From: an uncultured Solirubrobacterales bacterium | GTDB taxonomy: Bacteria > Actinomycetota > Thermoleophilia > Solirubrobacterales > 70-9 | DNA length: 53,646 nucleotides | NCBI GenBank assembly: GCA_903939845.1 | Contig: CAJAIJ010000036.1 | Location: 1 to 53,646 of the forward strand | Direction: 5' to 3' | Shown here: one piece after another, positions 1-53,646 of the stretch | How the letters are laid out: every line of letters starts with the position of its first letter | Position numbering within the stretch: the stretch's first letter is position 1 | Position numbers and translations under genes: made by a program | Notes under the pieces: generated by a model | What the model saw: only the letters and a program-made list of their open reading frames with translations | What the model was told of the DNA's origin: nothing | The model's database searches: none

Positions 1-576
1 AGGGGTGCCGGAGACGGCAAGGGCCATCTCGACGGAGGCCCCGATCAAGGCCCCCGTCTTGAGTTCGTGGAGTCGAACGAGGCCCTCGGGACCGAGGGAA
101 CTCGCGGTCACGTCCACGAACTGGCCACCGACCATCCCCTCCACGCCTGCCGCCGCCGAGAGGACCCGAATCGCCTCGAGGATCTGGGCCGGCGGCCACG
201 GGCCGACCGAGAGCAGAGCCACGGCCTCAGCGAACAGAGCATCGCCCGAGAGGATTGCAACGGCCTCACCGAACTCGACGTGGGCGGTCGGCTTTCCCCG
301 GCGCAGGTCGTCGTCGTCCATGGCGGGAAGGTCGTCGTGAACCAGAGAATAGGTGTGGACCATCTCGATCGCGGCAGCGGCCGGGAGGAACTCGTCGACG
401 GGCCTCTCCAGGGACCTGCCGGTTGCCAGACAGAGGACGGGTCTCACTCTCTTGCCCCCGGCGAGCAGTGAATACCGCATGGCGGCGCCGAGACCGATGG
501 TCTCGGGACTGCGAGAGAACTCGAGCGATTCGAGGTAACGGTCGACCTCGACGCGGAGGTCGTCCGGGTAGCTCAC
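1..576 (-). CDS. Polyprenyl (farnesyl/geranylgeranyl-type) diphosphate synthase, C-terminus off the window
   Basis: A trans-isoprenyl diphosphate synthase that condenses isopentenyl diphosphate with an allylic diphosphate in the cytoplasm. The 192 residues present contain the GGKRVRP substrate motif (about 40-46), the first aspartate-rich motif DDLPAMDD (81-88) followed by RRGKPT, and a GGQFVD segment. The second aspartate-rich motif lies beyond the window edge. The GTG start at 576-574 overlaps the xseB stop (GTGA), so the two are translationally coupled. The xseB-ispA pairing is common in bacteria, which favours a C15/C20 synthase, but chain length cannot be read from this fragment. Confidence 0.93.
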   Translation of the reverse strand, partial: MSYPDDLRVEVDRYLESLEFSRSPETIGLGAAMRYSLLAGGKRVRPVLCLATGRSLERPVDEFLPAAAAIEMVHTYSLVHDDLPAMDDDDLRRGKPTAHVEFGEAVAILSGDALFAEAVALLSVGPWPPAQILEAIRVLSAAAGVEGMVGGQFVDVTASSLGPEGLVRLHELKTGALIGASVEMALAVSGTP

Positions 577-764
577 TCTTCGCTCTCCACCCTCGCGACC
601 TCGGACTCGGTCTCCCCGACCGCTTCTTCGGTCAATCGGGCAGCCTCACCGGCGAGCTCGACCGCCCTCGCATCTTCCAGCGACTCGTCGCCGAGGGCCG
701 TCGCGATTTCCGACAGTCGGGTGGCGATCTGGCGGAGCCTCTCCGTCGGCGCCATTGCCATCAC
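573..764 (-). CDS. xseB: Exodeoxyribonuclease VII small subunit
   Basis: A 63-residue, almost wholly helical, acidic protein matching the size and helical-hairpin composition of XseB, which binds the large nuclease subunit of exonuclease VII. No xseA is in the window. The start is GTG at 764, overlapping the nusB stop as GTGA; an ATG two codons later is also possible. It sits between nusB and a polyprenyl synthase gene, a usual place for xseB. Family assignment rests on size, helicity and context because XseB has few invariant residues. Confidence 0.75.
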   Translation of the reverse strand: MMAMAPTERLRQIATRLSEIATALGDESLEDARAVELAGEAARLTEEAVGETESEVARVESEE

Positions 765-1147
765 TTGGCACCCGCCGTTCCTGCCTCGCGGGCAGCCGCC
801 CCGAGAATGCCGTTGACGAAGCCGGGCGCGTCTGTGCCGCTGTATTTCTTGGCGATCTCGACCGCCTCGTCGATCGCGACCTCATCGGGTACATCGTCCG
901 AATACTTCATCTCGAAGAGGGCCACCCGCATGATGTTCCTCTCGAGGGGGGCGATTCGATCGAGATCCCAGCCCTGGGCGTGGGTGGCGATTACGGCATC
1001 GAGTTCCTCGAGGTGTTCGAGGACTCCCTCGGCCAGCTCGCGAGTGAAGGGCGAGGCGTCGTCCAGAAGGACCTCGAGATCACGCGAGGTCACGTCCCGC
1101 TGGTAGCAGGCGAAGACGGCGTCGCGGCGCTGGTCGGATCTGCGCAT
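761..1147 (-). CDS. nusB: Transcription antitermination factor NusB
   Basis: A 128-residue all-helical RNA-binding protein that partners with NusE (ribosomal protein S10) on boxA RNA during rRNA antitermination. The start is ATG 1147, giving the typical N-terminus MRRSDQRRDAVFACYQ. The C-terminal signature DEVAIDEAVEIAKKYSG followed by GFVNGILG is diagnostic of the family. It lies in the efp-yjbQ-nusB-xseB run and couples to xseB through a GTGA overlap. In-frame codons extend upstream to 1186 but would add a non-conserved tail. Confidence 0.95.
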   Translation of the reverse strand: MRRSDQRRDAVFACYQRDVTSRDLEVLLDDASPFTRELAEGVLEHLEELDAVIATHAQGWDLDRIAPLERNIMRVALFEMKYSDDVPDEVAIDEAVEIAKKYSGTDAPGFVNGILGAAAREAGTAGAK

Positions 1148-1157
1148 CGGGTGAAGG

Positions 1158-1604
1158 TTAGTGGTCCCGGGACCGGTCGCTCCCACCGGTTCCCTCGCCC
1201 CAGATCGTCACGGTGATCCGCCGGGAACCACCGGAGTTCCTGTGCTCGCAAAGGAACAGACCCTGCCACGTCCCCAGATCGAGACGCCCCTCGGTGACCG
1301 GGACCGTCAGCTCGGTCGAGGTGATCACGGACTTGACGTGAGCCGGCATGTCGTCTGGCCCCTCAGCCGTATGGGTCCATCGGAAATCCTCGGAGACCAC
1401 ATCGTCGAGCCATGCCACGATGTCCCTGGGTACGTCCGGAGAGGCATTCTCGGTCACGGCGAGCGAGGCCGAGGTGTGCCGGATCATCAGATGAACGAGT
1501 CCGACTCGGTATTCCGCAAGCTCGGGCAGGGAGGCCTCGACCTCCGAGGTGATCGGATGGATGCCCCTCGGCCGGGGCTCCAATGCAATCTCCCTTCTGA
1601 TCAA
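1158..1604 (-). CDS. YjbQ/UPF0047 family protein
   Basis: A 148-residue YjbQ-family protein, a single beta-barrel-like domain known as UPF0047 and reported to have weak thiamine-phosphate synthase activity. Visible family hallmarks are MIRHTSASLAVTENA near residue 40 (the HTSA/ENA metal-site motif), the HVKS segment, and the C-terminal GTWQGLFLCEHR. The length fits the family (130-150). It lies 10 bases upstream of nusB and 32 bases downstream of efp on the same strand, so it is probably cotranscribed. The physiological role of the family is unsettled. Confidence 0.9.
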   Translation of the reverse strand: MIRREIALEPRPRGIHPITSEVEASLPELAEYRVGLVHLMIRHTSASLAVTENASPDVPRDIVAWLDDVVSEDFRWTHTAEGPDDMPAHVKSVITSTELTVPVTEGRLDLGTWQGLFLCEHRNSGGSRRITVTIWGEGTGGSDRSRDH

Positions 1605-1636
1605 TTGACCGGTGGAACGGATCCTGTGCGGAATGC

Positions 1637-2197
1637 TCAGGCGCGGGAGACGTATTCACCGGAGCGGGTGTCGACACGGATCAGTTCCCCCTCTTCGATG
1701 AAGAGCGGGACCTGAACCTCGACTCCGGTCTCGAGCGTGGCCGGCTTGGTCCCGCCTCCGGAGGCCGTGTCACCCTTGAGTCCCGGCTCGGTCTTCGTGA
1801 CCGTCAGGTCGATCGCGCTGGCAACCTGAACGTCGGTCGGGCTCTCATCGACGAAGAGGACATCGACTTCGTCGTTGGGTCTGACCCACCTCATCGCCTC
1901 TTCGGCGAGCGATGCGTCGAGTTCGATCTGATCGTAAGTACGGCTGTCCATGAAGACGATTGCGTCGCCGGATTCGTAGAGGAACTGCATCTTCTTCGAC
2001 TCGGTTCGTACCGGCCGGAACTTCTCGCCTGCACGGAAGGTCTTGTCGAGCACCGAACCGTCGTCGATCCGCCTCAGCTTCGTCCGAACGAAAGCCCCTC
2101 CCTTGCCTGGCTTGACGTGCTGGAACTCGAGGATCCGGAAGATCGTTCCGTCCACCTCGATATGGGTTCCGTTCTTGAACTGATTGGTCGAAATCAC
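1637..2197 (-). CDS. efp: Translation elongation factor P
   Basis: A 186-residue EF-P that enters the ribosomal E site and relieves stalling at polyproline runs. The KOW-like N-domain begins ISTNQFKNG; the functional tip loop is PGKGGAF with Lys32, and the protein closes with the usual OB-domain ending VDTRSGEYVSRA. The start chosen is GTG 2197: TACACT lies exactly 6 bases upstream, as expected of a leaderless transcript. No EpmA, EpmB or EarP modifier is visible nearby. It heads the efp-yjbQ-nusB-xseB-ispA operon and is separated from its usual partner pepP by two opposing genes. Confidence 0.97.
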   Translation of the reverse strand: MISTNQFKNGTHIEVDGTIFRILEFQHVKPGKGGAFVRTKLRRIDDGSVLDKTFRAGEKFRPVRTESKKMQFLYESGDAIVFMDSRTYDQIELDASLAEEAMRWVRPNDEVDVLFVDESPTDVQVASAIDLTVTKTEPGLKGDTASGGGTKPATLETGVEVQVPLFIEEGELIRVDTRSGEYVSRA

Positions 2198-2203
2198 GTG
2201 GCA

Positions 2204-2209
2204 AGTGTA
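2204..2209 (-). promoter_or_regulatory. -10 element of efp (leaderless)
   Basis: TACACT on the minus strand, 6 bases before the GTG start of efp. This puts +1 at or within one base of the start codon. No convincing -35 hexamer is visible. Confidence 0.6.
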
Positions 2210-2244
2210 AGCAGAACCCGACCAACGCCGACTTGCCACTGCGG

Positions 2245-2250
2245 TAATAC
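2245..2250 (+). promoter_or_regulatory. Probable -10 element of the M42 peptidase gene
   Basis: TAATAC ends 7 bases before the ATG at 2258, the same geometry as the other leaderless starts here. The last base is C rather than the usual T. It lies back to back with the efp promoter. Confidence 0.4.
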
Positions 2251-2257
2251 TGGGGCC

Positions 2258-3343
2258 ATGACCGACGAGAGACCCGAGTCCGAAGAGATCCTGGAAACCC
2301 CCCGACTGCTCGAAGACCTGTTGCGGTCGAACGGACCGTCCGGCTACGAGGCCGAGGCGGCTTCGGTCTGGCGTGAGGCGGCGTCGTTCGCCGATCTCGC
2401 CACTGACGGGCTCGGCTCGAGCATCGCCACCATCGGTGGCGACGGGGAGTCGCCCCTGGTCGCGGTGGTCGGACACATCGACGAGATCGGACTCGTCGTC
2501 ACCCACATAGACGACAAGGGCTTCATCCACTTCACCAACATCGGTGGCTGGGATCCCCAGATCCTGATCGGTCAGCGGATCGTCATCTCGGGCAGGAACG
2601 GTTCCGTGGAGGGTGTCGCCGGTCGCAAGCCGATCCACCTGCTCGATCCCGAACAGCGCAAGCAGGTCGTGAAGCTCAAGGACATGCACCTCGACATCGG
2701 GGCATCGGACCGGGATGAGGCCGAAAGACACGTCTCGGTCGGCGACCCGGCCGTTATCGACACCGAGCCGGTGCGGTTGCTGGGCAACACCCTGGTTTCG
2801 AAGTCGCTCGACAACCGGGTCGGTTGTTACGTCGCTCTCGAGGCCCTGCGGAGGGTCAATGACGATGGAGGGCCTCCCGGGCGGTTCGCGGCTGTCGCCG
2901 CCGTCCAGGAGGAGATCGGTCTCTTCGGATCCAGGACTGCGGCCTTCACGGTCCGACCGGACGCTGCGGTGGCGATAGACGTGACTCACGCCACCGACGC
3001 CCCCGGGATCGACGAAACACAGATCGGCTCCCATCCGTTCGGTTCCGGACCGGCCATCGGCCGGGGTTCGACCCTCTCGCCGCGAGTCTTCGAACTGCTG
3101 CGGGATGCCGCCGAGGAGGAGGAGATCCCGTATTCGGTCGGCGCCAGCGGCAACTCGACCCACACCGACGCCGATTCGCTTCAGATTTCACGTTCGGGCA
3201 TACCGACGGGCTTGATCTCGGTACCGGTCCGATACATGCACTCGCCGGTCGAAATGCTGGATCTCAGGGACCTCGAGAACACGGTGAGGCTGGTTGCTGC
3301 GTTCGTCCGGCGGCTCGGTCCCGATACGGACCTCAGCCGCTGA
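2258..3343 (+). CDS. M42 family glutamyl/leucyl-type aminopeptidase
   Basis: A 361-residue cytosolic dinuclear-metal aminopeptidase of family M42 (FrvX/PepA/TET-like). The metal and catalytic residues are all present: HID (His73, Asp75), LDNR (Asp185), EE (Glu218-219), IDVTHATD (Asp241) and STHTDADS (His302). Members usually form large dodecameric particles that trim peptides. The start ATG 2258 follows a -10-like TAATAC by 7 bases; the conserved segment GPSGYE begins near residue 26, so nothing is missing. It is divergent from efp. Substrate preference within M42 cannot be read from sequence. Confidence 0.93.
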   Translation: MTDERPESEEILETPRLLEDLLRSNGPSGYEAEAASVWREAASFADLATDGLGSSIATIGGDGESPLVAVVGHIDEIGLVVTHIDDKGFIHFTNIGGWDPQILIGQRIVISGRNGSVEGVAGRKPIHLLDPEQRKQVVKLKDMHLDIGASDRDEAERHVSVGDPAVIDTEPVRLLGNTLVSKSLDNRVGCYVALEALRRVNDDGGPPGRFAAVAAVQEEIGLFGSRTAAFTVRPDAAVAIDVTHATDAPGIDETQIGSHPFGSGPAIGRGSTLSPRVFELLRDAAEEEEIPYSVGASGNSTHTDADSLQISRSGIPTGLISVPVRYMHSPVEMLDLRDLENTVRLVAAFVRRLGPDTDLSR

Positions 3344-3381
3344 AGTTCCTGCGGCCGCAACTCGGGCGTCCGGAGAGGGTC

Positions 3382-3387
3382 TAATAT
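3382..3387 (+). promoter_or_regulatory. Possible -10 element upstream of the secreted lipase-like gene
   Basis: TAATAT in an otherwise GC-rich 120-base gap, about 78 bases before the ATG at 3465. The -35 region is not recognisable. Confidence 0.3.
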
Positions 3388-3464
3388 GCGAGGGGTTACT
3401 TGGAGGCAGAGGGCGACCCTCGGGTCGTTCCCGTCGTGAAACGAAAAAAGGGGAACCAGAGGCA

Positions 3465-6062
3465 ATGACTTTCACTTCCGGCCGTTCCGGCATGTTCATC
3501 CCGGGCCTTATCACCGCATTGGTCGCATCACTGCTGCTCGTCGCGGGATCGATCGATGCCGCCCAGGCAAAGGTTTCGGTGAAGATCGCCACCGCCGATC
3601 AGGCCGCTCTGGTCAAGGCCGGGAAGCTGACGGTCAAGGTGACCTCCAGCGGGAAGGGCATGGTCAAGGTTGCCGGTGTCGCCAACGGGAGGGCCGACGC
3701 CTTCAAGGCCGTGACCGTGAAGTTCTCGAAGAAGGGATCGAAGACTGTTTCCCTACCGATCTCCAGCGCCGGCCGGTCGAGCCTTTCGACCTGCGGTGAC
3801 AAGCAGGTCAAGGTGACTGCCTCCGGTGGCAAGAGCGCCACCAAGAAGCTCAACAAGGGCGGACCGAACTGCCGTCCCGTCCCGCTCGGCGACGACCCGG
3901 AGCAGTGCGACTGGCTCGACCCCACGGTCTGCCTGCAGCCGTTCGCCAACGACTACTTCACGAAGAGCGACTCCTCTAGCGAGACCGGTCGCCGCCTGAA
4001 CTTCGGCGCTACCGCAGGTCCCAGGACCACTGAGGGCAACTACCTCGACGTCACCGACATGAACCGGGCCGACGGTTTCAGTCCCGGCAACCTGATCACA
4101 CTCAAGATTCCGGGACTCGATACCCCTGAGGCCTTCGAAAACAGCGGGATTGTTCCGATAACCGACCTCGGCCAGTACGACGATCCCGATCAGCCGGTGA
4201 TGGTCATCAATGCAGAGACGGGCGAACGCCATCCGATCTGGGCCGAGATCGACTCGAACCCGACCACGGTCGACCCCGGTAACGGCAGCGCTGGCGGGAT
4301 CGGCGAGGACCCGGACAACACCGAGGGCGTCAACCTGATCATCAGGCCCGCCGTCAACTGGGATCACGCGACTCGCTACATCGTCGTGCTGCGGAACCTC
4401 AAGAACGCCCAGAACCAGACGATCCAGTCTCCGATCGGGTTCCGGGTCTACCGCGACAACCTCCAGACCACCCAGAAGCCGGTCGAGGACCGTCGCGCGA
4501 AGATGAACTCGATCATCAACACCGCAGTCAACGAGGGCGGGGTCACCCGCTCGAGCCTCTACATGGCCTGGGACTTCACCGTGGCGAGCGGCGAGTCGGT
4601 CACTGGCAGGGCGCTGGAGATCCGTGATGACGCCTTCGCACGCCTCGGTGATACCGACCTCTCCGATCGGATTGTCACGGGCTCGTCTCCGAACGTGACC
4701 ATCACCCAGGTGGCCAACAACACTAACCCGAAGGTCCTGAGGAGAATCGACGGAACCATCGAGGTTCCGTGCTACCTCGACTCGGACAACTGCGCTCCGG
4801 GCGGAACCTTCCAGTTCAATGAGGCGAACGAGTTGATCATTCCGCCCAACAAGACGGCGACCTTCCCGTTCCGATGTCAGATCCCGAAGAACGCCACCGC
4901 CGCCAACCCGACCACTACGGGCACCTACGGCCACGGCCTGCTCGGTGCTCTGACCCAGGTCGGAGCGCAGGAAGAGGTCGGCCTCAGGGCCAACACGACC
5001 TGGTGTGCCGTCGACTGGGCGGGCTTCTCCGACAAGGACATCTCGACCGTTCTGGCGGCACTCAACGACATGTCCAACTTCAACAAGCTGGTCGACCGGA
5101 TGCAGCAGGGCTTCGTGAACTTCATGTACCTGCAGCGGGCACTGATCCATCCCGACGGCATGGCCGACCTGCCTGCCTTCCAGGACGGTGACGGTACGAC
5201 CGCGGGAGACTCATTGATCGACCTGAGCGCGGGTGATGAGACCCGCGGCCAGTACATGGGCATCAGCCAGGGCGGGATCATGGGCGGTGCGCTTACGGCA
5301 CTGAGCCCCGATGCCGACTACGGCGTGCTCGGAGTACCGGGGATGAACTACTCGACCCTGCTCAGGCGCTCGGTCGACTCCGACCAGTACTTCAAGAACG
5401 ACACGATCGGCCTCTACAAGTACTACCCGGACTTCGGCAACCGGATGCTCCTGCTGTCGATGGTCCAGCTGCTGTGGGATCGGGGCGAGGCGAACGGCTA
5501 CGCCCACTTCATGACCGGCGACCCGCTGCCGGACACCCCGCCCCATGAGGTTCTGATGCGGGTGGCGTTCAGCGACCACCAGGTGGCCAACGTGACTGCG
5601 GAGGTCGAGGGCCGGACCATCGGTGCAGCGATGTACGACCCGGCCCTCGTGCCAGGACGCCACTGGAGCGCCGATCCCTACTTCGGCATGGAGAGGGTCG
5701 ACGATTTCCCGTGGAGCGGTGGCAGCATGCTGGTCTACTATGACTCGGGAGGAGTCAACTTCACGGGCAAGCGCGGGGTCGGAGTCATCACTCCCCCGAA
5801 CCAGAACGTGCCGCCGAGGTCCGAATGGGGCTACGGCCGCGATCCACACTCGGACCCGAGAGCGTCCGAGGCCGGGATAACCCACGCGATCGAGTTCCTC
5901 AACGGGCCGAATCTCGATGGGCTCAACCGTGGGACCGTGAGGGGATGCCTCGCGATCACCGGGCCGGGCGGCGACCTGGTGTCCGGGATTCCCGACAGAC
6001 AGCCCGGTGACAATCACTGCTACGCCAACGGCTGGAACGGATACTCGGAAGGCGATAACTGA
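3465..6062 (+). CDS. Large secreted alpha/beta-hydrolase with virulence-factor-lipase-like N-terminal region
   Basis: 865 residues. A signal peptide (basic N-terminus, hydrophobic stretch FIPGLITALVASLLLVAG, cleavage near AQA-K at about 36) is followed by a lysine-rich beta domain (about 37-130). A region beginning QPFANDYFT then resembles the bacterial virulence-factor lipase N-terminal family, and the C-terminal hydrolase has the nucleophile elbow GISQGG (Ser601). The FSDHQVAN segment is a plausible source of the catalytic histidine. The ATG start follows AAGGGG by 10 bases. It stands alone on its strand and ends at a strong terminator. The substrate is unknown; lipase/esterase is a family inference. 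Confidence 0.8.
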   Translation: MTFTSGRSGMFIPGLITALVASLLLVAGSIDAAQAKVSVKIATADQAALVKAGKLTVKVTSSGKGMVKVAGVANGRADAFKAVTVKFSKKGSKTVSLPISSAGRSSLSTCGDKQVKVTASGGKSATKKLNKGGPNCRPVPLGDDPEQCDWLDPTVCLQPFANDYFTKSDSSSETGRRLNFGATAGPRTTEGNYLDVTDMNRADGFSPGNLITLKIPGLDTPEAFENSGIVPITDLGQYDDPDQPVMVINAETGERHPIWAEIDSNPTTVDPGNGSAGGIGEDPDNTEGVNLIIRPAVNWDHATRYIVVLRNLKNAQNQTIQSPIGFRVYRDNLQTTQKPVEDRRAKMNSIINTAVNEGGVTRSSLYMAWDFTVASGESVTGRALEIRDDAFARLGDTDLSDRIVTGSSPNVTITQVANNTNPKVLRRIDGTIEVPCYLDSDNCAPGGTFQFNEANELIIPPNKTATFPFRCQIPKNATAANPTTTGTYGHGLLGALTQVGAQEEVGLRANTTWCAVDWAGFSDKDISTVLAALNDMSNFNKLVDRMQQGFVNFMYLQRALIHPDGMADLPAFQDGDGTTAGDSLIDLSAGDETRGQYMGISQGGIMGGALTALSPDADYGVLGVPGMNYSTLLRRSVDSDQYFKNDTIGLYKYYPDFGNRMLLLSMVQLLWDRGEANGYAHFMTGDPLPDTPPHEVLMRVAFSDHQVANVTAEVEGRTIGAAMYDPALVPGRHWSADPYFGMERVDDFPWSGGSMLVYYDSGGVNFTGKRGVGVITPPNQNVPPRSEWGYGRDPHSDPRASEAGITHAIEFLNGPNLDGLNRGTVRGCLAITGPGGDLVSGIPDRQPGDNHCYANGWNGYSEGDN

Positions 6063-6082
6063 GCAGCCGTCGTCGATTCACG

Positions 6083-6114
6083 AAAAAGGCCGGGCCGGGA
6101 GGTCCGGCCTTTTT
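6083..6114 (+). terminator. Intrinsic terminator of the lipase-like gene
   Basis: Perfect 11-base stem AAAAAGGCCGG / CCGGCCTTTTT with a 10-base loop, 20 bases after the stop codon. Having A and T tracts on both flanks, it can work in either direction. Confidence 0.9.
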
Positions 6115-6198
6115 CATGCCCTCTTGCGGGACGACCCACCGGAGCTGTGTAGCCGTACGGAGCCAGATGCGGATTACCGGACCCGAATCCTTACGAGA

Positions 6199-6284
6199 AA
6201 GAGACCGGCCCCCTCAGACCGGTCTCTTCCTACCCTCTCTCCTGTAAGGCCCCTCGCCTTGTTCGGAAAAACCGTCTCTGCGAG
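6199..6284 (-). ncRNA. Candidate small RNA or pepP 3' region ending in a hairpin
   Basis: A 10-base perfect stem (AAGAGACCGG / CCGGTCTCTT, 6199-6208 with 6219-6228) is followed on the minus strand by TTTCTC, like a weak terminator. A TACGGT hexamer (6296-6291) would start a transcript near 6284, giving an RNA of about 85 bases. The simpler reading is that this hairpin ends the aroC-pepP transcript, whose last stop codon is at 6392. There is no open frame of note. The remainder of 6115-6391 holds only this hairpin and the Crp-like palindrome. Confidence 0.3.
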
Positions 6285-6311
6285 CCGGAAACCGTAACCC
6301 GTTGAACATTG

Positions 6312-6327
6312 TGTGACGGTCATCACA
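6312..6327. promoter_or_regulatory. Perfect Crp/GlxR-type palindrome TGTGA-N6-TCACA
   Basis: TGTGA, CGGTCA, TCACA matches the consensus for cAMP receptor protein and its actinobacterial relatives exactly. It lies between two convergent genes rather than upstream of either. It could regulate the candidate small RNA to its left, or be a chance match. Confidence 0.4.
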
Positions 6328-6391
6328 GAATACATGAAACATCTGCAACGTGCATCTTCGGTCGCCGGGCAGGAATCGGGCGCTGCGGGGT

Positions 6392-7468
6392 CTACTGGGT
6401 GACCGTGAGAGTCTTGGGGTGCGAGCTCAGATTGGCCTCGATCCCTTCGGATCCAACGACCACCAGATCCTCGATCCTGACCCCGAGACGTCCCGGAAGA
6501 TAGACACCGGGCTCGATCGTCACCACGTCACCCTCCACCAGGGTCTCCGTCGATCGGGGACCTATCCGGGGGTCTTCGTGGATCTCGAGTCCGACGCCGT
6601 GCCCGACGCCGTGCCCGAACCTGTCGCCCCAGCCGGCCGCCTCGATTATTTCGCGGGCAACGAGGTCGACGGCGGCGCACCCGGCCCCGGACCGGACGGC
6701 AGCCAGGGCGGCCTCATTGGCTTCGAGCACGACTTCGTAGACCTTCATCGCCTCGTCATCGAGCTCACCCGTCGCAACGGTCCTGGTGCAGTCCGAGCAA
6801 TACCCGTTGAGACGCGAGCCCATGTCGATGACCACGAGCTCTTCGGGTTCGATCCGACGGGCGCCCGGCTCGGCGTGCGGGTCGGCTCCGTTGGGTCCGG
6901 CAGCCACTATCGGCAGGAAGGACGGCTCTGCCCCTTCTTCCCTCATCCGGGACACGATCTGGCCGGCAACCTCGGCTTCGGTCCGACCGATGAGCCCGCT
7001 CTCGAACACTTCACCCAGGATCCGGTCCGACAGCTCGGCGGCCTTCGCCACCGCAGCGATCTCACTGGCATCCTTGGACCTCCGCAGACCCTCGAGCAGA
7101 TCGCCCGCTGCAACGAGCTCCACCCCGCCCCCGGCCGCGGACTCGAGTCTCGCGGCCGACCTCACGGTCAGGTGACCGTCCTCGATCCCGGTCCGCCCCG
7201 GAAGTCGCGAAGAGAGGCTCTCGACCCAGTCGCCCCGGACTATCTCGACCTCCCAGCCGGGCATTCCGTCGGCAACCCTCTCCTCGTAGCGGAAGTCAGT
7301 GAGGAAAGACCGTGAGTCAGGCCCTACGAGGCAAGCGCCGTTGGATCCGGTGAACCCTGTCAGGTATTCGACGCCTATCGGGCTGGTGATGAGAACGCAC
7401 TCGACGTCCCGCTCTGCCATCGCCTCGACCAGCCTGTCGGCCCTGGTCGAGTAGTTCGAGTCCATCAC
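6392..7468 (-). CDS. pepP: Xaa-Pro aminopeptidase/dipeptidase, M24 family
   Basis: 358 residues. An N-terminal creatinase-like domain (about 1-125, with YLTGFTGSNG) precedes the pita-bread M24 catalytic domain. The five metal ligands can be placed in VIDMGSRLNGYCSDCTRT (two Asp), FGHGVGHGVGLEIHE (His), TIEPGVYLPG (Glu) and VRIEDLV (Glu). It removes residues preceding proline. The GTG start overlaps the aroQ stop as GTGA. It is the last gene of the aro block, where pepP commonly precedes efp; here efp lies beyond two opposing genes. Confidence 0.95.
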   Translation of the reverse strand: MMDSNYSTRADRLVEAMAERDVECVLITSPIGVEYLTGFTGSNGACLVGPDSRSFLTDFRYEERVADGMPGWEVEIVRGDWVESLSSRLPGRTGIEDGHLTVRSAARLESAAGGGVELVAAGDLLEGLRRSKDASEIAAVAKAAELSDRILGEVFESGLIGRTEAEVAGQIVSRMREEGAEPSFLPIVAAGPNGADPHAEPGARRIEPEELVVIDMGSRLNGYCSDCTRTVATGELDDEAMKVYEVVLEANEAALAAVRSGAGCAAVDLVAREIIEAAGWGDRFGHGVGHGVGLEIHEDPRIGPRSTETLVEGDVVTIEPGVYLPGRLGVRIEDLVVVGSEGIEANLSSHPKTLTVTQ

Positions 7469-7917
7469 CTCGTGCCGAGAGTGTCGGCGACGACTTCGAG
7501 GGCCTCCCTGTAGCCATCGGGACCCTTGCCGGAAACGACGGCCGCCGTGAGACCGTCGAAGACGGAGACCTTCCGCCAGTCCTCGCGCGCATTGACGTCG
7601 GAGAGATGCACCTCGACCGTCGGAACAGGGTCGACCGCCAGGGCGTCCCCGATCGCCCGGCTGTAGTGGGTCCAGGCGCCGGCGTTTATGAGGGCTGCGT
7701 CAGCGGTCTCGGAAAGCCTGTGCAGGTATCCACAGAACTCGGCCTCCGAGTCGGTCTGGAAGAAGATCGGATCGAGTCCGAGCTCGCGAGCCCACCCGGA
7801 GATTCGGTACTCCAGCTCTGACAGCGAGAGCCCTCCGTAAAGCTCGGGATCGCGCTTTTCGAGCACGCCGAAGTTCACCCCGTGCAACACGGCGACTCTG
7901 TTCTTGGAATTACTCAA
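7465..7917 (-). CDS. aroQ: 3-dehydroquinate dehydratase, type II (variant N-terminus)
   Basis: 150 residues, the usual length for the dodecameric type II enzyme of the shikimate pathway. Active-site segments are present: RDPELYG (catalytic Tyr and Arg), INAGAWTHYS (Asn) and EVHLSDVNARE (His, Arg). The N-terminal signature, normally close to LNGPNLNLLG, reads LHGVNFGVLE, so the first active-site loop is divergent. The start is TTG 7917, overlapping the aroKB stop (TTGA). It lies exactly where aroQ is expected, after aroB and before pepP. Confidence 0.9.
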   Translation of the reverse strand: MSNSKNRVAVLHGVNFGVLEKRDPELYGGLSLSELEYRISGWARELGLDPIFFQTDSEAEFCGYLHRLSETADAALINAGAWTHYSRAIGDALAVDPVPTVEVHLSDVNAREDWRKVSVFDGLTAAVVSGKGPDGYREALEVVADTLGTR

Positions 7918-9461
7918 CGAACCAGTTCCTCCACGGCCTCGCGAACCTTACCGTCGGGGAGGATCACGCCGGTCCGGGGGTTCCCGGGGGTCTCGAGGGT
8001 TACGAACCCGACACCTTCGGATGTCTTCTTCTTGTCGAAAGCGATCGCCTCGACGACAGCATCGACGCCGACTTCCGGACTGAGCTCGACCGGGAGGCCG
8101 TGGAGCACGTTCAGGCGCTCGACCTCCTGCCTGAGGTCGTCCGCGTCCGAGAGCCGAAGGGCTGCAAGCAGGCCCAGGGCTACCGCCTCACCGTGGCGAT
8201 AGAGGCCGTAGCCGGTAGCGGTCTCGATCGCATGGCCCACTGTGTGGCCGAGGTTCAACTGGGCCCTGACGCTCGACTCCCTCTCGTCTGCCGCGACGAC
8301 ATCACACTTGAGTCCTGCGCAACCGGCAATGATGTCCGGCCGATCGAGGATCTCGCCTCGGTCGAGCGACCTGATCTGCTCCCAGAGTGTTCCACCGGCG
8401 AGGAGGCCTGTCTTGATCACTTCCGCCATCCCTGCTGCCAGCTCTTCGGGTGGCAGGGTCCCCAGCATGTCGACGTCGGCAATGACGGCCGACGGCGAAT
8501 GAAACGCACCGACGTAGTTCTTGCCCTCCGGCAGGTCCACCCCGGTCTTTCCCCCTATCGCGGAGTCGACCTGGGCGACGAGGGTGGTTGGGACCTGCAG
8601 CACCGGGATGCCGCGCTGGTAGGTCGCGGCACAGAACCCGGCCAGGTCACCCACGACACCGCCGCCGAGCGCGATCACACCATCGGAGCGCGACGTCCCG
8701 AGGCGTGCCATCTCGCTCAACACCTCTTCGGCGACCGTCAGAGACTTTGATGACTCGCCGGGGTGGATCGAGACCGTACCGATCGTCGGGGGCAGCGAGC
8801 TCCCGTAGATCCCGCCTACCGCATCATCGGTCACGAGGACGCAGCTGGACGCCGGCAACGACCACGGCGGCGCATCGACGGCAAGTGAAGGTCCGGCTAT
8901 CCCCCTGCCGACGATCACCGGATAGGAGCCCGAGTCGCCGGTTGCCCAGATCAGGAGTGATCCGGCAGGAAGGTGCTCCATGAACCGAATGGTCGGGAGT
9001 GCATCAGTGATGTTTCGACGACCGTCGGCCGGAAGGTGAACGTCGGCGACCTCGCGGTAGAGGGGCTCCCTCTCGATGAACAGTCGGTCGAAGCCGTCGC
9101 GATCGCGAGCCAGCGGTCGGGCGCTGCCCTCGACCCTTCGCCAGGCCTCCTCCGGCTCGATCCCGATCCAGATCACCCGGTGCCGGGGGCTCTTCAGGGC
9201 TTCGCGAATCGAGGCCGACCCGATCGACCCTCCTCCCAGGGCCACGGCCTCGAGTCGGTCGTCGGCGAGCGCCTCGAGAGTCACTTCGAGTTCGAGCTCC
9301 CGGAAGGCAGCCTCGCCGTCCCGCTCGAAAAGCGTCTGGATCGGGCAACCGGCCCGCTCCTCGATCCGGGCATCGACATCCAGAGTCTCGAGGCCAGACT
9401 CGGCAAGCACGGACAGGGCCGAAGACTTGCCCGCGCCCATGAAGCCGACCAGGCAGATCAT
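7914..9461 (-). CDS. aroKB: Bifunctional shikimate kinase / 3-dehydroquinate synthase (AroK-AroB fusion)
   Basis: 515 residues in one uninterrupted frame. Residues 1-165 are shikimate kinase: P-loop GFMGAGKS (6-13), DVDARIE, the FRELE segment, GGGSI and the lid RPL. From about 175 the protein is an NAD-dependent 3-dehydroquinate synthase: GGGVVGDLAGFCAATYQRG, VPTTLVAQVDSAIGGKTG, NLGHTVGHAIE and RHGEAVALG, which carry the zinc ligands. A Met at the domain border could be a secondary start, but no stop separates the parts. ATG 9461 overlaps the aroC stop (ATGA). Such fusions are known, for example in Thermotoga, but the genes are usually separate. Confidence 0.93.
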   Translation of the reverse strand: MICLVGFMGAGKSSALSVLAESGLETLDVDARIEERAGCPIQTLFERDGEAAFRELELEVTLEALADDRLEAVALGGGSIGSASIREALKSPRHRVIWIGIEPEEAWRRVEGSARPLARDRDGFDRLFIEREPLYREVADVHLPADGRRNITDALPTIRFMEHLPAGSLLIWATGDSGSYPVIVGRGIAGPSLAVDAPPWSLPASSCVLVTDDAVGGIYGSSLPPTIGTVSIHPGESSKSLTVAEEVLSEMARLGTSRSDGVIALGGGVVGDLAGFCAATYQRGIPVLQVPTTLVAQVDSAIGGKTGVDLPEGKNYVGAFHSPSAVIADVDMLGTLPPEELAAGMAEVIKTGLLAGGTLWEQIRSLDRGEILDRPDIIAGCAGLKCDVVAADERESSVRAQLNLGHTVGHAIETATGYGLYRHGEAVALGLLAALRLSDADDLRQEVERLNVLHGLPVELSPEVGVDAVVEAIAFDKKKTSEGVGFVTLETPGNPRTGVILPDGKVREAVEELVR

Positions 9462-10618
9462 CGCCAGTCGATGCGTTCCTTGTAGGAGGAGAGGGCGTCG
9501 AGCACGTCGTCTATGTGGTCGCCACCGAACTTCTCGCGGTAGGCCGCCGCGAGGACGAGGCAGACCATCGCCTCGCCGACAACAGCTGCCGCCGGAACGA
9601 CGGTGGAGTCCGTTCTCTCCTTGTGGGCCTTGGAGGCCTCGTGGGTCTCGGTGTCCACCGAGCGCAGGGGCTTGGTGAGGGTCGAGATCGGCTTGATTGC
9701 GGCCCTGACCGAGAGTGGCTCGCCATTGGTCATGCCACCTTCGAGGCCGCCGGCGTGATTGGTCTCCCGGAAGAATCCCTTCTCCTCGGAGTGGAATATC
9801 TCGTCGTGTGCCTCGGATCCCGGACGGGAGGCGACGTCCCACGCCTCGCCGATCGAGGCACCCTTGACCGACTGGATCGAACAGATCGCCTGAGCCAGGC
9901 GTCCATCCATGCGGTCCTCCCAGGAAATGTGGCTTCCAAGGCCTGGCACCAGCCCGAAGACCCGCACCTCGAAGGTGCCTCCGAGGCTTTCGTTCTTCTT
10001 CCTCAAAACGTTGATCTCCTCGACCATCCGGGCCGAGGCCTCGGGATCGAGGCAACGCACCGGGTCATCGTCCACGGCCGCGAAGTCTTCCGGTCCGAGA
10101 TCCTCGGAGACATCGACCTCGACCGAGGCGATGCGGGTCACATGGCTGACCACCGTCACCCCGAGTGCGGTGAGGAAGGCTCTGGCGATCGCTCCGGCCG
10201 CAACCCTTGCGGCGGTCTCACGGGCGCTCGCCCTCTCGAGAATGTTCCTGAGATCGCTCTGCTTGTACTTCCACATCCCGACCAGATCGGCATGACCGGG
10301 CCTCGGGAGCGTTATTTCCGGAACGTCCTCATCGACGGGCCACGGGTTCATTCGGACGTCCCAGTTCTGGTAATCGCGGTTCGCCACCAGTGCAGCGATC
10401 GGGCTTCCGAGCGTGTAGCCGTGCCTGACCCCGGTCCTGATCTCGACCGCGTCGGTCTCGATCTTCATCCGGCCGCCGCGGCCATGCCCGAGCTGCCGTC
10501 GGGCCATGTCACGGTCGAGGGCCTCCCTGTCGAGCCGTAGTCCGGCCGGAAGCCCTTCGACGATCGTGACCAGTCCCGGTCCGTGCGACTCGCCAGCTGT
10601 TGTGAAACGGAAAGACAT
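9458..10618 (-). CDS. aroC: Chorismate synthase
   Basis: 386 residues; makes chorismate from 5-enolpyruvylshikimate 3-phosphate with reduced FMN. Signatures are TAGESHGPGL at the N-terminus, GRGGRMKIE, RPGHADLVGMWKY, RASARETAARVAAGA, and the C-terminal GGMTNGEPL with RTDSTVVPAAAVVGEA. The ATG start at 10618 is only 10 bases below a TACCCT hexamer, so this is probably the first gene of a separate transcript (aroC-aroKB-aroQ-pepP), not a continuation of aroE. Confidence 0.97.
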   Translation of the reverse strand: MSFRFTTAGESHGPGLVTIVEGLPAGLRLDREALDRDMARRQLGHGRGGRMKIETDAVEIRTGVRHGYTLGSPIAALVANRDYQNWDVRMNPWPVDEDVPEITLPRPGHADLVGMWKYKQSDLRNILERASARETAARVAAGAIARAFLTALGVTVVSHVTRIASVEVDVSEDLGPEDFAAVDDDPVRCLDPEASARMVEEINVLRKKNESLGGTFEVRVFGLVPGLGSHISWEDRMDGRLAQAICSIQSVKGASIGEAWDVASRPGSEAHDEIFHSEEKGFFRETNHAGGLEGGMTNGEPLSVRAAIKPISTLTKPLRSVDTETHEASKAHKERTDSTVVPAAAVVGEAMVCLVLAAAYREKFGGDHIDDVLDALSSYKERIDWR

Positions 10619-10628
10619 GTCGACACTT

Positions 10629-10634
10629 AGGGTA
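10629..10634 (-). promoter_or_regulatory. -10 element of aroC
   Basis: TACCCT on the minus strand, 10 bases before the aroC ATG, implying a 5' leader of only about 4 bases. Confidence 0.45.
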
Positions 10635-10677
10635 TTCGGAGCGAATGTTCGATGCCTCCACCAAAGCGACCTGACCG

Positions 10678-11151
10678 ATGGCGCCCCGCCGTCTCGTACT
10701 GACGATGATCTTCCTGCTCGCGGTATCGACAGTGGTCGCGATAGTGGCTCCCGACCCTTCCGAGCTAGATCAGCGGGCAACCGATCGGCCCGAGACGAGC
10801 CGCGGGAACGGGCGCTCGACCGGGACCACCGGGTCGAGTGAGACCCGAGACCCCACCCCCGAGCGGGAGGCCGGCCGTCAGGGTCGAGCCCGAACGGCCG
10901 AGACCGCCTACGTGACAGTGAAGGCCCGAGACTCGATCCGGCAGATCGGAGCTCGACCGGCACAGCGGCTCGTCCTCGTGATTCGGTCGAGACGGGTCGT
11001 CGATCTCGCGATCCCGCGACTCGGCCGCACGGCAACTGCTGACAGGTGGGCGCCCGCGGTCTTCGATCTGGTCATGCCCGACCGCCGGGACGACTTCCTG
11101 GTCGAGGATCTCGCCGAAGGCCGAGCCCTGGCCAGGATCGCAGTTCGCTAG
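10678..11151 (+). CDS. Membrane-anchored small hypothetical protein
   Basis: 157 residues. An N-terminal hydrophobic anchor (about 5-24) is followed by a long low-complexity Arg/Thr/Ser/Glu linker (25-75) and a compact C-terminal domain of predicted beta strands (YVTVKARDS ... LVLVIRSRRVVDLAIP ... RALARIAV). The strand pattern recalls cupredoxin-like sandwiches but has no copper ligands. It runs against the aro genes and its stop shares a CTAG with the aroE stop. No ribosome-binding site is obvious. Function unknown. Confidence 0.6.
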   Translation: MAPRRLVLTMIFLLAVSTVVAIVAPDPSELDQRATDRPETSRGNGRSTGTTGSSETRDPTPEREAGRQGRARTAETAYVTVKARDSIRQIGARPAQRLVLVIRSRRVVDLAIPRLGRTATADRWAPAVFDLVMPDRRDDFLVEDLAEGRALARIAVR

Positions 11152-11957
11152 CTCCGGGCGGCTGTCCTCATGACTTCGATCGAGGGCTCGAGGCCGGTCC
11201 AGAGCCCGAGAGACAGCGCACCCTGCCTTACGAGCACCTCGATCCCGTCGACAGTGCGGGCGCCGAGCTCGCCGGCCGCAACCAGGAGTTCACTCGGGCC
11301 ATCTGCGTAGACCATGTCGACCACGACCTGACCCGATCGGAACCCCTCCGGTTGGAGCGGAAGGTCTGCAAGCCCTCCCTCCCCGTTCAGTCCCGCTGCA
11401 GTCGAGTTGACGATGACGTCGTAGTCCCCGACCCGTGGCTCGACGAGGGCTTCGACCCCGAGCTCGGATGCGACCGCCTGCCCCCGCTCGATCGTCCGGT
11501 TCCAGAGATCGACGGCGTGCCCTGCCCCGGCGAGCGCCCAGGTCGCAGCCCTGCCGGCCCCTCCGGCCCCCAGCACCAGGGCCCGTCCGGCCGGAACCTC
11601 CCCTATCGCGGCCAGCAGCCCGGGGGCATCGGTGTTCTCCGCCCTGATCCCGTCTGGTTGGAAGATGAGGGTGTTGGACGCTCCGATGCCCTTCGCCTCC
11701 GGGCCGACAGAGTCGGCCAAGGCCAGGGCGGCCTCCTTGTGGGGAACGGTCACGTTGGCACCGACGAACCCGGAATCCGACATCGACTCGACGAGTTCCC
11801 GAAAACCGTCGGGGTCCACGTCGATGGCCTCATAGGTCCATGTCTCTCCGAGGCCGAGATCCTCGAGGGCGGCGGCCTGCATCGCCGGGGATCGGCTGTG
11901 TGCGACCGGGTGGCCGATCACGGCCAGTCGCCTTCCGGGAGAACCTGCCTCGCTCAC
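11148..11957 (-). CDS. aroE: Shikimate dehydrogenase (NADP)
   Basis: About 269 residues; reduces 3-dehydroshikimate. Shikimate-binding residues appear in GHPVAHSRSPAM and NVTVPHKE (catalytic Lys), SNTLI and ENTDAPG; the NADP-binding loop is VLGAGGAGRAA, followed by NRT, which suits NADP. The C-terminal IEVLVRQGALSLGLWTG is typical. GTG 11957 overlaps the mltG stop (GTGA), which I prefer to the GTG two codons upstream. It is the last gene of the mnmA-alaS-ruvX-mltG-aroE run, before an opposing gene. Confidence 0.95.
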   Translation of the reverse strand: MSEAGSPGRRLAVIGHPVAHSRSPAMQAAALEDLGLGETWTYEAIDVDPDGFRELVESMSDSGFVGANVTVPHKEAALALADSVGPEAKGIGASNTLIFQPDGIRAENTDAPGLLAAIGEVPAGRALVLGAGGAGRAATWALAGAGHAVDLWNRTIERGQAVASELGVEALVEPRVGDYDVIVNSTAAGLNGEGGLADLPLQPEGFRSGQVVVDMVYADGPSELLVAAGELGARTVDGIEVLVRQGALSLGLWTGLEPSIEVMRTAARS

Positions 11958-13135
11958 GGGCACACGGTTGGCGACCCGCCGGCCTCGGCCTGAGCCTGCT
12001 GGTATTTGGCGACGTTCCGATTGTGCTCGGCGAGGTCGTCCGAGAAGACGTGCTCGCCACAGGTTCCGGGCTTGACCACGTAGAGCCAGGCATCGGTCTC
12101 GGCAGGCCGCGCTGCGGCCTCGATCGAAGCGAGGCCCGGGCTTCCGATCGGTCCGGGCGGCAGCCCTCCGTTCAGTCGGGTGTTATAGGGAGAGTCGATC
12201 GCGAGCTCGCTCTGGGTCAGGGGCTGCTCCCAGTTGTCGACGGCAAATCTGATCGTCGCGTCGATGAAGAGTGGCTCGCCACGGGACAGGCGGTTGTAGA
12301 TCACCGCGGCCACGGTCGGCCGCTCCCGAGCGACGGATACTTCGCGCTCGACCATGGAGGCGATCGTGAGGACGTCGTAGACGTTCAGGTTCTTCGACTT
12401 CGCATAGGAGAGATCTACCGACTTGATGTTCTGCCGGAATGCCTCGAGCTGCTGGTCGACCAGCTCCTGCACGCCGTCATCGGGCGCGAGTTCGTAAGTG
12501 GCCGGGAAGAGGAAGCCCTCCAGGTTGCTGGCCCGGCCCTGGGCTCCGAAGGCATTGGGCCGCAAGAGGGGCGAGGCTACGGACGCCTCCATGTAGTCGC
12601 CCTTCAGGCCAGCATCGGCCGCTACCTCCGAAGTCTCAGAGCGGCTCAGCCCCTCGGGGATCACGACCGTCCGGGTCTCCTTCTGGGGAGGTTGCCCGAG
12701 CTCGGCAAGGGCGGCACCGAAGCTCATGTCCTTGCGAAACGTGTGAGGGCCGAAGAAGAGCTCCGACCTCTTGCCCGAGATCGTGGCCCGCACTTCGAAC
12801 AGGGTGGCATTGGTGACGACCCCCTTCTCAGCCAACAGGTCTGCTACCCCGCTGACTCCGATCCCGGCCGGGACCACCAGTCCGAAGGGCTTTCCTTCGC
12901 CATCACCCTTGAGCGGCTGGAAGAGAGCAAAGAAGGCGACAACCAAAACCAGTACGAACCCTCCGACCACGGAGCCAAGGACGAGCCCCCTGCGGGAGCC
13001 CGGCCCCCCGCCGCCGGCAGTCGAGCGGCGCTTCATCCTCTCGGCCCGCCGGGCGGCACGCTCGGCTGCGTCCGGGTCGTTCGGGTCGGCAGACGGGAGG
13101 TCGTCGAACCAGAGCTTTCGGTCCTGATCGGTCAC
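11954..13135 (-). CDS. mltG: Endolytic murein transglycosylase MltG
   Basis: 393 residues of a YceG-family lytic transglycosylase that cleaves nascent peptidoglycan glycan at the membrane. Cytoplasmic N-terminal region of about 50 residues, one transmembrane helix (about 50-72), a LysM-like subdomain, and the catalytic domain with LEGFLFPATYEL, the catalytic Glu in SMVERE, and PYNTR...GLPPGPIGSPGLASIEAA. The GTG start overlaps the ruvX stop (GTGA). The ruvX-mltG-aroE order is conserved in actinobacteria. Confidence 0.95.
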   Translation of the reverse strand: MTDQDRKLWFDDLPSADPNDPDAAERAARRAERMKRRSTAGGGGPGSRRGLVLGSVVGGFVLVLVVAFFALFQPLKGDGEGKPFGLVVPAGIGVSGVADLLAEKGVVTNATLFEVRATISGKRSELFFGPHTFRKDMSFGAALAELGQPPQKETRTVVIPEGLSRSETSEVAADAGLKGDYMEASVASPLLRPNAFGAQGRASNLEGFLFPATYELAPDDGVQELVDQQLEAFRQNIKSVDLSYAKSKNLNVYDVLTIASMVEREVSVARERPTVAAVIYNRLSRGEPLFIDATIRFAVDNWEQPLTQSELAIDSPYNTRLNGGLPPGPIGSPGLASIEAAARPAETDAWLYVVKPGTCGEHVFSDDLAEHNRNVAKYQQAQAEAGGSPTVCP

Positions 13136-13542
13136 TGCGGTCCTCCGTCACGGACACGGAGTGCCTCGAGGAATCCTTCCAGCAGGTGTGCTGCCGCGAT
13201 CGAGTCTTCGTCGGCCTTGCTCCCTGTTGCCCTGCGCGTCTGTGAGGCCATCCGGGTCGTGAACCTCTCGTCGTAGAACTCGATCGGGAGGTCGCAGACG
13301 GCCCCGAGCTCGGCCGCAAACTGTCGCGTCACAGCGGCCTGATGGCCCTCCTCGCCGGAGAGCGAGCGAGGAAGGCCGATGACGAGCATCTCGGCCTCAC
13401 GCTCGGAGGCGATCCGTGCGACATCGGAAGGGTCGGGCGGCTCGGCTGCAGGAATCGGGGTGGCGAGGGTGCCGGTCGGATCAGAGATAGCGAGGCCGGC
13501 ACGCGCTTCGCCGTAGTCGATCGCGAGAACCCTCATCGTCAC
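13132..13542 (-). CDS. ruvX: RuvX/YqgF family Holliday-junction resolvase-like protein
   Basis: 136 residues with an RNase H-like fold: first acidic strand LAIDYGEARAGLAISD, GLPRSLSGEEG, FYDERFTT with Glu, and DEDSIAAAHLLEGFL with the last acidic residue. The family is implicated in pre-16S rRNA 5' maturation and possibly Holliday-junction resolution. The GTG start overlaps the alaS stop and its own stop overlaps mltG, so it is tightly coupled on both sides. Confidence 0.93.
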   Translation of the reverse strand: MTMRVLAIDYGEARAGLAISDPTGTLATPIPAAEPPDPSDVARIASEREAEMLVIGLPRSLSGEEGHQAAVTRQFAAELGAVCDLPIEFYDERFTTRMASQTRRATGSKADEDSIAAAHLLEGFLEALRVRDGGPQ

Positions 13543-16187
13543 CGGGATCCCAGGATCGAGCGGGCCTGCGCGAGGGCCTCGGAGATCCCTTCGGGCTTCC
13601 TGCCCCCGGCCTGAGCCGTCTCATCGCTTCCCCCACCTCCACCACCGATGAGTGGCGCGAGGTCCCCGATCAGGTCCTTTGCCGAGAGGCCACCGTAGCC
13701 GTCACCGGGGATCAGGACCACGAGACCGGTCTTGCCGCTCTCGGTATCGGCCCCGGCGAGGACGACTGCCGCTTCGGGATTCCGGGAGTGGACGTCCTTC
13801 GCCATCCCGAGGATCTGTTTGGTGTCGGGGGTCGGAACCTCTGAGATCACGGCAACGGAGGTCCCGAGGGGTTCGATCGCCTCGGCCAGCTCCGCCGCGA
13901 GAGAGGCCTGCCTGGCCTTCCACTCTTTCCTGGCCGCGGCTTCCACTTCGCTCAGCTTCTCACCGGCCCTCCTGGCGGCCGAGACCGGATCCCTCGGATC
14001 GCCGAGGATCTCGCCGACCTGCCTGAGTTCTCCTGCTCGCTCGCGATGCCAGTCGATCGCCTCCGGACCGGTAATGGCCTCGATCCGGCGAACGTTTGCA
14101 GCGCTCGAGCCTTCGGAGACGATCGCAAAGATCCCGACCTCGGCAGTGTTGGTCACATGGGTGCCGCCACACAGCTCCTTCGAGACGCCCTCCACCTCGA
14201 CGACCCGAACCCAGTCGCCATACTTCTCGCCGAAGAGCGCCATCGCCCCGAGCTTCTCGGCCTCATCCTTCTCCATGACCATCCACCGGACGGGCGCGGC
14301 GTCCTTGATCCACCCGTTGACCCTCTCCTCGATCCACTCGACCTCTTCGGGAGAGAGCGGCTCGGAGTGGTTGAAGTCGAACCGGAGCTTCTCGGGCGTC
14401 ACCGCCGAGCCGGCCTGATGGACATGGCTGCCCAGCCGTTCCCTGAGTGCCGCGTGGAGGAGGTGGGTCGCCGTGTGGTTGGCCATCGTTCGAAATCGGT
14501 CCCTGCGATCGACGACGGCCTCGACCGTTGCACCCTCGACCGGTATGCCGGACCCGTCCTGCGAGCCATTCGGCTCGACCGACACTTCGACGACCTGGTC
14601 GTCACCGATCCTGACGACGTCGGTGACCAGGGCAGACCCCCCGTCCCAGGCGATCGTGCCGGTATCTGCCACCTGTCCCCCGCCCTCGGCGTAGAAGGGG
14701 CTCCGGTCGAGCTTCAGCAAGGCCCTGCCGTCATCGGTCTCCTCGATCGCCTTCACTGCCGTGGAGGCAGAGAGAGCTTCATAGCCGACGAACTCGGCGG
14801 GCGCGGATCCTGCCGCAAAGGCCAGGATTTCCTCGTGCCTCTCCCCCCTGCTGCCCTTGGCGGCTCCCGAACGGGCCCGGCGCCTCTGGGCCTCCATCAA
14901 TTCCTCGAAGCCCTGGTCATCGACGGCCAGGCCCTTCTCGGCGATCATCTCCCGGGTCAGGTCATAGGGGAACCCGTATGTGTCGTGGAGAAGGAATGCA
15001 TCATCGGCGCTGATCCAGGAGTTCCCGTCGGCCAGCGCCCGCTCGACGACGTCGTCGAGCATCGCGGTGCCCCGGTCGAGTGTGCGGCCGAAGCTCTCGA
15101 CCTCGGAGGCGACCCAGCGATCGACCAGCTCGCGTTCGTTGACCACCAGCGGGTGGGCATCGCCCATCATCTCGATCGTCCGGTCGGTGAATGCCGTGAG
15201 CCAGGGGCCTTCGAGGCCGAGTACGCGACCCTGCTGGATCGCGCGTCGCATCACCCGGCGAAGCACATAACCACGCTCTTCGTTGGAGGGAACCACTCCG
15301 GCAGCGAGCAGGAAGGTCATGCCCCGGGAGTGATCGGCCACGATCCGCATCGCCCGGGTCACCTCGGGCGAGGACTCGTAGGACTTGTCGCTCATCTCTT
15401 CCGCCAGTTCGATCAGCGGCGAGAACAGATCGGTCTGAAATACCGATGGCACCCCCTGGAGAATCGCCGCCATTCGCTCCAGACCCATACCGGTATCGAT
15501 GTTCTTGGCCGGCAGCGGGGTCAGTGAGCCGTCTTCAGACAGGTCGTAAGTCATGAAGACGTGATTCCAGTACTCGAGGAAGCGATCGGAATCATCGCCC
15601 GGCCGGACTTCGTCCCCACCGAAATCCGGGCCCCGGTCCAGATACATCTCTGAACAGGGGCCGCATGGGCCGGTCGGACCGGCCTGCCAGAAGTTCTCCG
15701 ACCGCGGGAGCCTCACGATCCTCTCGTCGGGGACCCCTATCTCCTTCCAGATCGCGATCGACTCTTCGTCGGGTCCGAGGCCGAGCTCGTCATCGCCACC
15801 GAAGACGGTCACCCAGATCAGTTCGGGGTCGAGCCCGAGGCCTTCGACCGAAAGCTCCCAGCCGAACGGGATCGCGTCCTCCTTGAAGTAATCGCCGAAG
15901 CTGAAGTTCCCCAGCATTTCGAAGAAGGTGAGGTGACGCATGGTCTTGCCGACTTCCTCGATGTCCGGGGTGCGGAAGCAGGTCTGGGAGGAGGTGAGCC
16001 GTGACGAAGGCGGTGTCTCGCGGCCGAGGAAGTACGGCTTGAAGGGCTGCATGCCGGCAACGGTGAGCAGGGTCGAGGTGTCGTCCGGCGCAGGTATCAG
16101 GGAGGCCGAAGGCAACCTGCGGTGATCCCTCTCCTCGAAGAAGGAGAGGAAGGTCTCGCGAATCGTGGCTGAATCCATGGAGCGCAT
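13539..16187 (-). CDS. alaS: Alanyl-tRNA synthetase
   Basis: 882 residues, full length. The class II core (about 1-240) contains the motif around RHLTFFEMLGNFSFGDYFKE. It is followed by the tRNA-recognition domain, the editing domain with HTATHLLHAALRE and the second zinc-binding segment ELCGGTHV, and the C-terminal domain with the glycine-rich stretch IGGGGGGSDETAQAGG. It charges tRNA-Ala and deacylates Ser/Gly mischarges. Start ATG 16187 or the ATG three codons later. It lies 12 bases after the mnmA fusion and is coupled to ruvX. Confidence 0.97.
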   Translation of the reverse strand: MRSMDSATIRETFLSFFEERDHRRLPSASLIPAPDDTSTLLTVAGMQPFKPYFLGRETPPSSRLTSSQTCFRTPDIEEVGKTMRHLTFFEMLGNFSFGDYFKEDAIPFGWELSVEGLGLDPELIWVTVFGGDDELGLGPDEESIAIWKEIGVPDERIVRLPRSENFWQAGPTGPCGPCSEMYLDRGPDFGGDEVRPGDDSDRFLEYWNHVFMTYDLSEDGSLTPLPAKNIDTGMGLERMAAILQGVPSVFQTDLFSPLIELAEEMSDKSYESSPEVTRAMRIVADHSRGMTFLLAAGVVPSNEERGYVLRRVMRRAIQQGRVLGLEGPWLTAFTDRTIEMMGDAHPLVVNERELVDRWVASEVESFGRTLDRGTAMLDDVVERALADGNSWISADDAFLLHDTYGFPYDLTREMIAEKGLAVDDQGFEELMEAQRRRARSGAAKGSRGERHEEILAFAAGSAPAEFVGYEALSASTAVKAIEETDDGRALLKLDRSPFYAEGGGQVADTGTIAWDGGSALVTDVVRIGDDQVVEVSVEPNGSQDGSGIPVEGATVEAVVDRRDRFRTMANHTATHLLHAALRERLGSHVHQAGSAVTPEKLRFDFNHSEPLSPEEVEWIEERVNGWIKDAAPVRWMVMEKDEAEKLGAMALFGEKYGDWVRVVEVEGVSKELCGGTHVTNTAEVGIFAIVSEGSSAANVRRIEAITGPEAIDWHRERAGELRQVGEILGDPRDPVSAARRAGEKLSEVEAAARKEWKARQASLAAELAEAIEPLGTSVAVISEVPTPDTKQILGMAKDVHSRNPEAAVVLAGADTESGKTGLVVLIPGDGYGGLSAKDLIGDLAPLIGGGGGGSDETAQAGGRKPEGISEALAQARSILGSR

Positions 16188-16199
16188 CGGTGGCGGAGC

Positions 16200-17648
16200 C
16201 TATTCGATAGTGCCGTGGCCGACGACGGCCTTTCCCCGCATCAGGACGGCGGTCTGGCCGGGAGCCGCACCGGCGAACCCGTGGCCGAGCACGACATCGA
16301 CCCGATCGTGAATGCCGACCGGTGCATCGACCTTCGCCGGGACTGGATCGGAGCGGTATCGGAGCCTGATCCGATCGACCGTGGAGCCGTCCCTGTGGAG
16401 GGTGACCCTCGCAAGGCCGACCCGCTCCACCGTCAGCTCGTCGAGGTCACCGATCGTCACCGTGTTGGAGGCGGCGTCGATTCCGGTCACGTATCGAGGC
16501 TCTCCGGTTGCCACACCGAGGCCGCGTCGCTGCCCCACGGTGAACTGGTGGTGGCCCCGGTGCCGTCCAAGGACCTTCCCACCTGCATCGACCACATCGC
16601 CTTCCCTGTCGCCGATTCCGCCGTGCCGTGCAAGAAAGGCCTCCTTGCCCGTACCGGCAAGGAAGCAGAGGTCCTGGCTCTCCGGCTTTCGTGCGACCGA
16701 GAGACCATTCTCTTCCGCTATTTCGCGAACCCTGACCTTCGTCGTCCTCGCGAGTGGGAAATCGAGCCGCTCGAGGCGCTCGGGGGCGATCGCGGCGAGC
16801 ATGTAGCTCTGGTCCTTCTTCGGATCGGAAGCTTCGGCCACGAGAACTCCCTCTCCATCGTGGACCAGGTCGGCGTAGTGCCCGGTGACGAGTCTGTCGG
16901 CGCCGATCCGTTCCGCCAGATCGGACATGGCGTCGATCCGGACCGATCCGTTGCAGAGGATGCAGGGATTGGGTGTCTTGCCGGTCCGGTAGCCCTCGAC
17001 GAATCCGGCGACGACGCTCGAGCGGAACTGCTCCTCGAGGTCGAGGGTTATGTGGGCAAGGCCGAGCGAATGCGTCACTGCCCGCGCCGACAGGACGGCC
17101 TCGGGCGAACAGCAGGCCCTGGTCCCATCCGTCTCCGGGTCGGCCCAGAGCTTGACCGTGATCCCGACCGGTTCGAGTCCGGCATCGCGCTGCATGAGCG
17201 CTGCGACGGCGCTGTCGACTCCCCCGGAGACGGCGACGCAGACCCGATCGGGTGCCGCGGTTGCGATCGTCGCCCCCGACGAGGCCGCAACCGTGATCGC
17301 CCGGTGGAGGGCATCGACGGCCAGGACTGCCGCGTGGCGGCTGACCGCACTGAGTCCGCCCAGCTCGGCGTCGAGGTCGTCAGGGGTGATCCTGGCAGCG
17401 TCGAGGAGTCCCGAGCCGTCGACCATCCCGGCGAGGCATGCCGCAGAGGCACGTATCGCCGCGCAGCCCTCGGCCTCGGCCGTGACCCGCCGGATCTCTC
17501 CGGTCGAAGAGGTTTCGAGCGAAAGACGGACCAGATCCCCACAGGCAGCGCCCCCAGAGGCACCCGTGAAGGCGCCCTCGCCCGGATCGCCCCGATACGA
17601 GGGGTCGCGGAGGTAGTGCTCGATCTGGTTTTCGGCCCCTAGATCCAC
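16200..17648 (-). CDS. mnmA: IscU/SufU-like scaffold domain fused to tRNA 2-thiouridylase MnmA
   Basis: 482 residues. Residues about 6-122 resemble an Fe-S scaffold: ACGD (Cys36, Asp38), EGCAAIRAS (Cys62), and SRHAAVLAVDALHRAI, where His105 is kept but the third scaffold cysteine is Ala106. From about 134 it is MnmA: PP-loop SGGVDS (141-146), ACCS, catalytic NPCILCN (Cys229/232), GHYAD, DQSYML and the persulfide-site cysteine in DLCFLAG (Cys328). MnmA makes s2U34 in Lys/Glu/Gln tRNAs. The GTG start lies 6 bases after TACCCT, so the transcript is probably leaderless. Ordinary MnmA is about 360 residues, so the N-terminal domain is additional. It heads the mnmA-alaS-ruvX-mltG-aroE operon. Confidence 0.9.
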   Translation of the reverse strand: MDLGAENQIEHYLRDPSYRGDPGEGAFTGASGGAACGDLVRLSLETSSTGEIRRVTAEAEGCAAIRASAACLAGMVDGSGLLDAARITPDDLDAELGGLSAVSRHAAVLAVDALHRAITVAASSGATIATAAPDRVCVAVSGGVDSAVAALMQRDAGLEPVGITVKLWADPETDGTRACCSPEAVLSARAVTHSLGLAHITLDLEEQFRSSVVAGFVEGYRTGKTPNPCILCNGSVRIDAMSDLAERIGADRLVTGHYADLVHDGEGVLVAEASDPKKDQSYMLAAIAPERLERLDFPLARTTKVRVREIAEENGLSVARKPESQDLCFLAGTGKEAFLARHGGIGDREGDVVDAGGKVLGRHRGHHQFTVGQRRGLGVATGEPRYVTGIDAASNTVTIGDLDELTVERVGLARVTLHRDGSTVDRIRLRYRSDPVPAKVDAPVGIHDRVDVVLGHGFAGAAPGQTAVLMRGKAVVGHGTIE

Positions 17649-17654
17649 TATCCA

Positions 17655-17660
17655 AGGGTA
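17655..17660 (-). promoter_or_regulatory. -10 element of the mnmA fusion (leaderless)
   Basis: TACCCT followed by exactly 6 bases and GTG. Only 37 bases separate the mnmA and SDR start codons, so the two promoters overlap; TAGCCT at 17667-17672 may serve the SDR gene on the plus strand. Confidence 0.6.
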
Positions 17661-17685
17661 AAGGGATAGCCTCGGGAATCGAGAG

Positions 17686-18630
17686 ATGACCTGGACCGCA
17701 AAGGACATACCGTCACAGCGAGGAAGGACTGCGGTCGTAACGGGCGCCAATGTCGGTCTGGGACTCGAGACCGCGACCGAACTGGCCCGAGCCGGAGCAA
17801 CGGTGGTTCTGGCCGCGAGGGACCCCGCCAGGGCCGAGTCGGCGATCGCATCGATCGGCTCTTCGATACCGGACGCAGACGTGCGTTTCGTCCCCCTCGA
17901 CCTGGCCAGTCTGGCTTCGGTCGCCGAATTCTCGGAAGCCGTCGCCACAACCTTCCCTGACGGCCTCGATCTGCTCATCAACAACGCCGGGGTGATGATG
18001 CCGCCCCGGAGGGAGACCGAAGATGGATTCGAGCTCCAGCTCGGGACCAATCACCTCGGCCACTTCGCCCTTACCGGCCGACTTCTCCCGATGATGGGCG
18101 ACCGCGATGGCTCCCGCGTCGTAACGGTGAGCAGCGGCATGGCGAGGATGGGCCAGATCGACTTCGACGACCTGCAGGGTCGGCAGAGCTACAGTCGCAC
18201 CGGTGCCTATGCCCAGTCGAAGCTGGCCAACCTCGTGTTCGCACTGGATCTCGATGACAGGCTCGAGAACTCCGGGTTGAAGACGAGAAGCATGGGAGCC
18301 CATCCCGGCTACGCTGCGACGAACCTCCAGGCGGCCGGGCCGAGGATCGGCGGTGGACTCGGAAGCACCCTTGCGGCGCCATTCATGGCACTCGGCCACA
18401 GACTCCTTGCCCAGAGCGCCGAGGCCGGTGCACTGCCGACGCTGAGGGCCGCAACCGAGCCCGGGCTTGCCGGCGGTACATACATCGGGCCCGATGGACC
18501 GGGTGAGATGCGTGGATCTCCCGTCCCGGTGAAACCGGTCGAAACTGCCTCGGACCCCGAGGTCGCAGAACGTCTCTGGGAGGCGTCTGTCGAGCTGTCC
18601 GGGGTGGACTACCCCTTCCTCACCGCCTGA
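17686..18630 (+). CDS. Short-chain dehydrogenase/reductase (retinol-dehydrogenase-like)
   Basis: 314 residues of a classical SDR. Cofactor loop TGANVGLG (about 19-26), AARD after the second strand (suggesting NADP preference), NNAGVM, catalytic Ser in VTVSSGMA, and YAQSK (Tyr/Lys), then HPGYAATNL. The similarity is to the RDH/WWOX-like group common in actinobacteria, acting on hydrophobic alcohols or ketones; the substrate is not predictable. Monocistronic and divergent from the mnmA fusion, followed by the 6S RNA candidate on the other strand. Confidence 0.92.
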   Translation: MTWTAKDIPSQRGRTAVVTGANVGLGLETATELARAGATVVLAARDPARAESAIASIGSSIPDADVRFVPLDLASLASVAEFSEAVATTFPDGLDLLINNAGVMMPPRRETEDGFELQLGTNHLGHFALTGRLLPMMGDRDGSRVVTVSSGMARMGQIDFDDLQGRQSYSRTGAYAQSKLANLVFALDLDDRLENSGLKTRSMGAHPGYAATNLQAAGPRIGGGLGSTLAAPFMALGHRLLAQSAEAGALPTLRAATEPGLAGGTYIGPDGPGEMRGSPVPVKPVETASDPEVAERLWEASVELSGVDYPFLTA

Positions 18631-18665
18631 CTCGCTCTTCGCGTCCCGATACCGGTAGCGGGCGG

Positions 18666-18826
18666 AAAAAAGAGGCTCCAACCCGCCGTCGTCGCCTCCG
18701 GCATTGATCCCTTGTTTAAAAGGTGGGTGCCTACCTCCCATCCCGCGGGGGACTCGGAGAAATCAGCTCCCTTGCCGTTGATGTTGGGTCAATTTATGAA
18801 GTGACTAACGAACGGGTTCGAGCCTC
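18666..18826 (-). ncRNA. ssrS: 6S RNA candidate
   Basis: About 161 bases. The 5' end GAGGCTC-G-AACCCG (18826-18813) pairs with the 3' end CGGGTT-G-GAGCCTC (18685-18672), closing a long rod immediately before TTTTTT (18671-18666). Between them is a large interior region. A small hairpin CCTT...AAGG in the context CACCTTTTAAACAAGGGATC closely recalls the 3' bubble of E. coli 6S RNA (CACCTTGAACCAAGGG), followed by a GACGACGGCGG run near the closing stem. A TACCGT hexamer 6 bases upstream predicts +1 at 18826, exactly the first paired base. It lies downstream of hisS-aspS on the same strand. 6S RNA sequesters housekeeping RNA polymerase by mimicking an open promoter. Confidence 0.75.
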
Positions 18827-18832
18827 GAAGGA

Positions 18833-18838
18833 ACGGTA
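18833..18838 (-). promoter_or_regulatory. -10 element of the 6S RNA candidate
   Basis: TACCGT on the minus strand, 6 bases before the first base of the RNA's closing stem. Confidence 0.55.
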
Positions 18839-18874
18839 GCAGCACGCCGAGCGCCGAACCTGTGCCTGGCGACC

Positions 18875-19150
18875 TCAGTCGTAGTTGGAGAGGAAGGCCT
18901 CGGCGTCGGACCAGTCGTCGGGAGACACCTGCAGGTGGATGTCTCCCCGGCCGAATTCGTCGAGCTCCCAGTCAGAGGTCAGGACTGCCTCGAATCCGGC
19001 CTCCCGAAGCTGCTGGGCGAAGGCCCTCGCGGTCTCCAGCTCTCCGAACTCCCGAACCACCTCCCACTGGTCGAACCGCGGGTCGGCGACATGGAGGACG
19101 GGATCGCCGCCGGTCCCGAGCAGTCCCCTGATCCGGTCGCGGAAGCCCAT
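18875..19150 (-). CDS. Small DUF2007-like (putative signal-transducing) protein
   Basis: 91 residues. The central part (QWEVVREFGELETARAFAQ, then EAGFEAVL, then IHLQVSPDDWSDAEAFL) follows the ferredoxin-like beta-alpha-beta pattern of DUF2007, small soluble proteins of unknown function found across bacteria. The assignment is by pattern, not certain. It lies 8 bases after aspS and is likely cotranscribed with hisS-aspS; the 6S RNA candidate follows. Confidence 0.75.
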   Translation of the reverse strand: MGFRDRIRGLLGTGGDPVLHVADPRFDQWEVVREFGELETARAFAQQLREAGFEAVLTSDWELDEFGRGDIHLQVSPDDWSDAEAFLSNYD

Positions 19151-19158
19151 CGAGGCCC

Positions 19159-20955
19159 TCAGGAGGACTTCGGGGCTTGCTTGCGGCTGGTCAGGCCGAC
19201 CTCCCTGAGCTGGTGGTCGTCGACTGGTGAGGGTGCCCCGGTGAGCGGATCGGAGCCAGATGCCGTCTTCGGGAAGGCGATCACGTCCCTGATCGAGTCG
19301 AAGCCTGCCAGCAGGGCCGCAAACCGGTCGATCCCGTAGGCGATGCCGCCGTGCGGAGGGGCTCCGTACCTGAGTGCCTCCAGCAGGAAGCCGAACCTCT
19401 CCTCGGCCTCTTCGTCTTCTATCCCTAGCGTCCGGAACACCTGGCGCTGTACATCGGGCCGGTTGATTCGGATCGAGCCGCCGCCGAGTTCGACGCCGTT
19501 CCAAACCAGATCGTAGGCCTGAGCCTTCGCAGAGCCGGGATCGGCCGGGTCGAATTCGCCGTCTGGAGCCGTGAATGGATGGTGGAGCGCATTCCAGTCG
19601 CCGGTATCGGGATCCTGCTCGAACATCGGCCAGTCGACGACCCAGACGAGCCGGTCGGGCCCCTCCGGGATCAGGTCCCACCTCTCGGCCAGACGGGTTC
19701 GGAGTCCGCCGAGGATGCCGGCCGCGACGTGGTGTTCATCTGCTGCGACGAGCATCAGGTCGCCCTCTTCGGCCCCGAGCGCTTCGTTCAGACCCGTCTG
19801 CTCCTCGGCCGACAGGAACTTCGCGATCGGAGCACGCCAGCCTCCGTCTTCGCAGAAGGCCCAGACCAGGCCCTTGGCTCCGAGCTCGCGGGCCTCCTCG
19901 ATCAGGCCGTCGAGCTGAGCCCGGGGCAGGTCCCGCTCGCCGAAGTTGATCCCGCAGACGGCTCCCCCGGACTCGATCACCCCGCCGAATGCCTTGAACT
20001 CGGTTCCCCGCAGGACTTCCGTCAGGTCGACGACCTCGTGGCCGAACCTCATGTCGGGACGGTCGGTCCCGAACCTGACCATCGCCTCATCCCAGGAGAT
20101 CCTCGGGAACGGCGTGGCGGCATCGACGCCCATCTGGCCGAGCAGATAGGCCATGAGCCTCTCGTTCAGCTCGATCACGTCCTCGACACCGACGAAGGAC
20201 ATCTCGAGGTCGAGCTGGGTGAAGTCGGGCTGCCGGTCGGCCCTCAGGTCTTCGTCCCGGAAGCAGCGTGCCACCTGGAAGTAGCGCTCGAAACCCGAGA
20301 CCATCAGGAGCTGCTTGAAGAGCTGGGGTGACTGGGGCAGGGCGAAGAACGAGCCTCGGTGCTGACGGCTCGGGACGAGGAAGTCCCGCGCGCCCTCCGG
20401 GGTCGACCTGGTCAGGACGGGCGTCTCTATCTCGAGGAAGCCGGACCGGTCGAGGAAGCTGCGCATCTCGGTGACGAGGCGGTGGCGCAGCGCTATCGCC
20501 TCCTGCATTCGGGGTCGGCGGAGATCCAGGTAACGGTGCCTGAGGCGCACTTCCTCGCCGACTTCGGACCTGAATCCCTCGATCTCGAAGGGAGGGGTGT
20601 CGGACTCGGCGAGGATCTCGGCCGCCTCGACATGGATTTCGTACTCACCGGTCGCCATCTCGGGATTGACCGTCCCGGGATCCCTGGCGACAACCCTTCC
20701 CCTGGCCGAGACGACGAACTCGGGCCTCAGGGTGTGTCCGAGATCGAAGGAGCCCCCCGACTCGTCCGGGTTGAATACGAGTTGGACCATGCCGGTCCGG
20801 TCCCGCAGATCGATGAAGACGAGTCCACCGTGATCGCGCCTGCGATGGACCCAGCCCGAGACGACGACCTCTTCTCCGACGCGATCGCCCAGCACCTGTC
20901 CGCACCACGTGTCGCGATACTCGTTCGGCTTCAGAAACGGTGCGTCTTCAGACAT
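19159..20955 (-). CDS. aspS: Aspartyl-tRNA synthetase (bacterial type)
   Basis: 598 residues. N-terminal OB fold for the anticodon (VVSGWVHRRRDHGGLVFIDLRDRTG), class II core with QSPQLFKQLLMVSGFERYFQVARCFRDEDLRADRQPDFTQ (motif 2), the bacterial GAD insertion, and motif 3 in GIAYGIDRFAALL. ATG 20955 gives the normal N-terminus; a further in-frame extension to 21003 is unconserved. Whether it is discriminating or non-discriminating (Asp/Asn) cannot be settled here because gatCAB and asnS are not in view. Confidence 0.96.
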   Translation of the reverse strand: MSEDAPFLKPNEYRDTWCGQVLGDRVGEEVVVSGWVHRRRDHGGLVFIDLRDRTGMVQLVFNPDESGGSFDLGHTLRPEFVVSARGRVVARDPGTVNPEMATGEYEIHVEAAEILAESDTPPFEIEGFRSEVGEEVRLRHRYLDLRRPRMQEAIALRHRLVTEMRSFLDRSGFLEIETPVLTRSTPEGARDFLVPSRQHRGSFFALPQSPQLFKQLLMVSGFERYFQVARCFRDEDLRADRQPDFTQLDLEMSFVGVEDVIELNERLMAYLLGQMGVDAATPFPRISWDEAMVRFGTDRPDMRFGHEVVDLTEVLRGTEFKAFGGVIESGGAVCGINFGERDLPRAQLDGLIEEARELGAKGLVWAFCEDGGWRAPIAKFLSAEEQTGLNEALGAEEGDLMLVAADEHHVAAGILGGLRTRLAERWDLIPEGPDRLVWVVDWPMFEQDPDTGDWNALHHPFTAPDGEFDPADPGSAKAQAYDLVWNGVELGGGSIRINRPDVQRQVFRTLGIEDEEAEERFGFLLEALRYGAPPHGGIAYGIDRFAALLAGFDSIRDVIAFPKTASGSDPLTGAPSPVDDHQLREVGLTSRKQAPKSS

Positions 20956-21029
20956 CGGTCTCAGTCTTTCACTTTCGTCAGGCACGCCAAGCCCCAGGGG
21001 CAACCGGCACCCCGGGTCACGGGTCGCTC

Positions 21030-22265
21030 TCAGTTCAGGTCGAGACCGGCGAGGTCACCCGGATCGATCGTCTGCTGTTCGCCCGTCTCCATCCGCTTCA
21101 GCTCGCCCGAGCCGTCCGTGTTGAGGATCAGGGTCCACCGCGCACCCGTCCTGTCGGCCTGCTTGAGCTGCCCCTTGAGGTTGCGTCCGGCAATGTCGAT
21201 CCCGGCCGAGAGGCCCTTGAGTCGCAACTCCCGAACCAGGACGACCGCCCGCTCCCGGTCGCCTTCGTCCGCCCATGCGATGAAGACATCGGGGGACGGG
21301 GTCTCGGTCTCGGGATCCAGGGCCAGGAGGATCCGCTCGACTCCGGCGGCCCATCCGACGGCAGGGGTCTCGGGGCCGCCGAGCTGGGAGATAAGTCCGT
21401 CGTATCTGCCGCCGCCGCCGATCTCCGACTGGGCGCCGAGCCGATCACAGACGAAGGAGAAGATCGTCCTCGTGTAGTAGTCGAGGCCGCGAACCAGTGT
21501 CGTGTCGAGCTCGAATTCGATTCCGCCTGCCCGCAGCAGGGCCTGAACCTCGTCGAAGTGCTCGCGATCGGCGCCATCGAGGTGATCGATCAGCCTGGGG
21601 GCACCCTCCATCACGACTGCGGTCCCCTCGTGGTCAGAGTCGAAGGCCCGCAGCGGGTTGATCTCGATCCGCTCCCGGACGTCTTCGGAGAGCTCGCCGG
21701 ACCGCTCCCGCAGGTAACCCTTCAGGACCTCGAGGTAACTGCGGCGGGCGTCCAGCGAGCCGAGACTTCCGATTCTGAGGGTCACGCCCGGAATACCGAG
21801 CTCTGACACCAGCTCGTCGAGCAGAGCGATCACTTCGAAATCAGCCAGTGGAGACTCGGTGCCTATCGCCTCGACACCTATCTGGTGGAACTGGCGGTAA
21901 CGACCGGCCTGGGGCTTCTCGTGTCTGAAGAAAGACCCCGCATAGCCGAGCTTGACCGGCTGAGGCAGCCGACTCATCCCGTGTTCGACGAAAGCCCGAC
22001 AGACCGGTGCCGTTCCCTCCGGCCGGAGCGTGAGGCTTCGGCCACCCTGATCCTCGAAGGTGAACATCTCCTTCCGGACGATGTCGGTCGAGTCGCCGAC
22101 CCCCCTCTGGAACAGTCCGGTGTCTTCGAAGATCGGAGTCTCGATGGTCCCGTAGCCGGCCCGCTCCCAGATCGCCCGCGCCGTTTCGACCACCAGCCGA
22201 TGCCCGGCCATGGCGTCGGGGAGGATGTCGGCCGTCCCCTTCGAGGCTTTGAACTTCTCGGCCAC
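21030..22265 (-). CDS. hisS: Histidyl-tRNA synthetase
   Basis: 411 residues. Class II motif 2 segment YAGSFFRHEKPQAGRYRQFHQIGVE, histidine-binding RGLDYYTRTIF and GGGGRYDGL, and a C-terminal anticodon-binding domain (VFIAWADE ...). The GTG start at 22265 lies 2 bases after the preceding hydrolase stop and gives the standard KASKGTADILP N-terminus. It is paired with aspS downstream, the common hisS-aspS arrangement of Gram-positives. Confidence 0.96.
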   Translation of the reverse strand: MAEKFKASKGTADILPDAMAGHRLVVETARAIWERAGYGTIETPIFEDTGLFQRGVGDSTDIVRKEMFTFEDQGGRSLTLRPEGTAPVCRAFVEHGMSRLPQPVKLGYAGSFFRHEKPQAGRYRQFHQIGVEAIGTESPLADFEVIALLDELVSELGIPGVTLRIGSLGSLDARRSYLEVLKGYLRERSGELSEDVRERIEINPLRAFDSDHEGTAVVMEGAPRLIDHLDGADREHFDEVQALLRAGGIEFELDTTLVRGLDYYTRTIFSFVCDRLGAQSEIGGGGRYDGLISQLGGPETPAVGWAAGVERILLALDPETETPSPDVFIAWADEGDRERAVVLVRELRLKGLSAGIDIAGRNLKGQLKQADRTGARWTLILNTDGSGELKRMETGEQQTIDPGDLAGLDLN

Positions 22266-22267
22266 GG

Positions 22268-22921
22268 TCAGGCCTCGAGCTGGGCGAGAAAAGGGTTCGT
22301 CTCGAGCTCGGCCCCGATCGTGGTCACGCCCATATGACCCGGGTAGACCGTCGTCTCGGGCGAGTGGCCTTCGACCAGAACCTTCAGAGATTCCAGCAGC
22401 ACCGCCCAGTCGCCTCCCGGCAGGTCGACCCGACCGACAGACCCCTGGAAGAGGACGTCCCCGGAGAAGACGGCACCGAACTCGGGTACCGAGTAGGTGA
22501 CGTGGCCCGGACTGTGGCCCGGGGTGAAGATCACTTCGAACCCGATCCCCGCCAGATCGAGGCTCTCGCCACCCGAGACGGTCTCCTCCGCCTTCCAGCT
22601 CTCGAACGGGCCCATCCCGGGCCACGGCACGTAGGTCATTACGTCCGCGAGGATCGGGACCTCGATCTCGGGACAGTAGACCGGGGCGCCGGTTGCGCGG
22701 GCGATCGGAGCTACGGCTCCGATGTGATCGAAGTGGCAGTGGGTCAGGAGGATTGCCTCGAGCGTCATTCCCCTCTCTGCGAGCGGGGCCATGAGGCGGT
22801 CGGCCTCATCGCCGGGATCGATCATCACGGCCCGGTCGGAGCCCTCCCTGAAGACGGTGAACGAGTTCTCGGCGACCTGCCCGACGGTCGTGCCGATGAC
22901 CTCGAGGCCGGGGCCCGTCAC
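22268..22921 (-). CDS. MBL-fold hydrolase (glyoxalase II-like)
   Basis: 217 residues of a metallo-beta-lactamase-fold protein: THCHFDHIGA (HxHxDH), TPGHSPGH, FSGDVLF (bridging Asp) and YPGHMGVTT (His). It belongs to the YcbL/GloB-like thioester hydrolase group; the substrate is unknown. The GTG start at 22921 overlaps the stop of the small membrane protein gene upstream (GTGA). Its position just before hisS is a frequent actinobacterial and firmicute arrangement. Confidence 0.9.
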   Translation of the reverse strand: MTGPGLEVIGTTVGQVAENSFTVFREGSDRAVMIDPGDEADRLMAPLAERGMTLEAILLTHCHFDHIGAVAPIARATGAPVYCPEIEVPILADVMTYVPWPGMGPFESWKAEETVSGGESLDLAGIGFEVIFTPGHSPGHVTYSVPEFGAVFSGDVLFQGSVGRVDLPGGDWAVLLESLKVLVEGHSPETTVYPGHMGVTTIGAELETNPFLAQLEA

Positions 22922-23286
22922 TTCTTCTGACCGGCGCGAATCCGGGAACGTTCCCGACGCTTCCACATCATCGAATCCATGTAGTAGCCGGCCGGGATGT
23001 AGAAGACGAGCATGAATATCCCGATCGGCAGAGCCTCGGTGAAGGAACGACCGAACAGGAGCATCAACAGGGCGATGAACACGACCGCGGCGATGATGCC
23101 CCGGATTGCGGCGCTCTTCCAGGTCGGGGGACGGTCGAGTCTCGAGGCCCTCGGTTGTGAGGCCTTCGACTTGACCTGCCCTTTTGCCTCGGCTCGACTC
23201 TTGGGACGTGACTTCTTCCGGGTATCGATACTCCCGGCCTGAGTTCCCCGATGCTTCTTGACTCGCTTCTTCCTGGTCTGGGCCAC
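22918..23286 (-). CDS. Small basic membrane protein
   Basis: 122 residues. A strongly basic, Lys/Arg-rich N-terminal tail (1-55) precedes two closely spaced hydrophobic helices (about 60-78 and 85-102) and a basic C-terminus ending RIRAGQKK. This is a tail-plus-hairpin membrane architecture, presumably with the tail in the cytoplasm and able to touch nucleic acid or lipid headgroups. The family is unrecognised. GTG 23286 is 6 bases after TAACTT, so it starts the operon (membrane protein - MBL - hisS - aspS). Confidence 0.8.
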   Translation of the reverse strand: MAQTRKKRVKKHRGTQAGSIDTRKKSRPKSRAEAKGQVKSKASQPRASRLDRPPTWKSAAIRGIIAAVVFIALLMLLFGRSFTEALPIGIFMLVFYIPAGYYMDSMMWKRRERSRIRAGQKK

Positions 23287-23292
23287 GGTGGA

Positions 23293-23298
23293 AAGTTA
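23293..23298 (-). promoter_or_regulatory. -10 element of the hisS-aspS operon (leaderless)
   Basis: TAACTT, then 6 bases, then GTG 23286. Confidence 0.55.
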
Positions 23299-23333
23299 CC
23301 GGTCCTGAGCCGCGTCTTCACGCCCGGGAGCGG

Positions 23334-24224
23334 TCATTCCAATTCGGTCAGCCGGTTCTCGATCAGGTGGTGGTCGGGATCGAAGCCCCGGATCGGAACC
23401 TCTGCCGGGTAGTCGACCATTGCCGATGCGGGAATCAGGCCGATCAGCTCTGCCTCGACCGCCCTGCCACCGAGCTCCTCGGACAGATCGGACACCAGCT
23501 CCACCACCTCGGCCAGTGGGAGCGAGGCCGGGTCCTCGACGTTCATCGACACCTGCTCCCTGCCGGTGGAGAGATCTATTCCGATCGCCCTGAGGCCACT
23601 CGGCCCTCCCCCGCTCTCGCGGATCTCTGCCGCGATCGTGCTGGCGATCCCTTCCGGCCCTCCCTCGATCTCGACATTGAACGCGGCAAGCGGTGGTCGG
23701 GCCGTGACCAGCGTGGCCCCGGCGGTCGGATGGGGCAGGTCCGGCCCGAGATCCGCAACGAGGTCACCGGACGACATCCGTTGCCATAACCGATCGAGGC
23801 CGCCCCGCCGGAACCAGGAACGCTCTCGCCTCTCGGGAGCGGTCGCCATCTCTCCGTAGAAGAACACCGGGATCCCGAGATCGGCAAGCGTGCCAGCGAC
23901 CTCGGCTGCGGCCTCGAGACACTCATCCCGGGAGTGCTCCCCGGTCCAGACGAACGGAGCCACGTCGATCGCCCCGACCGCCGGGTGACTGCCAGACCAG
24001 TAGGACATGTCTATCTCCACGAGTGCCGCGCGCGCGAGGCCCGCGACTGCGTCTACGACCGGTGCGGGATCCCCTCCGATCGTGAATACGGACCGGTTGT
24101 GATCGATGTCGGAGCTGGAGTCGAGCAGTCTGGAACCGCTCGCCGATGCGGCGAGCCTCAACTTCTCGATCGTCCCGAAGTCCCTGCCCTCGGAGAGGTT
24201 CGGGACCGAAAGGATCGCGCTCAA
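23334..24224 (-). CDS. Glutamate formiminotransferase-like protein
   Basis: 296 residues, the size of a stand-alone formiminotransferase domain, without the cyclodeaminase domain. Family segments are VPNLSEGRD, DIDHNRSVFT, SGSHPAVGAIDVAPF and DLGPDLPHPTAGATLV. His80 matches the catalytic histidine, but the usual Arg after HP (HPRxG) is Ala here. The family transfers formimino groups to tetrahydrofolate; some stand-alone homologues have other roles. ATG 24224 overlaps the M29 peptidase stop (ATGA), so they form one unit. Confidence 0.82.
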   Translation of the reverse strand: MSAILSVPNLSEGRDFGTIEKLRLAASASGSRLLDSSSDIDHNRSVFTIGGDPAPVVDAVAGLARAALVEIDMSYWSGSHPAVGAIDVAPFVWTGEHSRDECLEAAAEVAGTLADLGIPVFFYGEMATAPERRERSWFRRGGLDRLWQRMSSGDLVADLGPDLPHPTAGATLVTARPPLAAFNVEIEGGPEGIASTIAAEIRESGGGPSGLRAIGIDLSTGREQVSMNVEDPASLPLAEVVELVSDLSEELGGRAVEAELIGLIPASAMVDYPAEVPIRGFDPDHHLIENRLTELE

Positions 24225-25168
24225 ACGAGCAGCCGGCCTTCCAGAGTGACCGGGGTGTCGTCGATCGTGACTTCGGGCCGGAGCGAGACGACGTCGAGAT
24301 GCACCGGGACCTGGACGTTTCCGCCGATTGCGGCCGAGGCCCCGAAGGCCACATGAGCGGAACCGGCGATCTTCTCGTCTTCGAGAATGTTCCCGGTCAG
24401 AGTCGCCTTCGAGTTCGTCCCGATCCCGAGTTCGGCAACGTTGGTTCCGTCCGGTCCATGCTCGGTGAGCAGTGCCATGAGTCTGGCCCCGTCATCACCG
24501 GAAGCCTCCACGAGATGGCCGTCCTCGATTCTCAGGACGACCGGCTCCGAGACCTTCCCGACTCCGGCCATCGAGCCGTCTACAACGAGAACGCCATCGG
24601 CCGTGGCGGGTGAGATGAAGCCTTCCCCACAAGGAAGGTTTCCGAACGCCCCCGGTTCGGTCAGCTGCCCCGAATCGGGAATCGCCCTGCGCCCCTCCAG
24701 GCCAAGCCGGAGGTCCGAGCCGTGATCACATGTGATTCGGGCCTCGGTGCCTCGATCGAGCATGGCAGCGACCGCGCTGCCCCTTCGCCTCAGCTCCTCC
24801 ATGTCGTCGCTCATTACCCGGGCCAGCATCTCCGACGTGACTCCTGGAAGGGTTGCGGTTCTCGTGCCGGCCTCGGTTGCACGCCTTCTGGCATCGGTGT
24901 GGGAAAGGGACTGAACGGTCGGAGCGATCAGGACGTCGGCCCTTATCATCGCTTCGGCCACGGTGGCAGGCGGTTCACCGGCGTGCGACGAACGCTCCGA
25001 GATGATCGCCAGCGTGGCCTCGGCTCCGACAGCCGCTGCCCTGTCGCGAAGAGCTACCCCCAGGCCGGAAGTTGCCGGGTTCGCCACCACCAGGACCTCT
25101 TCGCCTGCCCCGACCCCGAGGCAGTCGGTCACGACGGTTTCGATCGCGGCTTCGAATTCCTCTTCCAT
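24221..25168 (-). CDS. M29-family-like aminopeptidase (short form)
   Basis: 315 residues, shorter than the classical 410-residue thermophilic aminopeptidases. An N-terminal Rossmann-like half (VLVVANPATSGLG ... DVLIAPTVQSLSHTDAR) precedes a C-terminal metal-binding half with NLPCGEGFISP, ELGIGTN, EDEKIAGSAHVAFG and VPVHLDVV, where Glu and His residues occupy the expected metal positions. Probably a cytosolic metallo-aminopeptidase. ATG 25168 lies 7 bases after TACATT. Confidence 0.82.
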   Translation of the reverse strand: MEEEFEAAIETVVTDCLGVGAGEEVLVVANPATSGLGVALRDRAAAVGAEATLAIISERSSHAGEPPATVAEAMIRADVLIAPTVQSLSHTDARRRATEAGTRTATLPGVTSEMLARVMSDDMEELRRRGSAVAAMLDRGTEARITCDHGSDLRLGLEGRRAIPDSGQLTEPGAFGNLPCGEGFISPATADGVLVVDGSMAGVGKVSEPVVLRIEDGHLVEASGDDGARLMALLTEHGPDGTNVAELGIGTNSKATLTGNILEDEKIAGSAHVAFGASAAIGGNVQVPVHLDVVSLRPEVTIDDTPVTLEGRLLV

Positions 25169-25175
25169 GGCTTCG

Positions 25176-25181
25176 AATGTA
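25176..25181 (-). promoter_or_regulatory. -10 element of the M29 peptidase gene (leaderless)
   Basis: TACATT, then 7 bases, then ATG 25168. It is close to the divergent plus-strand element at 25223. Confidence 0.55.
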
Positions 25182-25222
25182 TCGCCGACGGACGACCCTC
25201 GACCGGACGGCATGGCTCTCGC

Positions 25223-25228
25223 TACCGT
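25223..25228 (+). promoter_or_regulatory. -10 element of the membrane protein gene at 25236 (leaderless)
   Basis: TACCGT, then 7 bases, then GTG 25236. This decides the start against an in-frame ATG at 25212, which would lie upstream of the promoter. Confidence 0.5.
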
Positions 25229-25235
25229 TGATCGA

Positions 25236-25856
25236 GTGAAGAGCTGGCACCCGCCGCTGATCCTTCTTGCCGTGCTCGGAGCCGCCGTAGCCGGATTCGT
25301 GCTCGGCGGCCCGGGGCTGGGCATCACGACGGCGGGCCTCTGCCTCGTCGGTCTCGTCGTGGTGGCTCTGCTGAACTCGCCGATCGAATCGATCGGCCGA
25401 ATGCCGCACCCCGAATCGGCAAGAAGGATCCTGATCGTGTCGACGGTTCCGATCGAGGATGCGGGCACGGTGGCCCGACTGGCTGACGAGATAGACCTGG
25501 GCGGCGCAGCGGTGGAGGCCGAGATCAGGATTCTGACCCCGGCGAGACCGGGATTCCTCGATCGTTGGGCGACAGACCTGAGGAAGGCCCGAGAGCGGGC
25601 TCAGAGAGACCTGGTCATCTCGGTCGCGACCTTGGCCCTCTCGGGAGTGACTGCCGACGCCCACGTCGGCGACGAGGACGTCGGCCAGGCGATCGAGGAC
25701 GAACTGTCCGAATTCGATGCGACCGAGGTCTACCTCGTGACCGCCGAGACCGGCCCGGAGGCCGATCAGGCGGTGCTTCGGCTCGCCGATAGGGTCGTTC
25801 CGCCCCTTCGGCCGATCCATGTCTCCCCTCCCGGTGATCGAAACGGAGTCGACTAG
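25236..25856 (+). CDS. Two-helix membrane protein with cytoplasmic UspA-like domain
   Basis: 206 residues. Two adjacent transmembrane helices (about 6-24 and 26-46) are followed by a soluble alpha/beta region beginning RRILIVSTVPIED and continuing with helices and short strands to EVYLVTAETG. This resembles a degenerate universal-stress-like fold, but the ATP-binding GxxG pattern is not evident. It lies 9 bases before the ABC ATPase gene, but the ATPase gene appears to have its own -10, so the pair may be independent. Function unknown. Confidence 0.78.
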   Translation: MKSWHPPLILLAVLGAAVAGFVLGGPGLGITTAGLCLVGLVVVALLNSPIESIGRMPHPESARRILIVSTVPIEDAGTVARLADEIDLGGAAVEAEIRILTPARPGFLDRWATDLRKARERAQRDLVISVATLALSGVTADAHVGDEDVGQAIEDELSEFDATEVYLVTAETGPEADQAVLRLADRVVPPLRPIHVSPPGDRNGVD

Positions 25857-25859
25857 GGT
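25854..25859 (+). promoter_or_regulatory. -10 element of the ABC exporter (leaderless)
   Basis: TAGGGT overlaps the preceding stop codon and is followed by 6 bases and ATG 25866. Confidence 0.55.
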
Positions 25860-25865
25860 CTGGGG

Positions 25866-26759
25866 ATGACGAAAGTGATCGAGACATCTGACCTGGTCAA
25901 GAGCTTCGGTGCGACCAGAGCGCTCGATGGGTTCGATCTTTCGGTCGAAGAGGGCACGGTCCACGGCTTCCTCGGTCCCAACGGGTCGGGGAAATCGACC
26001 GCGATCAGAATCCTCCTCGGGATGATCCGCTCCGATGCCGGAAGCGCCCGGGTCATGGGCCTGGACCCATGGCGGGACTCACGAGCGATCCACCGGCGAG
26101 TCGCCTACGTACCCGGAGAGGTGAACCTCTGGCCGAACCTGACCGGCGGCGAGGTTCTGGACCTCCTCGGCGGGCTGAGGGGAGGCTTCGATGAGGGGCG
26201 CAGGAGAGAGCTATGCGAGCTCTTCGAGCTCGACCTTCGTGGAAAGGGCGGCTCCTATTCGCGCGGGAACCGCCAGAAGGTCGCCCTGGTGGCGGCGCTT
26301 TCGGTCGATGCCGACCTCTATGTCTTCGATGAGCCGACCGCGGGGCTGGACCCCCTGAAGGAGGTGGCCTTCCAGCAGTGCGTCAGGCAGGTGCGCGAGC
26401 GCGGTGGAACCGTCCTTCTGTCCAGCCACATCCTCGCCCAGGTCGAGCAGCTCGCCGACGACCTGACGATCATCAGCAAGGGCAGGGCGCTCGAGTCGGG
26501 CTCCCTCAGCGAGATGAAACGGATAGCTCGCTCGAGGGTCGAGGCCACCGTCTCCTCCGATCCATCCGGCCTCGACCTGATGCCGGGAGTGCACGATGTC
26601 GAGATCGACGGGCCCCGCGTCTCCTGCTCGGTCGATCAGGACCGGCTCGACGAACTCCTCCGGTGGCTGCTCGAGCGAAACGTCACCGATCTCATAACCA
26701 GGCCACCAACGCTCGAAGACCTCTTCCTCGGCGAATACCGGAGCGACGCGGACCGGTGA
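25866..26759 (+). CDS. ABC transporter ATP-binding protein
   Basis: 297 residues, a single nucleotide-binding domain. Walker A GPNGSGKST (about 39-47), signature YSRGNRQKVALVAAL in place of LSGGQ (usual in this exporter subfamily), Walker B LYVFDEPTAGLD, and a switch histidine in LLSSHIL. The C-terminal 70 residues form the accessory domain of DrrA/antibiotic-exporter ATPases. It is coupled to the permease by a GTGA overlap and so forms a complete exporter with it. Confidence 0.95.
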   Translation: MTKVIETSDLVKSFGATRALDGFDLSVEEGTVHGFLGPNGSGKSTAIRILLGMIRSDAGSARVMGLDPWRDSRAIHRRVAYVPGEVNLWPNLTGGEVLDLLGGLRGGFDEGRRRELCELFELDLRGKGGSYSRGNRQKVALVAALSVDADLYVFDEPTAGLDPLKEVAFQQCVRQVRERGGTVLLSSHILAQVEQLADDLTIISKGRALESGSLSEMKRIARSRVEATVSSDPSGLDLMPGVHDVEIDGPRVSCSVDQDRLDELLRWLLERNVTDLITRPPTLEDLFLGEYRSDADR

Positions 26760-28348
26760 GGGATCGGATCCGCGATTCCTTCGCCGGAACCGGAAAGCTG
26801 GTCAGGTTTGCCCTGAGGAGGGATCGGATCGTGCTTCCGATCTCGGTCGCGGCGTTGGCGATCTGGATCCTCCTCTACCCGATCCAGTACGAGATCTATT
26901 ACCCGACCCAGTCCGAGATCGACGCCTACGCCGCGGCCACGGCAGGGAACGCCGCTCTGGAGGCCTTCCTCGGGCCAGGTCGGGCGATCGACACTTTCGA
27001 TGGCCTGACCGCGTGGGAGATGGGGCCGGTGTTTTCGATCATCGCCAGCCTGTTCGCGATGTTCATGGTGGTCCGCCACACGCGCTCTGACGAGGAGGAC
27101 GGCCGGACCGAACTGCTCCTCTCGGCCCCGATCGGAAGGCTGAGTCAACTGGCTGCAGCACTGGTCGTAACCGGTGGCGCGCTCGCCCTGCAGGCCGTGC
27201 TCTGGTGGGTCGGGCTGGTGGCCTTCGGACTCGACCCGGTCGGGACTACGGTCCAGGTCCTGGCGATCCTCGGGTGTGCCTTCGTCTTCATGGCCCTGAC
27301 TGGAGTCGTGACCCAGGTGGTGAGCCACGCCAGGTCCGCGAGGGGCGTGGTCGGCTCTCTGATCGGAGCGTTCTACGTGATCCGGGGGGTCGCAGACCTG
27401 GGCGACAATTTCCTTACATGGCTCTCACCGATCGGGTGGGCAATCGCGACGCGGCCCTTCTCGGATCCCTCATGGTGGGTCCTGCTGCTGCCATTGGCGG
27501 CGACGGTGATCCTGACCGCGACGGCCTTCTCCCTGCTGTCGAGGAGGGACCTCGGAGCGGGTTACCTGAGACCTCGACCCGGTCCGCCTGCCCTCAGGAG
27601 TCGCCTGCCTGCGCCGATGGCCTTCGCGTGGCGGATCCAGAGGGGTGCGCTTCGGGGCTGGCTGTTCGGATTGGGAATCGCGGCAATCCTGTACGGCTCT
27701 CTCGGAAAGGAGGTCGAGGCCCTGCTGGAATCGAGCCCCCAGTTCACCGAGGCGCTCTTTGCCGGAGGGGAGATCACCGACTCTTACTTCGCGACGATGC
27801 TCGACTTCTACGCGATAGTTGCATCGGGCTTCGTGATCGGATCGGCGCTCAGGCCCGGATCCGAAGAGAAGGCGGGCAGGGCGGAACTGGTGCTCGCCAG
27901 CGGGGTCGGCAAGGTCCGGTGGGCCACCTCCCACATCGCGATCGCATTCCTCGGCGCAGTCCTGCTGATGCTCGTCTGCGGGTTCCTGAGCGGAGTCGGC
28001 TTCGGGCTCGCGGGCGGCGGCTTCGACCGGCTCGGCGATCTCGTTGCGGCCGGGCCGGTTTTCGTACCGGCGACCCTGGTTCTGGGAGGAGTCGCCGTTC
28101 TCTCATTCGGTATCTCGCCGCGGGCCTCGTTCCTGCCTTGGGCTGCACTGGGGATCTCCGCTCTGATCCTCACCCTCCAGAGTCTCTCCGCGATATCCGA
28201 GCGCCTGGTGGACCTTTCGCCCTTCAGCCACCTCCCGCTGGTCCCGGCGCAGCCGATCGAGTTCTGGCCCCTGGCCTGGCTGACCCTTATCGCGGGGTCG
28301 CTTTCAGTCGTGGGTCTGGAGCTGTGGCGACGCCGTGACCTGAACTGA
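26756..28348 (+). CDS. ABC-2 type exporter permease (polyketide/antibiotic exporter family)
   Basis: 530 residues with about twelve hydrophobic segments, arranged as two similar six-helix halves. Each half contains the family signature after the third helix region: DEEDGRTELLLSAPIGR in the first and SEEKAGRAELVLASGVGK in the second. This EE-GR-EL pattern marks permeases annotated as exporters of polyketide antibiotics. The GTG start overlaps the ATPase stop. The exported compound is unknown; multidrug or lipid export is possible. It ends before a bidirectional terminator. Confidence 0.92.
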   Translation: MRDRIRDSFAGTGKLVRFALRRDRIVLPISVAALAIWILLYPIQYEIYYPTQSEIDAYAAATAGNAALEAFLGPGRAIDTFDGLTAWEMGPVFSIIASLFAMFMVVRHTRSDEEDGRTELLLSAPIGRLSQLAAALVVTGGALALQAVLWWVGLVAFGLDPVGTTVQVLAILGCAFVFMALTGVVTQVVSHARSARGVVGSLIGAFYVIRGVADLGDNFLTWLSPIGWAIATRPFSDPSWWVLLLPLAATVILTATAFSLLSRRDLGAGYLRPRPGPPALRSRLPAPMAFAWRIQRGALRGWLFGLGIAAILYGSLGKEVEALLESSPQFTEALFAGGEITDSYFATMLDFYAIVASGFVIGSALRPGSEEKAGRAELVLASGVGKVRWATSHIAIAFLGAVLLMLVCGFLSGVGFGLAGGGFDRLGDLVAAGPVFVPATLVLGGVAVLSFGISPRASFLPWAALGISALILTLQSLSAISERLVDLSPFSHLPLVPAQPIEFWPLAWLTLIAGSLSVVGLELWRRRDLN

Positions 28349-28399
28349 AGTCGCCGACCCGGCCGAGTTCACGGCCTCAGGTGGGAGCGCGCCGGAACG

Positions 28400-28429
28400 A
28401 AAAAGGGCGACCCTCGGGCCGCCCTTTTT
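28400..28429. terminator. Bidirectional intrinsic terminator
   Basis: Stem AAAAAGGGC / GCCCTTTTT with a 12-base GC-rich loop. It lies between the converging ABC permease and hendecad lipoprotein genes and has a T tract on both strands. Confidence 0.88.
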
Positions 28430-28451
28430 CAACACTCGGTCCCGAGGGAGT

Positions 28452-28772
28452 TCAGCCGCCGTATTCCTTCTCGTACTTCTCGCCGATCTCCTCGCCCTTC
28501 TTCTGCCACTCCTCGCCCGTCTTCTCGCCCTGCTTCTGGGCCTGCTGACCTATCTGTTCACCTTGCTTCTGGGCCTGCTGACCTATCTGTTCACCTTGCT
28601 TCTGGGCCTGCTGACCCATCTGTTCGCCCTGCTGCTGGGCCTGCTGACCCATCTGTTCACCCTGCTGGGCGGCCTCGTTGCCCGAGTCGCTGCTGCAGGC
28701 GGCCAGCCCGATCGCAGCCGGCACGAGAACGATTGCCATCGCCAAACGCAGATGCCCTGAATCAACTCTCAT
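28452..28772 (-). CDS. Small lipoprotein made of GxxxG-containing 11-residue repeats
   Basis: 106 residues. Signal sequence with lipobox LAAC (lipidated Cys26), then six tandem 11-residue units of the form QGEQMGQQAQK from about 37 to 102, the last two more charged (QGEKTGEEWQK, KGEEIGEKYEK), ending YGG. Every unit has G-x3-G. The period suggests an extended hendecad helix or a surface-seeking amphipathic helix, comparable in layout but not sequence to LEA or YtxH-like proteins. AGGAAAAG precedes the ATG. It shares no family I can name; an envelope or stress role is a guess. Confidence 0.8.
   Translation of the reverse strand: MRVDSGHLRLAMAIVLVPAAIGLAACSSDSGNEAAQQGEQMGQQAQQQGEQMGQQAQKQGEQIGQQAQKQGEQIGQQAQKQGEKTGEEWQKKGEEIGEKYEKEYGG
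28530..28661 (-). repeat. Four tandem 33-bp in-frame repeats
   Basis: Units 28530-28562, 28563-28595, 28596-28628 and 28629-28661 differ at only a few bases each. They encode the hendecads of the lipoprotein and are prone to copy-number change. Confidence 0.85.
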
Positions 28773-28838
28773 AGCTTCTTTTCCTCTCTCCGATTTCCAG
28801 GTCGAGATGGAGCCGATCCGACTCCACCCACGACCAGC

Positions 28839-30377
28839 CTATCCCCGAACGGCGGAGGCTTCGTCGTCTGACTCTCCGGGCCGATCAGTGCGCCCGAGCA
28901 GGGCCAGCGCGAGGACCAGGCCGATGACCGCTGCGAGAACCCCGACGAACATGGCATCACCGGCCGCGACCTCGAAGGCTCCGTCCGTTGCCTTCTTGAC
29001 GAGGTCGGGAAGGCCGACCGGAGTCTGGGAGCCGGTGATCACGTCGAGCAGACTGGTCTCGGTCCGGCCGGCGAAGGTATCGGGACTAGCGTCAATCTCG
29101 GCTGCGAGCTTCGACGATGCCCGGCTCTGGAACACAGCCGTTGCGAGAGCGACCCCGATCGATCCACCGATCATGCTGGTGGCCTTGAATACGCCGGAGG
29201 CGACCCCTTCCCCCGCTCCGGAGGTGGTGACGGCGAGCTCGGTCGCCGGGGTTATCTGGAGTCCGATCCCGATCCCTACGAGGATGAAGCCGGGGAGCAG
29301 AGACCCATAGGTCCCGTCGAGGCCGGTCAGCACCAGACAGCCGATGCCGAGGAAGAGCATTCCCAGGGCTATCGCCAGACGAAACCTTCCGGTCCTCGTC
29401 ATCCACTCCCCGATCAGGTTGAACAGGAGGATCGTTGCAGTGGCCGGAAGCAGTAGCGCGCCTGCGGTCAGGGGATCCTCGACGAGGACGATCTGGAGGT
29501 AGAGCGCCATCAGGAACACGACCACGGCAAAAGCCACGTTGGCCAGGAAGTTGGCAGAGACCGCACCCATGAACTTCGGCTTCGAAAAGACCGAGAGCGG
29601 AACGAGGGGATCAGCGACCTTTCGTTCGACGAGGGCAAAGAGGATGAATAGAACGATCGCGCCGCCGAAGAGCAGGACGAGCTCCCCGCTGGAGGCGGTA
29701 TCGAACTGGACCAGTCCGAAGGAGACGAGGAGCAGCCCGCCCATGATGAGGAAGGCTCCCGGGACGTCGAGCTTTCCTCCGTCGTCGTCGCTCGACTCCG
29801 GAGTGGTCTTGAACACGAGGGCGAGGAAGGCGAGGCCCAGCGGGATGTTCACCCAGAAGATCCCTGGCCAGCCGAAGGCGTCGACCAGCCCACCGCCTAT
29901 GAGGGGACCGACTCCCTGTCCTCCCCAGGCAACGGCGATCCAGATGGCGACGGCCTTCGGCCGTTCCTCGGGGGGAAACCCGACCGCCACCATCGCCAGC
30001 GAGGTCGGCAGGATCGCGGCGGCCGCGACGCCCTGGATCACCCGGCCGCCGACCAGCTGTTCGACGCCGCCGGCCAGGGCCGCGACGACCGACCCGACCA
30101 GCAGCAGTGCGCCGCCGGCCATGAAGATGAGCCTCCGACCCTTGAGGTCACCGAGCCGACCGCCGACGATGATCAGCGAGCCGGCCAGGAAGTAGCCGCT
30201 CACCGCCCACTGGAGAGAGTCCATCGGATCCTTGAACTCCCGACCGATCGTCGGCAGCGCGATGTTGATATCCGTTGCGGTCAGCCAGACCAGGAAGGTG
30301 AAACCGCACAGGCCGACCAGCGACCACCAGCGATAAGGGTTCAACGGACCGCTCGGGACTTCTGCTCCGTGGCTCAT
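28839..30377 (-). CDS. MFS drug-exporter-like transporter, 14-helix (EmrB/QacA) type
   Basis: 512 residues with about 14 hydrophobic helices. DHA2-family signatures are WLTATDINIALPTIGREF in helix 1, GRLGDLKGRR in the loop between helices 2 and 3, GRVIQGVAAAAILPTSLAMV in helix 4, and GVGPLIGGGLVDAFGWPGIFWVNIPLG in helix 5. It is a proton-driven exporter of lipophilic compounds by family; the substrate is unknown. A TATGCT hexamer 9 bases before the ATG suggests a leader of about 3 bases. Confidence 0.94.
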   Translation of the reverse strand: MSHGAEVPSGPLNPYRWWSLVGLCGFTFLVWLTATDINIALPTIGREFKDPMDSLQWAVSGYFLAGSLIIVGGRLGDLKGRRLIFMAGGALLLVGSVVAALAGGVEQLVGGRVIQGVAAAAILPTSLAMVAVGFPPEERPKAVAIWIAVAWGGQGVGPLIGGGLVDAFGWPGIFWVNIPLGLAFLALVFKTTPESSDDDGGKLDVPGAFLIMGGLLLVSFGLVQFDTASSGELVLLFGGAIVLFILFALVERKVADPLVPLSVFSKPKFMGAVSANFLANVAFAVVVFLMALYLQIVLVEDPLTAGALLLPATATILLFNLIGEWMTRTGRFRLAIALGMLFLGIGCLVLTGLDGTYGSLLPGFILVGIGIGLQITPATELAVTTSGAGEGVASGVFKATSMIGGSIGVALATAVFQSRASSKLAAEIDASPDTFAGRTETSLLDVITGSQTPVGLPDLVKKATDGAFEVAAGDAMFVGVLAAVIGLVLALALLGRTDRPGESDDEASAVRG

Positions 30378-30386
30378 CGGTGGAAA

Positions 30387-30392
30387 AGCATA
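30387..30392 (-). promoter_or_regulatory. -10 element of the MFS gene
   Basis: TATGCT on the minus strand, 9 bases before ATG 30377. Confidence 0.4.
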
Positions 30393-30462
30393 GGTTTCCG
30401 ATCGGTCGGATCACGGGAGAGATTTGGCCGCCCCCGGCCACCTCCCTGTCCGGATCCGTGGC

Positions 30463-30468
30463 TAGTGT
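30463..30468 (+). promoter_or_regulatory. -10 element of the TRIC-family gene (leaderless)
   Basis: TAGTGT, then 7 bases, then GTG 30476. This selects GTG 30476 over the in-frame GTG at 30458. Confidence 0.55.
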
Positions 30469-30475
30469 CGCGGCC

Positions 30476-31153
30476 GTGATTCCGGATCCAGTCTCGGTCC
30501 CGCTCTGGCTCGACCTCCCGGCCGTAGTCGTCTCCGCTCTGGGAGGAGCACTGGTAGCGTCGCGCGCCGGATTCGACCTGAGCGGAGTGTTCGGTCTGGG
30601 GCTGCTGACCGGCCTGGGCGGAGGAATCCTCAGGGACCTCCTGCTCAATCAGGTTCCGGTTGCCCTCGAGAAACCGGAATACATCATCGCTGCCGTCCTC
30701 GCTTCTGCCCTGATAGCCGTCAGCGCGCGAGTAGTGGACAGGTTCATCGCCCTGGTGATCCTGCTCGACGCCGCGGCGCTCGGGCTCTACGGAGTGACAG
30801 GCATCAACAAAACCCTCGCTTTCGGGTTCGATGCCTGGTCGGCCGTCCTGGTCGGGATGGTTGCCGCCCTCGGGGGTGGAGCCCTGCGAGACGTTGCCAC
30901 CGCACGACCTCCCGAAATATTCCGAAAGGGAGGCCAGCTCTACGCCACCGCCGTCCTGATCGGACTGCTCGCCTATCTGATCGCCTGGTGGTCGTCTGGT
31001 GACGAGGTGATCGCGGCGATCGCCGGGGTAGCAGTGACCTTCATCGTTCGCGTCATGGCCTGGCGGCTCAACCTGGTGCTGCCGGGACCGCTCCAGATCC
31101 CGGGCAGCGAAGACGAGACGGACCGGACGACTGCCGGCCGACCCGGCGATTGA
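30476..31153 (+). CDS. TRIC-type cation channel / UPF0126 membrane protein
   Basis: 225 residues with seven hydrophobic helices in an inverted two-repeat layout. The hallmark glycine-rich kink plus RD occurs in both repeats: GLGGGILRDLLLNQVPVAL and ALGGGALRDVATARPPEIF. Bacterial members such as YadS/YicG are homologues of the animal TRIC channels and carry K+ or small solutes; YicG has been linked to glycine uptake. The acidic C-terminal tail (SEDETDRTTAGRPGD) is unconserved. Confidence 0.92.
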   Translation: MIPDPVSVPLWLDLPAVVVSALGGALVASRAGFDLSGVFGLGLLTGLGGGILRDLLLNQVPVALEKPEYIIAAVLASALIAVSARVVDRFIALVILLDAAALGLYGVTGINKTLAFGFDAWSAVLVGMVAALGGGALRDVATARPPEIFRKGGQLYATAVLIGLLAYLIAWWSSGDEVIAAIAGVAVTFIVRVMAWRLNLVLPGPLQIPGSEDETDRTTAGRPGD

Positions 31154-31213
31154 GCACGGGGTAACCGGGTCTTCACTTCTTCCGTCCGAAGGCCCTCTTA
31201 GATTCCTCCCCGA

Positions 31214-31369
31214 ATGATGGCTGCTCTATTCATCGTCTGGCTCGGCGCCTTCGTGGCGGCCGCCAAGGGACGTCGCAACCTCTCGATCGTGATCGGCCTC
31301 GCGGCCCTGATCCTTTCGCTTGCGATGTTCAGGTTCCATGTCAGCGACAACATCACCTTGAGCCTCTGA
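31214..31369 (+). CDS. DUF5993-like small membrane protein
   Basis: 51 residues, two short hydrophobic helices around a KGRRN loop, with a characteristic ending FRFHVSDNITLSL. This matches my recollection of DUF5993 proteins (length about 50, a His/Asp-containing ending close to LNLSF), which are found beside DsbB-like genes. ATG 31214 or the immediately following ATG; TAGATT lies 9 bases upstream. It ends 2 bases before dsbB. Possibly a DsbB accessory subunit. Confidence 0.8.
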   Translation: MMAALFIVWLGAFVAAAKGRRNLSIVIGLAALILSLAMFRFHVSDNITLSL

Positions 31370-31371
31370 CG

Positions 31372-31926
31372 ATGACCGGCACCTGGGATACCCGAACGGT
31401 CGTCCGCCTGCTCAACGGCCTCGGAGCGCTGGTCGTGTTCAGCGTCGTGTTCGGTGCGTACGGAATCCAGTTCATCTTCCTCGAGCCGCCCTGCCCCCTC
31501 TGCCTCCTGATCAGGATCGGGATGATTGCGACCGGTCTCGGGCTGGTCCTGAACGCGATGTACGGCCCGAAGCCGATCCACTACGGATTCGCGCTGCTCG
31601 GGTGCATATTCGGCGTGATCGTCTCGCTGAGGAACATCGCGTTGCACATCGTGCCCGGAACGGGTTCGTATGGCGATGCGGTCTTCGGCTTTCACCTCTA
31701 CACCTGGGCCTTCCTGGTCTTCATGGCGATGATCATCGTGATCGCGGTGGTGATGTTCTTCCAGCGCCAGTTCGACCCGCCCTCGGGACCCTCGCCGAAG
31801 ATCGTCACGGTAGTTGCCACCATCGCCCTGATCGTGGGCATCGTCCTCTCGGCGGCCAACGCCTTCACCACGGCGGTCGAGTGCGAGCTCGGTCCCTGCC
31901 CCGACAACCCGACGAGAGTGCTCTGA
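31372..31926 (+). CDS. DsbB-like disulfide bond formation protein
   Basis: 184 residues, four core transmembrane helices plus one more near the C-terminus. The first active-site pair is EPPCPLCLLIR (Cys41, Cys44), the DsbB quinone-side motif. The second loop reads HIVPGTGSYGDAVFGFHLYTWAF and lacks the usual second cysteine pair; Cys171 and Cys176 near the C-terminus may replace it. DsbB passes electrons from a DsbA partner to quinone; no DsbA is in the window. It is flanked by two tiny membrane-protein genes with 1-2 base gaps. Confidence 0.87.
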   Translation: MTGTWDTRTVVRLLNGLGALVVFSVVFGAYGIQFIFLEPPCPLCLLIRIGMIATGLGLVLNAMYGPKPIHYGFALLGCIFGVIVSLRNIALHIVPGTGSYGDAVFGFHLYTWAFLVFMAMIIVIAVVMFFQRQFDPPSGPSPKIVTVVATIALIVGIVLSAANAFTTAVECELGPCPDNPTRVL

Positions 31927-31927
31927 C

Positions 31928-32077
31928 ATGCCCGAGCTGACGCCGATAATCGCGACCGCTTCGCCGTTCTACTGGATCCCCTTCCTCTTCATCTTCGTCG
32001 GCCTCTTCTTCGCCCTGTGGGGCGCCCTGAGGGAAGATGGATCCGACCTCACCGAGGTCGAAGAGCGCGAGAAGTAG
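31928..32077 (+). CDS. 49-residue single-helix membrane protein
   Basis: A short N-terminal segment MPELTPIIATASPF, one aromatic-rich transmembrane helix (about 15-34, YWIPFLFIFVGLFFALWG) and an acidic tail ending EVEEREK. It starts 1 base after the dsbB stop, so it is almost certainly translated with it. No family is recognised. Context suggests a third component of the DsbB-like complex. Confidence 0.72.
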   Translation: MPELTPIIATASPFYWIPFLFIFVGLFFALWGALREDGSDLTEVEEREK

Positions 32078-32112
32078 GACCTCTGCCTCGTCGCCGGGCC
32101 GGCGGTTTGGAA

Positions 32113-32118
32113 TAGACT
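32113..32118 (+). promoter_or_regulatory. -10 element of tRNA-CAT
   Basis: TAGACT, 10 bases upstream of the mature tRNA 5' end. Confidence 0.45.
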
Positions 32119-32128
32119 CGACCGCCCC

Positions 32129-32202
32129 GCCGGGGTAGCTCAGCTGGTTAGAGCAGCGGAATCATAATCCGCGTGTCGGGGGTTCGAGTCCCTCCCCCGG
32201 TA
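32129..32202 (+). tRNA. tRNA with CAT anticodon (elongator Met, or Ile2 if lysidinylated)
   Basis: 74 bases. Acceptor GCCGGGG / CCCCGGT with a G1-U72 wobble, D arm GCTC...GAGC, anticodon stem GCGGA / TCCGC with loop ATCATAA, T arm GGGGG / CCCTC around TTCGAGT, discriminator A, and no encoded CCA. The absence of the three G-C pairs in the anticodon stem rules out the initiator tRNA. Met versus Ile2 cannot be decided confidently by eye. Confidence 0.93.
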
Positions 32203-32256
32203 TCTGCTGCGGCCGCCGTTCATCGCCCTCGGGAGCGTCGGAGGGCGAGGTTTGGG

Positions 32257-33987
32257 TCAACTTATCCCGAGGGCCTCTTCGAGGGAGATGGTCGGGCCGA
32301 CGAATGAGCCCTGGATCGCATCCACACCCAGATCGCTACAGAGATCTGCCGTTTCACGATCGGTCACAAACTCGGCAACGACCTCTATGTCGAGGCCCCG
32401 GGACATATCGCTGACCGCCTTGACGATCAGCCGGTCCTCATCCGAAGTCACCATCGACCGAATGAACTCGCCATCGATCTTGAGGATGTCGATCGGAAGC
32501 ATCTTCAAGTAGTAGAACCCGCCGAATCCGGCCCCGAAATCGTCGATCGCAACGCGACATCCGATCTCCTTCATCTTCTCGACGAACAGGCGCGTCCTCT
32601 CGATGTCATTGACGCAAGCCCCCTCGGTCAGCTCGATACTGAGTCGGCCGGGCTCGACCCCGGCATCGCGAAGCATGTCGGGGATCCGCTCGGGGAGATC
32701 GCATGTGTAGTCGAGGGAGGCCGCGGTCAGATTGAGCGAGACCGCGCTGGAATCATCGGGGGACGCGGCGAGCCGTTCGATGACCGTCCGAACGACCCAT
32801 TCGTCGATCTCGGCCGAAAGGCCGAACCGCTCGGCCGTGTAGAGAAAGGTCGGGGGATAGACGACACCGGCATCGGGATCGTTCATCCTGAGCAGGGCCT
32901 CGACCCTTACGACCGATCCGGTCGAGAGGCTCTTGATCGGTTGCGCCTCGAGGAAAAGCCCTCCGCCGTCGAGTGCCCGGCGTGTCCGTTCGGCCCAGGT
33001 CAGCCGCATCGACTTGCTTATGTGGGGATCGTTCCCGAGAGTGAAGTCGACCACGCAGTTCCTGCCGGCACGTTTGGCCGCGTAGAGGGCGGAGTCGGCC
33101 TCGGCCAGCAGATCCTTGGCCTCTACGTCGTCCCGGCCACCGAGCTGGGTGATCCCTCCGCTCGTGCTCAGGGTCACGGACCCGATGCCTTCCCTGTCGA
33201 CCTCGATCGGATTGTCCCGAAGGTGGCTGAGGATCTCGTCCGCGACGGCACGGGCCCCCTCGCCATCCGTGCCGGGAAGGAAGATCGCGAACTCATCGCC
33301 GCCCAGCCTGGCGACGACGTCGGTCTCCCTGACGAGGTCGGTCAAGATCGTTGCGAATCGCCGGAGAACCTCGTCACCGGCTGCGTGCCCTGCCGAGTCG
33401 TTGACGAGCTTGAATCTGTCGAGGTCGAAGCTGATCAACGAGGCAGCCCCTCCGTAGCGACGCTGATAGGCGACACCCTTGTCGATCTCCTCGTAGAACC
33501 TCCGGATGTTGACCAGTCCGGTCAGCGGGTCATGCTCGGCAAGGTACTGGAGCCGGGACTGGTATTCGCGGCGGTCGGAGATGTCCTGGACCTGGACCAG
33601 CCGGACGCGTCCTTCGCTTCCCTCTCTGCTCTGGGTCGGTGAAAGGGTCACCAACACCCACATCCGCGAGTGATCCGGCCGTTCGAATGTGTGCTCGAAC
33701 TCGACCTTGCCAGAAGCCCTGCCGGTTGCCCTCACGGACTCGGCACCACGTGACCACCGGTCGAGTCCGAGGAGGGTGGCGCCCTGCCCGAGCAGCTCCT
33801 GACCCGGAACGCCCGTGATCGATACCAGGGCGTCATTCACCTTGACTATCCGCTCGATGCCGTCGGAGCCGACCTCGACCACCGCGAAGCCGATCGAGGA
33901 ATCCTCGAACGAAGACCTGAAGAGGCTCAATGCCTCCCGGTCGGAGAGTCCGAGGGCCTCATCGCGTTGCTCACCGCTTTCAGCCAC
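32257..33987 (-). CDS. PAS-GGDEF-EAL cyclic-di-GMP turnover protein
   Basis: 576 residues, no transmembrane segment. A PAS domain (about 23-145) senses an unknown signal. The GGDEF diguanylate cyclase domain has an intact GGDEF (229-233) and an intact inhibitory site RETD (220-223). The EAL phosphodiesterase domain has EALLR (363-367), the Asn in SLNLTAASL, ELTE, IDDFGAGF, KIDGEF, Glu in VVAEFV and QGS. Both enzyme sites therefore look competent, so net activity depends on regulation. It lies 6 bases downstream of the glycosyltransferase gene, suggesting control of polysaccharide synthesis. Confidence 0.94.
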   Translation of the reverse strand: MAESGEQRDEALGLSDREALSLFRSSFEDSSIGFAVVEVGSDGIERIVKVNDALVSITGVPGQELLGQGATLLGLDRWSRGAESVRATGRASGKVEFEHTFERPDHSRMWVLVTLSPTQSREGSEGRVRLVQVQDISDRREYQSRLQYLAEHDPLTGLVNIRRFYEEIDKGVAYQRRYGGAASLISFDLDRFKLVNDSAGHAAGDEVLRRFATILTDLVRETDVVARLGGDEFAIFLPGTDGEGARAVADEILSHLRDNPIEVDREGIGSVTLSTSGGITQLGGRDDVEAKDLLAEADSALYAAKRAGRNCVVDFTLGNDPHISKSMRLTWAERTRRALDGGGLFLEAQPIKSLSTGSVVRVEALLRMNDPDAGVVYPPTFLYTAERFGLSAEIDEWVVRTVIERLAASPDDSSAVSLNLTAASLDYTCDLPERIPDMLRDAGVEPGRLSIELTEGACVNDIERTRLFVEKMKEIGCRVAIDDFGAGFGGFYYLKMLPIDILKIDGEFIRSMVTSDEDRLIVKAVSDMSRGLDIEVVAEFVTDRETADLCSDLGVDAIQGSFVGPTISLEEALGIS

Positions 33988-33993
33988 GGGCCC

Positions 33994-35448
33994 TCACCAC
34001 CTCCTGGGCATCCTGAAGGTCTCCTCCACATACCCGACCAGGGCGAGCGGAGACATCATCGGCTGGTAGGCGATCAGGTAGGAGATGAACCCGATCGGGT
34101 TCTTCCTGACGGTAAGGCCGGCCTCGTCGAAGGAACGTCGCTGCATCCGGAACATGAGCAGCGAAAGCATGAGGTTGATCGGGATGACGGCGAGGGTGAT
34201 TGGTCCCACGATTGCGAAGTTGCCGGTCAGGGCGAGAATGACGCCGGGCAGGAAGGCGAAGGTGTAGCAGAAGTCCATCCATGGGAACAGGCAATCGATC
34301 AGGATGCCGTGGGTCGACTTTTCGCGCCGCTTGACGATCCTCAGTCCGTAAGCCCGCAGGCTTTCGATCATCCCCCTCGCCCATCTCGAACGCTGTCGGG
34401 CGAGCTGTCGGAAATGTTCCGGGACCGTAGTGAAGGCCAGAGCGGTCGCCTCGAACGAGGTCGAGTAACCGGCGGCCATGAGGGCCCAGGTCATGACGAT
34501 GTCCTCACCGATCGAGTCGGGCCAGCCACCGACTTCCTTGACTCTGGCCGTCCGGTAGACCGAGAAGGAACCCTGGGCGACCAGAGTGGACTGCCAGATC
34601 GCCTGTGACCTCTTGATCGCCGCTATTCCGAGTTGGTAGTCCCACTCCTGGAGTCTGGTCAGCCAGTTGGTGCGTGAGTTCCGGGCCATCACGGCTCCTG
34701 CCACTGCGGCCGTCTCGTCAGTTGCCACCAGGAGGCGCCCCACGGCGCGCCTCAGGGCTTGGGGCGATGGCAGGGTGTCGGCGTCGATCGTGGCCATGAT
34801 TCCGGTATCGACTCGGGCCAGCGCTCTGTTCAGGGTGAGGGCCTTGCCGGAGTGGGGATAGGGGTGGATGGTCACCTCCCTGTCCTCGCGGTCCAGGGAG
34901 TCCCTCACCGCAGAGACGATCTGCACGGTCGCGTCGGTCGAGCCGTCGTCTGCGACTGCGATCACCAGCCTGCCTGGGTAGTCGGATGCGATCGCATACT
35001 CGAGGGTCTCGGCGATGTTCTTCTCCTCGTTGAACGCTGCGATCAGCAGGGTGACGTCGGGCCAGTCCCGATGTCCGGCGAGGTCCAACTCGGGATCGAG
35101 GCTGCGAGGCCGATCGAGCAGCAGGCTTGCGAACAGAAAGGCGTTCAGATAGCCGGGAAGGATCGCGATTCCTCCAATCACGAAGATCGAGACCGGAAGG
35201 GTTATCGATACGGCAAGGTCCTCTATCCAGGGCAGGGCGAGCCAGACCGAAAACCCGGCCCAGGCGAGTCCGACGATTACCGAGAGCCAGAACCTGAAAT
35301 CGAGAACGAGGTAAGGCAGCTTCCTGCCGAGGAAGGTCGTCGGACTCTGGGCCGACGGGGTCTCTATCCCCGCGGCTTTTGAGGGAACTGCGTTGAGCGA
35401 TTCAAGTCCGGGAATCCGGTCCCCTACCGGGCGGCCAATCCCGGCCAC
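33994..35448 (-). CDS. Membrane family-2 glycosyltransferase (PgaC/BcsA-like)
   Basis: About 484 residues. Two N-terminal helices precede the GT-A domain with LLIAAFNEEKNI, ADDGSTD, IDADT (DxD-type), GED and QRSRWARG (the Q-x2-RW product-gate motif), followed by at least three C-terminal helices. This is the arrangement of processive synthases of beta-linked polysaccharides. The start is uncertain: I chose GTG 35448, downstream of a TATGTT hexamer at 35493-35488; the frame is open to 35640. No PilZ domain is visible, so any c-di-GMP effect would need another receptor. Confidence 0.88.
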   Translation of the reverse strand: MAGIGRPVGDRIPGLESLNAVPSKAAGIETPSAQSPTTFLGRKLPYLVLDFRFWLSVIVGLAWAGFSVWLALPWIEDLAVSITLPVSIFVIGGIAILPGYLNAFLFASLLLDRPRSLDPELDLAGHRDWPDVTLLIAAFNEEKNIAETLEYAIASDYPGRLVIAVADDGSTDATVQIVSAVRDSLDREDREVTIHPYPHSGKALTLNRALARVDTGIMATIDADTLPSPQALRRAVGRLLVATDETAAVAGAVMARNSRTNWLTRLQEWDYQLGIAAIKRSQAIWQSTLVAQGSFSVYRTARVKEVGGWPDSIGEDIVMTWALMAAGYSTSFEATALAFTTVPEHFRQLARQRSRWARGMIESLRAYGLRIVKRREKSTHGILIDCLFPWMDFCYTFAFLPGVILALTGNFAIVGPITLAVIPINLMLSLLMFRMQRRSFDEAGLTVRKNPIGFISYLIAYQPMMSPLALVGYVEETFRMPRRW

Positions 35449-35487
35449 CCCATCTAGAGGCCCGAAGGAATTCGGACCTGCTCCAAC

Positions 35488-35493
35488 AACATA
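35488..35493 (-). promoter_or_regulatory. Possible -10 element of the glycosyltransferase/GGDEF-EAL pair
   Basis: TATGTT on the minus strand within an AT-richer patch, about 40 bases before the chosen GTG. The 176-base gap to the methyltransferase gene also holds GC-rich inverted repeats (35520-35534 and 35571-35598) without T tracts. Confidence 0.35.
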
Positions 35494-35624
35494 ACAGCCG
35501 TACCAAAGTTGCTGTCCATCCCGGAAGCTCCGGGTGGAAACCGGCGTCGAAGGAAGTGTTGAACCCGATACCCCGGGGCCGTGAGCAGGGTCCCCGGGTG
35601 AATCTGGACAACAGGTGTCAAGCC

Positions 35625-36257
35625 TCAGAGCATCTGCCATGGGGCCGGACGGCGAGCGACGAGCTGCACCACCGCTCCGGCACCGGTGTGACCCCGGCCC
35701 TCGAGGACGTCCCGATCGATCTCTCGGGCCAGAACCAGGTCGAGGCCGGCGACTTCGCCCTGAAGGGTGGAAAGGTCGAAGAGGCGCGAAGAGTCAGGTG
35801 GCCCGCCGGTATCGCGTTCGGCCTGTTCCGGACGGTAGGCCTCGAGGATCAGGGTTCCTCCGGGCTTGAGGGAACGGGGGAGCCTGGTGTGGAGATCCCG
35901 CCGGACTTCGGGAGGCAGATGGGCAAAGATCGAGACGATCAGGTCCCATCGATCCGAACCGAGGTCGAATTCGGCCAGGTCGGCGGTGATCACCTCCACC
36001 TCCACCTCGCGTTTGGCCGCCAGCACCCGTGCCTTCTCCGATCCCCGGGCCGAGATGTCGACGGCCGTAACCTCGAAACCCCGCCCGGCGAGGAACACCG
36101 AGTTCCTCCCTTCCCCATCGGCCAGGCAGAGCGCAGCCCCGGGGATGACCCCTTCTGTTTGCTCCACCAGGAAGTCGTTCGGTTCTGTCCCGTAGAGGTA
36201 TTCCCCGGCCGAATACCGATCGTCCCAAGCCTGACCGTCCGCTGATCGCTCCGACAT
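35625..36257 (-). CDS. SAM-dependent methyltransferase (TehB/thiopurine-type)
   Basis: 210 residues of a class I methyltransferase. WDDRYSAGEYLYGTEPNDFLVE is the typical N-terminal lid of the TehB/UbiE-like group; the SAM-binding motif I is degenerate, ADGEGRNSVFLAGRG (GEGRN where related proteins also have it), followed by VTAVDIS and the motif around WDLIVSIFAHLPP. Members act on tellurite, thiopurines or unknown small molecules. ATG 36257 is preceded by AAAAAGG. Monocistronic and divergent from the aminotransferase gene. Confidence 0.88.
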   Translation of the reverse strand: MSERSADGQAWDDRYSAGEYLYGTEPNDFLVEQTEGVIPGAALCLADGEGRNSVFLAGRGFEVTAVDISARGSEKARVLAAKREVEVEVITADLAEFDLGSDRWDLIVSIFAHLPPEVRRDLHTRLPRSLKPGGTLILEAYRPEQAERDTGGPPDSSRLFDLSTLQGEVAGLDLVLAREIDRDVLEGRGHTGAGAVVQLVARRPAPWQML

Positions 36258-36358
36258 CGGGGCCTTTTTACCGAATTCCGAGCGCCTTCGGTACGTGCCG
36301 GATCGCCTTTCTTGTCCCTTCGAGTCGGGAAATCCCTCCGCTCGACCCCGCGGGGCGA

Positions 36359-36364
36359 TAGCTT
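36359..36364 (+). promoter_or_regulatory. Possible -10 element of the class-III aminotransferase gene
   Basis: TAGCTT, with an inferred 5' leader of about 58 bases. A strong AAGGAGGA at 36411-36418 precedes the ATG at 36429 by 10 bases, so this is a leadered gene, unlike many neighbours. Confidence 0.4.
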
Positions 36365-36428
36365 GTAAGAAGTCTCGAAGCTCGCAAGCGACCCGGCCCG
36401 ATTGGCCGTGAAGGAGGACTTCTTTCCG

Positions 36429-37817
36429 ATGAGCACCGCGACAACACCCGGTCTGGACCGCACCAGGATCAAGGAACTCACCCTCAGGGAGGAAGAGGCC
36501 CTGAACGCCCGGACCAGGAAGTCGGGCGAGATGTTCGAGGCCGCGAAGAAGCACCTCTCCGGTGGCGTCGCCAGCTCGTATCAGCTTCGCGAACCCTGGC
36601 CCATCTACATGGAGCGGGGAGTCGGACCAAAGGTCTGGGACGTCGACGGAAACGAGATGTACGACTTCCACAACGGTTTCGGATCGATGGTCCAGGGCCA
36701 TGCCAATCAGGCGATCGGCGACGCAGTCATGGAGCGATATGGAATGGGCACCCACTTCGCCGCACCGACCGAGGACGCGATCGCGGTGGGCGATGAGCTT
36801 GCCCGTCGCTGGGGTCTGCCGAAGTGGCGATACACGAACTCCGGTTCGGAGGCGACCATGGATGCGATCAGGATCGCCCGCGGGCACACGGGGCGCGATG
36901 ACGTAGTCAAGATCTTCGGCTCCTATCACGGACACCACGACACGGTGATGGTCTCGATCGGGGTGGAGTACGACCAGATCGGCAACCACGAGGACATGGC
37001 TTCCCTTCCCTACGGTGCCGGCATTCCCCAGGCAATCGTCGACCAGGTCGTGGCCGTTCCTTTCAACGATGCAGGTGCGATGGAGCGCCGTCTGATCAGG
37101 ATGAAGGACGAGGGCCGACTTCCGGCCTGCGTGATCATGGAGGCCGCGATGATGAACCTCGGTGTGGTCCTGCCGGAGCCCGGGTACCTCGAGGAGGTAA
37201 GGCGGATCACCAGGGAGATGGGGATCGTCCTGATCTTCGACGAGGTCAAGACCGGCCTGACCATTGCACCCGGAGGTGCGGTCGAGAAGTTCGGGGTAGA
37301 ACCCGACCTCGTGACCCTCGCCAAGGCACTCGGCGGTGGCTTCCCGGTCGGGGCGATCGGAGGTACTGAAGAGGTCATGGCCTGTGTCGCGGACGGCTCG
37401 GTCTACCAGGTGGGCACCTACAACGGAAACCCGCTCTGCATGGCCGCCGCTCGGGCCAACCTCGAGAAGGTGATGACGCCGGAGGCCTATGTGACTTTGG
37501 ACCGGCTGAACGACCGGATCCTCACGGGATGCACCGAGGTGATCGAGAAGCACAACCTGTCCGGCTATGCGGTCGGGATCGGGTCCAAGGGGTGCGTGAC
37601 CTTCTCGCCGACGAAGATCATCGACTACGAAACCTTCAAGGCCAACCAGGACGCGGAGCTCTGCGATCTGGCCTGGCTGTTCAACATGAACCGGGGGATC
37701 TTCATGACTCCGGGTCGCGAAGAGGAATGGACCCTCTCGGTCACCCATACCGACGAAGCGGTCGACCGTTACGTCGAGGTGTTCGAGGAGATGGCCTTCG
37801 AACTGATGAGGCCCTGA
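36429..37817 (+). CDS. Class-III PLP aminotransferase, glutamate-1-semialdehyde aminomutase-like
   Basis: 462 residues of fold-type I. Visible are GGVASSYQ, NSGSEATMDAIRIAR (phosphate-binding turn), YHGHHD, IFDEVKTGL (PLP ring Asp) and the Schiff-base Lys in TLAKALGGGFPVGAIGG. Sequence style fits HemL relatives that act as beta-amino-acid or omega aminotransferases; the 40-residue N-terminal extension is longer than in typical HemL, and no other heme genes are near. The strong Shine-Dalgarno sequence fixes the ATG at 36429 rather than the in-frame start at 36402. Confidence 0.88.
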   Translation: MSTATTPGLDRTRIKELTLREEEALNARTRKSGEMFEAAKKHLSGGVASSYQLREPWPIYMERGVGPKVWDVDGNEMYDFHNGFGSMVQGHANQAIGDAVMERYGMGTHFAAPTEDAIAVGDELARRWGLPKWRYTNSGSEATMDAIRIARGHTGRDDVVKIFGSYHGHHDTVMVSIGVEYDQIGNHEDMASLPYGAGIPQAIVDQVVAVPFNDAGAMERRLIRMKDEGRLPACVIMEAAMMNLGVVLPEPGYLEEVRRITREMGIVLIFDEVKTGLTIAPGGAVEKFGVEPDLVTLAKALGGGFPVGAIGGTEEVMACVADGSVYQVGTYNGNPLCMAAARANLEKVMTPEAYVTLDRLNDRILTGCTEVIEKHNLSGYAVGIGSKGCVTFSPTKIIDYETFKANQDAELCDLAWLFNMNRGIFMTPGREEEWTLSVTHTDEAVDRYVEVFEEMAFELMRP

Positions 37818-37833
37818 CGCCCGTCGCCCGGGC

Positions 37834-38007
37834 TCAGAAGACGAGCAGGACCAGGCCGAGGACCAGAAGGACGGCAAGGAGGCCGGCGATGACCTTGACC
37901 AGCTGGCCCGAGAGCAGGACATCGGGCTTTCCGGTGGCGTCGTTGTCGATCCCGAGCTCTTTCATCTCCTCGGCAATCTCTTCTTCTGTCTCGGGGGGCT
38001 TCTCCAT
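37834..38007 (-). CDS. 57-residue membrane protein
   Basis: An acidic N-terminal half (EKPPETEEEIAEEMKELGID) and one C-terminal transmembrane helix of Leu/Val (about 38-57) ending directly at the stop codon, i.e. a tail-anchor topology. ATG 38007 lies 6 bases after TATGGT, the same leaderless geometry as larger genes here, which supports that it is real. No family recognised. It converges with the aminotransferase gene and diverges from the DUF6328-like gene. Confidence 0.7.
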   Translation of the reverse strand: MEKPPETEEEIAEEMKELGIDNDATGKPDVLLSGQLVKVIAGLLAVLLVLGLVLLVF

Positions 38008-38013
38008 GCCGAC

Positions 38014-38019
38014 ACCATA
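38014..38019 (-). promoter_or_regulatory. -10 element of the 57-residue protein gene (leaderless)
   Basis: TATGGT, then 6 bases, then ATG 38007. The hexamer lies in the palindrome CCATATGG, so a plus-strand promoter could share it. Confidence 0.5.
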
Positions 38020-38052
38020 TGGCAGGGAAGCGTGAGTCGGCAGGAGAGCGAG

Positions 38053-38535
38053 ATGCCGGACCTCGATTCAAGTGGCCTCGAGGTCGAGGAAAAGGTCAGG
38101 CTGGACCGGAATCTGGCCGAGTTGCTGCAGGAGTTGAGGCTTGCCATTCCGGGGGTGACCGTCCTGTTCGGCTTTCTGCTTGCCCTCCCCTTCCAGTCCC
38201 GATTCCCCGAGGTAACCTCCTTCCAGGAGGCGGTCTACTTCGCGACGCTGCTCTTGACGGCGCTGTCGGCGATTCTCCTGATCTCGCCTACCGCCTACCA
38301 CCGACTCACCTTCAGGCACCGGATGAAGGGACACCTGGTTCCCCTTGCGAACCGCCTCGCGATCGCCGGACTGATGGCCCTGGGTCTCGCAATCACGGGT
38401 GTGGTCGTGCTGGTGACCGACTTCCTCTACGGACCCCTGACCACTGTTCTGGTCGGGGGCCTCTGCGGAGCCCTGTTTTTGATGTTGTGGCTGATACTTC
38501 CGGTTGCCGCCCGAATCGAGGAGGATTCCGACTGA
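38053..38535 (+). CDS. DUF6328-like four-helix membrane protein
   Basis: 160 residues. A conserved cytoplasmic lead-in (RLDRNLAELLQELRLAIPGVTVLFGFLLALPF) precedes four transmembrane helices; an AYHRLTFR loop lies between the second and third. I recall this pattern as DUF6328, a family of unknown function with frequent actinobacterial members. ATG 38053 is chosen because AGGAG lies 7 bases upstream; an in-frame GTG at 38032 is the alternative. Confidence 0.82.
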   Translation: MPDLDSSGLEVEEKVRLDRNLAELLQELRLAIPGVTVLFGFLLALPFQSRFPEVTSFQEAVYFATLLLTALSAILLISPTAYHRLTFRHRMKGHLVPLANRLAIAGLMALGLAITGVVVLVTDFLYGPLTTVLVGGLCGALFLMLWLILPVAARIEEDSD

Positions 38536-38537
38536 CC

Positions 38538-38816
38538 ATGGCTCCGATGGGCGATGAAGACGTCGAACGTTGGCTGTCGGCGATCGAACCGAGACCGGCT
38601 CCCGGTAGCCGAATCGAGGTGATCTACCTGGCTCACGAGGTCGCTGAGAGCGGCCTCGATCTGAACCGGGTCCGGATCTGGTTCGAGGACAAGGGGGGCT
38701 GGGGTTTCCTCGACGGGGTGCCCGAGCCCTACTTCGAGATCGTTCGGGAAAAGGCCCCGTCCTATGACCCGAATGCCCTCACCTACGCGGAGCACATGAC
38801 GAACGAGCAGCCCTAG
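38538..38816 (+). CDS. Hypothetical 92-residue soluble protein
   Basis: No family recognised. The sequence is acidic with clear secondary-structure potential (EDVERWLSAIEP, SRIEVIYLAHEVAES, NRVRIWFEDKGGWGFLDG). It starts 2 bases after the DUF6328-like stop, so the two are likely cotranscribed. Its TAG stop shares a CTAG with the alkyl sulfatase stop on the opposite strand. Confidence 0.7.
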   Translation: MAPMGDEDVERWLSAIEPRPAPGSRIEVIYLAHEVAESGLDLNRVRIWFEDKGGWGFLDGVPEPYFEIVREKAPSYDPNALTYAEHMTNEQP

Positions 38817-40717
38817 GGCTCGACGACCGCAAACCAGGGGCTGAAGCTGTCCATCCGGTCGAACACAGCAAGCCACGGCCCGGGGTCAGGGTCGGCCGTG
38901 ACCGCACCGGAATCGAACGCAGCCGCCGGCTCGGTGACTCCCGAGACGATGTCATCGAGGGTCGATCGATCCATCGTCACCGCGGCGTCGGGTGAGCCGA
39001 CCGGTGGGCGTCCAGTGTGGTTGAGGACTCCGTTCACGACCCTGAGAGTCGCCTCGTCGCCAGTGTCGCGAAGGACGAGATGGATGGTGAGGTCGAGATC
39101 TTCGGACTCCCTTCCGTTCAGCCTGACCGCCAGGTAGTCGAGCATCCGGGGAAGGGGCAACGCCTTGATCGAGTCCGGACTGGCGCTCTCTTGCATTCCC
39201 GGGATGTCGGGGGTTCCGAACCGCAGTTCCTGGGCTGCGGTCAGGTAGGCATTCCTCCAAGTGGCCGACTCGGTCTGGTAGGCAAGCTGCTCCATGGCAT
39301 CGGCCGAGAGTTCCCTGGCCTCCCGGTTGTCCGGCTCGGCGAAGACGACGTGGTCGAGCACCTGTGCTACCCAGCGATACTCGCCGGCGTCGAAGGCCTC
39401 ACGGGCCCGCTCGATGACCGCCTCCGCCCCTCCCATGTATTCCACATAGCGTCGGGCAGCTTCGACCGGGGTAAGAGGATGAAGCCGGGCCGGGTTCCCG
39501 TCGAACCACCCGAGGTATCTGGTGTAGGTCGCCTTGACGTTGTGGCTCACAGTTCCGTAGTACTCCCGGACGGCCCAGTGATCGGCCAGCTTCTCGGGAA
39601 AACGGATCTCCTCGGCTGCCTCGATCGGGGTGAGGCCATGGTTGGCGAGCCTCAGGGTTTCGTCGTTGATGTAGCGGTAGGCGTCCCGTCCGAGAGCGAG
39701 CATCTCCTGGATTCGCTCGCTTCCCCAGACCGGCCAGTGGTGCATGCCGTACATGACCTCGGCCTCTCCGCCCCACCTCTCGAGGGTCTCGTTCAGGTAG
39801 TGGGACCACGCCCTCGGATCCCTCACCTGAGCGCCCCTGATCGGGTAGGTGTTGTGGAGCGTGTGCAGACAGTTCTCGGCCGCGGTGAGCGCCTTCAGCT
39901 CGGGTAGATACCAGTGCATCTCTGCCGGAGCTTCGGTGTCCGGGGTCAGCATGAAGTCGAAGGTGAGGCCGTCAATCTCGACCGGGCCGTTCGACGTGAT
40001 CTCCTCGGTCGGCGGAATCAGGGTGATCGTCCCGAGCGAGATCGCACTCCCGATCCCTACCCCTACCGTGCCCTTCTCATCGGGCGCCAGCAGGGGTCCG
40101 AACTGGTACATCGCCCTTCGAGTCATCGCGTTTCCGGCGACCACGTTCTCGGAGACCGCTGCATCGAGGAAGCCCTCCGGGGCGATGATCCGGACCTTCC
40201 CGGCCTTGACGTCTGCTTCGTCGACGACGCCCCTCACGCCGCCATAGTGGTCCACGTGGCTGTGTGAGTGAACGACTGCCACGACCGGCCGCTCCGGTCT
40301 GTGTTCGAAGTAGAGGTCCAGTGCCGCCCTTGCAGTCTCGGCCGAGATCAGAGGGTCTACGACGATCAGGCCGGTGTCACCCTCGATGATCGTCAGGTTC
40401 GAGAGATCGATGTTTCGAACCTGGTAGACGCGGTCACAGACTTCGAACAGTCCGCCTCTGGCAACCAGGCCAGCCTGTCGCCACAGTCCAGGGTGGACGG
40501 TGTCGGGGGCCTTGCCCTGTACGAACGAAAGCCGATGGGGGTCGTAGACGAACTGGTCGTCAGCACCGGTGACGGGTCCTTCGGGGAGCGGTGCCAGGAA
40601 TCCCCGGGCGGCCTCCTCCAGGTCGCGCTCGTCGGACCATGGCAGGCAGGAATGCGCCTCCTGCTGCTTCGCCCGTGTGTGAGCGGTTGCGTCCTTCCTC
40701 TCGGTGCCCTCGTTCAT
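38813..40717 (-). CDS. Alkyl sulfatase / BDS1-like MBL hydrolase
   Basis: 634 residues, the full size of SdsA1/BDS1. The MBL domain carries HSHSHVDHYGG (HxHxDH), the metal residues in TAAENCLHTLHN, and the MHHWPVWG segment. It continues into the helical dimerisation domain (ARRYVEYMGGAEAVIERARE ... AEPDNREARELSADAMEQLAYQ) and a C-terminal SCP2-like domain. These enzymes hydrolyse primary or secondary alkyl sulfates such as dodecyl sulfate. No signal peptide is seen, unlike Pseudomonas SdsA1. AGGAAGGTGG precedes the ATG. Confidence 0.93.
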   Translation of the reverse strand: MNEGTERKDATAHTRAKQQEAHSCLPWSDERDLEEAARGFLAPLPEGPVTGADDQFVYDPHRLSFVQGKAPDTVHPGLWRQAGLVARGGLFEVCDRVYQVRNIDLSNLTIIEGDTGLIVVDPLISAETARAALDLYFEHRPERPVVAVVHSHSHVDHYGGVRGVVDEADVKAGKVRIIAPEGFLDAAVSENVVAGNAMTRRAMYQFGPLLAPDEKGTVGVGIGSAISLGTITLIPPTEEITSNGPVEIDGLTFDFMLTPDTEAPAEMHWYLPELKALTAAENCLHTLHNTYPIRGAQVRDPRAWSHYLNETLERWGGEAEVMYGMHHWPVWGSERIQEMLALGRDAYRYINDETLRLANHGLTPIEAAEEIRFPEKLADHWAVREYYGTVSHNVKATYTRYLGWFDGNPARLHPLTPVEAARRYVEYMGGAEAVIERAREAFDAGEYRWVAQVLDHVVFAEPDNREARELSADAMEQLAYQTESATWRNAYLTAAQELRFGTPDIPGMQESASPDSIKALPLPRMLDYLAVRLNGRESEDLDLTIHLVLRDTGDEATLRVVNGVLNHTGRPPVGSPDAAVTMDRSTLDDIVSGVTEPAAAFDSGAVTADPDPGPWLAVFDRMDSFSPWFAVVEP

Positions 40718-40760
40718 CCCGCAACCACCTTCCTCTCGACGTCCCCAAAGGGGCGATCTC

Positions 40761-41612
40761 TCATTCTGTCGAAATCCAGACGGTCAGGTCCACCGATCCG
40801 GTGACCGGAGTCCTCTCGGGGAGAGCCGCCATCCTTTCTTCCAGATCCTCCCTGTCGAGTCTTCCTGAACTGGGACCCATCGCGACGACGTCTGCCACCT
40901 CGCTTCGGAAGAGGTCCATCTTCCACTCGACGCGGTCCGATCGAAGTGCCGGACCGACCGGCGCCATCGCCTCCTCGAGGCGCCTCTCCTTTTCGGAATC
41001 GACAGAGATCATGCCGAACCTCTCGATCAGCTCACCCAGGTGCCCGGGACCGGGTGTAACCGTGATCGCGACCCCGCCGGGACCGAGAACCCTCGCAATC
41101 TCCTCACCGTTTCGCGGCGCGAAGACATCGGTGACGACGGCGACCGAGCCATCGACCAGGGGCAGCTGTTCCCAGACGTCCACGACCGCTCCGGCGGCCC
41201 TCGGGTGACAGCGCGCCGCCATTCGAGCCGCAAACTTCGAGTTGTCGAAGCCGAGTCCGAGGCGCTCCGGGAGGTCTTCGAGCGCCCTCTCCAGATGTTG
41301 ACCGGTCCCGGTGCCGATGTCGACCACCGGACCCTGAACCTTCTCGATGGGCACCGAGGAGATCGCCTTCGAGAGGGCTATGCCGAGAGGCTCGAAGGGT
41401 CCCGCGGCCAGGACCCGGTAGCGGGCGGCAAGCATCTCCTTCGAGTCAGCCGTATGCGTCCCGCCTTTCGGCCCGAGGAGCGTCACATATCCCTGTTTGG
41501 CGACGTTGGCGGTGTGTCCCTGCTCGCACAGGAGGGAGCTATCGACCCGCGCGAGGTTGCCCCCACAGACCGGGCACCTGATCCATTCGAGGAATTCGTC
41601 TAGCGATGCCAA
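40761..41612 (-). CDS. rlmA: 23S rRNA guanine-N1 methyltransferase RlmA-like
   Basis: 283 residues. N-terminal zinc ribbon IRCPVCGG...LLCEQGH (four ligands), then KQGYVTLLGPKG typical of RlmA, and a class I methyltransferase domain with VVDIGTGTGQHLE and VFAPRNGEEIARVLGPGG. RlmA(II) enzymes methylate G748 and affect macrolide/tylosin susceptibility; RlmA(I) acts on G745. Which type this is cannot be told by eye. The start appears to be TTG 41612 with no clear ribosome-binding site, so it is the least certain part. Confidence 0.88.
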   Translation of the reverse strand: MASLDEFLEWIRCPVCGGNLARVDSSLLCEQGHTANVAKQGYVTLLGPKGGTHTADSKEMLAARYRVLAAGPFEPLGIALSKAISSVPIEKVQGPVVDIGTGTGQHLERALEDLPERLGLGFDNSKFAARMAARCHPRAAGAVVDVWEQLPLVDGSVAVVTDVFAPRNGEEIARVLGPGGVAITVTPGPGHLGELIERFGMISVDSEKERRLEEAMAPVGPALRSDRVEWKMDLFRSEVADVVAMGPSSGRLDREDLEERMAALPERTPVTGSVDLTVWISTE

Positions 41613-41677
41613 GGTGGTGGTGCGGGCGACTCGTCAGGGCCGAGATAGGCCGGGAACCAAACCCGACGAAAAACCAA

Positions 41678-42313
41678 TCAGCCGGGACTGATGCCACCGC
41701 TCGGCGCAGCACTGCCTCCACCGCCAGAGGACCCTCCGCCCGGGGCGTAACCGCCGCCTGTGTCGGGGGCAGGTGCGGGGGCAGGTGCCGGAGCCGGTGC
41801 TGGAGCAGGAGTGGGAGTCGAGGTCGAGGAATCGGGATCCGTGCCGTCTCCACTGTCAGAGAGCTCGGGCGTTCCAGTGGGGGCCTCGGGCTCCTCGGTG
41901 CAGGCGGTCAGGCCATACGAGTCCGCAGCATCCTGGAAGCTGACCAGGGCGGTCTCGTCTCCCTCGGAGTCGGCGAGTTCCCGTGCGGCTGCGATCACCT
42001 CGGTCGGTGCCGTGCCGTCGGACGGCTCCCCGAGTTCGTCGAGGCGATCGGCGAGGCCGAGATAGATGTCTCCGCGCTGGTCCGCCTTGGAGGCCTCGTC
42101 CGTGGCTTCCGAAGCGTTGATGGTCCCGATCGCGGCGTTGACTTCGGCGCAGATCTGGTCGGCCTCCGAGATCAGTTCGGCCTCGGTCAGGACGACCTCC
42201 ACGGGGGCCGTCGTCACCGGGGCCTCCTCCTGATCGTCGCCGCCACCACAGGCACCGAGGCCGAGGACCACTATCGACGCGATCGCGAAATGATGGATTC
42301 GAAGCTTCGACAT
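41678..42313 (-). CDS. Lipoprotein with Pro-Ala linker and Gly/Ser-rich tail
   Basis: 211 residues. Signal with lipobox LGAC, an acidic helical domain (about 45-135, two conserved-looking Cys in QICAEV and LTACTEE), a strict Pro-Ala repeat (about 165-180) and a Gly/Ser-rich C-terminus. Secreted and lipid-anchored, with the linker probably spanning the wall. No family recognised. The second of two close ATGs (42313) is chosen because TACCTT ends 7 bases upstream; the first ATG lies inside the spacer. Confidence 0.8.
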   Translation of the reverse strand: MSKLRIHHFAIASIVVLGLGACGGGDDQEEAPVTTAPVEVVLTEAELISEADQICAEVNAAIGTINASEATDEASKADQRGDIYLGLADRLDELGEPSDGTAPTEVIAAARELADSEGDETALVSFQDAADSYGLTACTEEPEAPTGTPELSDSGDGTDPDSSTSTPTPAPAPAPAPAPAPAPDTGGGYAPGGGSSGGGGSAAPSGGISPG

Positions 42314-42320
42314 CCTCATA

Positions 42321-42326
42321 AAGGTA
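42321..42326 (-). promoter_or_regulatory. -10 element of the Pro-Ala lipoprotein gene (leaderless)
   Basis: TACCTT, then 7 bases, then ATG 42313. Confidence 0.5.
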
Positions 42327-42392
42327 ACACCGAAGCCGGTCGGGGCCCCGTTTCTCGCGGCCTTCGAACCTGCGCCGAAACGGCGACAACGG

Positions 42393-42398
42393 TAGGGT
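42393..42398 (+). promoter_or_regulatory. -10 element of tRNA-Gln
   Basis: TAGGGT, 12 bases before the mature 5' end. Confidence 0.4.
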
Positions 42399-42410
42399 TC
42401 AGGGTCTCGC

Positions 42411-42481
42411 TGCGGGGTAGAATAATGGTAATTCGCGCGGTTCTGGTCCGTGAAATCGGGGTTCGAGTCCCTGCCCCGCAG
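42411..42481 (+). tRNA. tRNA-Gln (CTG anticodon)
   Basis: 71 bases. Acceptor TGCGGGG / CCCCGCA, D stem GAAT / ATTC with a short loop, anticodon stem CGCGG / CCGTG (one G-U) with loop TTCTGGT, a 4-base variable region, T stem CGGGG / CCCTG around TTCGAGT, discriminator G and no encoded CCA. The U1-A72 pair is typical of tRNA-Gln. Confidence 0.92.
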
Positions 42482-42503
42482 TTTCCATCCGGCTCGGGTT
42501 CTC

Positions 42504-42980
42504 TCACCACTTGAGGTCGAAGGACACGACTCCCGGCTCATCCTCGTTGGCACTGAAGGCGACCGGGAGCGTCTTGCCTACCTCTCCGATCAGATCGCTC
42601 TCGGGCCTGACCTCGACGATGTACCTCGCGGAGTGACGGTCCTCGCCTGTCGACTCGGCCCTGGTGACCGACTCCACCGCTTCGGCCTTGCGCAGCGCCC
42701 GTTCGGCAACCGCCGCCATAGCGAGCTCGGGAATCGGACGCATCACCACCTCGATCGACTCCGAGGGGACTGCACGTCGCCGACCGCGAACTCCCGAACC
42801 GGCACGAGCCCGGCGGGGCGGGCCCTGTTCGAGTCGATCGATGCGAGCGCCCAGACCCTCGACCTGCCGGGCCAGTTCATCAACGGCTTCGACCAGTCTG
42901 TCCAGTCTTTCGGAAAGCCGATCGTCTCCGACCTGCCCTGCGCCGACATCGTCCACGGGATCCCCTTCGGTCTGACTCAA
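42504..42980 (-). CDS. Hypothetical protein with N-terminal coiled coil
   Basis: 158 residues. A heptad-like coiled coil (DRLSERLDRLVEAVDELAR... about 20-50) leads to a basic Arg/Pro linker (53-70) and a C-terminal alpha/beta domain (IEVVMRPIPELAMAAVAERALRKA ... ARYIVEVRPE). No family recognised. The TTG start overlaps the stop of the 27-residue upstream ORF (TTGA), implying translational coupling. Confidence 0.75.
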   Translation of the reverse strand: MSQTEGDPVDDVGAGQVGDDRLSERLDRLVEAVDELARQVEGLGARIDRLEQGPPRRARAGSGVRGRRRAVPSESIEVVMRPIPELAMAAVAERALRKAEAVESVTRAESTGEDRHSARYIVEVRPESDLIGEVGKTLPVAFSANEDEPGVVSFDLKW

Positions 42981-43060
42981 AGATCCTCTCCTCTTCGCAG
43001 GGGCATCGAGGCGGCGATCTGGGCACCTTCGGCCGTCCGGTATCCGCGTCGAACCATCAC
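42977..43060 (-). CDS. 27-residue leaderless ORF coupled to the next gene
   Basis: GTG-ATG at 43060 opens a basic peptide ending LRRGEDL. TACTCT lies exactly 6 bases upstream, and the stop overlaps the next gene's start as TTGA. It may be a short regulatory leader cistron or simply the translational entry point for the coiled-coil gene. No homology can be judged at this size. Confidence 0.5.
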   Translation of the reverse strand: MMVRRGYRTAEGAQIAASMPLRRGEDL

Positions 43061-43066
43061 CCGCTC

Positions 43067-43072
43067 AGAGTA
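43067..43072 (-). promoter_or_regulatory. -10 element of the 27-residue ORF / coiled-coil gene
   Basis: TACTCT, then 6 bases, then GTG 43060. It lies immediately after the hppA terminator. Confidence 0.5.
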
Positions 43073-43089
43073 GACGACGCAGCCTCACG

Positions 43090-43121
43090 AAAAAAGGGCC
43101 CCGGTCCGAAGACCGGGGCCC
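43090..43121 (-). terminator. Intrinsic terminator of hppA
   Basis: On the minus strand an 11-base perfect stem GGGCCCCGGTC / GACCGGGGCCC closes a TTCG (UUCG) tetraloop and is followed by TTTTTT. It lies 27 bases after the hppA stop. Confidence 0.95.
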
Positions 43122-43147
43122 TTGAAGAGACGTCTTCCAGCTCAGGG

Positions 43148-45244
43148 CTAGAAGTTGATGATCGGAATGATCAGGATCGCAACGATGTTGGCGACCTTGA
43201 TCATCGGGTTGATCGCAGGACCGGCAGTGTCCTTGTAGGGATCGCCGACGGTGTCGCCGGTGACCGATGCAGCGTGGGCCTCGGAGCCCTTGCCGCCATA
43301 CTCGCCGTCCTCGATCAGCTTCTTTGCGTTGTCCCAGGCTCCACCGCCGGCAGTCATCGAGATGGCGGCGAACAGGCCGACCACGATGACACCGATCAAG
43401 AGGCCACCCAGGGCGTTGACGCTGAGGATGCCGACCACGATCGGAACCACGATCGGGATCATCGCCGGAAGGATCATCTCCTTCTGGGCCGCTGCCGTGA
43501 CGAGGCCGACCGAACGCGCGTAATCGGGCTTCTCGGTCCCCTCCATGATGCCGGGATGCTCCTTGAACTGGCGACGCACCTCTTCGACGACCTGGCCACC
43601 GGCCCGGCCGACGGACTCGATCGCGAATGCCGAGAACAGGTAGACCATCATTCCTCCGATGATGAGCCCGATCAGGACGTCCGGACTCGAGAGGTTGAAC
43701 AGGGAGTCGAGATCGACCCCGGCCTCTGCGGCCTTCTCTTCCAACTCGTACTTGAATGCCGCGAACAGCACCAGGGCTGCGAGAGCGGCCGAACCAATTG
43801 CGTAGCCCTTCGTGACCGCCTTGGTCGTGTTACCGACTGCATCGAGCGGATCGGTGACGTTCCGGACCTCCTCGGGGAGTTCCGCCATCTCGGCGATCCC
43901 GCCAGCGTTGTCGGTAATCGGACCGAAGGCGTCGAGGGCGACGATCAGACCTGTGAGCGAAAGCTGCGCCATTACGGCGACGCCGATGCCGTAGATACCG
44001 GCTAGCTCGTTGGCGACCAGGATCGCAACCGCGAGGACCAGGGCCGGTGCGGCAGTTGCCTGGAAGCCCTGGGCCAGGCCCTGGATGATGTTCGTCGCGT
44101 GGCCGGTCTGAGAGGCCTCCGCGATCGTCCTGACCGGACGGAACCTGGTCGAGGTGTAGTAGTCGGTGATCACGAACAGAAGCGCAGTCACCGCGATGCC
44201 GATGATGGCACAGAGCCAAAGGTCGGTTACTGTCGCGCCAGCCAGAGCCCCACCGACCTCGGTCACGCCGTTGGCGAGTGGACCGGCCATGAGCCAATCG
44301 GTGACGGGATAGAAGGCGGCAATGGAAAGGACGCCCGAGATGATCAGGCCCCTGTAGAGGGCACCCTCGACCTTGTCGGTCTTGGTCGAGACCAGGAGGG
44401 CCCCGATGATCGAGGCGATGATTGCCACGCCGCCCAGGACCAGCGGGTACACGGCAAGGGCGGTCGAGAAGTTATCGGCGAAGTAGAGGACGCCGAGCAG
44501 CATCACGGCGACCGTGGTTACCGCGTAGGTCTCGAAGAGGTCTGCTGCCATTCCGGCGCAGTCACCGACGTTGTCGCCGACGTTGTCCGCGATCACGGCC
44601 GGGTTGCGGGGATCGTCCTCGGGGATCCCGGCCTCGACCTTGCCGACGAGGTCGGCTCCGACGTCGGCGGCCTTGGTGAAGATGCCGCCGCCGAGCCTGG
44701 CGAAGACCGAGATCAGGGAGCCACCGAAACCGAGACCGAGGAGCGCGTCGACCGCCTCCTTGTCGGAATCAACGGCATCGAAGGTCGTGAGGATCCCGAA
44801 CAGTCCCGCCACTCCGAGCAGTGCGAGTCCGACCACGAGCATGCCTGTGACCGAGCCGCCCTTGAAAGCCACGTCGAGGGCAGGCGGAACGCCGCCCTTG
44901 GCGGCTTCGGCTACCCGGCTGTTGGCGCGAACCGAGAGGTTCATGCCGATGAAGCCGGCCGCGCCGGACAGAACGCCACCGACCACGAAGCCGAGGCCCG
45001 TCTGCCAGTTCTGCAGGATGATGAGGAGGATCAGGAGCGGGACTGCAACCACCGTGATGATCAAGTACTGACGCTTGAGGTAGGCGGCCGCTCCCTCCTG
45101 GATGGCCCCGGAGATCTCGACCATGCGGTCGTCTCCTGCGGGCTTGGCGAGGAGGCGCTGGGTTACAACTATTCCGTAGACGACAGCCAGGCTGGCGCAG
45201 ATGAGGGCGAACAGCACGCCGTAGTCGTTGAGAAAATCGGACAA
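43148..45244 (-). CDS. hppA: Membrane-bound proton-translocating pyrophosphatase, K+-independent type
   Basis: 698 residues with about 16 transmembrane helices. The substrate site is [45 protein letters not shown]. Lys475 in GNTTKA replaces the Ala of K+-dependent, often Na+-pumping enzymes, pointing to the K+-independent H+-pumping class. It couples PPi hydrolysis to proton export, using PPi from biosynthesis such as the tRNA synthetases. The TTG start follows AAAAGGAAA; the promoter TAGGGT gives a leader of about 40 bases. It ends in a UUCG terminator. Confidence 0.97.
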
Positions 45245-45290
45245 GATCGGTTTCCTTTTGGTCTCGTTTTCGGGTCTTCAGCCGTCGGTA

Positions 45291-45296
45291 ACCCTA
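45291..45296 (-). promoter_or_regulatory. -10 element of hppA
   Basis: TAGGGT (within TTATAGGGT) on the minus strand; the leader carries a Shine-Dalgarno-like AAAAGGAAA just before TTG 45244. Confidence 0.5.
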
Positions 45297-45366
45297 TAAG
45301 GGGCAGCCGGATAGAAGTCGGCCGGTCCGGGACGGTTTCGACCCCGGTGGCCTTTTCCCTCCGAAA

Positions 45367-45807
45367 TCAGGACCCGCGCGGAGTCCAGAGGCCGGACTCG
45401 CCCGCCCCTCCAGCAGGACCGTCACCGGGTCCTGAATCCGGTGAAGGCTCTCCGGTGCCCGGCTGGCCGGCGGGGTCGCCCTCGCCTGACTTCTGGGCGT
45501 AGAGCAGCTGTATCTGGCTTAGAGGTTCCCGGATTTCCTTCGAGACCTCCTCCGGAAGCAGCGGCAGGAGCGACCGCACGGCCTCGATGCCGAGCCTGGC
45601 CTGGTCGAGATCCACCTCGTCCTCCTTGGCGATCCGACGGGCGGTCAGATTGATGACGCTGACGACCGTCTGGGTCAGGATGTCCTCCATGCGGATCTCG
45701 CGCATCTGCTGCTCGAGCATCGCGATCTCCTCATCGCTGAGCTGCGGTCCGCCGGGCTGAGCCTCCGGGCCAAGCCCCGTCACTGGTTCATTCTCGCTTT
45801 CTTCCAT
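45367..45807 (-). CDS. DUF1844-like protein
   Basis: 146 residues. The middle (DILTQTVVSVINLTARRI, then DLDQARLGIEAVRSLLPLLPEEV, then EPLSQIQLLYAQ) follows the helical pattern of DUF1844, where a DLxxAxxxIDxLxxL segment is conserved. The last 40 residues are a Gly/Pro/Ser-rich disordered tail. Function unknown. ATG 45807 is 6 bases after TAGAGT, so it has its own leaderless promoter despite lying 9 bases after the GCS2 stop. Confidence 0.72.
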   Translation of the reverse strand: MEESENEPVTGLGPEAQPGGPQLSDEEIAMLEQQMREIRMEDILTQTVVSVINLTARRIAKEDEVDLDQARLGIEAVRSLLPLLPEEVSKEIREPLSQIQLLYAQKSGEGDPAGQPGTGEPSPDSGPGDGPAGGAGESGLWTPRGS

Positions 45808-45813
45808 CGGGTG

Positions 45814-45819
45814 ACTCTA
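45814..45819 (-). promoter_or_regulatory. -10 element of the DUF1844-like gene (leaderless)
   Basis: TAGAGT, then 6 bases, then ATG 45807; it overlaps the stop codon of the GCS2 gene. Confidence 0.5.
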
Positions 45820-46986
45820 TTCGGACGGTGCCCGACGGTGCGAGTAGGTCTCGACGGTCGACCGGACCGACTCCCGGTAGGCATCCTCGATCGTGGCACC
45901 CGAGGCCAGCATCTCGCGCTGCCGGACCGCGCCGTTGACATCCGGGAACTCGACCTCGATCCCGAGAGCCCCCCGTGCCTCGGCCGTTCGCTCGACCAGC
46001 TGGTCGAGTGCCCTTCGTGCCTCGATCTCCCGACCGGCCCGGAAGTCGACCAGCCTTCCCTCCATGCCGTAGCGGATCGCTCGCCAGAGGTTCTCCTCGA
46101 TCTCGCGATCTGCGAGGGGTTCGGTCCGGTCGAGCCGACCGGCATCGAGATCGAGGGCGGTCTGAGCTACGAGGGCGACGATCAGACCGCTGAGGGCGGT
46201 CGACTCCGCCGCGCTCAACTGGGCATCGCAGATCCGAACTTCCACGGTGCCGAAGGCGTGGTGGGGTCGAACGCTCCACCAGAGCTGGGTCGACTCGACC
46301 ACCGATCCGACCCGAACTAGGGTCTGGACGAAGTCGGCGTACTCCGACCAGTCGTTGAAGCGTCCCGGGATCCCACAGCGGGGAAAGGTCCGGGTGAATA
46401 TCTCGGTCCTGACCGAGGCGAGCCCCGTATCGCGATGGTCGAGGAACGGGGAGTTGGCCGACACCGCCAGCAGCAGGGGCAGCTCCTCACGAAGGCGGTC
46501 GCAGACGGCGATCGCACGATCGGCACCCTCGATCCCGACGTGCACGTGGAGGCTCCAGGTGTTGTTCCGCTGGGCCACCCAACCGAGGTCGCGCTTGAGC
46601 CGCTGGTAGTGAGGGGTGTCGATGATCTCCTGGTCGCGGTAGTCGGCCCACGGGTGCGTCCCGGTCGAACCGAGCAAGACCCCGAGCCGGTCGGCGAGCC
46701 CGAAGAGCGCCGAGCGACGCTGCTGCTGGAGGTCGATCGCCTCGGCCATGGTCTCGGCCCGGCCCGAGCGGATCTCGACCTCGGAGGCGATCAGCTCCCC
46801 GGCAACCGAATCCCTGAGCGCCGGTTCGTCCTCGGCTGCAGCCCGGAATTCTTCGTAGCGATCGACCAGGTCGAGGGAATCGGGGTCGAGGATCGCGAAT
46901 TCCTCCTCGAGGCCGATGGTGAAGTCGGTCGAGTCCTCGAAAGCCTGCCTGGCAACTCCGAGATCGAGCGGATCGGATTCGGTCAC
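45817..46986 (-). CDS. Carboxylate-amine ligase, glutamate-cysteine ligase 2 (YbdK) family
   Basis: 389 residues. FTIGLEEEFAILD at the N-terminus gives the metal-binding acidic cluster. It is followed by SEVEIRSG, GTHPWADYRD, NTWSLHVHVGIEG, LLLAVSANSPFLDHRDTGLASVRTEIF, VRPHHAFGTVEVRICD and NLWRAIRYGMEG, all GCS2 hallmarks. Members ligate glutamate to cysteine or other amines; actinobacterial relatives include EgtA-like enzymes. Neighbours rex and a glutaredoxin suggest thiol metabolism, but the true product is unknown. It starts 5 bases after the rex stop. Confidence 0.93.
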   Translation of the reverse strand: MTESDPLDLGVARQAFEDSTDFTIGLEEEFAILDPDSLDLVDRYEEFRAAAEDEPALRDSVAGELIASEVEIRSGRAETMAEAIDLQQQRRSALFGLADRLGVLLGSTGTHPWADYRDQEIIDTPHYQRLKRDLGWVAQRNNTWSLHVHVGIEGADRAIAVCDRLREELPLLLAVSANSPFLDHRDTGLASVRTEIFTRTFPRCGIPGRFNDWSEYADFVQTLVRVGSVVESTQLWWSVRPHHAFGTVEVRICDAQLSAAESTALSGLIVALVAQTALDLDAGRLDRTEPLADREIEENLWRAIRYGMEGRLVDFRAGREIEARRALDQLVERTAEARGALGIEVEFPDVNGAVRQREMLASGATIEDAYRESVRSTVETYSHRRAPSE

Positions 46987-46991
46987 TTTGG

Positions 46992-47675
46992 TCAGGAGAG
47001 GTAGAAGTAGAGGGCGTAGAGGAGGTCGACGGCCGGGTTCGAGGTGTGAACGGTCACCCCCGGAGGAACCTGGAGCAACTGGTCGGTGTAGTTGAAGATG
47101 ATCGACACTCCGGCCCCGACCAGACCGTCGGCCACCTTCTGGGCAGCTTCGGGTGGGACGGCGATGACCCCGACGACGATCGATTCCTGGGCGACGACCT
47201 CCTCGAGATCTTCGAAATCCCTGATTTCGAGTTCTCCAACCTTGCTCCCGATCCGGTCGGGATCGACGTCAAAGAGCGCAACGACCTGGAATCCGTGATC
47301 GGCGAAGATGTCGGATCCGGCGATCGCCTGGCCGAGGTTTCCGGCGCCGAACAGGGCGATGTTGTGGTGACCTCCGGCGGTGCGGAGGATCTTCCGTATC
47401 TCGTCGATCAGGAAATCGATCCGATACCCGACCCCTCGCTTGCCGAACTTGCCGAAACCGGAAAGATCGCGTCGAATCTGGGTCGAGTTGATGTGGGTGT
47501 ATTCCGACAGCTCCTGGGAGGAGATCGTCTGGCGTCCCATCTTCCGGGCCTGGATCAGGACCTGGAGATAGCGGGACAGTCGGGCGGCAACGCCCAGCGA
47601 GAGCCGCTCCGCCCTGCCTTCCTCGCGATCCTCGCGGTCCTGCTCGTCCCGTTCGGTCTCGGCCCCGGTCTTCAT
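46992..47675 (-). CDS. rex: Redox-sensing transcriptional repressor Rex
   Basis: 227 residues. A winged helix with ISSQELSEYTHINSTQIRRDLSGFGKFGKRGVGY leads to a Rossmann domain with LFGAGNLGQAIA (NAD site) and DVDPDRIG, ending with the domain-swapped helix NPAVDLLYALYFYLS. It binds DNA when NADH/NAD is low and releases it when NADH rises. A charged N-terminal tail of about 25 residues is extra. No full Rex operator (TTGTGAA-N4-TTCACAA) is visible in the window, so its targets lie elsewhere or are degenerate. Confidence 0.96.
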   Translation of the reverse strand: MKTGAETERDEQDREDREEGRAERLSLGVAARLSRYLQVLIQARKMGRQTISSQELSEYTHINSTQIRRDLSGFGKFGKRGVGYRIDFLIDEIRKILRTAGGHHNIALFGAGNLGQAIAGSDIFADHGFQVVALFDVDPDRIGSKVGELEIRDFEDLEEVVAQESIVVGVIAVPPEAAQKVADGLVGAGVSIIFNYTDQLLQVPPGVTVHTSNPAVDLLYALYFYLS

Positions 47676-47681
47676 CCCGGA

Positions 47682-47954
47682 TCAGGCTACCTGTCCGGAA
47701 GGGCCGGAAGTAAGACCGACCGCCTCTCTGAATGCTTCCCTGTCGAACAGGAGCTCGCTCACTTCGACGCCATCTACTTCGACGACCGGGATCCGCTCGA
47801 GGTAGGCCGCCAGCAGTTCGTCCGAAGACTCGATGTCGACCGTGCCGAGATCGATCATCGACTCCCCTCCCGGCATCGCCTCGATCGCCTCGATCGCCTC
47901 TTCACAGAGATGACAGCCCGGCTTCGTAAAGACGGTGACCGTCCGCCGCCTCAT
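47682..47954 (-). CDS. Glutaredoxin-like thiol oxidoreductase
   Basis: 90 residues of thioredoxin fold: strand VTVFTKPGCHLCEEA with the CxxC pair at 14-17, cis-proline in ERIPVVEVDG, and a final helix. This CHLC type groups with the glutaredoxin-like DUF836 proteins beside rex in many actinobacteria. It is coupled to tsaD by ATGA and lies 6 bases before rex, so both redox genes ride on the tsa transcript. Confidence 0.92.
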   Translation of the reverse strand: MRRRTVTVFTKPGCHLCEEAIEAIEAMPGGESMIDLGTVDIESSDELLAAYLERIPVVEVDGVEVSELLFDREAFREAVGLTSGPSGQVA

Positions 47955-48979
47955 GCCCTCTCACCGGTCGCAAAGGCGTCGAAGGTCAGGTATTCGGGCC
48001 AGGGCAGGGGCTCGGACCAGTTGGATGCGGCCGCGATCATTGCGGCGTTGTCGGTGCAAAGTGCCATCGGCACCAGTTTGAGCCGCAGTCCCTGGCGCTC
48101 GCAGAGATCGGCTACTGCGGCCCTGAGTGGTCCATTCGCGGCGACGCCGCCCCCGAGGGCAACGGCCTCCCACTGCCCGACCGCGAGAGCCCTTTCGAGG
48201 CGATCGACCAGCTGTGCGACTACGGCGGCCTGATAGGCGGCGGCAAGGTCCGCCCGGTTGGACTCCACCCCTTCCTCGCCCAGATCACGGCACTTGTAGA
48301 CCAGAGCCGTCTTCAGTCCGCTGAAGCTGAAGTCGAGCCCCGGCCCGTTGGACATCCCCACCGGGAAGTCGAAGGCGTCGGGATCGCCGTCCTCGGCCAG
48401 CTTCTGGAGGGCCGGCCCGCCGGGAAACCCGAGACCCAGCATCCGGGCTCCCTTGTCTATGGCCTCCCCGGCAGCGTCATCCAGAGTCTCCCCCAGCACC
48501 TCGAATCCGGAATGATCGGTGACGCCTGCCAGCAGGGTGTGACCACCGCTGGCGACCAGGCAGATGAAAGGCGGATCGAGCGGTTCCGGCTCGAGGAAGT
48601 TGGCCGCGACGTGGCCCTGGAGGTGATCGGTCGGCAGGAGCGGAAGCTCCCTGCGGGAGGCGAGACCCTTCGCCGTGCTCAGACCGACCAGAAGGGCCCC
48701 GATCAGGCCGGGGCCCGCCGTGACGGCGACCCGGTCGATCTCGTCAATGGTGAGCTCGGCCTCGGCGAGCGCCGCATCGACCACGGGTCCGGCCAGCTCG
48801 AGGTGCTTCCGCGAGGCGACCTCGGGCACGACACCGCCAAATCTCTCGTGCGCCCGTTGAGAGGAGATCACGTTGGAGAGGATTCGACGTCCCCTAACGA
48901 CGGCCGCGCAGGTGTCGTCGCAGGAGGTCTCGATGGCGAGCGTGGTGCCCCCGAAACCTGTCGGACCGGATTCGGTCAC
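47951..48979 (-). CDS. tsaD: tRNA N6-threonylcarbamoyladenosine transferase subunit TsaD
   Basis: 342 residues of the ASKHA fold: LAIETSCDDTCAAVV, the iron ligands in HLQGHVAANF, VASGGHTLL, FSFSGLKTAL, AVALGGGVAANGPLR and the last ligand Asp in CTDNAAMIA. It transfers threonylcarbamoyl to A37 of ANN-decoding tRNAs together with TsaB and TsaE; TsaC is not in the window. The GTG start overlaps the rimI stop (GTGA); a longer in-frame start would add a non-conserved 24 residues. Confidence 0.97.
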   Translation of the reverse strand: MTESGPTGFGGTTLAIETSCDDTCAAVVRGRRILSNVISSQRAHERFGGVVPEVASRKHLELAGPVVDAALAEAELTIDEIDRVAVTAGPGLIGALLVGLSTAKGLASRRELPLLPTDHLQGHVAANFLEPEPLDPPFICLVASGGHTLLAGVTDHSGFEVLGETLDDAAGEAIDKGARMLGLGFPGGPALQKLAEDGDPDAFDFPVGMSNGPGLDFSFSGLKTALVYKCRDLGEEGVESNRADLAAAYQAAVVAQLVDRLERALAVGQWEAVALGGGVAANGPLRAAVADLCERQGLRLKLVPMALCTDNAAMIAAASNWSEPLPWPEYLTFDAFATGERA

Positions 48980-49530
48980 TGCCTGGCCGGTCGAGGGGGC
49001 TTCGAGAGGGCCTCGCCCGGAACTCCGGCCTCGGACGGATCGCCGCGCCACATGATCAGGGCATCCTCACCGTCGTCCGGGTAATAGCCGGGCCTCATCC
49101 CCCACTGGACGAAGCCGAGCTTCTCATAGAGAGTTATCGCGGCACTGTTGGAGGGCCGGACCTCGAGGGTGACCGGACCGGGGCCGATCGCCTCCAGGCC
49201 GGCATCGATGAGAGTGCGGGCGACCCCGCGCCTTCGAGCCCTCGGATCCACGGCGACCGTCATCAGGTGCCAGGAGTCGGCATACCTGGTGAAGATGGCG
49301 TAGCCGACCGGTCTGCCGTCCAGCTCACCGACGAGCGACACCGAGGATGGGCGCGAAGTCTCGATCGTGAACGAGGCGGCGCTCCAGGGGGCGCCGAACG
49401 AACGCCCCTCGATCTCCAGGACCCAGGGAAGGTCGGTGAGGTCGAATCTCCGGAGCGAGATCGCTCCGAGCGAGGCCTCGACAGGCTCAGCTTCCGGCGC
49501 CAGGTCTCCGGTCGATCCAGCGTTCGGCAT
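48976..49530 (-). CDS. rimI: Ribosomal protein alanine N-acetyltransferase RimI-like
   Basis: 184 residues, a GNAT acetyltransferase: WSAASFTIE, GYAIFTRYADSWHLMTVAVDP and the acetyl-CoA loop RARRRGVARTLI, then LEVRPSNSAAITLYEKLGF. It sits between tsaB and tsaD as is usual for rimI. ATG 49530 makes a 44-base overlap with the tsaB end; the first 25 residues are unconserved, so a later start cannot be excluded. The target (S18 or other N-termini) is not proven. Confidence 0.92.
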   Translation of the reverse strand: MPNAGSTGDLAPEAEPVEASLGAISLRRFDLTDLPWVLEIEGRSFGAPWSAASFTIETSRPSSVSLVGELDGRPVGYAIFTRYADSWHLMTVAVDPRARRRGVARTLIDAGLEAIGPGPVTLEVRPSNSAAITLYEKLGFVQWGMRPGYYPDDGEDALIMWRGDPSEAGVPGEALSKPPRPARQ

Positions 49531-50188
49531 CCGGTGCTCTGAGGTAGATGGGTTCAATTGGTTCCTTGGTCGGTGCGACCGGAAGCGTTCTGGCTGCGCG
49601 ACAGATGGCGCTTCCGGAGAGTCTGTGGCTTTCGGGTTGGGGTCCCGGTGTATCCAACCCGGCTTGCTCCAGATCGGACCGGAATCGTAGCGCCCCGGGT
49701 CCGGCGGCAAACGGGTCCGAAAAGGCCGAAGCAACCCTCCCGAAGAGATCGGCCGGACCTCCGACCGAGGGTTCGAAGAGCTCACGCCCGGAACCGTCAT
49801 AGGCGGCGAGGAACACCTCCCCTCGGCGAGCATCGAGGACCGGAACCCTGACCGCATCCGCGGGGGCATCGAGCGAGAGCGCCAGGGCGACGAGCGTGCA
49901 GACCGGAACGATGTCTACCGGGGACGAGAGGCGGATCCCCTGTGCGGTCGCGATTCCGATCCTCAAACCGGTGAAGGTTCCGGGGCCGACGCCGACCGCA
50001 AGTCGGTCGACCTCTCCCCAGCCACCGAGGGCCGCAGCCGCCTCCTCGATCGCCGGCACCAGATCGGCCGAGTGGGTCGGCCTCTGCCCATCCCCGGCAG
50101 AGCCCCGGAATTCGAAGGCGACCCTGTCACCGTCGAGGGCGGCAACGACGGTGTCGTCGGTGGCGGTGTCGAACCCGATGATCCGCAT
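49487..50188 (-). CDS. tsaB: tRNA threonylcarbamoyladenosine modification protein TsaB
   Basis: 233 residues, an ASKHA-fold scaffold paired with TsaD. GFDTATDDTVVA, then the signature VGVGPGTFTGLRIGIATAQG, and DARRGEVFLAAYDG. It lacks the metal-binding histidines of TsaD, as expected. ATG 50188 lies 7 bases after TACCCT, so it starts the tsaB-rimI-tsaD-grx-rex-GCS2 operon. Confidence 0.95.
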   Translation of the reverse strand: MRIIGFDTATDDTVVAALDGDRVAFEFRGSAGDGQRPTHSADLVPAIEEAAAALGGWGEVDRLAVGVGPGTFTGLRIGIATAQGIRLSSPVDIVPVCTLVALALSLDAPADAVRVPVLDARRGEVFLAAYDGSGRELFEPSVGGPADLFGRVASAFSDPFAAGPGALRFRSDLEQAGLDTPGPQPESHRLSGSAICRAARTLPVAPTKEPIEPIYLRAPDAERWIDRRPGAGS

Positions 50189-50195
50189 TCAGAGG

Positions 50196-50201
50196 AGGGT
50201 A
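50196..50201 (-). promoter_or_regulatory. -10 element of the tsaB-rimI-tsaD-grx-rex operon (leaderless)
   Basis: TACCCT, then 7 bases, then ATG 50188. Confidence 0.6.
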
Positions 50202-50271
50202 GAGTGCCACCCGAGGTAGGTGTGTCCAGCCATACCCGACCACCGACCAAGCCACCCGACAGGAGGACTCG

Positions 50272-50559
50272 ATGAATACCGGACGCAGGATCATTCTCTC
50301 GACCGCCCTCGTCGCACTGGCGGTGCCGCTGACTTTCGGGATCTCGGCCTGCGGTGAGAGCAATCCGGCCAGTGACGCGTTCGAGAGCCGGAAGCAGGAG
50401 CTGCAGGATCAGGCCAACGAGGCGATCGACCGGGAGATCGAAGAGGCGAATCGTCAGGCCCAGGAAGCCCTCGACCAAGCCAAGAGCCAGGCGAACGAGG
50501 CCATAGACCAGGCTCAGAGTCAGGTCGACGATGCCGTTCCGACGACTCCCGCTCCGTAA
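50272..50559 (+). CDS. Small coiled-coil lipoprotein
   Basis: 95 residues. Signal with lipobox ISAC (Cys about 27), then a single continuous helix (about 35-85) rich in Gln, Ala, Asp and Glu with a near-repeat QANEAIDREIEEA / QANEAIDQAQSQ, ending PTTPAP. An AGGAGG lies 5 bases before the ATG. It is a stand-alone gene on the opposite strand between tsaE and tsaB. No family recognised; the composition resembles apolipoprotein-like envelope spacers. Confidence 0.82.
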   Translation: MNTGRRIILSTALVALAVPLTFGISACGESNPASDAFESRKQELQDQANEAIDREIEEANRQAQEALDQAKSQANEAIDQAQSQVDDAVPTTPAP

Positions 50560-50585
50560 CGGTTTCGGGAACGGTTCAGAACGGT

Positions 50586-51068
50586 TCAGTCGTCTGGGAG
50601 CACCGTGATGGTGATTCGCCTTCCGCTGTCGTCCAGATGTTCCATTTCGACCCGAATCTCGCGACTCGATCCCGATCGAATCGCCTCTCCACCGCCCCCC
50701 GGCCACTCGACGAAGGTGATGCCGGCCGGGTCGAGGTATTCGCCGAGCAGATCCGGGATCTCGTCCGAGAGCGAGCCGAGCCGGTAGAGGTCGATGTGGG
50801 AGACCGGTAGACGGCCCCGGTAGGTCCGGCCGATCGTGAAGGTCGGCGACGGGATCGCCCCCTCCACGCCAAGAGCCCTCATGGCCGCCCGGGCGAAGGT
50901 CGACTTGCCCGCTCCGACCTCGCCCTCCAGCAGGATCAAGTCGCCCGGCAGGAGGCGACTGCTCAGATCGGCTGCAACCCGTCCGGTTTCCTCCGGGCCG
51001 TCGGTCTCAGCGACGGTCTGTCCGGAAGAGGCTCCGTCGCCCCCGTCCGACACCGCACCCGAAGTCAC
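50586..51068 (-). CDS. tsaE: tRNA threonylcarbamoyladenosine biosynthesis ATPase TsaE
   Basis: 160 residues. P-loop LLEGEVGAGKSTFARAAM, SPTFTIGRTYRG, HIDLYRLGS (magnesium/Walker B region) and VEWPGGGGE are the family sequence. It drives turnover of the TsaBD complex. The GTG start overlaps the uracil-DNA glycosylase stop (GTGA). The first 25 residues are low complexity, so GTG at the sixth codon is possible. Confidence 0.94.
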   Translation of the reverse strand: MTSGAVSDGGDGASSGQTVAETDGPEETGRVAADLSSRLLPGDLILLEGEVGAGKSTFARAAMRALGVEGAIPSPTFTIGRTYRGRLPVSHIDLYRLGSLSDEIPDLLGEYLDPAGITFVEWPGGGGEAIRSGSSREIRVEMEHLDDSGRRITITVLPDD

Positions 51069-51673
51069 TCGACCACCCCGGGATCTTCGGGCCGGTCCAG
51101 GAGCCGGGCCAGAGCGGCGATGTCGCGCCGCATCAGATCTGCCACAGATGTCGACCTCAGAGCTGCGGCCGGATGAAAGAGCGGGAACAGGGTCACGGTT
51201 CGGTCGCCGAGCCTTCGCTCCACCGGGACTCCGTGGACCTTGGTGATGCCGGCCGGATCCTCCCTCAACAGTTTGGTCGCAAAGTTCCCGAGGGTGGCCA
51301 CGACCCTCGGTTCGATCAGCCGTATCTGTTCGGCCAGCCAGGGCCGGCAGGTCTCGATCTCCGAGGGAAGTGGATCGCGGTTGTCGGGCGGCCTGCACTT
51401 GAGGGTGTTGGCGATGAAGACGTCTTCTCGGGCTATCCCAACCTCGGCCAACATCGTGGTCAAGAGGTTTCCCGACCGACCGACGAAGGGAACTCCCAGG
51501 CGATCCTCTTCGGCGCCAGGAGCCTCCCCCACGAAAAGCAGGTCTGCATCTGCATTGCCCGAGCCGAACACGACCTGAGTCCGGGAATCGCTCAGGCTGC
51601 ACTTCGTACAGCTCTGAGCTTCACGGAAGACGGATACCAGACTTTCACGCCTCTCGGCCGGGTTGGTCGCCAC
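51065..51673 (-). CDS. Uracil-DNA glycosylase, family 4 (Fe-S type)
   Basis: 202 residues. Family 4 hallmarks are CTKCSLSDSRTQVV and LKCRPPDNRDPLPSEIETC, which together supply four Fe-S cysteines, the catalytic motif GEAPGAEED, and LFHPAAALR. It removes uracil from DNA, including in hyperthermophiles and actinobacteria. GTG 51673 is 6 bases after TAGGGT. It heads the UDG-tsaE transcript. Confidence 0.95.
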   Translation of the reverse strand: MATNPAERRESLVSVFREAQSCTKCSLSDSRTQVVFGSGNADADLLFVGEAPGAEEDRLGVPFVGRSGNLLTTMLAEVGIAREDVFIANTLKCRPPDNRDPLPSEIETCRPWLAEQIRLIEPRVVATLGNFATKLLREDPAGITKVHGVPVERRLGDRTVTLFPLFHPAAALRSTSVADLMRRDIAALARLLDRPEDPGVVE

Positions 51674-51679
51674 GGGCCA

Positions 51680-51685
51680 ACCCTA
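51680..51685 (-). promoter_or_regulatory. -10 element of the UDG-tsaE transcript (leaderless)
   Basis: TAGGGT, then 6 bases, then GTG 51673. It overlaps the plus-strand TATAAT at 51684-51689. Confidence 0.55.
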
Positions 51686-51689
51686 TAAT
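51684..51689 (+). promoter_or_regulatory. -10 element (TATAAT) of the DUF2520-panC-panB operon
   Basis: A consensus TATAAT, the best in the window, with TTGGTC 15 bases upstream. The inferred leader to GTG 51851 is about 155 bases. It physically overlaps the opposing UDG -10. Confidence 0.6.
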
Positions 51690-51758
51690 CGGAAGCAGCC
51701 GTTGAAGGCCGCCATCGAATCTCGAGGTGGACCTTCGTTCGAGGCAACAAGGATCGAT

Positions 51759-51863
51759 GTGAAGCAACTGGAACGCCGTCTGGTATCGCCGGAAGGGAAC
51801 TGGAACGGAATGAAAGAAGAGCGGGTCTGCAGTCCGTCGTCGGAGATCCAGTGCTGCGCCTGA
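51759..51863 (+). CDS. Possible 34-residue leader ORF upstream of the pantothenate genes
   Basis: GTG 51759 preceded by AAGGA opens a frame ending with a Cys-Cys-Ala stop that overlaps the start of the DUF2520 gene by 13 bases. It may couple translation or be a chance frame; no attenuator hairpin is obvious. Confidence 0.25.
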   Translation: MKQLERRLVSPEGNWNGMKEERVCSPSSEIQCCA

Positions 51864-52603
51864 TCGGTGAGGGCAGGATGGGTGGCTCGATGGCCAGGGC
51901 GGCCAGAGCCAGTGGTCAGGAGGTCTCGATCGTCGGACGGGGCTTCGACCCTCAAAGACTGGAAGGCGACGAGGTCCTGATCTGCGTCCCCGACGACTCG
52001 ATCGCAGAGGTCGCGGCCCGGATCGGAAGGGCCTCCTCCCCGCCCCGACTGGTCGGCCATACGAGCGGCGCGACCGGCCTGGACGCGATTTCGACTTCGG
52101 GAGCGTCCCACGGGCTCTTCTCGATCCACCCGCTCCAGACGGTGCCGGATAGCGAGACGCTCCTCGACGGGGCTCCCGCTGCCATTGCCGCATCGAACCC
52201 CGAAGCGTCGGAGTTCGCCGAAGCCCTGGCCTCTTCTCTCGGCCTCGAGCCATTCGCCGTTTCCGAGGCTCATCGAGCGCTCTATCACGCCGCTGCGAGC
52301 ATCTCGTCGAACTTCCTGATCGCCCTCGAGCAGACCGCTGCCGAAGCGATGACGGCTGCCGGAGTCGAGCAGCCGCGCGAGAGGTTGGCGCCACTGATCA
52401 GGAGGACCGTCGACAACTGGGTCGAGCGCGGCCCGGCAGCGCTCACCGGTCCAGTGGCCCGGGGTGACGAGGCGACCATCGAGATGCACAGGGAGGCCCT
52501 CGGGGAAGTTCGGCCGGACCTGGTCGAGTTCTACGACTGCATGGTCGAAAGAACGACTGCCGTTGCCGGCGAGGTGGGATCGGCGGAGGACGGAAGACCT
52601 TGA
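51851..52603 (+). CDS. Rossmann-fold DUF2520 domain protein
   Basis: 250 residues. A dinucleotide fold (LRLIGEGRMGGSMARAA, with GEGRMG for the usual GxGxxG; ICVPDDSI; LVGHTSGATGLDAI) and the DUF2520 helical domain (AHRALYHAAASISSNFLIALEQTA ... ALTGPVARGD). It resembles ketopantoate-reductase-like NAD(P) proteins and regularly precedes panC, which suggests a pantothenate-related role, not proven. GTG 51851 has GGAG 5 bases upstream; its stop overlaps panC (TTGA). Confidence 0.9.
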   Translation: MLRLIGEGRMGGSMARAARASGQEVSIVGRGFDPQRLEGDEVLICVPDDSIAEVAARIGRASSPPRLVGHTSGATGLDAISTSGASHGLFSIHPLQTVPDSETLLDGAPAAIAASNPEASEFAEALASSLGLEPFAVSEAHRALYHAAASISSNFLIALEQTAAEAMTAAGVEQPRERLAPLIRRTVDNWVERGPAALTGPVARGDEATIEMHREALGEVRPDLVEFYDCMVERTTAVAGEVGSAEDGRP

Positions 52604-53526
52604 ACGAATCCGCCCTCGCCCCAAAGGTGGTCAGGACCCGCGCCGGGATGGCTGCCGAACGGGAACTTGCCCGGGCCGACGGAGTCTCCGTCGGCTTCGT
52701 GCCGACCATGGGCTTCCTCCACGAGGGCCACCTCTCGCTCGCACGGGAAGCGTCCAGGAGGTGCGACCGGGTGGTGATGAGCATCTTCGTCAACCCGATC
52801 CAGTTCGGATCGGCATCCGACCTCGATTCCTATCCGAGAGACGAGGGACGCGACCTCGAACTCGCAGCTCTCGCCGGTGTCGACACCGTCTACGCGCCGT
52901 CGGTCGAGGACGTCTACCCCGAGGGCTTCGCCACCCGGGTAGCGGTCTCGGGCATCACCGAAGTGCTCTGTGGCGACCCGAACTCACGGGGCCAGGCCCA
53001 CTTCGAAGGCGTGACCACGATCGTGGCCAAGCTCTTCAACCTGATCGATCCCGATCTCTCGTTCTTCGGAGCAAAGGACGCCCAGCAGGCGGCCGTCGTC
53101 CGGCGGATGGTCCGGGACCTCGACTTCAGGACCGAGGTCGTCGTGATGCCGACGGTGAGGGAGGCGGACGGGCTGGCGATGAGCTCTCGGAACGCCCGAC
53201 TGGAACCGGCCGACCGGGAGCGGGCACTGGCGCTCTATCGGGCGCTCTGCGAGATCCGTGACGTCGCGACGGACGGGGATCTCGGTGCTGGGCTGGCGGG
53301 CGGCAGGAACCTGCTCGAGGGCGAGGGAATCGAAATCGAGTACCTGGAGGCCAGAGATTTCGACAGCTTCGAGACGGTCGAGGACCTGGGCGAACGTCCG
53401 GTTCTCGTCGCCGTCGCCGCCGAAATAGGCGGGGTGAGACTTATCGACAACATCGTCCTCGAAGGGGACGGAGAGGCAATCAAAGACCAGACGGGCGGGC
53501 AGGTCGCCGCCGGGGAGGCGAGATGA
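52600..53526 (+). CDS. panC: Pantothenate synthetase
   Basis: 308 residues; joins pantoate and beta-alanine using ATP. VGFVPTMGFLHEGHLSL (HIGH-type motif), SIFVNPIQFG, YPRDEGRDLE, GITEVLCGDPNSRGQAHFEGVTTIVAKLFN, FFGAKDAQQAAVVRRMV and MSSRNARL (KMSKS-like) are all present. The start is TTG 52600 overlapping the DUF2520 stop; GGAGGA precedes it. The length is slightly above usual because of a Glu/Gly-rich tail. Confidence 0.97.
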   Translation: MNESALAPKVVRTRAGMAAERELARADGVSVGFVPTMGFLHEGHLSLAREASRRCDRVVMSIFVNPIQFGSASDLDSYPRDEGRDLELAALAGVDTVYAPSVEDVYPEGFATRVAVSGITEVLCGDPNSRGQAHFEGVTTIVAKLFNLIDPDLSFFGAKDAQQAAVVRRMVRDLDFRTEVVVMPTVREADGLAMSSRNARLEPADRERALALYRALCEIRDVATDGDLGAGLAGGRNLLEGEGIEIEYLEARDFDSFETVEDLGERPVLVAVAAEIGGVRLIDNIVLEGDGEAIKDQTGGQVAAGEAR

Positions 53527-53527
53527 G

Positions 53528-53646
53528 ATGAGTGCCGGCGAGAGAGATGCAAAGGCGAAGGTGACGACCGCACGACTGATCGAGATGAAGGCGGCAGGTG
53601 AGCCGATCGTGATGGTCACCGCATACGACTATCCGACCGCCCAGAT
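53528..53646 (+). CDS. panB: 3-methyl-2-oxobutanoate hydroxymethyltransferase (partial, N-terminus)
   Basis: The first 39 residues: KVTTARLIEMKAAGEPIVMVTAYDYPTAQ is the PanB N-terminal signature (VTTxxLxxMKxxGEKIxMLTAYD). ATG 53528 lies 1 base after the panC stop. PanB supplies ketopantoate, upstream of PanC in the same pathway. The rest lies beyond the window. Confidence 0.93.
   Translation, partial: MSAGERDAKAKVTTARLIEMKAAGEPIVMVTAYDYPTAQ

What the first reader, a model, noticed from the sequence alone, without database searches (positions are those of the whole stretch)
16200..17648. Fe-S scaffold-like domain fused to MnmA, with the third scaffold cysteine lost
One 482-residue frame joins an IscU/SufU-like domain to the tRNA 2-thiouridylase. 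The scaffold-like part keeps ACGD (Cys36, Asp38), the middle Cys62 and His105, but the last ligand cysteine is Ala106. MnmA itself has a complete active site (Cys229, Cys232, Cys328). Some MnmA enzymes have been reported to bind an Fe-S cluster and all need sulfur delivered to them. A built-in scaffold relic could hold a cluster or dock a cysteine desulfurase, replacing a separate carrier.
Basis: partly seen in the sequence, partly recalled or inferred. Interest (0 to 1): 0.75.

Follow-up and report, generated by a model that had tools for sequence, protein, structure and literature searches.

The report
IscU-like domain fused to MnmA
A bacterial enzyme that puts sulfur on tRNA carries, built into the same protein, a modified copy of an iron-sulfur assembly protein; it has lost the cysteine that normally receives sulfur but keeps four metal-binding residues in all the close relatives examined, which suggests a built-in sulfur-delivery part.

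Summary
One minus-strand frame (16200-17648, GTG start, 482 aa) joins an IscU/NifU-like domain (Pfam NifU_N, E 7e-17) to a CxxC-C type MnmA. It is a conserved architecture: single-frame fusions occur in 9 of 11 sampled families of the window's class (Thermoleophilia, by named relatives) and in four further families of the phylum. "Lost third cysteine" is part of a stricter rule: of 132 fused homologues with both positions readable, none keeps both His105 and Cys106; 40 of 41 free-standing relatives do. In the window's group Cys36, Asp38, Cys62 and His105 are, with one Ala, the only fully invariant columns of 122 (112 rows, 104 distinct). These four match the metal ligands of free human ISCU2; the lost one matches its sulfur acceptor. 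So the domain is not a dead relic here, and probably not a full Fe-S scaffold. Best reading (inferred, untested): an MnmA-dedicated IscU paralogue that docks the desulfurase and relays sulfur in cis, perhaps through Cys36 as in SufU. Against it: ISCU2 lacking its acceptor showed no persulfide on another cysteine, and related families erode the site (f9, parts of f8) or nearly the whole domain (f7). No paper on the fusion was found in the library searched.

The parts
16200..17648 (-). fused gene: IscU/NifU-like domain + tRNA 2-thiouridylase MnmA, 482 aa, GTG start, stop included
17292..17624 (-). IscU/NifU-like domain (NifU_N match, residues 9-119)
17541..17543 (-). Cys36 codon, first ligand; proposed sulfur-relay cysteine
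17535..17537 (-). Asp38 codon, ligand
17463..17465 (-). Cys62 codon, ligand
17334..17336 (-). His105 codon, ligand
17331..17333 (-). Ala106 codon; the place of the IscU sulfur-acceptor cysteine
16206..17246 (-). MnmA part (residues 135-481) with CC (179-180), Cys229, Cys232, Cys328
13539..16187 (-). alaS, alanine--tRNA ligase, 12 bases downstream of mnmA on the same strand; a neighbour, probably co-transcribed
   Evidence: TIGR00344, 817.6 bits, cut-off 457

Best explanation
The N-terminal domain descends from an IscU that worked beside MnmA and was then dedicated to it. Shown: an operon desulfurase-IscU-MnmA of separate genes exists in f6, and fused versions exist with the desulfurase still next door (f22, f10, f11) or without it (f1-f5, f8, f9). 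Shown: the dedicated domain has lost one of the adjacent pair His105/Cys106 in every fused homologue examined; the window's lineage lost Cys106 and holds Cys36, Asp38, Cys62, His105 without exception. Inferred: these four bind one metal ion (Zn or Fe). Inferred: the domain docks a cysteine desulfurase (SufS in this genome), the metal swaps a ligand as in SufU, Cys36 takes the persulfide, and the sulfur passes within the same protein to the MnmA active site (Cys229/232/328, which by analogy with Thermus MnmA may hold a [4Fe-4S] cluster). It thus works like a tethered SufU/TusE, not like a full Fe-S assembly scaffold.
For: Invariance of C36, D38, C62, H105 with A/G/V at 106 in 112 rows (104 distinct), against a mean conservation of 0.58 in the domain. 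His105 and Cys106 never together: 0 of 132 fused, against both present in 30 of 30 free IscU/NifU's loci and 10 of 11 others. Cys36 kept in 129 of 131 readable fused sequences, including 12 of 12 in f9, where the other ligands are gone in all but one row (L083 has an aligned His). Desulfurase gene directly upstream: f22 19 of 19 fused, f10 4 of 5 (the fifth is cut by the contig end), f11 2 of 2. In 21 f1-f4 genomes no IscS-type desulfurase by score (best TIGR02006 bits 89-128, like the known SufS at 119), TusA in 1 of 21, DsrC/TusE over cut-off in 2 of 21. Own genome: SufS at 550 bits beside SufU. Papers (passages only): Fe in free ISCU2 is bound by Cys69, Asp71, Cys95, His137 and Cys138 is the direct sulfur acceptor (PMC11021402); SufU Cys40 of M. 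tuberculosis, Cys41 of B. subtilis, takes the persulfide after a Zn ligand swap with a SufS His (PMC10216065). The residue matching across families is my inference from motif order.
Against: In ISCU2 the C138S variant showed no persulfide on any other cysteine, and Cys69 (the Cys36 equivalent) was not essential for persulfidation (PMC11021402). For E. faecalis SufU another cysteine was proposed as acceptor (passage in PMC10216065). The f7 family keeps only an about 80-aa remnant without any of the ligands (24 of 24 loci), and f15, f72 and three of nine f8 sequences have damaged sites, so the chemistry is dispensable in some lineages. The window's congener G059 has a DsrC-family gene. No metal, sulfur transfer or docking has been measured.
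Confidence: 0.45

Rival explanations
1. The domain is mainly a docking or structural module: it positions the desulfurase (or packs on MnmA or tRNA), and its cysteines are dispensable. The metal site is kept in f1-f5 and f22 for folding.
For: Site eroded in f9 (only Cys36 left apart from one row's aligned His) while the fold signal stays (NifU_N 68.8 bits for L073); f7 keeps a ligand-free remnant (hhalign to the fused domain: probability 96.4, E 1e-9); f15 and f72 lost Cys36 in one sequence each. Confident model of the whole fusion, pTM 0.93.
Against: In the window's group four ligands are invariant in 104 distinct sequences while the domain as a whole averages 0.58, and position 106 is never Cys; a purely structural role would not need this pattern. 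Cys36 outlives the other ligands in f9.
Confidence: 0.3
2. The domain is an in-cis iron or Fe-S donor that builds or repairs the [4Fe-4S] cluster of the CxxC-C type MnmA.
For: The MnmA part has CC, CxxC and C in all aligned class members (one row cut); this type carries [4Fe-4S] in Thermus (review passages, PMC8584467). The four kept residues are the Fe ligands of free ISCU2 (PMC11021402).
Against: None of 132 fused domains keeps the His-Cys pair that 40 of 41 free relatives have. CxxC MnmA also occurs with the ligand-free f7 remnant, so the MnmA type does not track the site. Whether MnmA in general needs a cluster is disputed for E. coli (passages of PMC11784392).
Confidence: 0.2
3. Annotation or assembly accident: two separate genes read as one, or translation starting at MnmA.
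For: In one Rubrobacteraceae-like genome (L277) iscU and mnmA are separate, overlapping genes, and in L174 the two parts lie in different frames.
Against: Single-frame fusion in 132 genomes of 13 families, invariant N-domain residues, confident joint model.
Confidence: 0.03

Closest known systems
IscU / NifU N-domain (Pfam PF01592; e.g. A. fulgidus 4eb5_C, human ISCU)
   Same: Fold and sequence: NifU_N E 7e-17; Foldseek to 4eb5_C rmsd 1.2 over 112 columns; C-D-C-H kept.
   Different: Cys106 (acceptor) lost; scores below the NCBIfam cut-offs for IscU and NifU (46.5 against 192.4; 51.6 against 187.9); fused to MnmA.
SufU zinc sulfurtransferase
   Same: Four-ligand site with the CGD cysteine that takes sulfur in SufU; the own genome's SufS is of the kind found beside SufU.
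   Different: Weaker sequence match than IscU/NifU (24.7 bits, cut-off 92.5); fourth ligand is His, not Cys; the genome has a separate SufU.
CxxC-C type MnmA (Thermus-like, reviewed in PMC8584467)
   Same: Complete MnmA with CC, Cys229, Cys232, Cys328.
   Different: Carries the N-domain.
iscS-iscU-trmU genes of Clostridium perfringens (cpe1785-1783; passages of PMC2940859)
   Same: Same three functions side by side, as in f6 of this class.
   Different: Separate genes there; fused iscU-mnmA here, and no desulfurase next to the window's gene.
E. coli Tus relay (TusABCDE) to MnmA
   Same: Would serve the same purpose, carrying sulfur to MnmA.
   Different: Unrelated proteins; TusA found in 1 of 21 and DsrC/TusE over cut-off in 2 of 21 f1-f4 genomes.

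Membership tests
MnmA tRNA 2-thiouridylase | full-length match above the curated score | tested here: met
   NF001138 328.2 bits, cut-off 284
MnmA, CxxC-C (cluster) type | CC, CxxC and C motifs | tested here: met
   C179-C180, C229, C232, C328
MnmA, CxxC-C (cluster) type | [4Fe-4S] cluster | not testable with these tools
   needs anaerobic biochemistry
IscU/NifU scaffold | NifU_N domain and fold | tested here: met
IscU/NifU scaffold | all ligands C, D, C, H, C | tested here: not met
   position 106 is Ala in the window; A/G/V in 112 of 112 rows
IscU/NifU scaffold | curated equivalog score | tested here: not met
   46.5 bits (cut-off 192.4) and 51.6 (187.9)
IscU/NifU scaffold | assembles a [2Fe-2S] cluster | not testable with these tools
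SufU | curated equivalog score | tested here: not met
   24.7 bits, cut-off 92.5
SufU | CGD cysteine and four-ligand metal site | tested here: inconclusive
   C36, D38, C62 present; fourth candidate ligand is His105, not Cys; metal not measured
SufU | accepts persulfide from SufS | not testable with these tools
   inferred only

The most novel reading that the evidence does not exclude
An IscU paralogue dedicated to tRNA thiolation and fused to MnmA, in which selection removed the Fe-S assembly chemistry (never His105 and Cys106 together) but kept a four-ligand metal site, turning a cluster scaffold into a tethered, metal-gated sulfur relay that lets MnmA draw on SufS without Tus proteins or a dedicated IscS.
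Probability: 0.4. Interest if true: 0.75.

Novelty: new variant of a known kind. Interest (0 to 1): 0.6.

Why it matters
How MnmA gets its sulfur in bacteria without the Tus relay is open, and so is how far its Fe-S cluster matters. A natural fusion that ties an IscU fold to MnmA, with a series of lineages at different stages of losing its ligands, makes both questions testable in one protein and shows how a cluster scaffold can be turned to another use.

Tried and rejected
Rejected: 'relic' for the window's own group (four ligands invariant). Rejected: 'Cys36 invariant everywhere' (lost in f72 L263 and f15 L269, and in the f7 remnant). Rejected: 'MnmA type explains the fusion' (CxxC MnmA also occurs with the f7 remnant and in the f6 separate genes). 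Rejected: 'loss of Cys106 follows physical fusion' (L277 has a separate iscU already without Cys106). Rejected: 'site state follows the desulfurase type' (CDCH with SufS only in f1-f4 and with an adjacent NifS/IscS-type enzyme in f22). The MnmA tree (80 rows, midpoint root) puts the f6 separate genes inside fused lineages, so one simple fusion event is not shown; the N-domain tree (69 rows, few columns) puts 43 of 44 fused domains, the split L277 and one odd free domain (L268) on one side of a 97/93 branch. Interdomain distances could not be measured: no coordinates are handed out. Alignment A5 was made for a second structure job that I did not run. The paper library gave no account of this fusion in the searches; the key paper of Shigi 2020 is not held and may mention it. 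I recall, without a call, a UniProt name 'Bifunctional protein NifU/MnmA', so databases may already list the architecture.

Full report
What is there. The finding lies on the minus strand: 16200-17648, GTG start, 482 aa. Residues 9-119 match Pfam NifU_N (E 7.2e-17 for the 137-aa N-part) and residues 135-481 match MnmA (NF001138, 328.2 bits, cut-off 284). The N-part matches the NCBIfam models NifU (51.6 bits), IscU (46.5) and SufU (24.7) but stays under each curated cut-off. In the PDB its best match by sequence is yeast Isu1 (E 4.3e-11), in which the aligned pair His-Cys is His-Ala here. The AlphaFold2 model of the whole protein, built on 51 homologues, has mean pLDDT 95.8 and pTM 0.93. Foldseek matches it to MnmA (2hma, 2deu) and to IscU (4eb5_C, rmsd 1.2 over 112 columns), with B. 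subtilis SufU lower.

Surroundings. alaS follows 12 bases downstream on the same strand. Upstream there is a divergent SDR gene starting at 17686. No desulfurase gene is next to the window's gene. The own genome (1.9 Mb, 92% complete) has a SufS (550 bits, cut-off 475) with a SufU-like protein (88.0 bits, just below the curated cut-off of 92.5) directly after it. No other desulfurase was found: TIGR02006 hits only SufS, and the other five PF00266 matches are weak, the best 43.6 bits and not identified. Eight per cent of the genome may be missing.

Spread. 199 genomes of the class were searched with the N-part plus the start of MnmA. I fetched 110 of the listed loci: one (L180) had no MnmA on the piece, one (L174) has the two parts in different frames, and 108 are fused in one frame: f1 13, f2 27, f3 6, f4 3, f5 31, f8 9, f9 12, f10 5, f11 2. 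The remaining genomes were not fetched for this, had no match, or had only free-standing matches in the capped list. That the class is Thermoleophilia rests on these names. In the phylum search (296 genomes) I picked places with long open frames and fetched 36 loci; 24 are fused: f22 19, f54 2, f15 2, f72 1. f22 is probably Rubrobacteraceae; I recall the contig length of G237 as that of Rubrobacter xylanophilus, no call says so.

The ligand rule. On the alignments (counted), 132 unnamed fused sequences have both positions 105 and 106 readable. None has His and Cys together. f1-f5 and f22 have C, D, C, H and then A, G or V; f10, f11, f54 and six of nine f8 have C, D, C, another residue, then C; the remaining three f8 are CGCSS, CSCYA and CSCYT; f9 keeps Cys36 in 12 of 12, with the other ligands gone except that L083 has an aligned His; f15 and f72 vary and two of these three have lost Cys36. 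Cys36 is present in 129 of 131 readable rows (L163 is cut by the contig end). Among free-standing relatives, 30 of 30's loci (the best NifU_N matches, so not a random sample) and 10 of 11 have the full C, D, C, H, C; the exception, L268 (CDCSC), has no MnmA nearby. The own SufU, which has no such His, is not counted here. In f1-f5 plus the named loci (112 rows, 104 distinct; L163, L173 and L174 dropped) five of 122 N-domain columns are fully invariant: C36, D38, C62, H105 and A113; position 106 is A in 80, G in 31, V in 1. Mean conservation is 0.58 in the N-domain and 0.66 in MnmA.

Stages. f6 has separate genes desulfurase, IscU (full ligands) and MnmA in 8 of 8 fetched loci. In f22 the desulfurase is directly upstream of the fused gene in 19 of 19, in f10 in 4 of 5 (the fifth is cut), in f11 in 2 of 2. 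In f1-f5, f8 and f9 no desulfurase was found in the fetched flanks of 102 loci, some of which are short. One f22 genome, L277, has a separate iscU (CDCHA, already without Cys106) whose end overlaps the likely mnmA start by 8 bases, behind a NifS/IscS-type desulfurase. So the loss goes with dedication to MnmA rather than with the physical fusion. f7 keeps an extension of about 80 aa in 24 loci without the ligands; it has no Pfam match (one tested) but matches the fused domain by profile (probability 96.4, E 1e-9 over 62 columns). The MnmA tree groups the families well but nests f6 among fused lineages, so the number of fusions or splits is open.

Sulfur sources. In 21 f1-f4 genomes the best IscS-model score is 89-128 bits, at the level of the known SufS (119); in f6 (3 of 3), f8 (4 of 4), f9 (4 of 4), f10 (3 of 3), f11 (2 of 2), f22 (3 of 3), f5 (4 of 5) and f7 (1 of 5) it is 170 or more. 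Calling the former 'no IscS-type enzyme' is an inference from score. TusA is in 1 of these 21 and DsrC/TusE over the cut-off in 2 of 21, one of them the window's congener G059. f7, which has lost the site, mostly lacks an IscS-type enzyme as well, which counts against the domain being necessary for use of SufS.

How it most likely works. From passages of PMC11021402: free ISCU2 holds Fe by Cys69, Asp71, Cys95 and His137; Cys138 is the direct sulfur acceptor; the C138S variant showed no persulfide on other cysteines. By motif order the window keeps the four and lacks the fifth. From passages of PMC10216065: SufU takes sulfur on the CGD-motif cysteine after a SufS histidine replaces it on zinc; a different acceptor was proposed for E. 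faecalis. The own SufS has the motif IHPHD; that its second His equals this SufS histidine is my recollection, not aligned here. I therefore favour a SufU-like relay through Cys36 to MnmA in cis (0.45), above pure docking or structure (0.3) and cluster delivery (0.2). MnmA of the CxxC-C type has a [4Fe-4S] cluster in Thermus (passages of PMC8584467); for E. coli MnmA the cluster is disputed (passages of PMC11784392).

Novelty. Both parts are known families, and separate iscS-iscU-trmU genes are known in Clostridium perfringens (passages of PMC2940859). I found no paper on the fusion or on the His105/Cys106 rule in the searches and 77 of an open-licence library. I rate it a new variant of a known kind.

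Noticed in passing
L189-L214 (f7 loci), upstream of MnmA: MnmA of a large family of the class carries an about 80-aa ligand-free remnant of the same domain (24 of 24 loci with an uncut N-end).
   Followed up: partly
L277:1499-4113: A Rubrobacteraceae-like genome has separate iscS-type, iscU (without Cys106) and mnmA genes, the last two overlapping by 8 bases.
   Followed up: partly
L174 (G170, f5): IscU-like and MnmA parts lie in different frames; separate genes or a sequencing error.
   Followed up: no
L269 (G420, f15): Fused MnmA whose CC motif reads SA while CxxC-C is kept; N-domain site NNCHA.
   Followed up: no
L268 (G283, f45): An IscU-like domain with CDCSC and no MnmA hit on the 5.6 kb piece; its N-domain groups with the fused ones on a long branch.
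   Followed up: no
L109, L114, L119, L124: Loci titled Terriglobia, Bifidobacterium breve (two) and Chlamydiae hold near-identical-in-kind solirubrobacterial sequence; probably misassigned or mixed bins.
   Followed up: no
G059:C7:43609-43905 and G194:C40:10573-10872: Two f1 genomes, one of the window's genus, carry a DsrC/TusE-family gene that the other sampled f1-f4 genomes lack above the cut-off.
   Followed up: no
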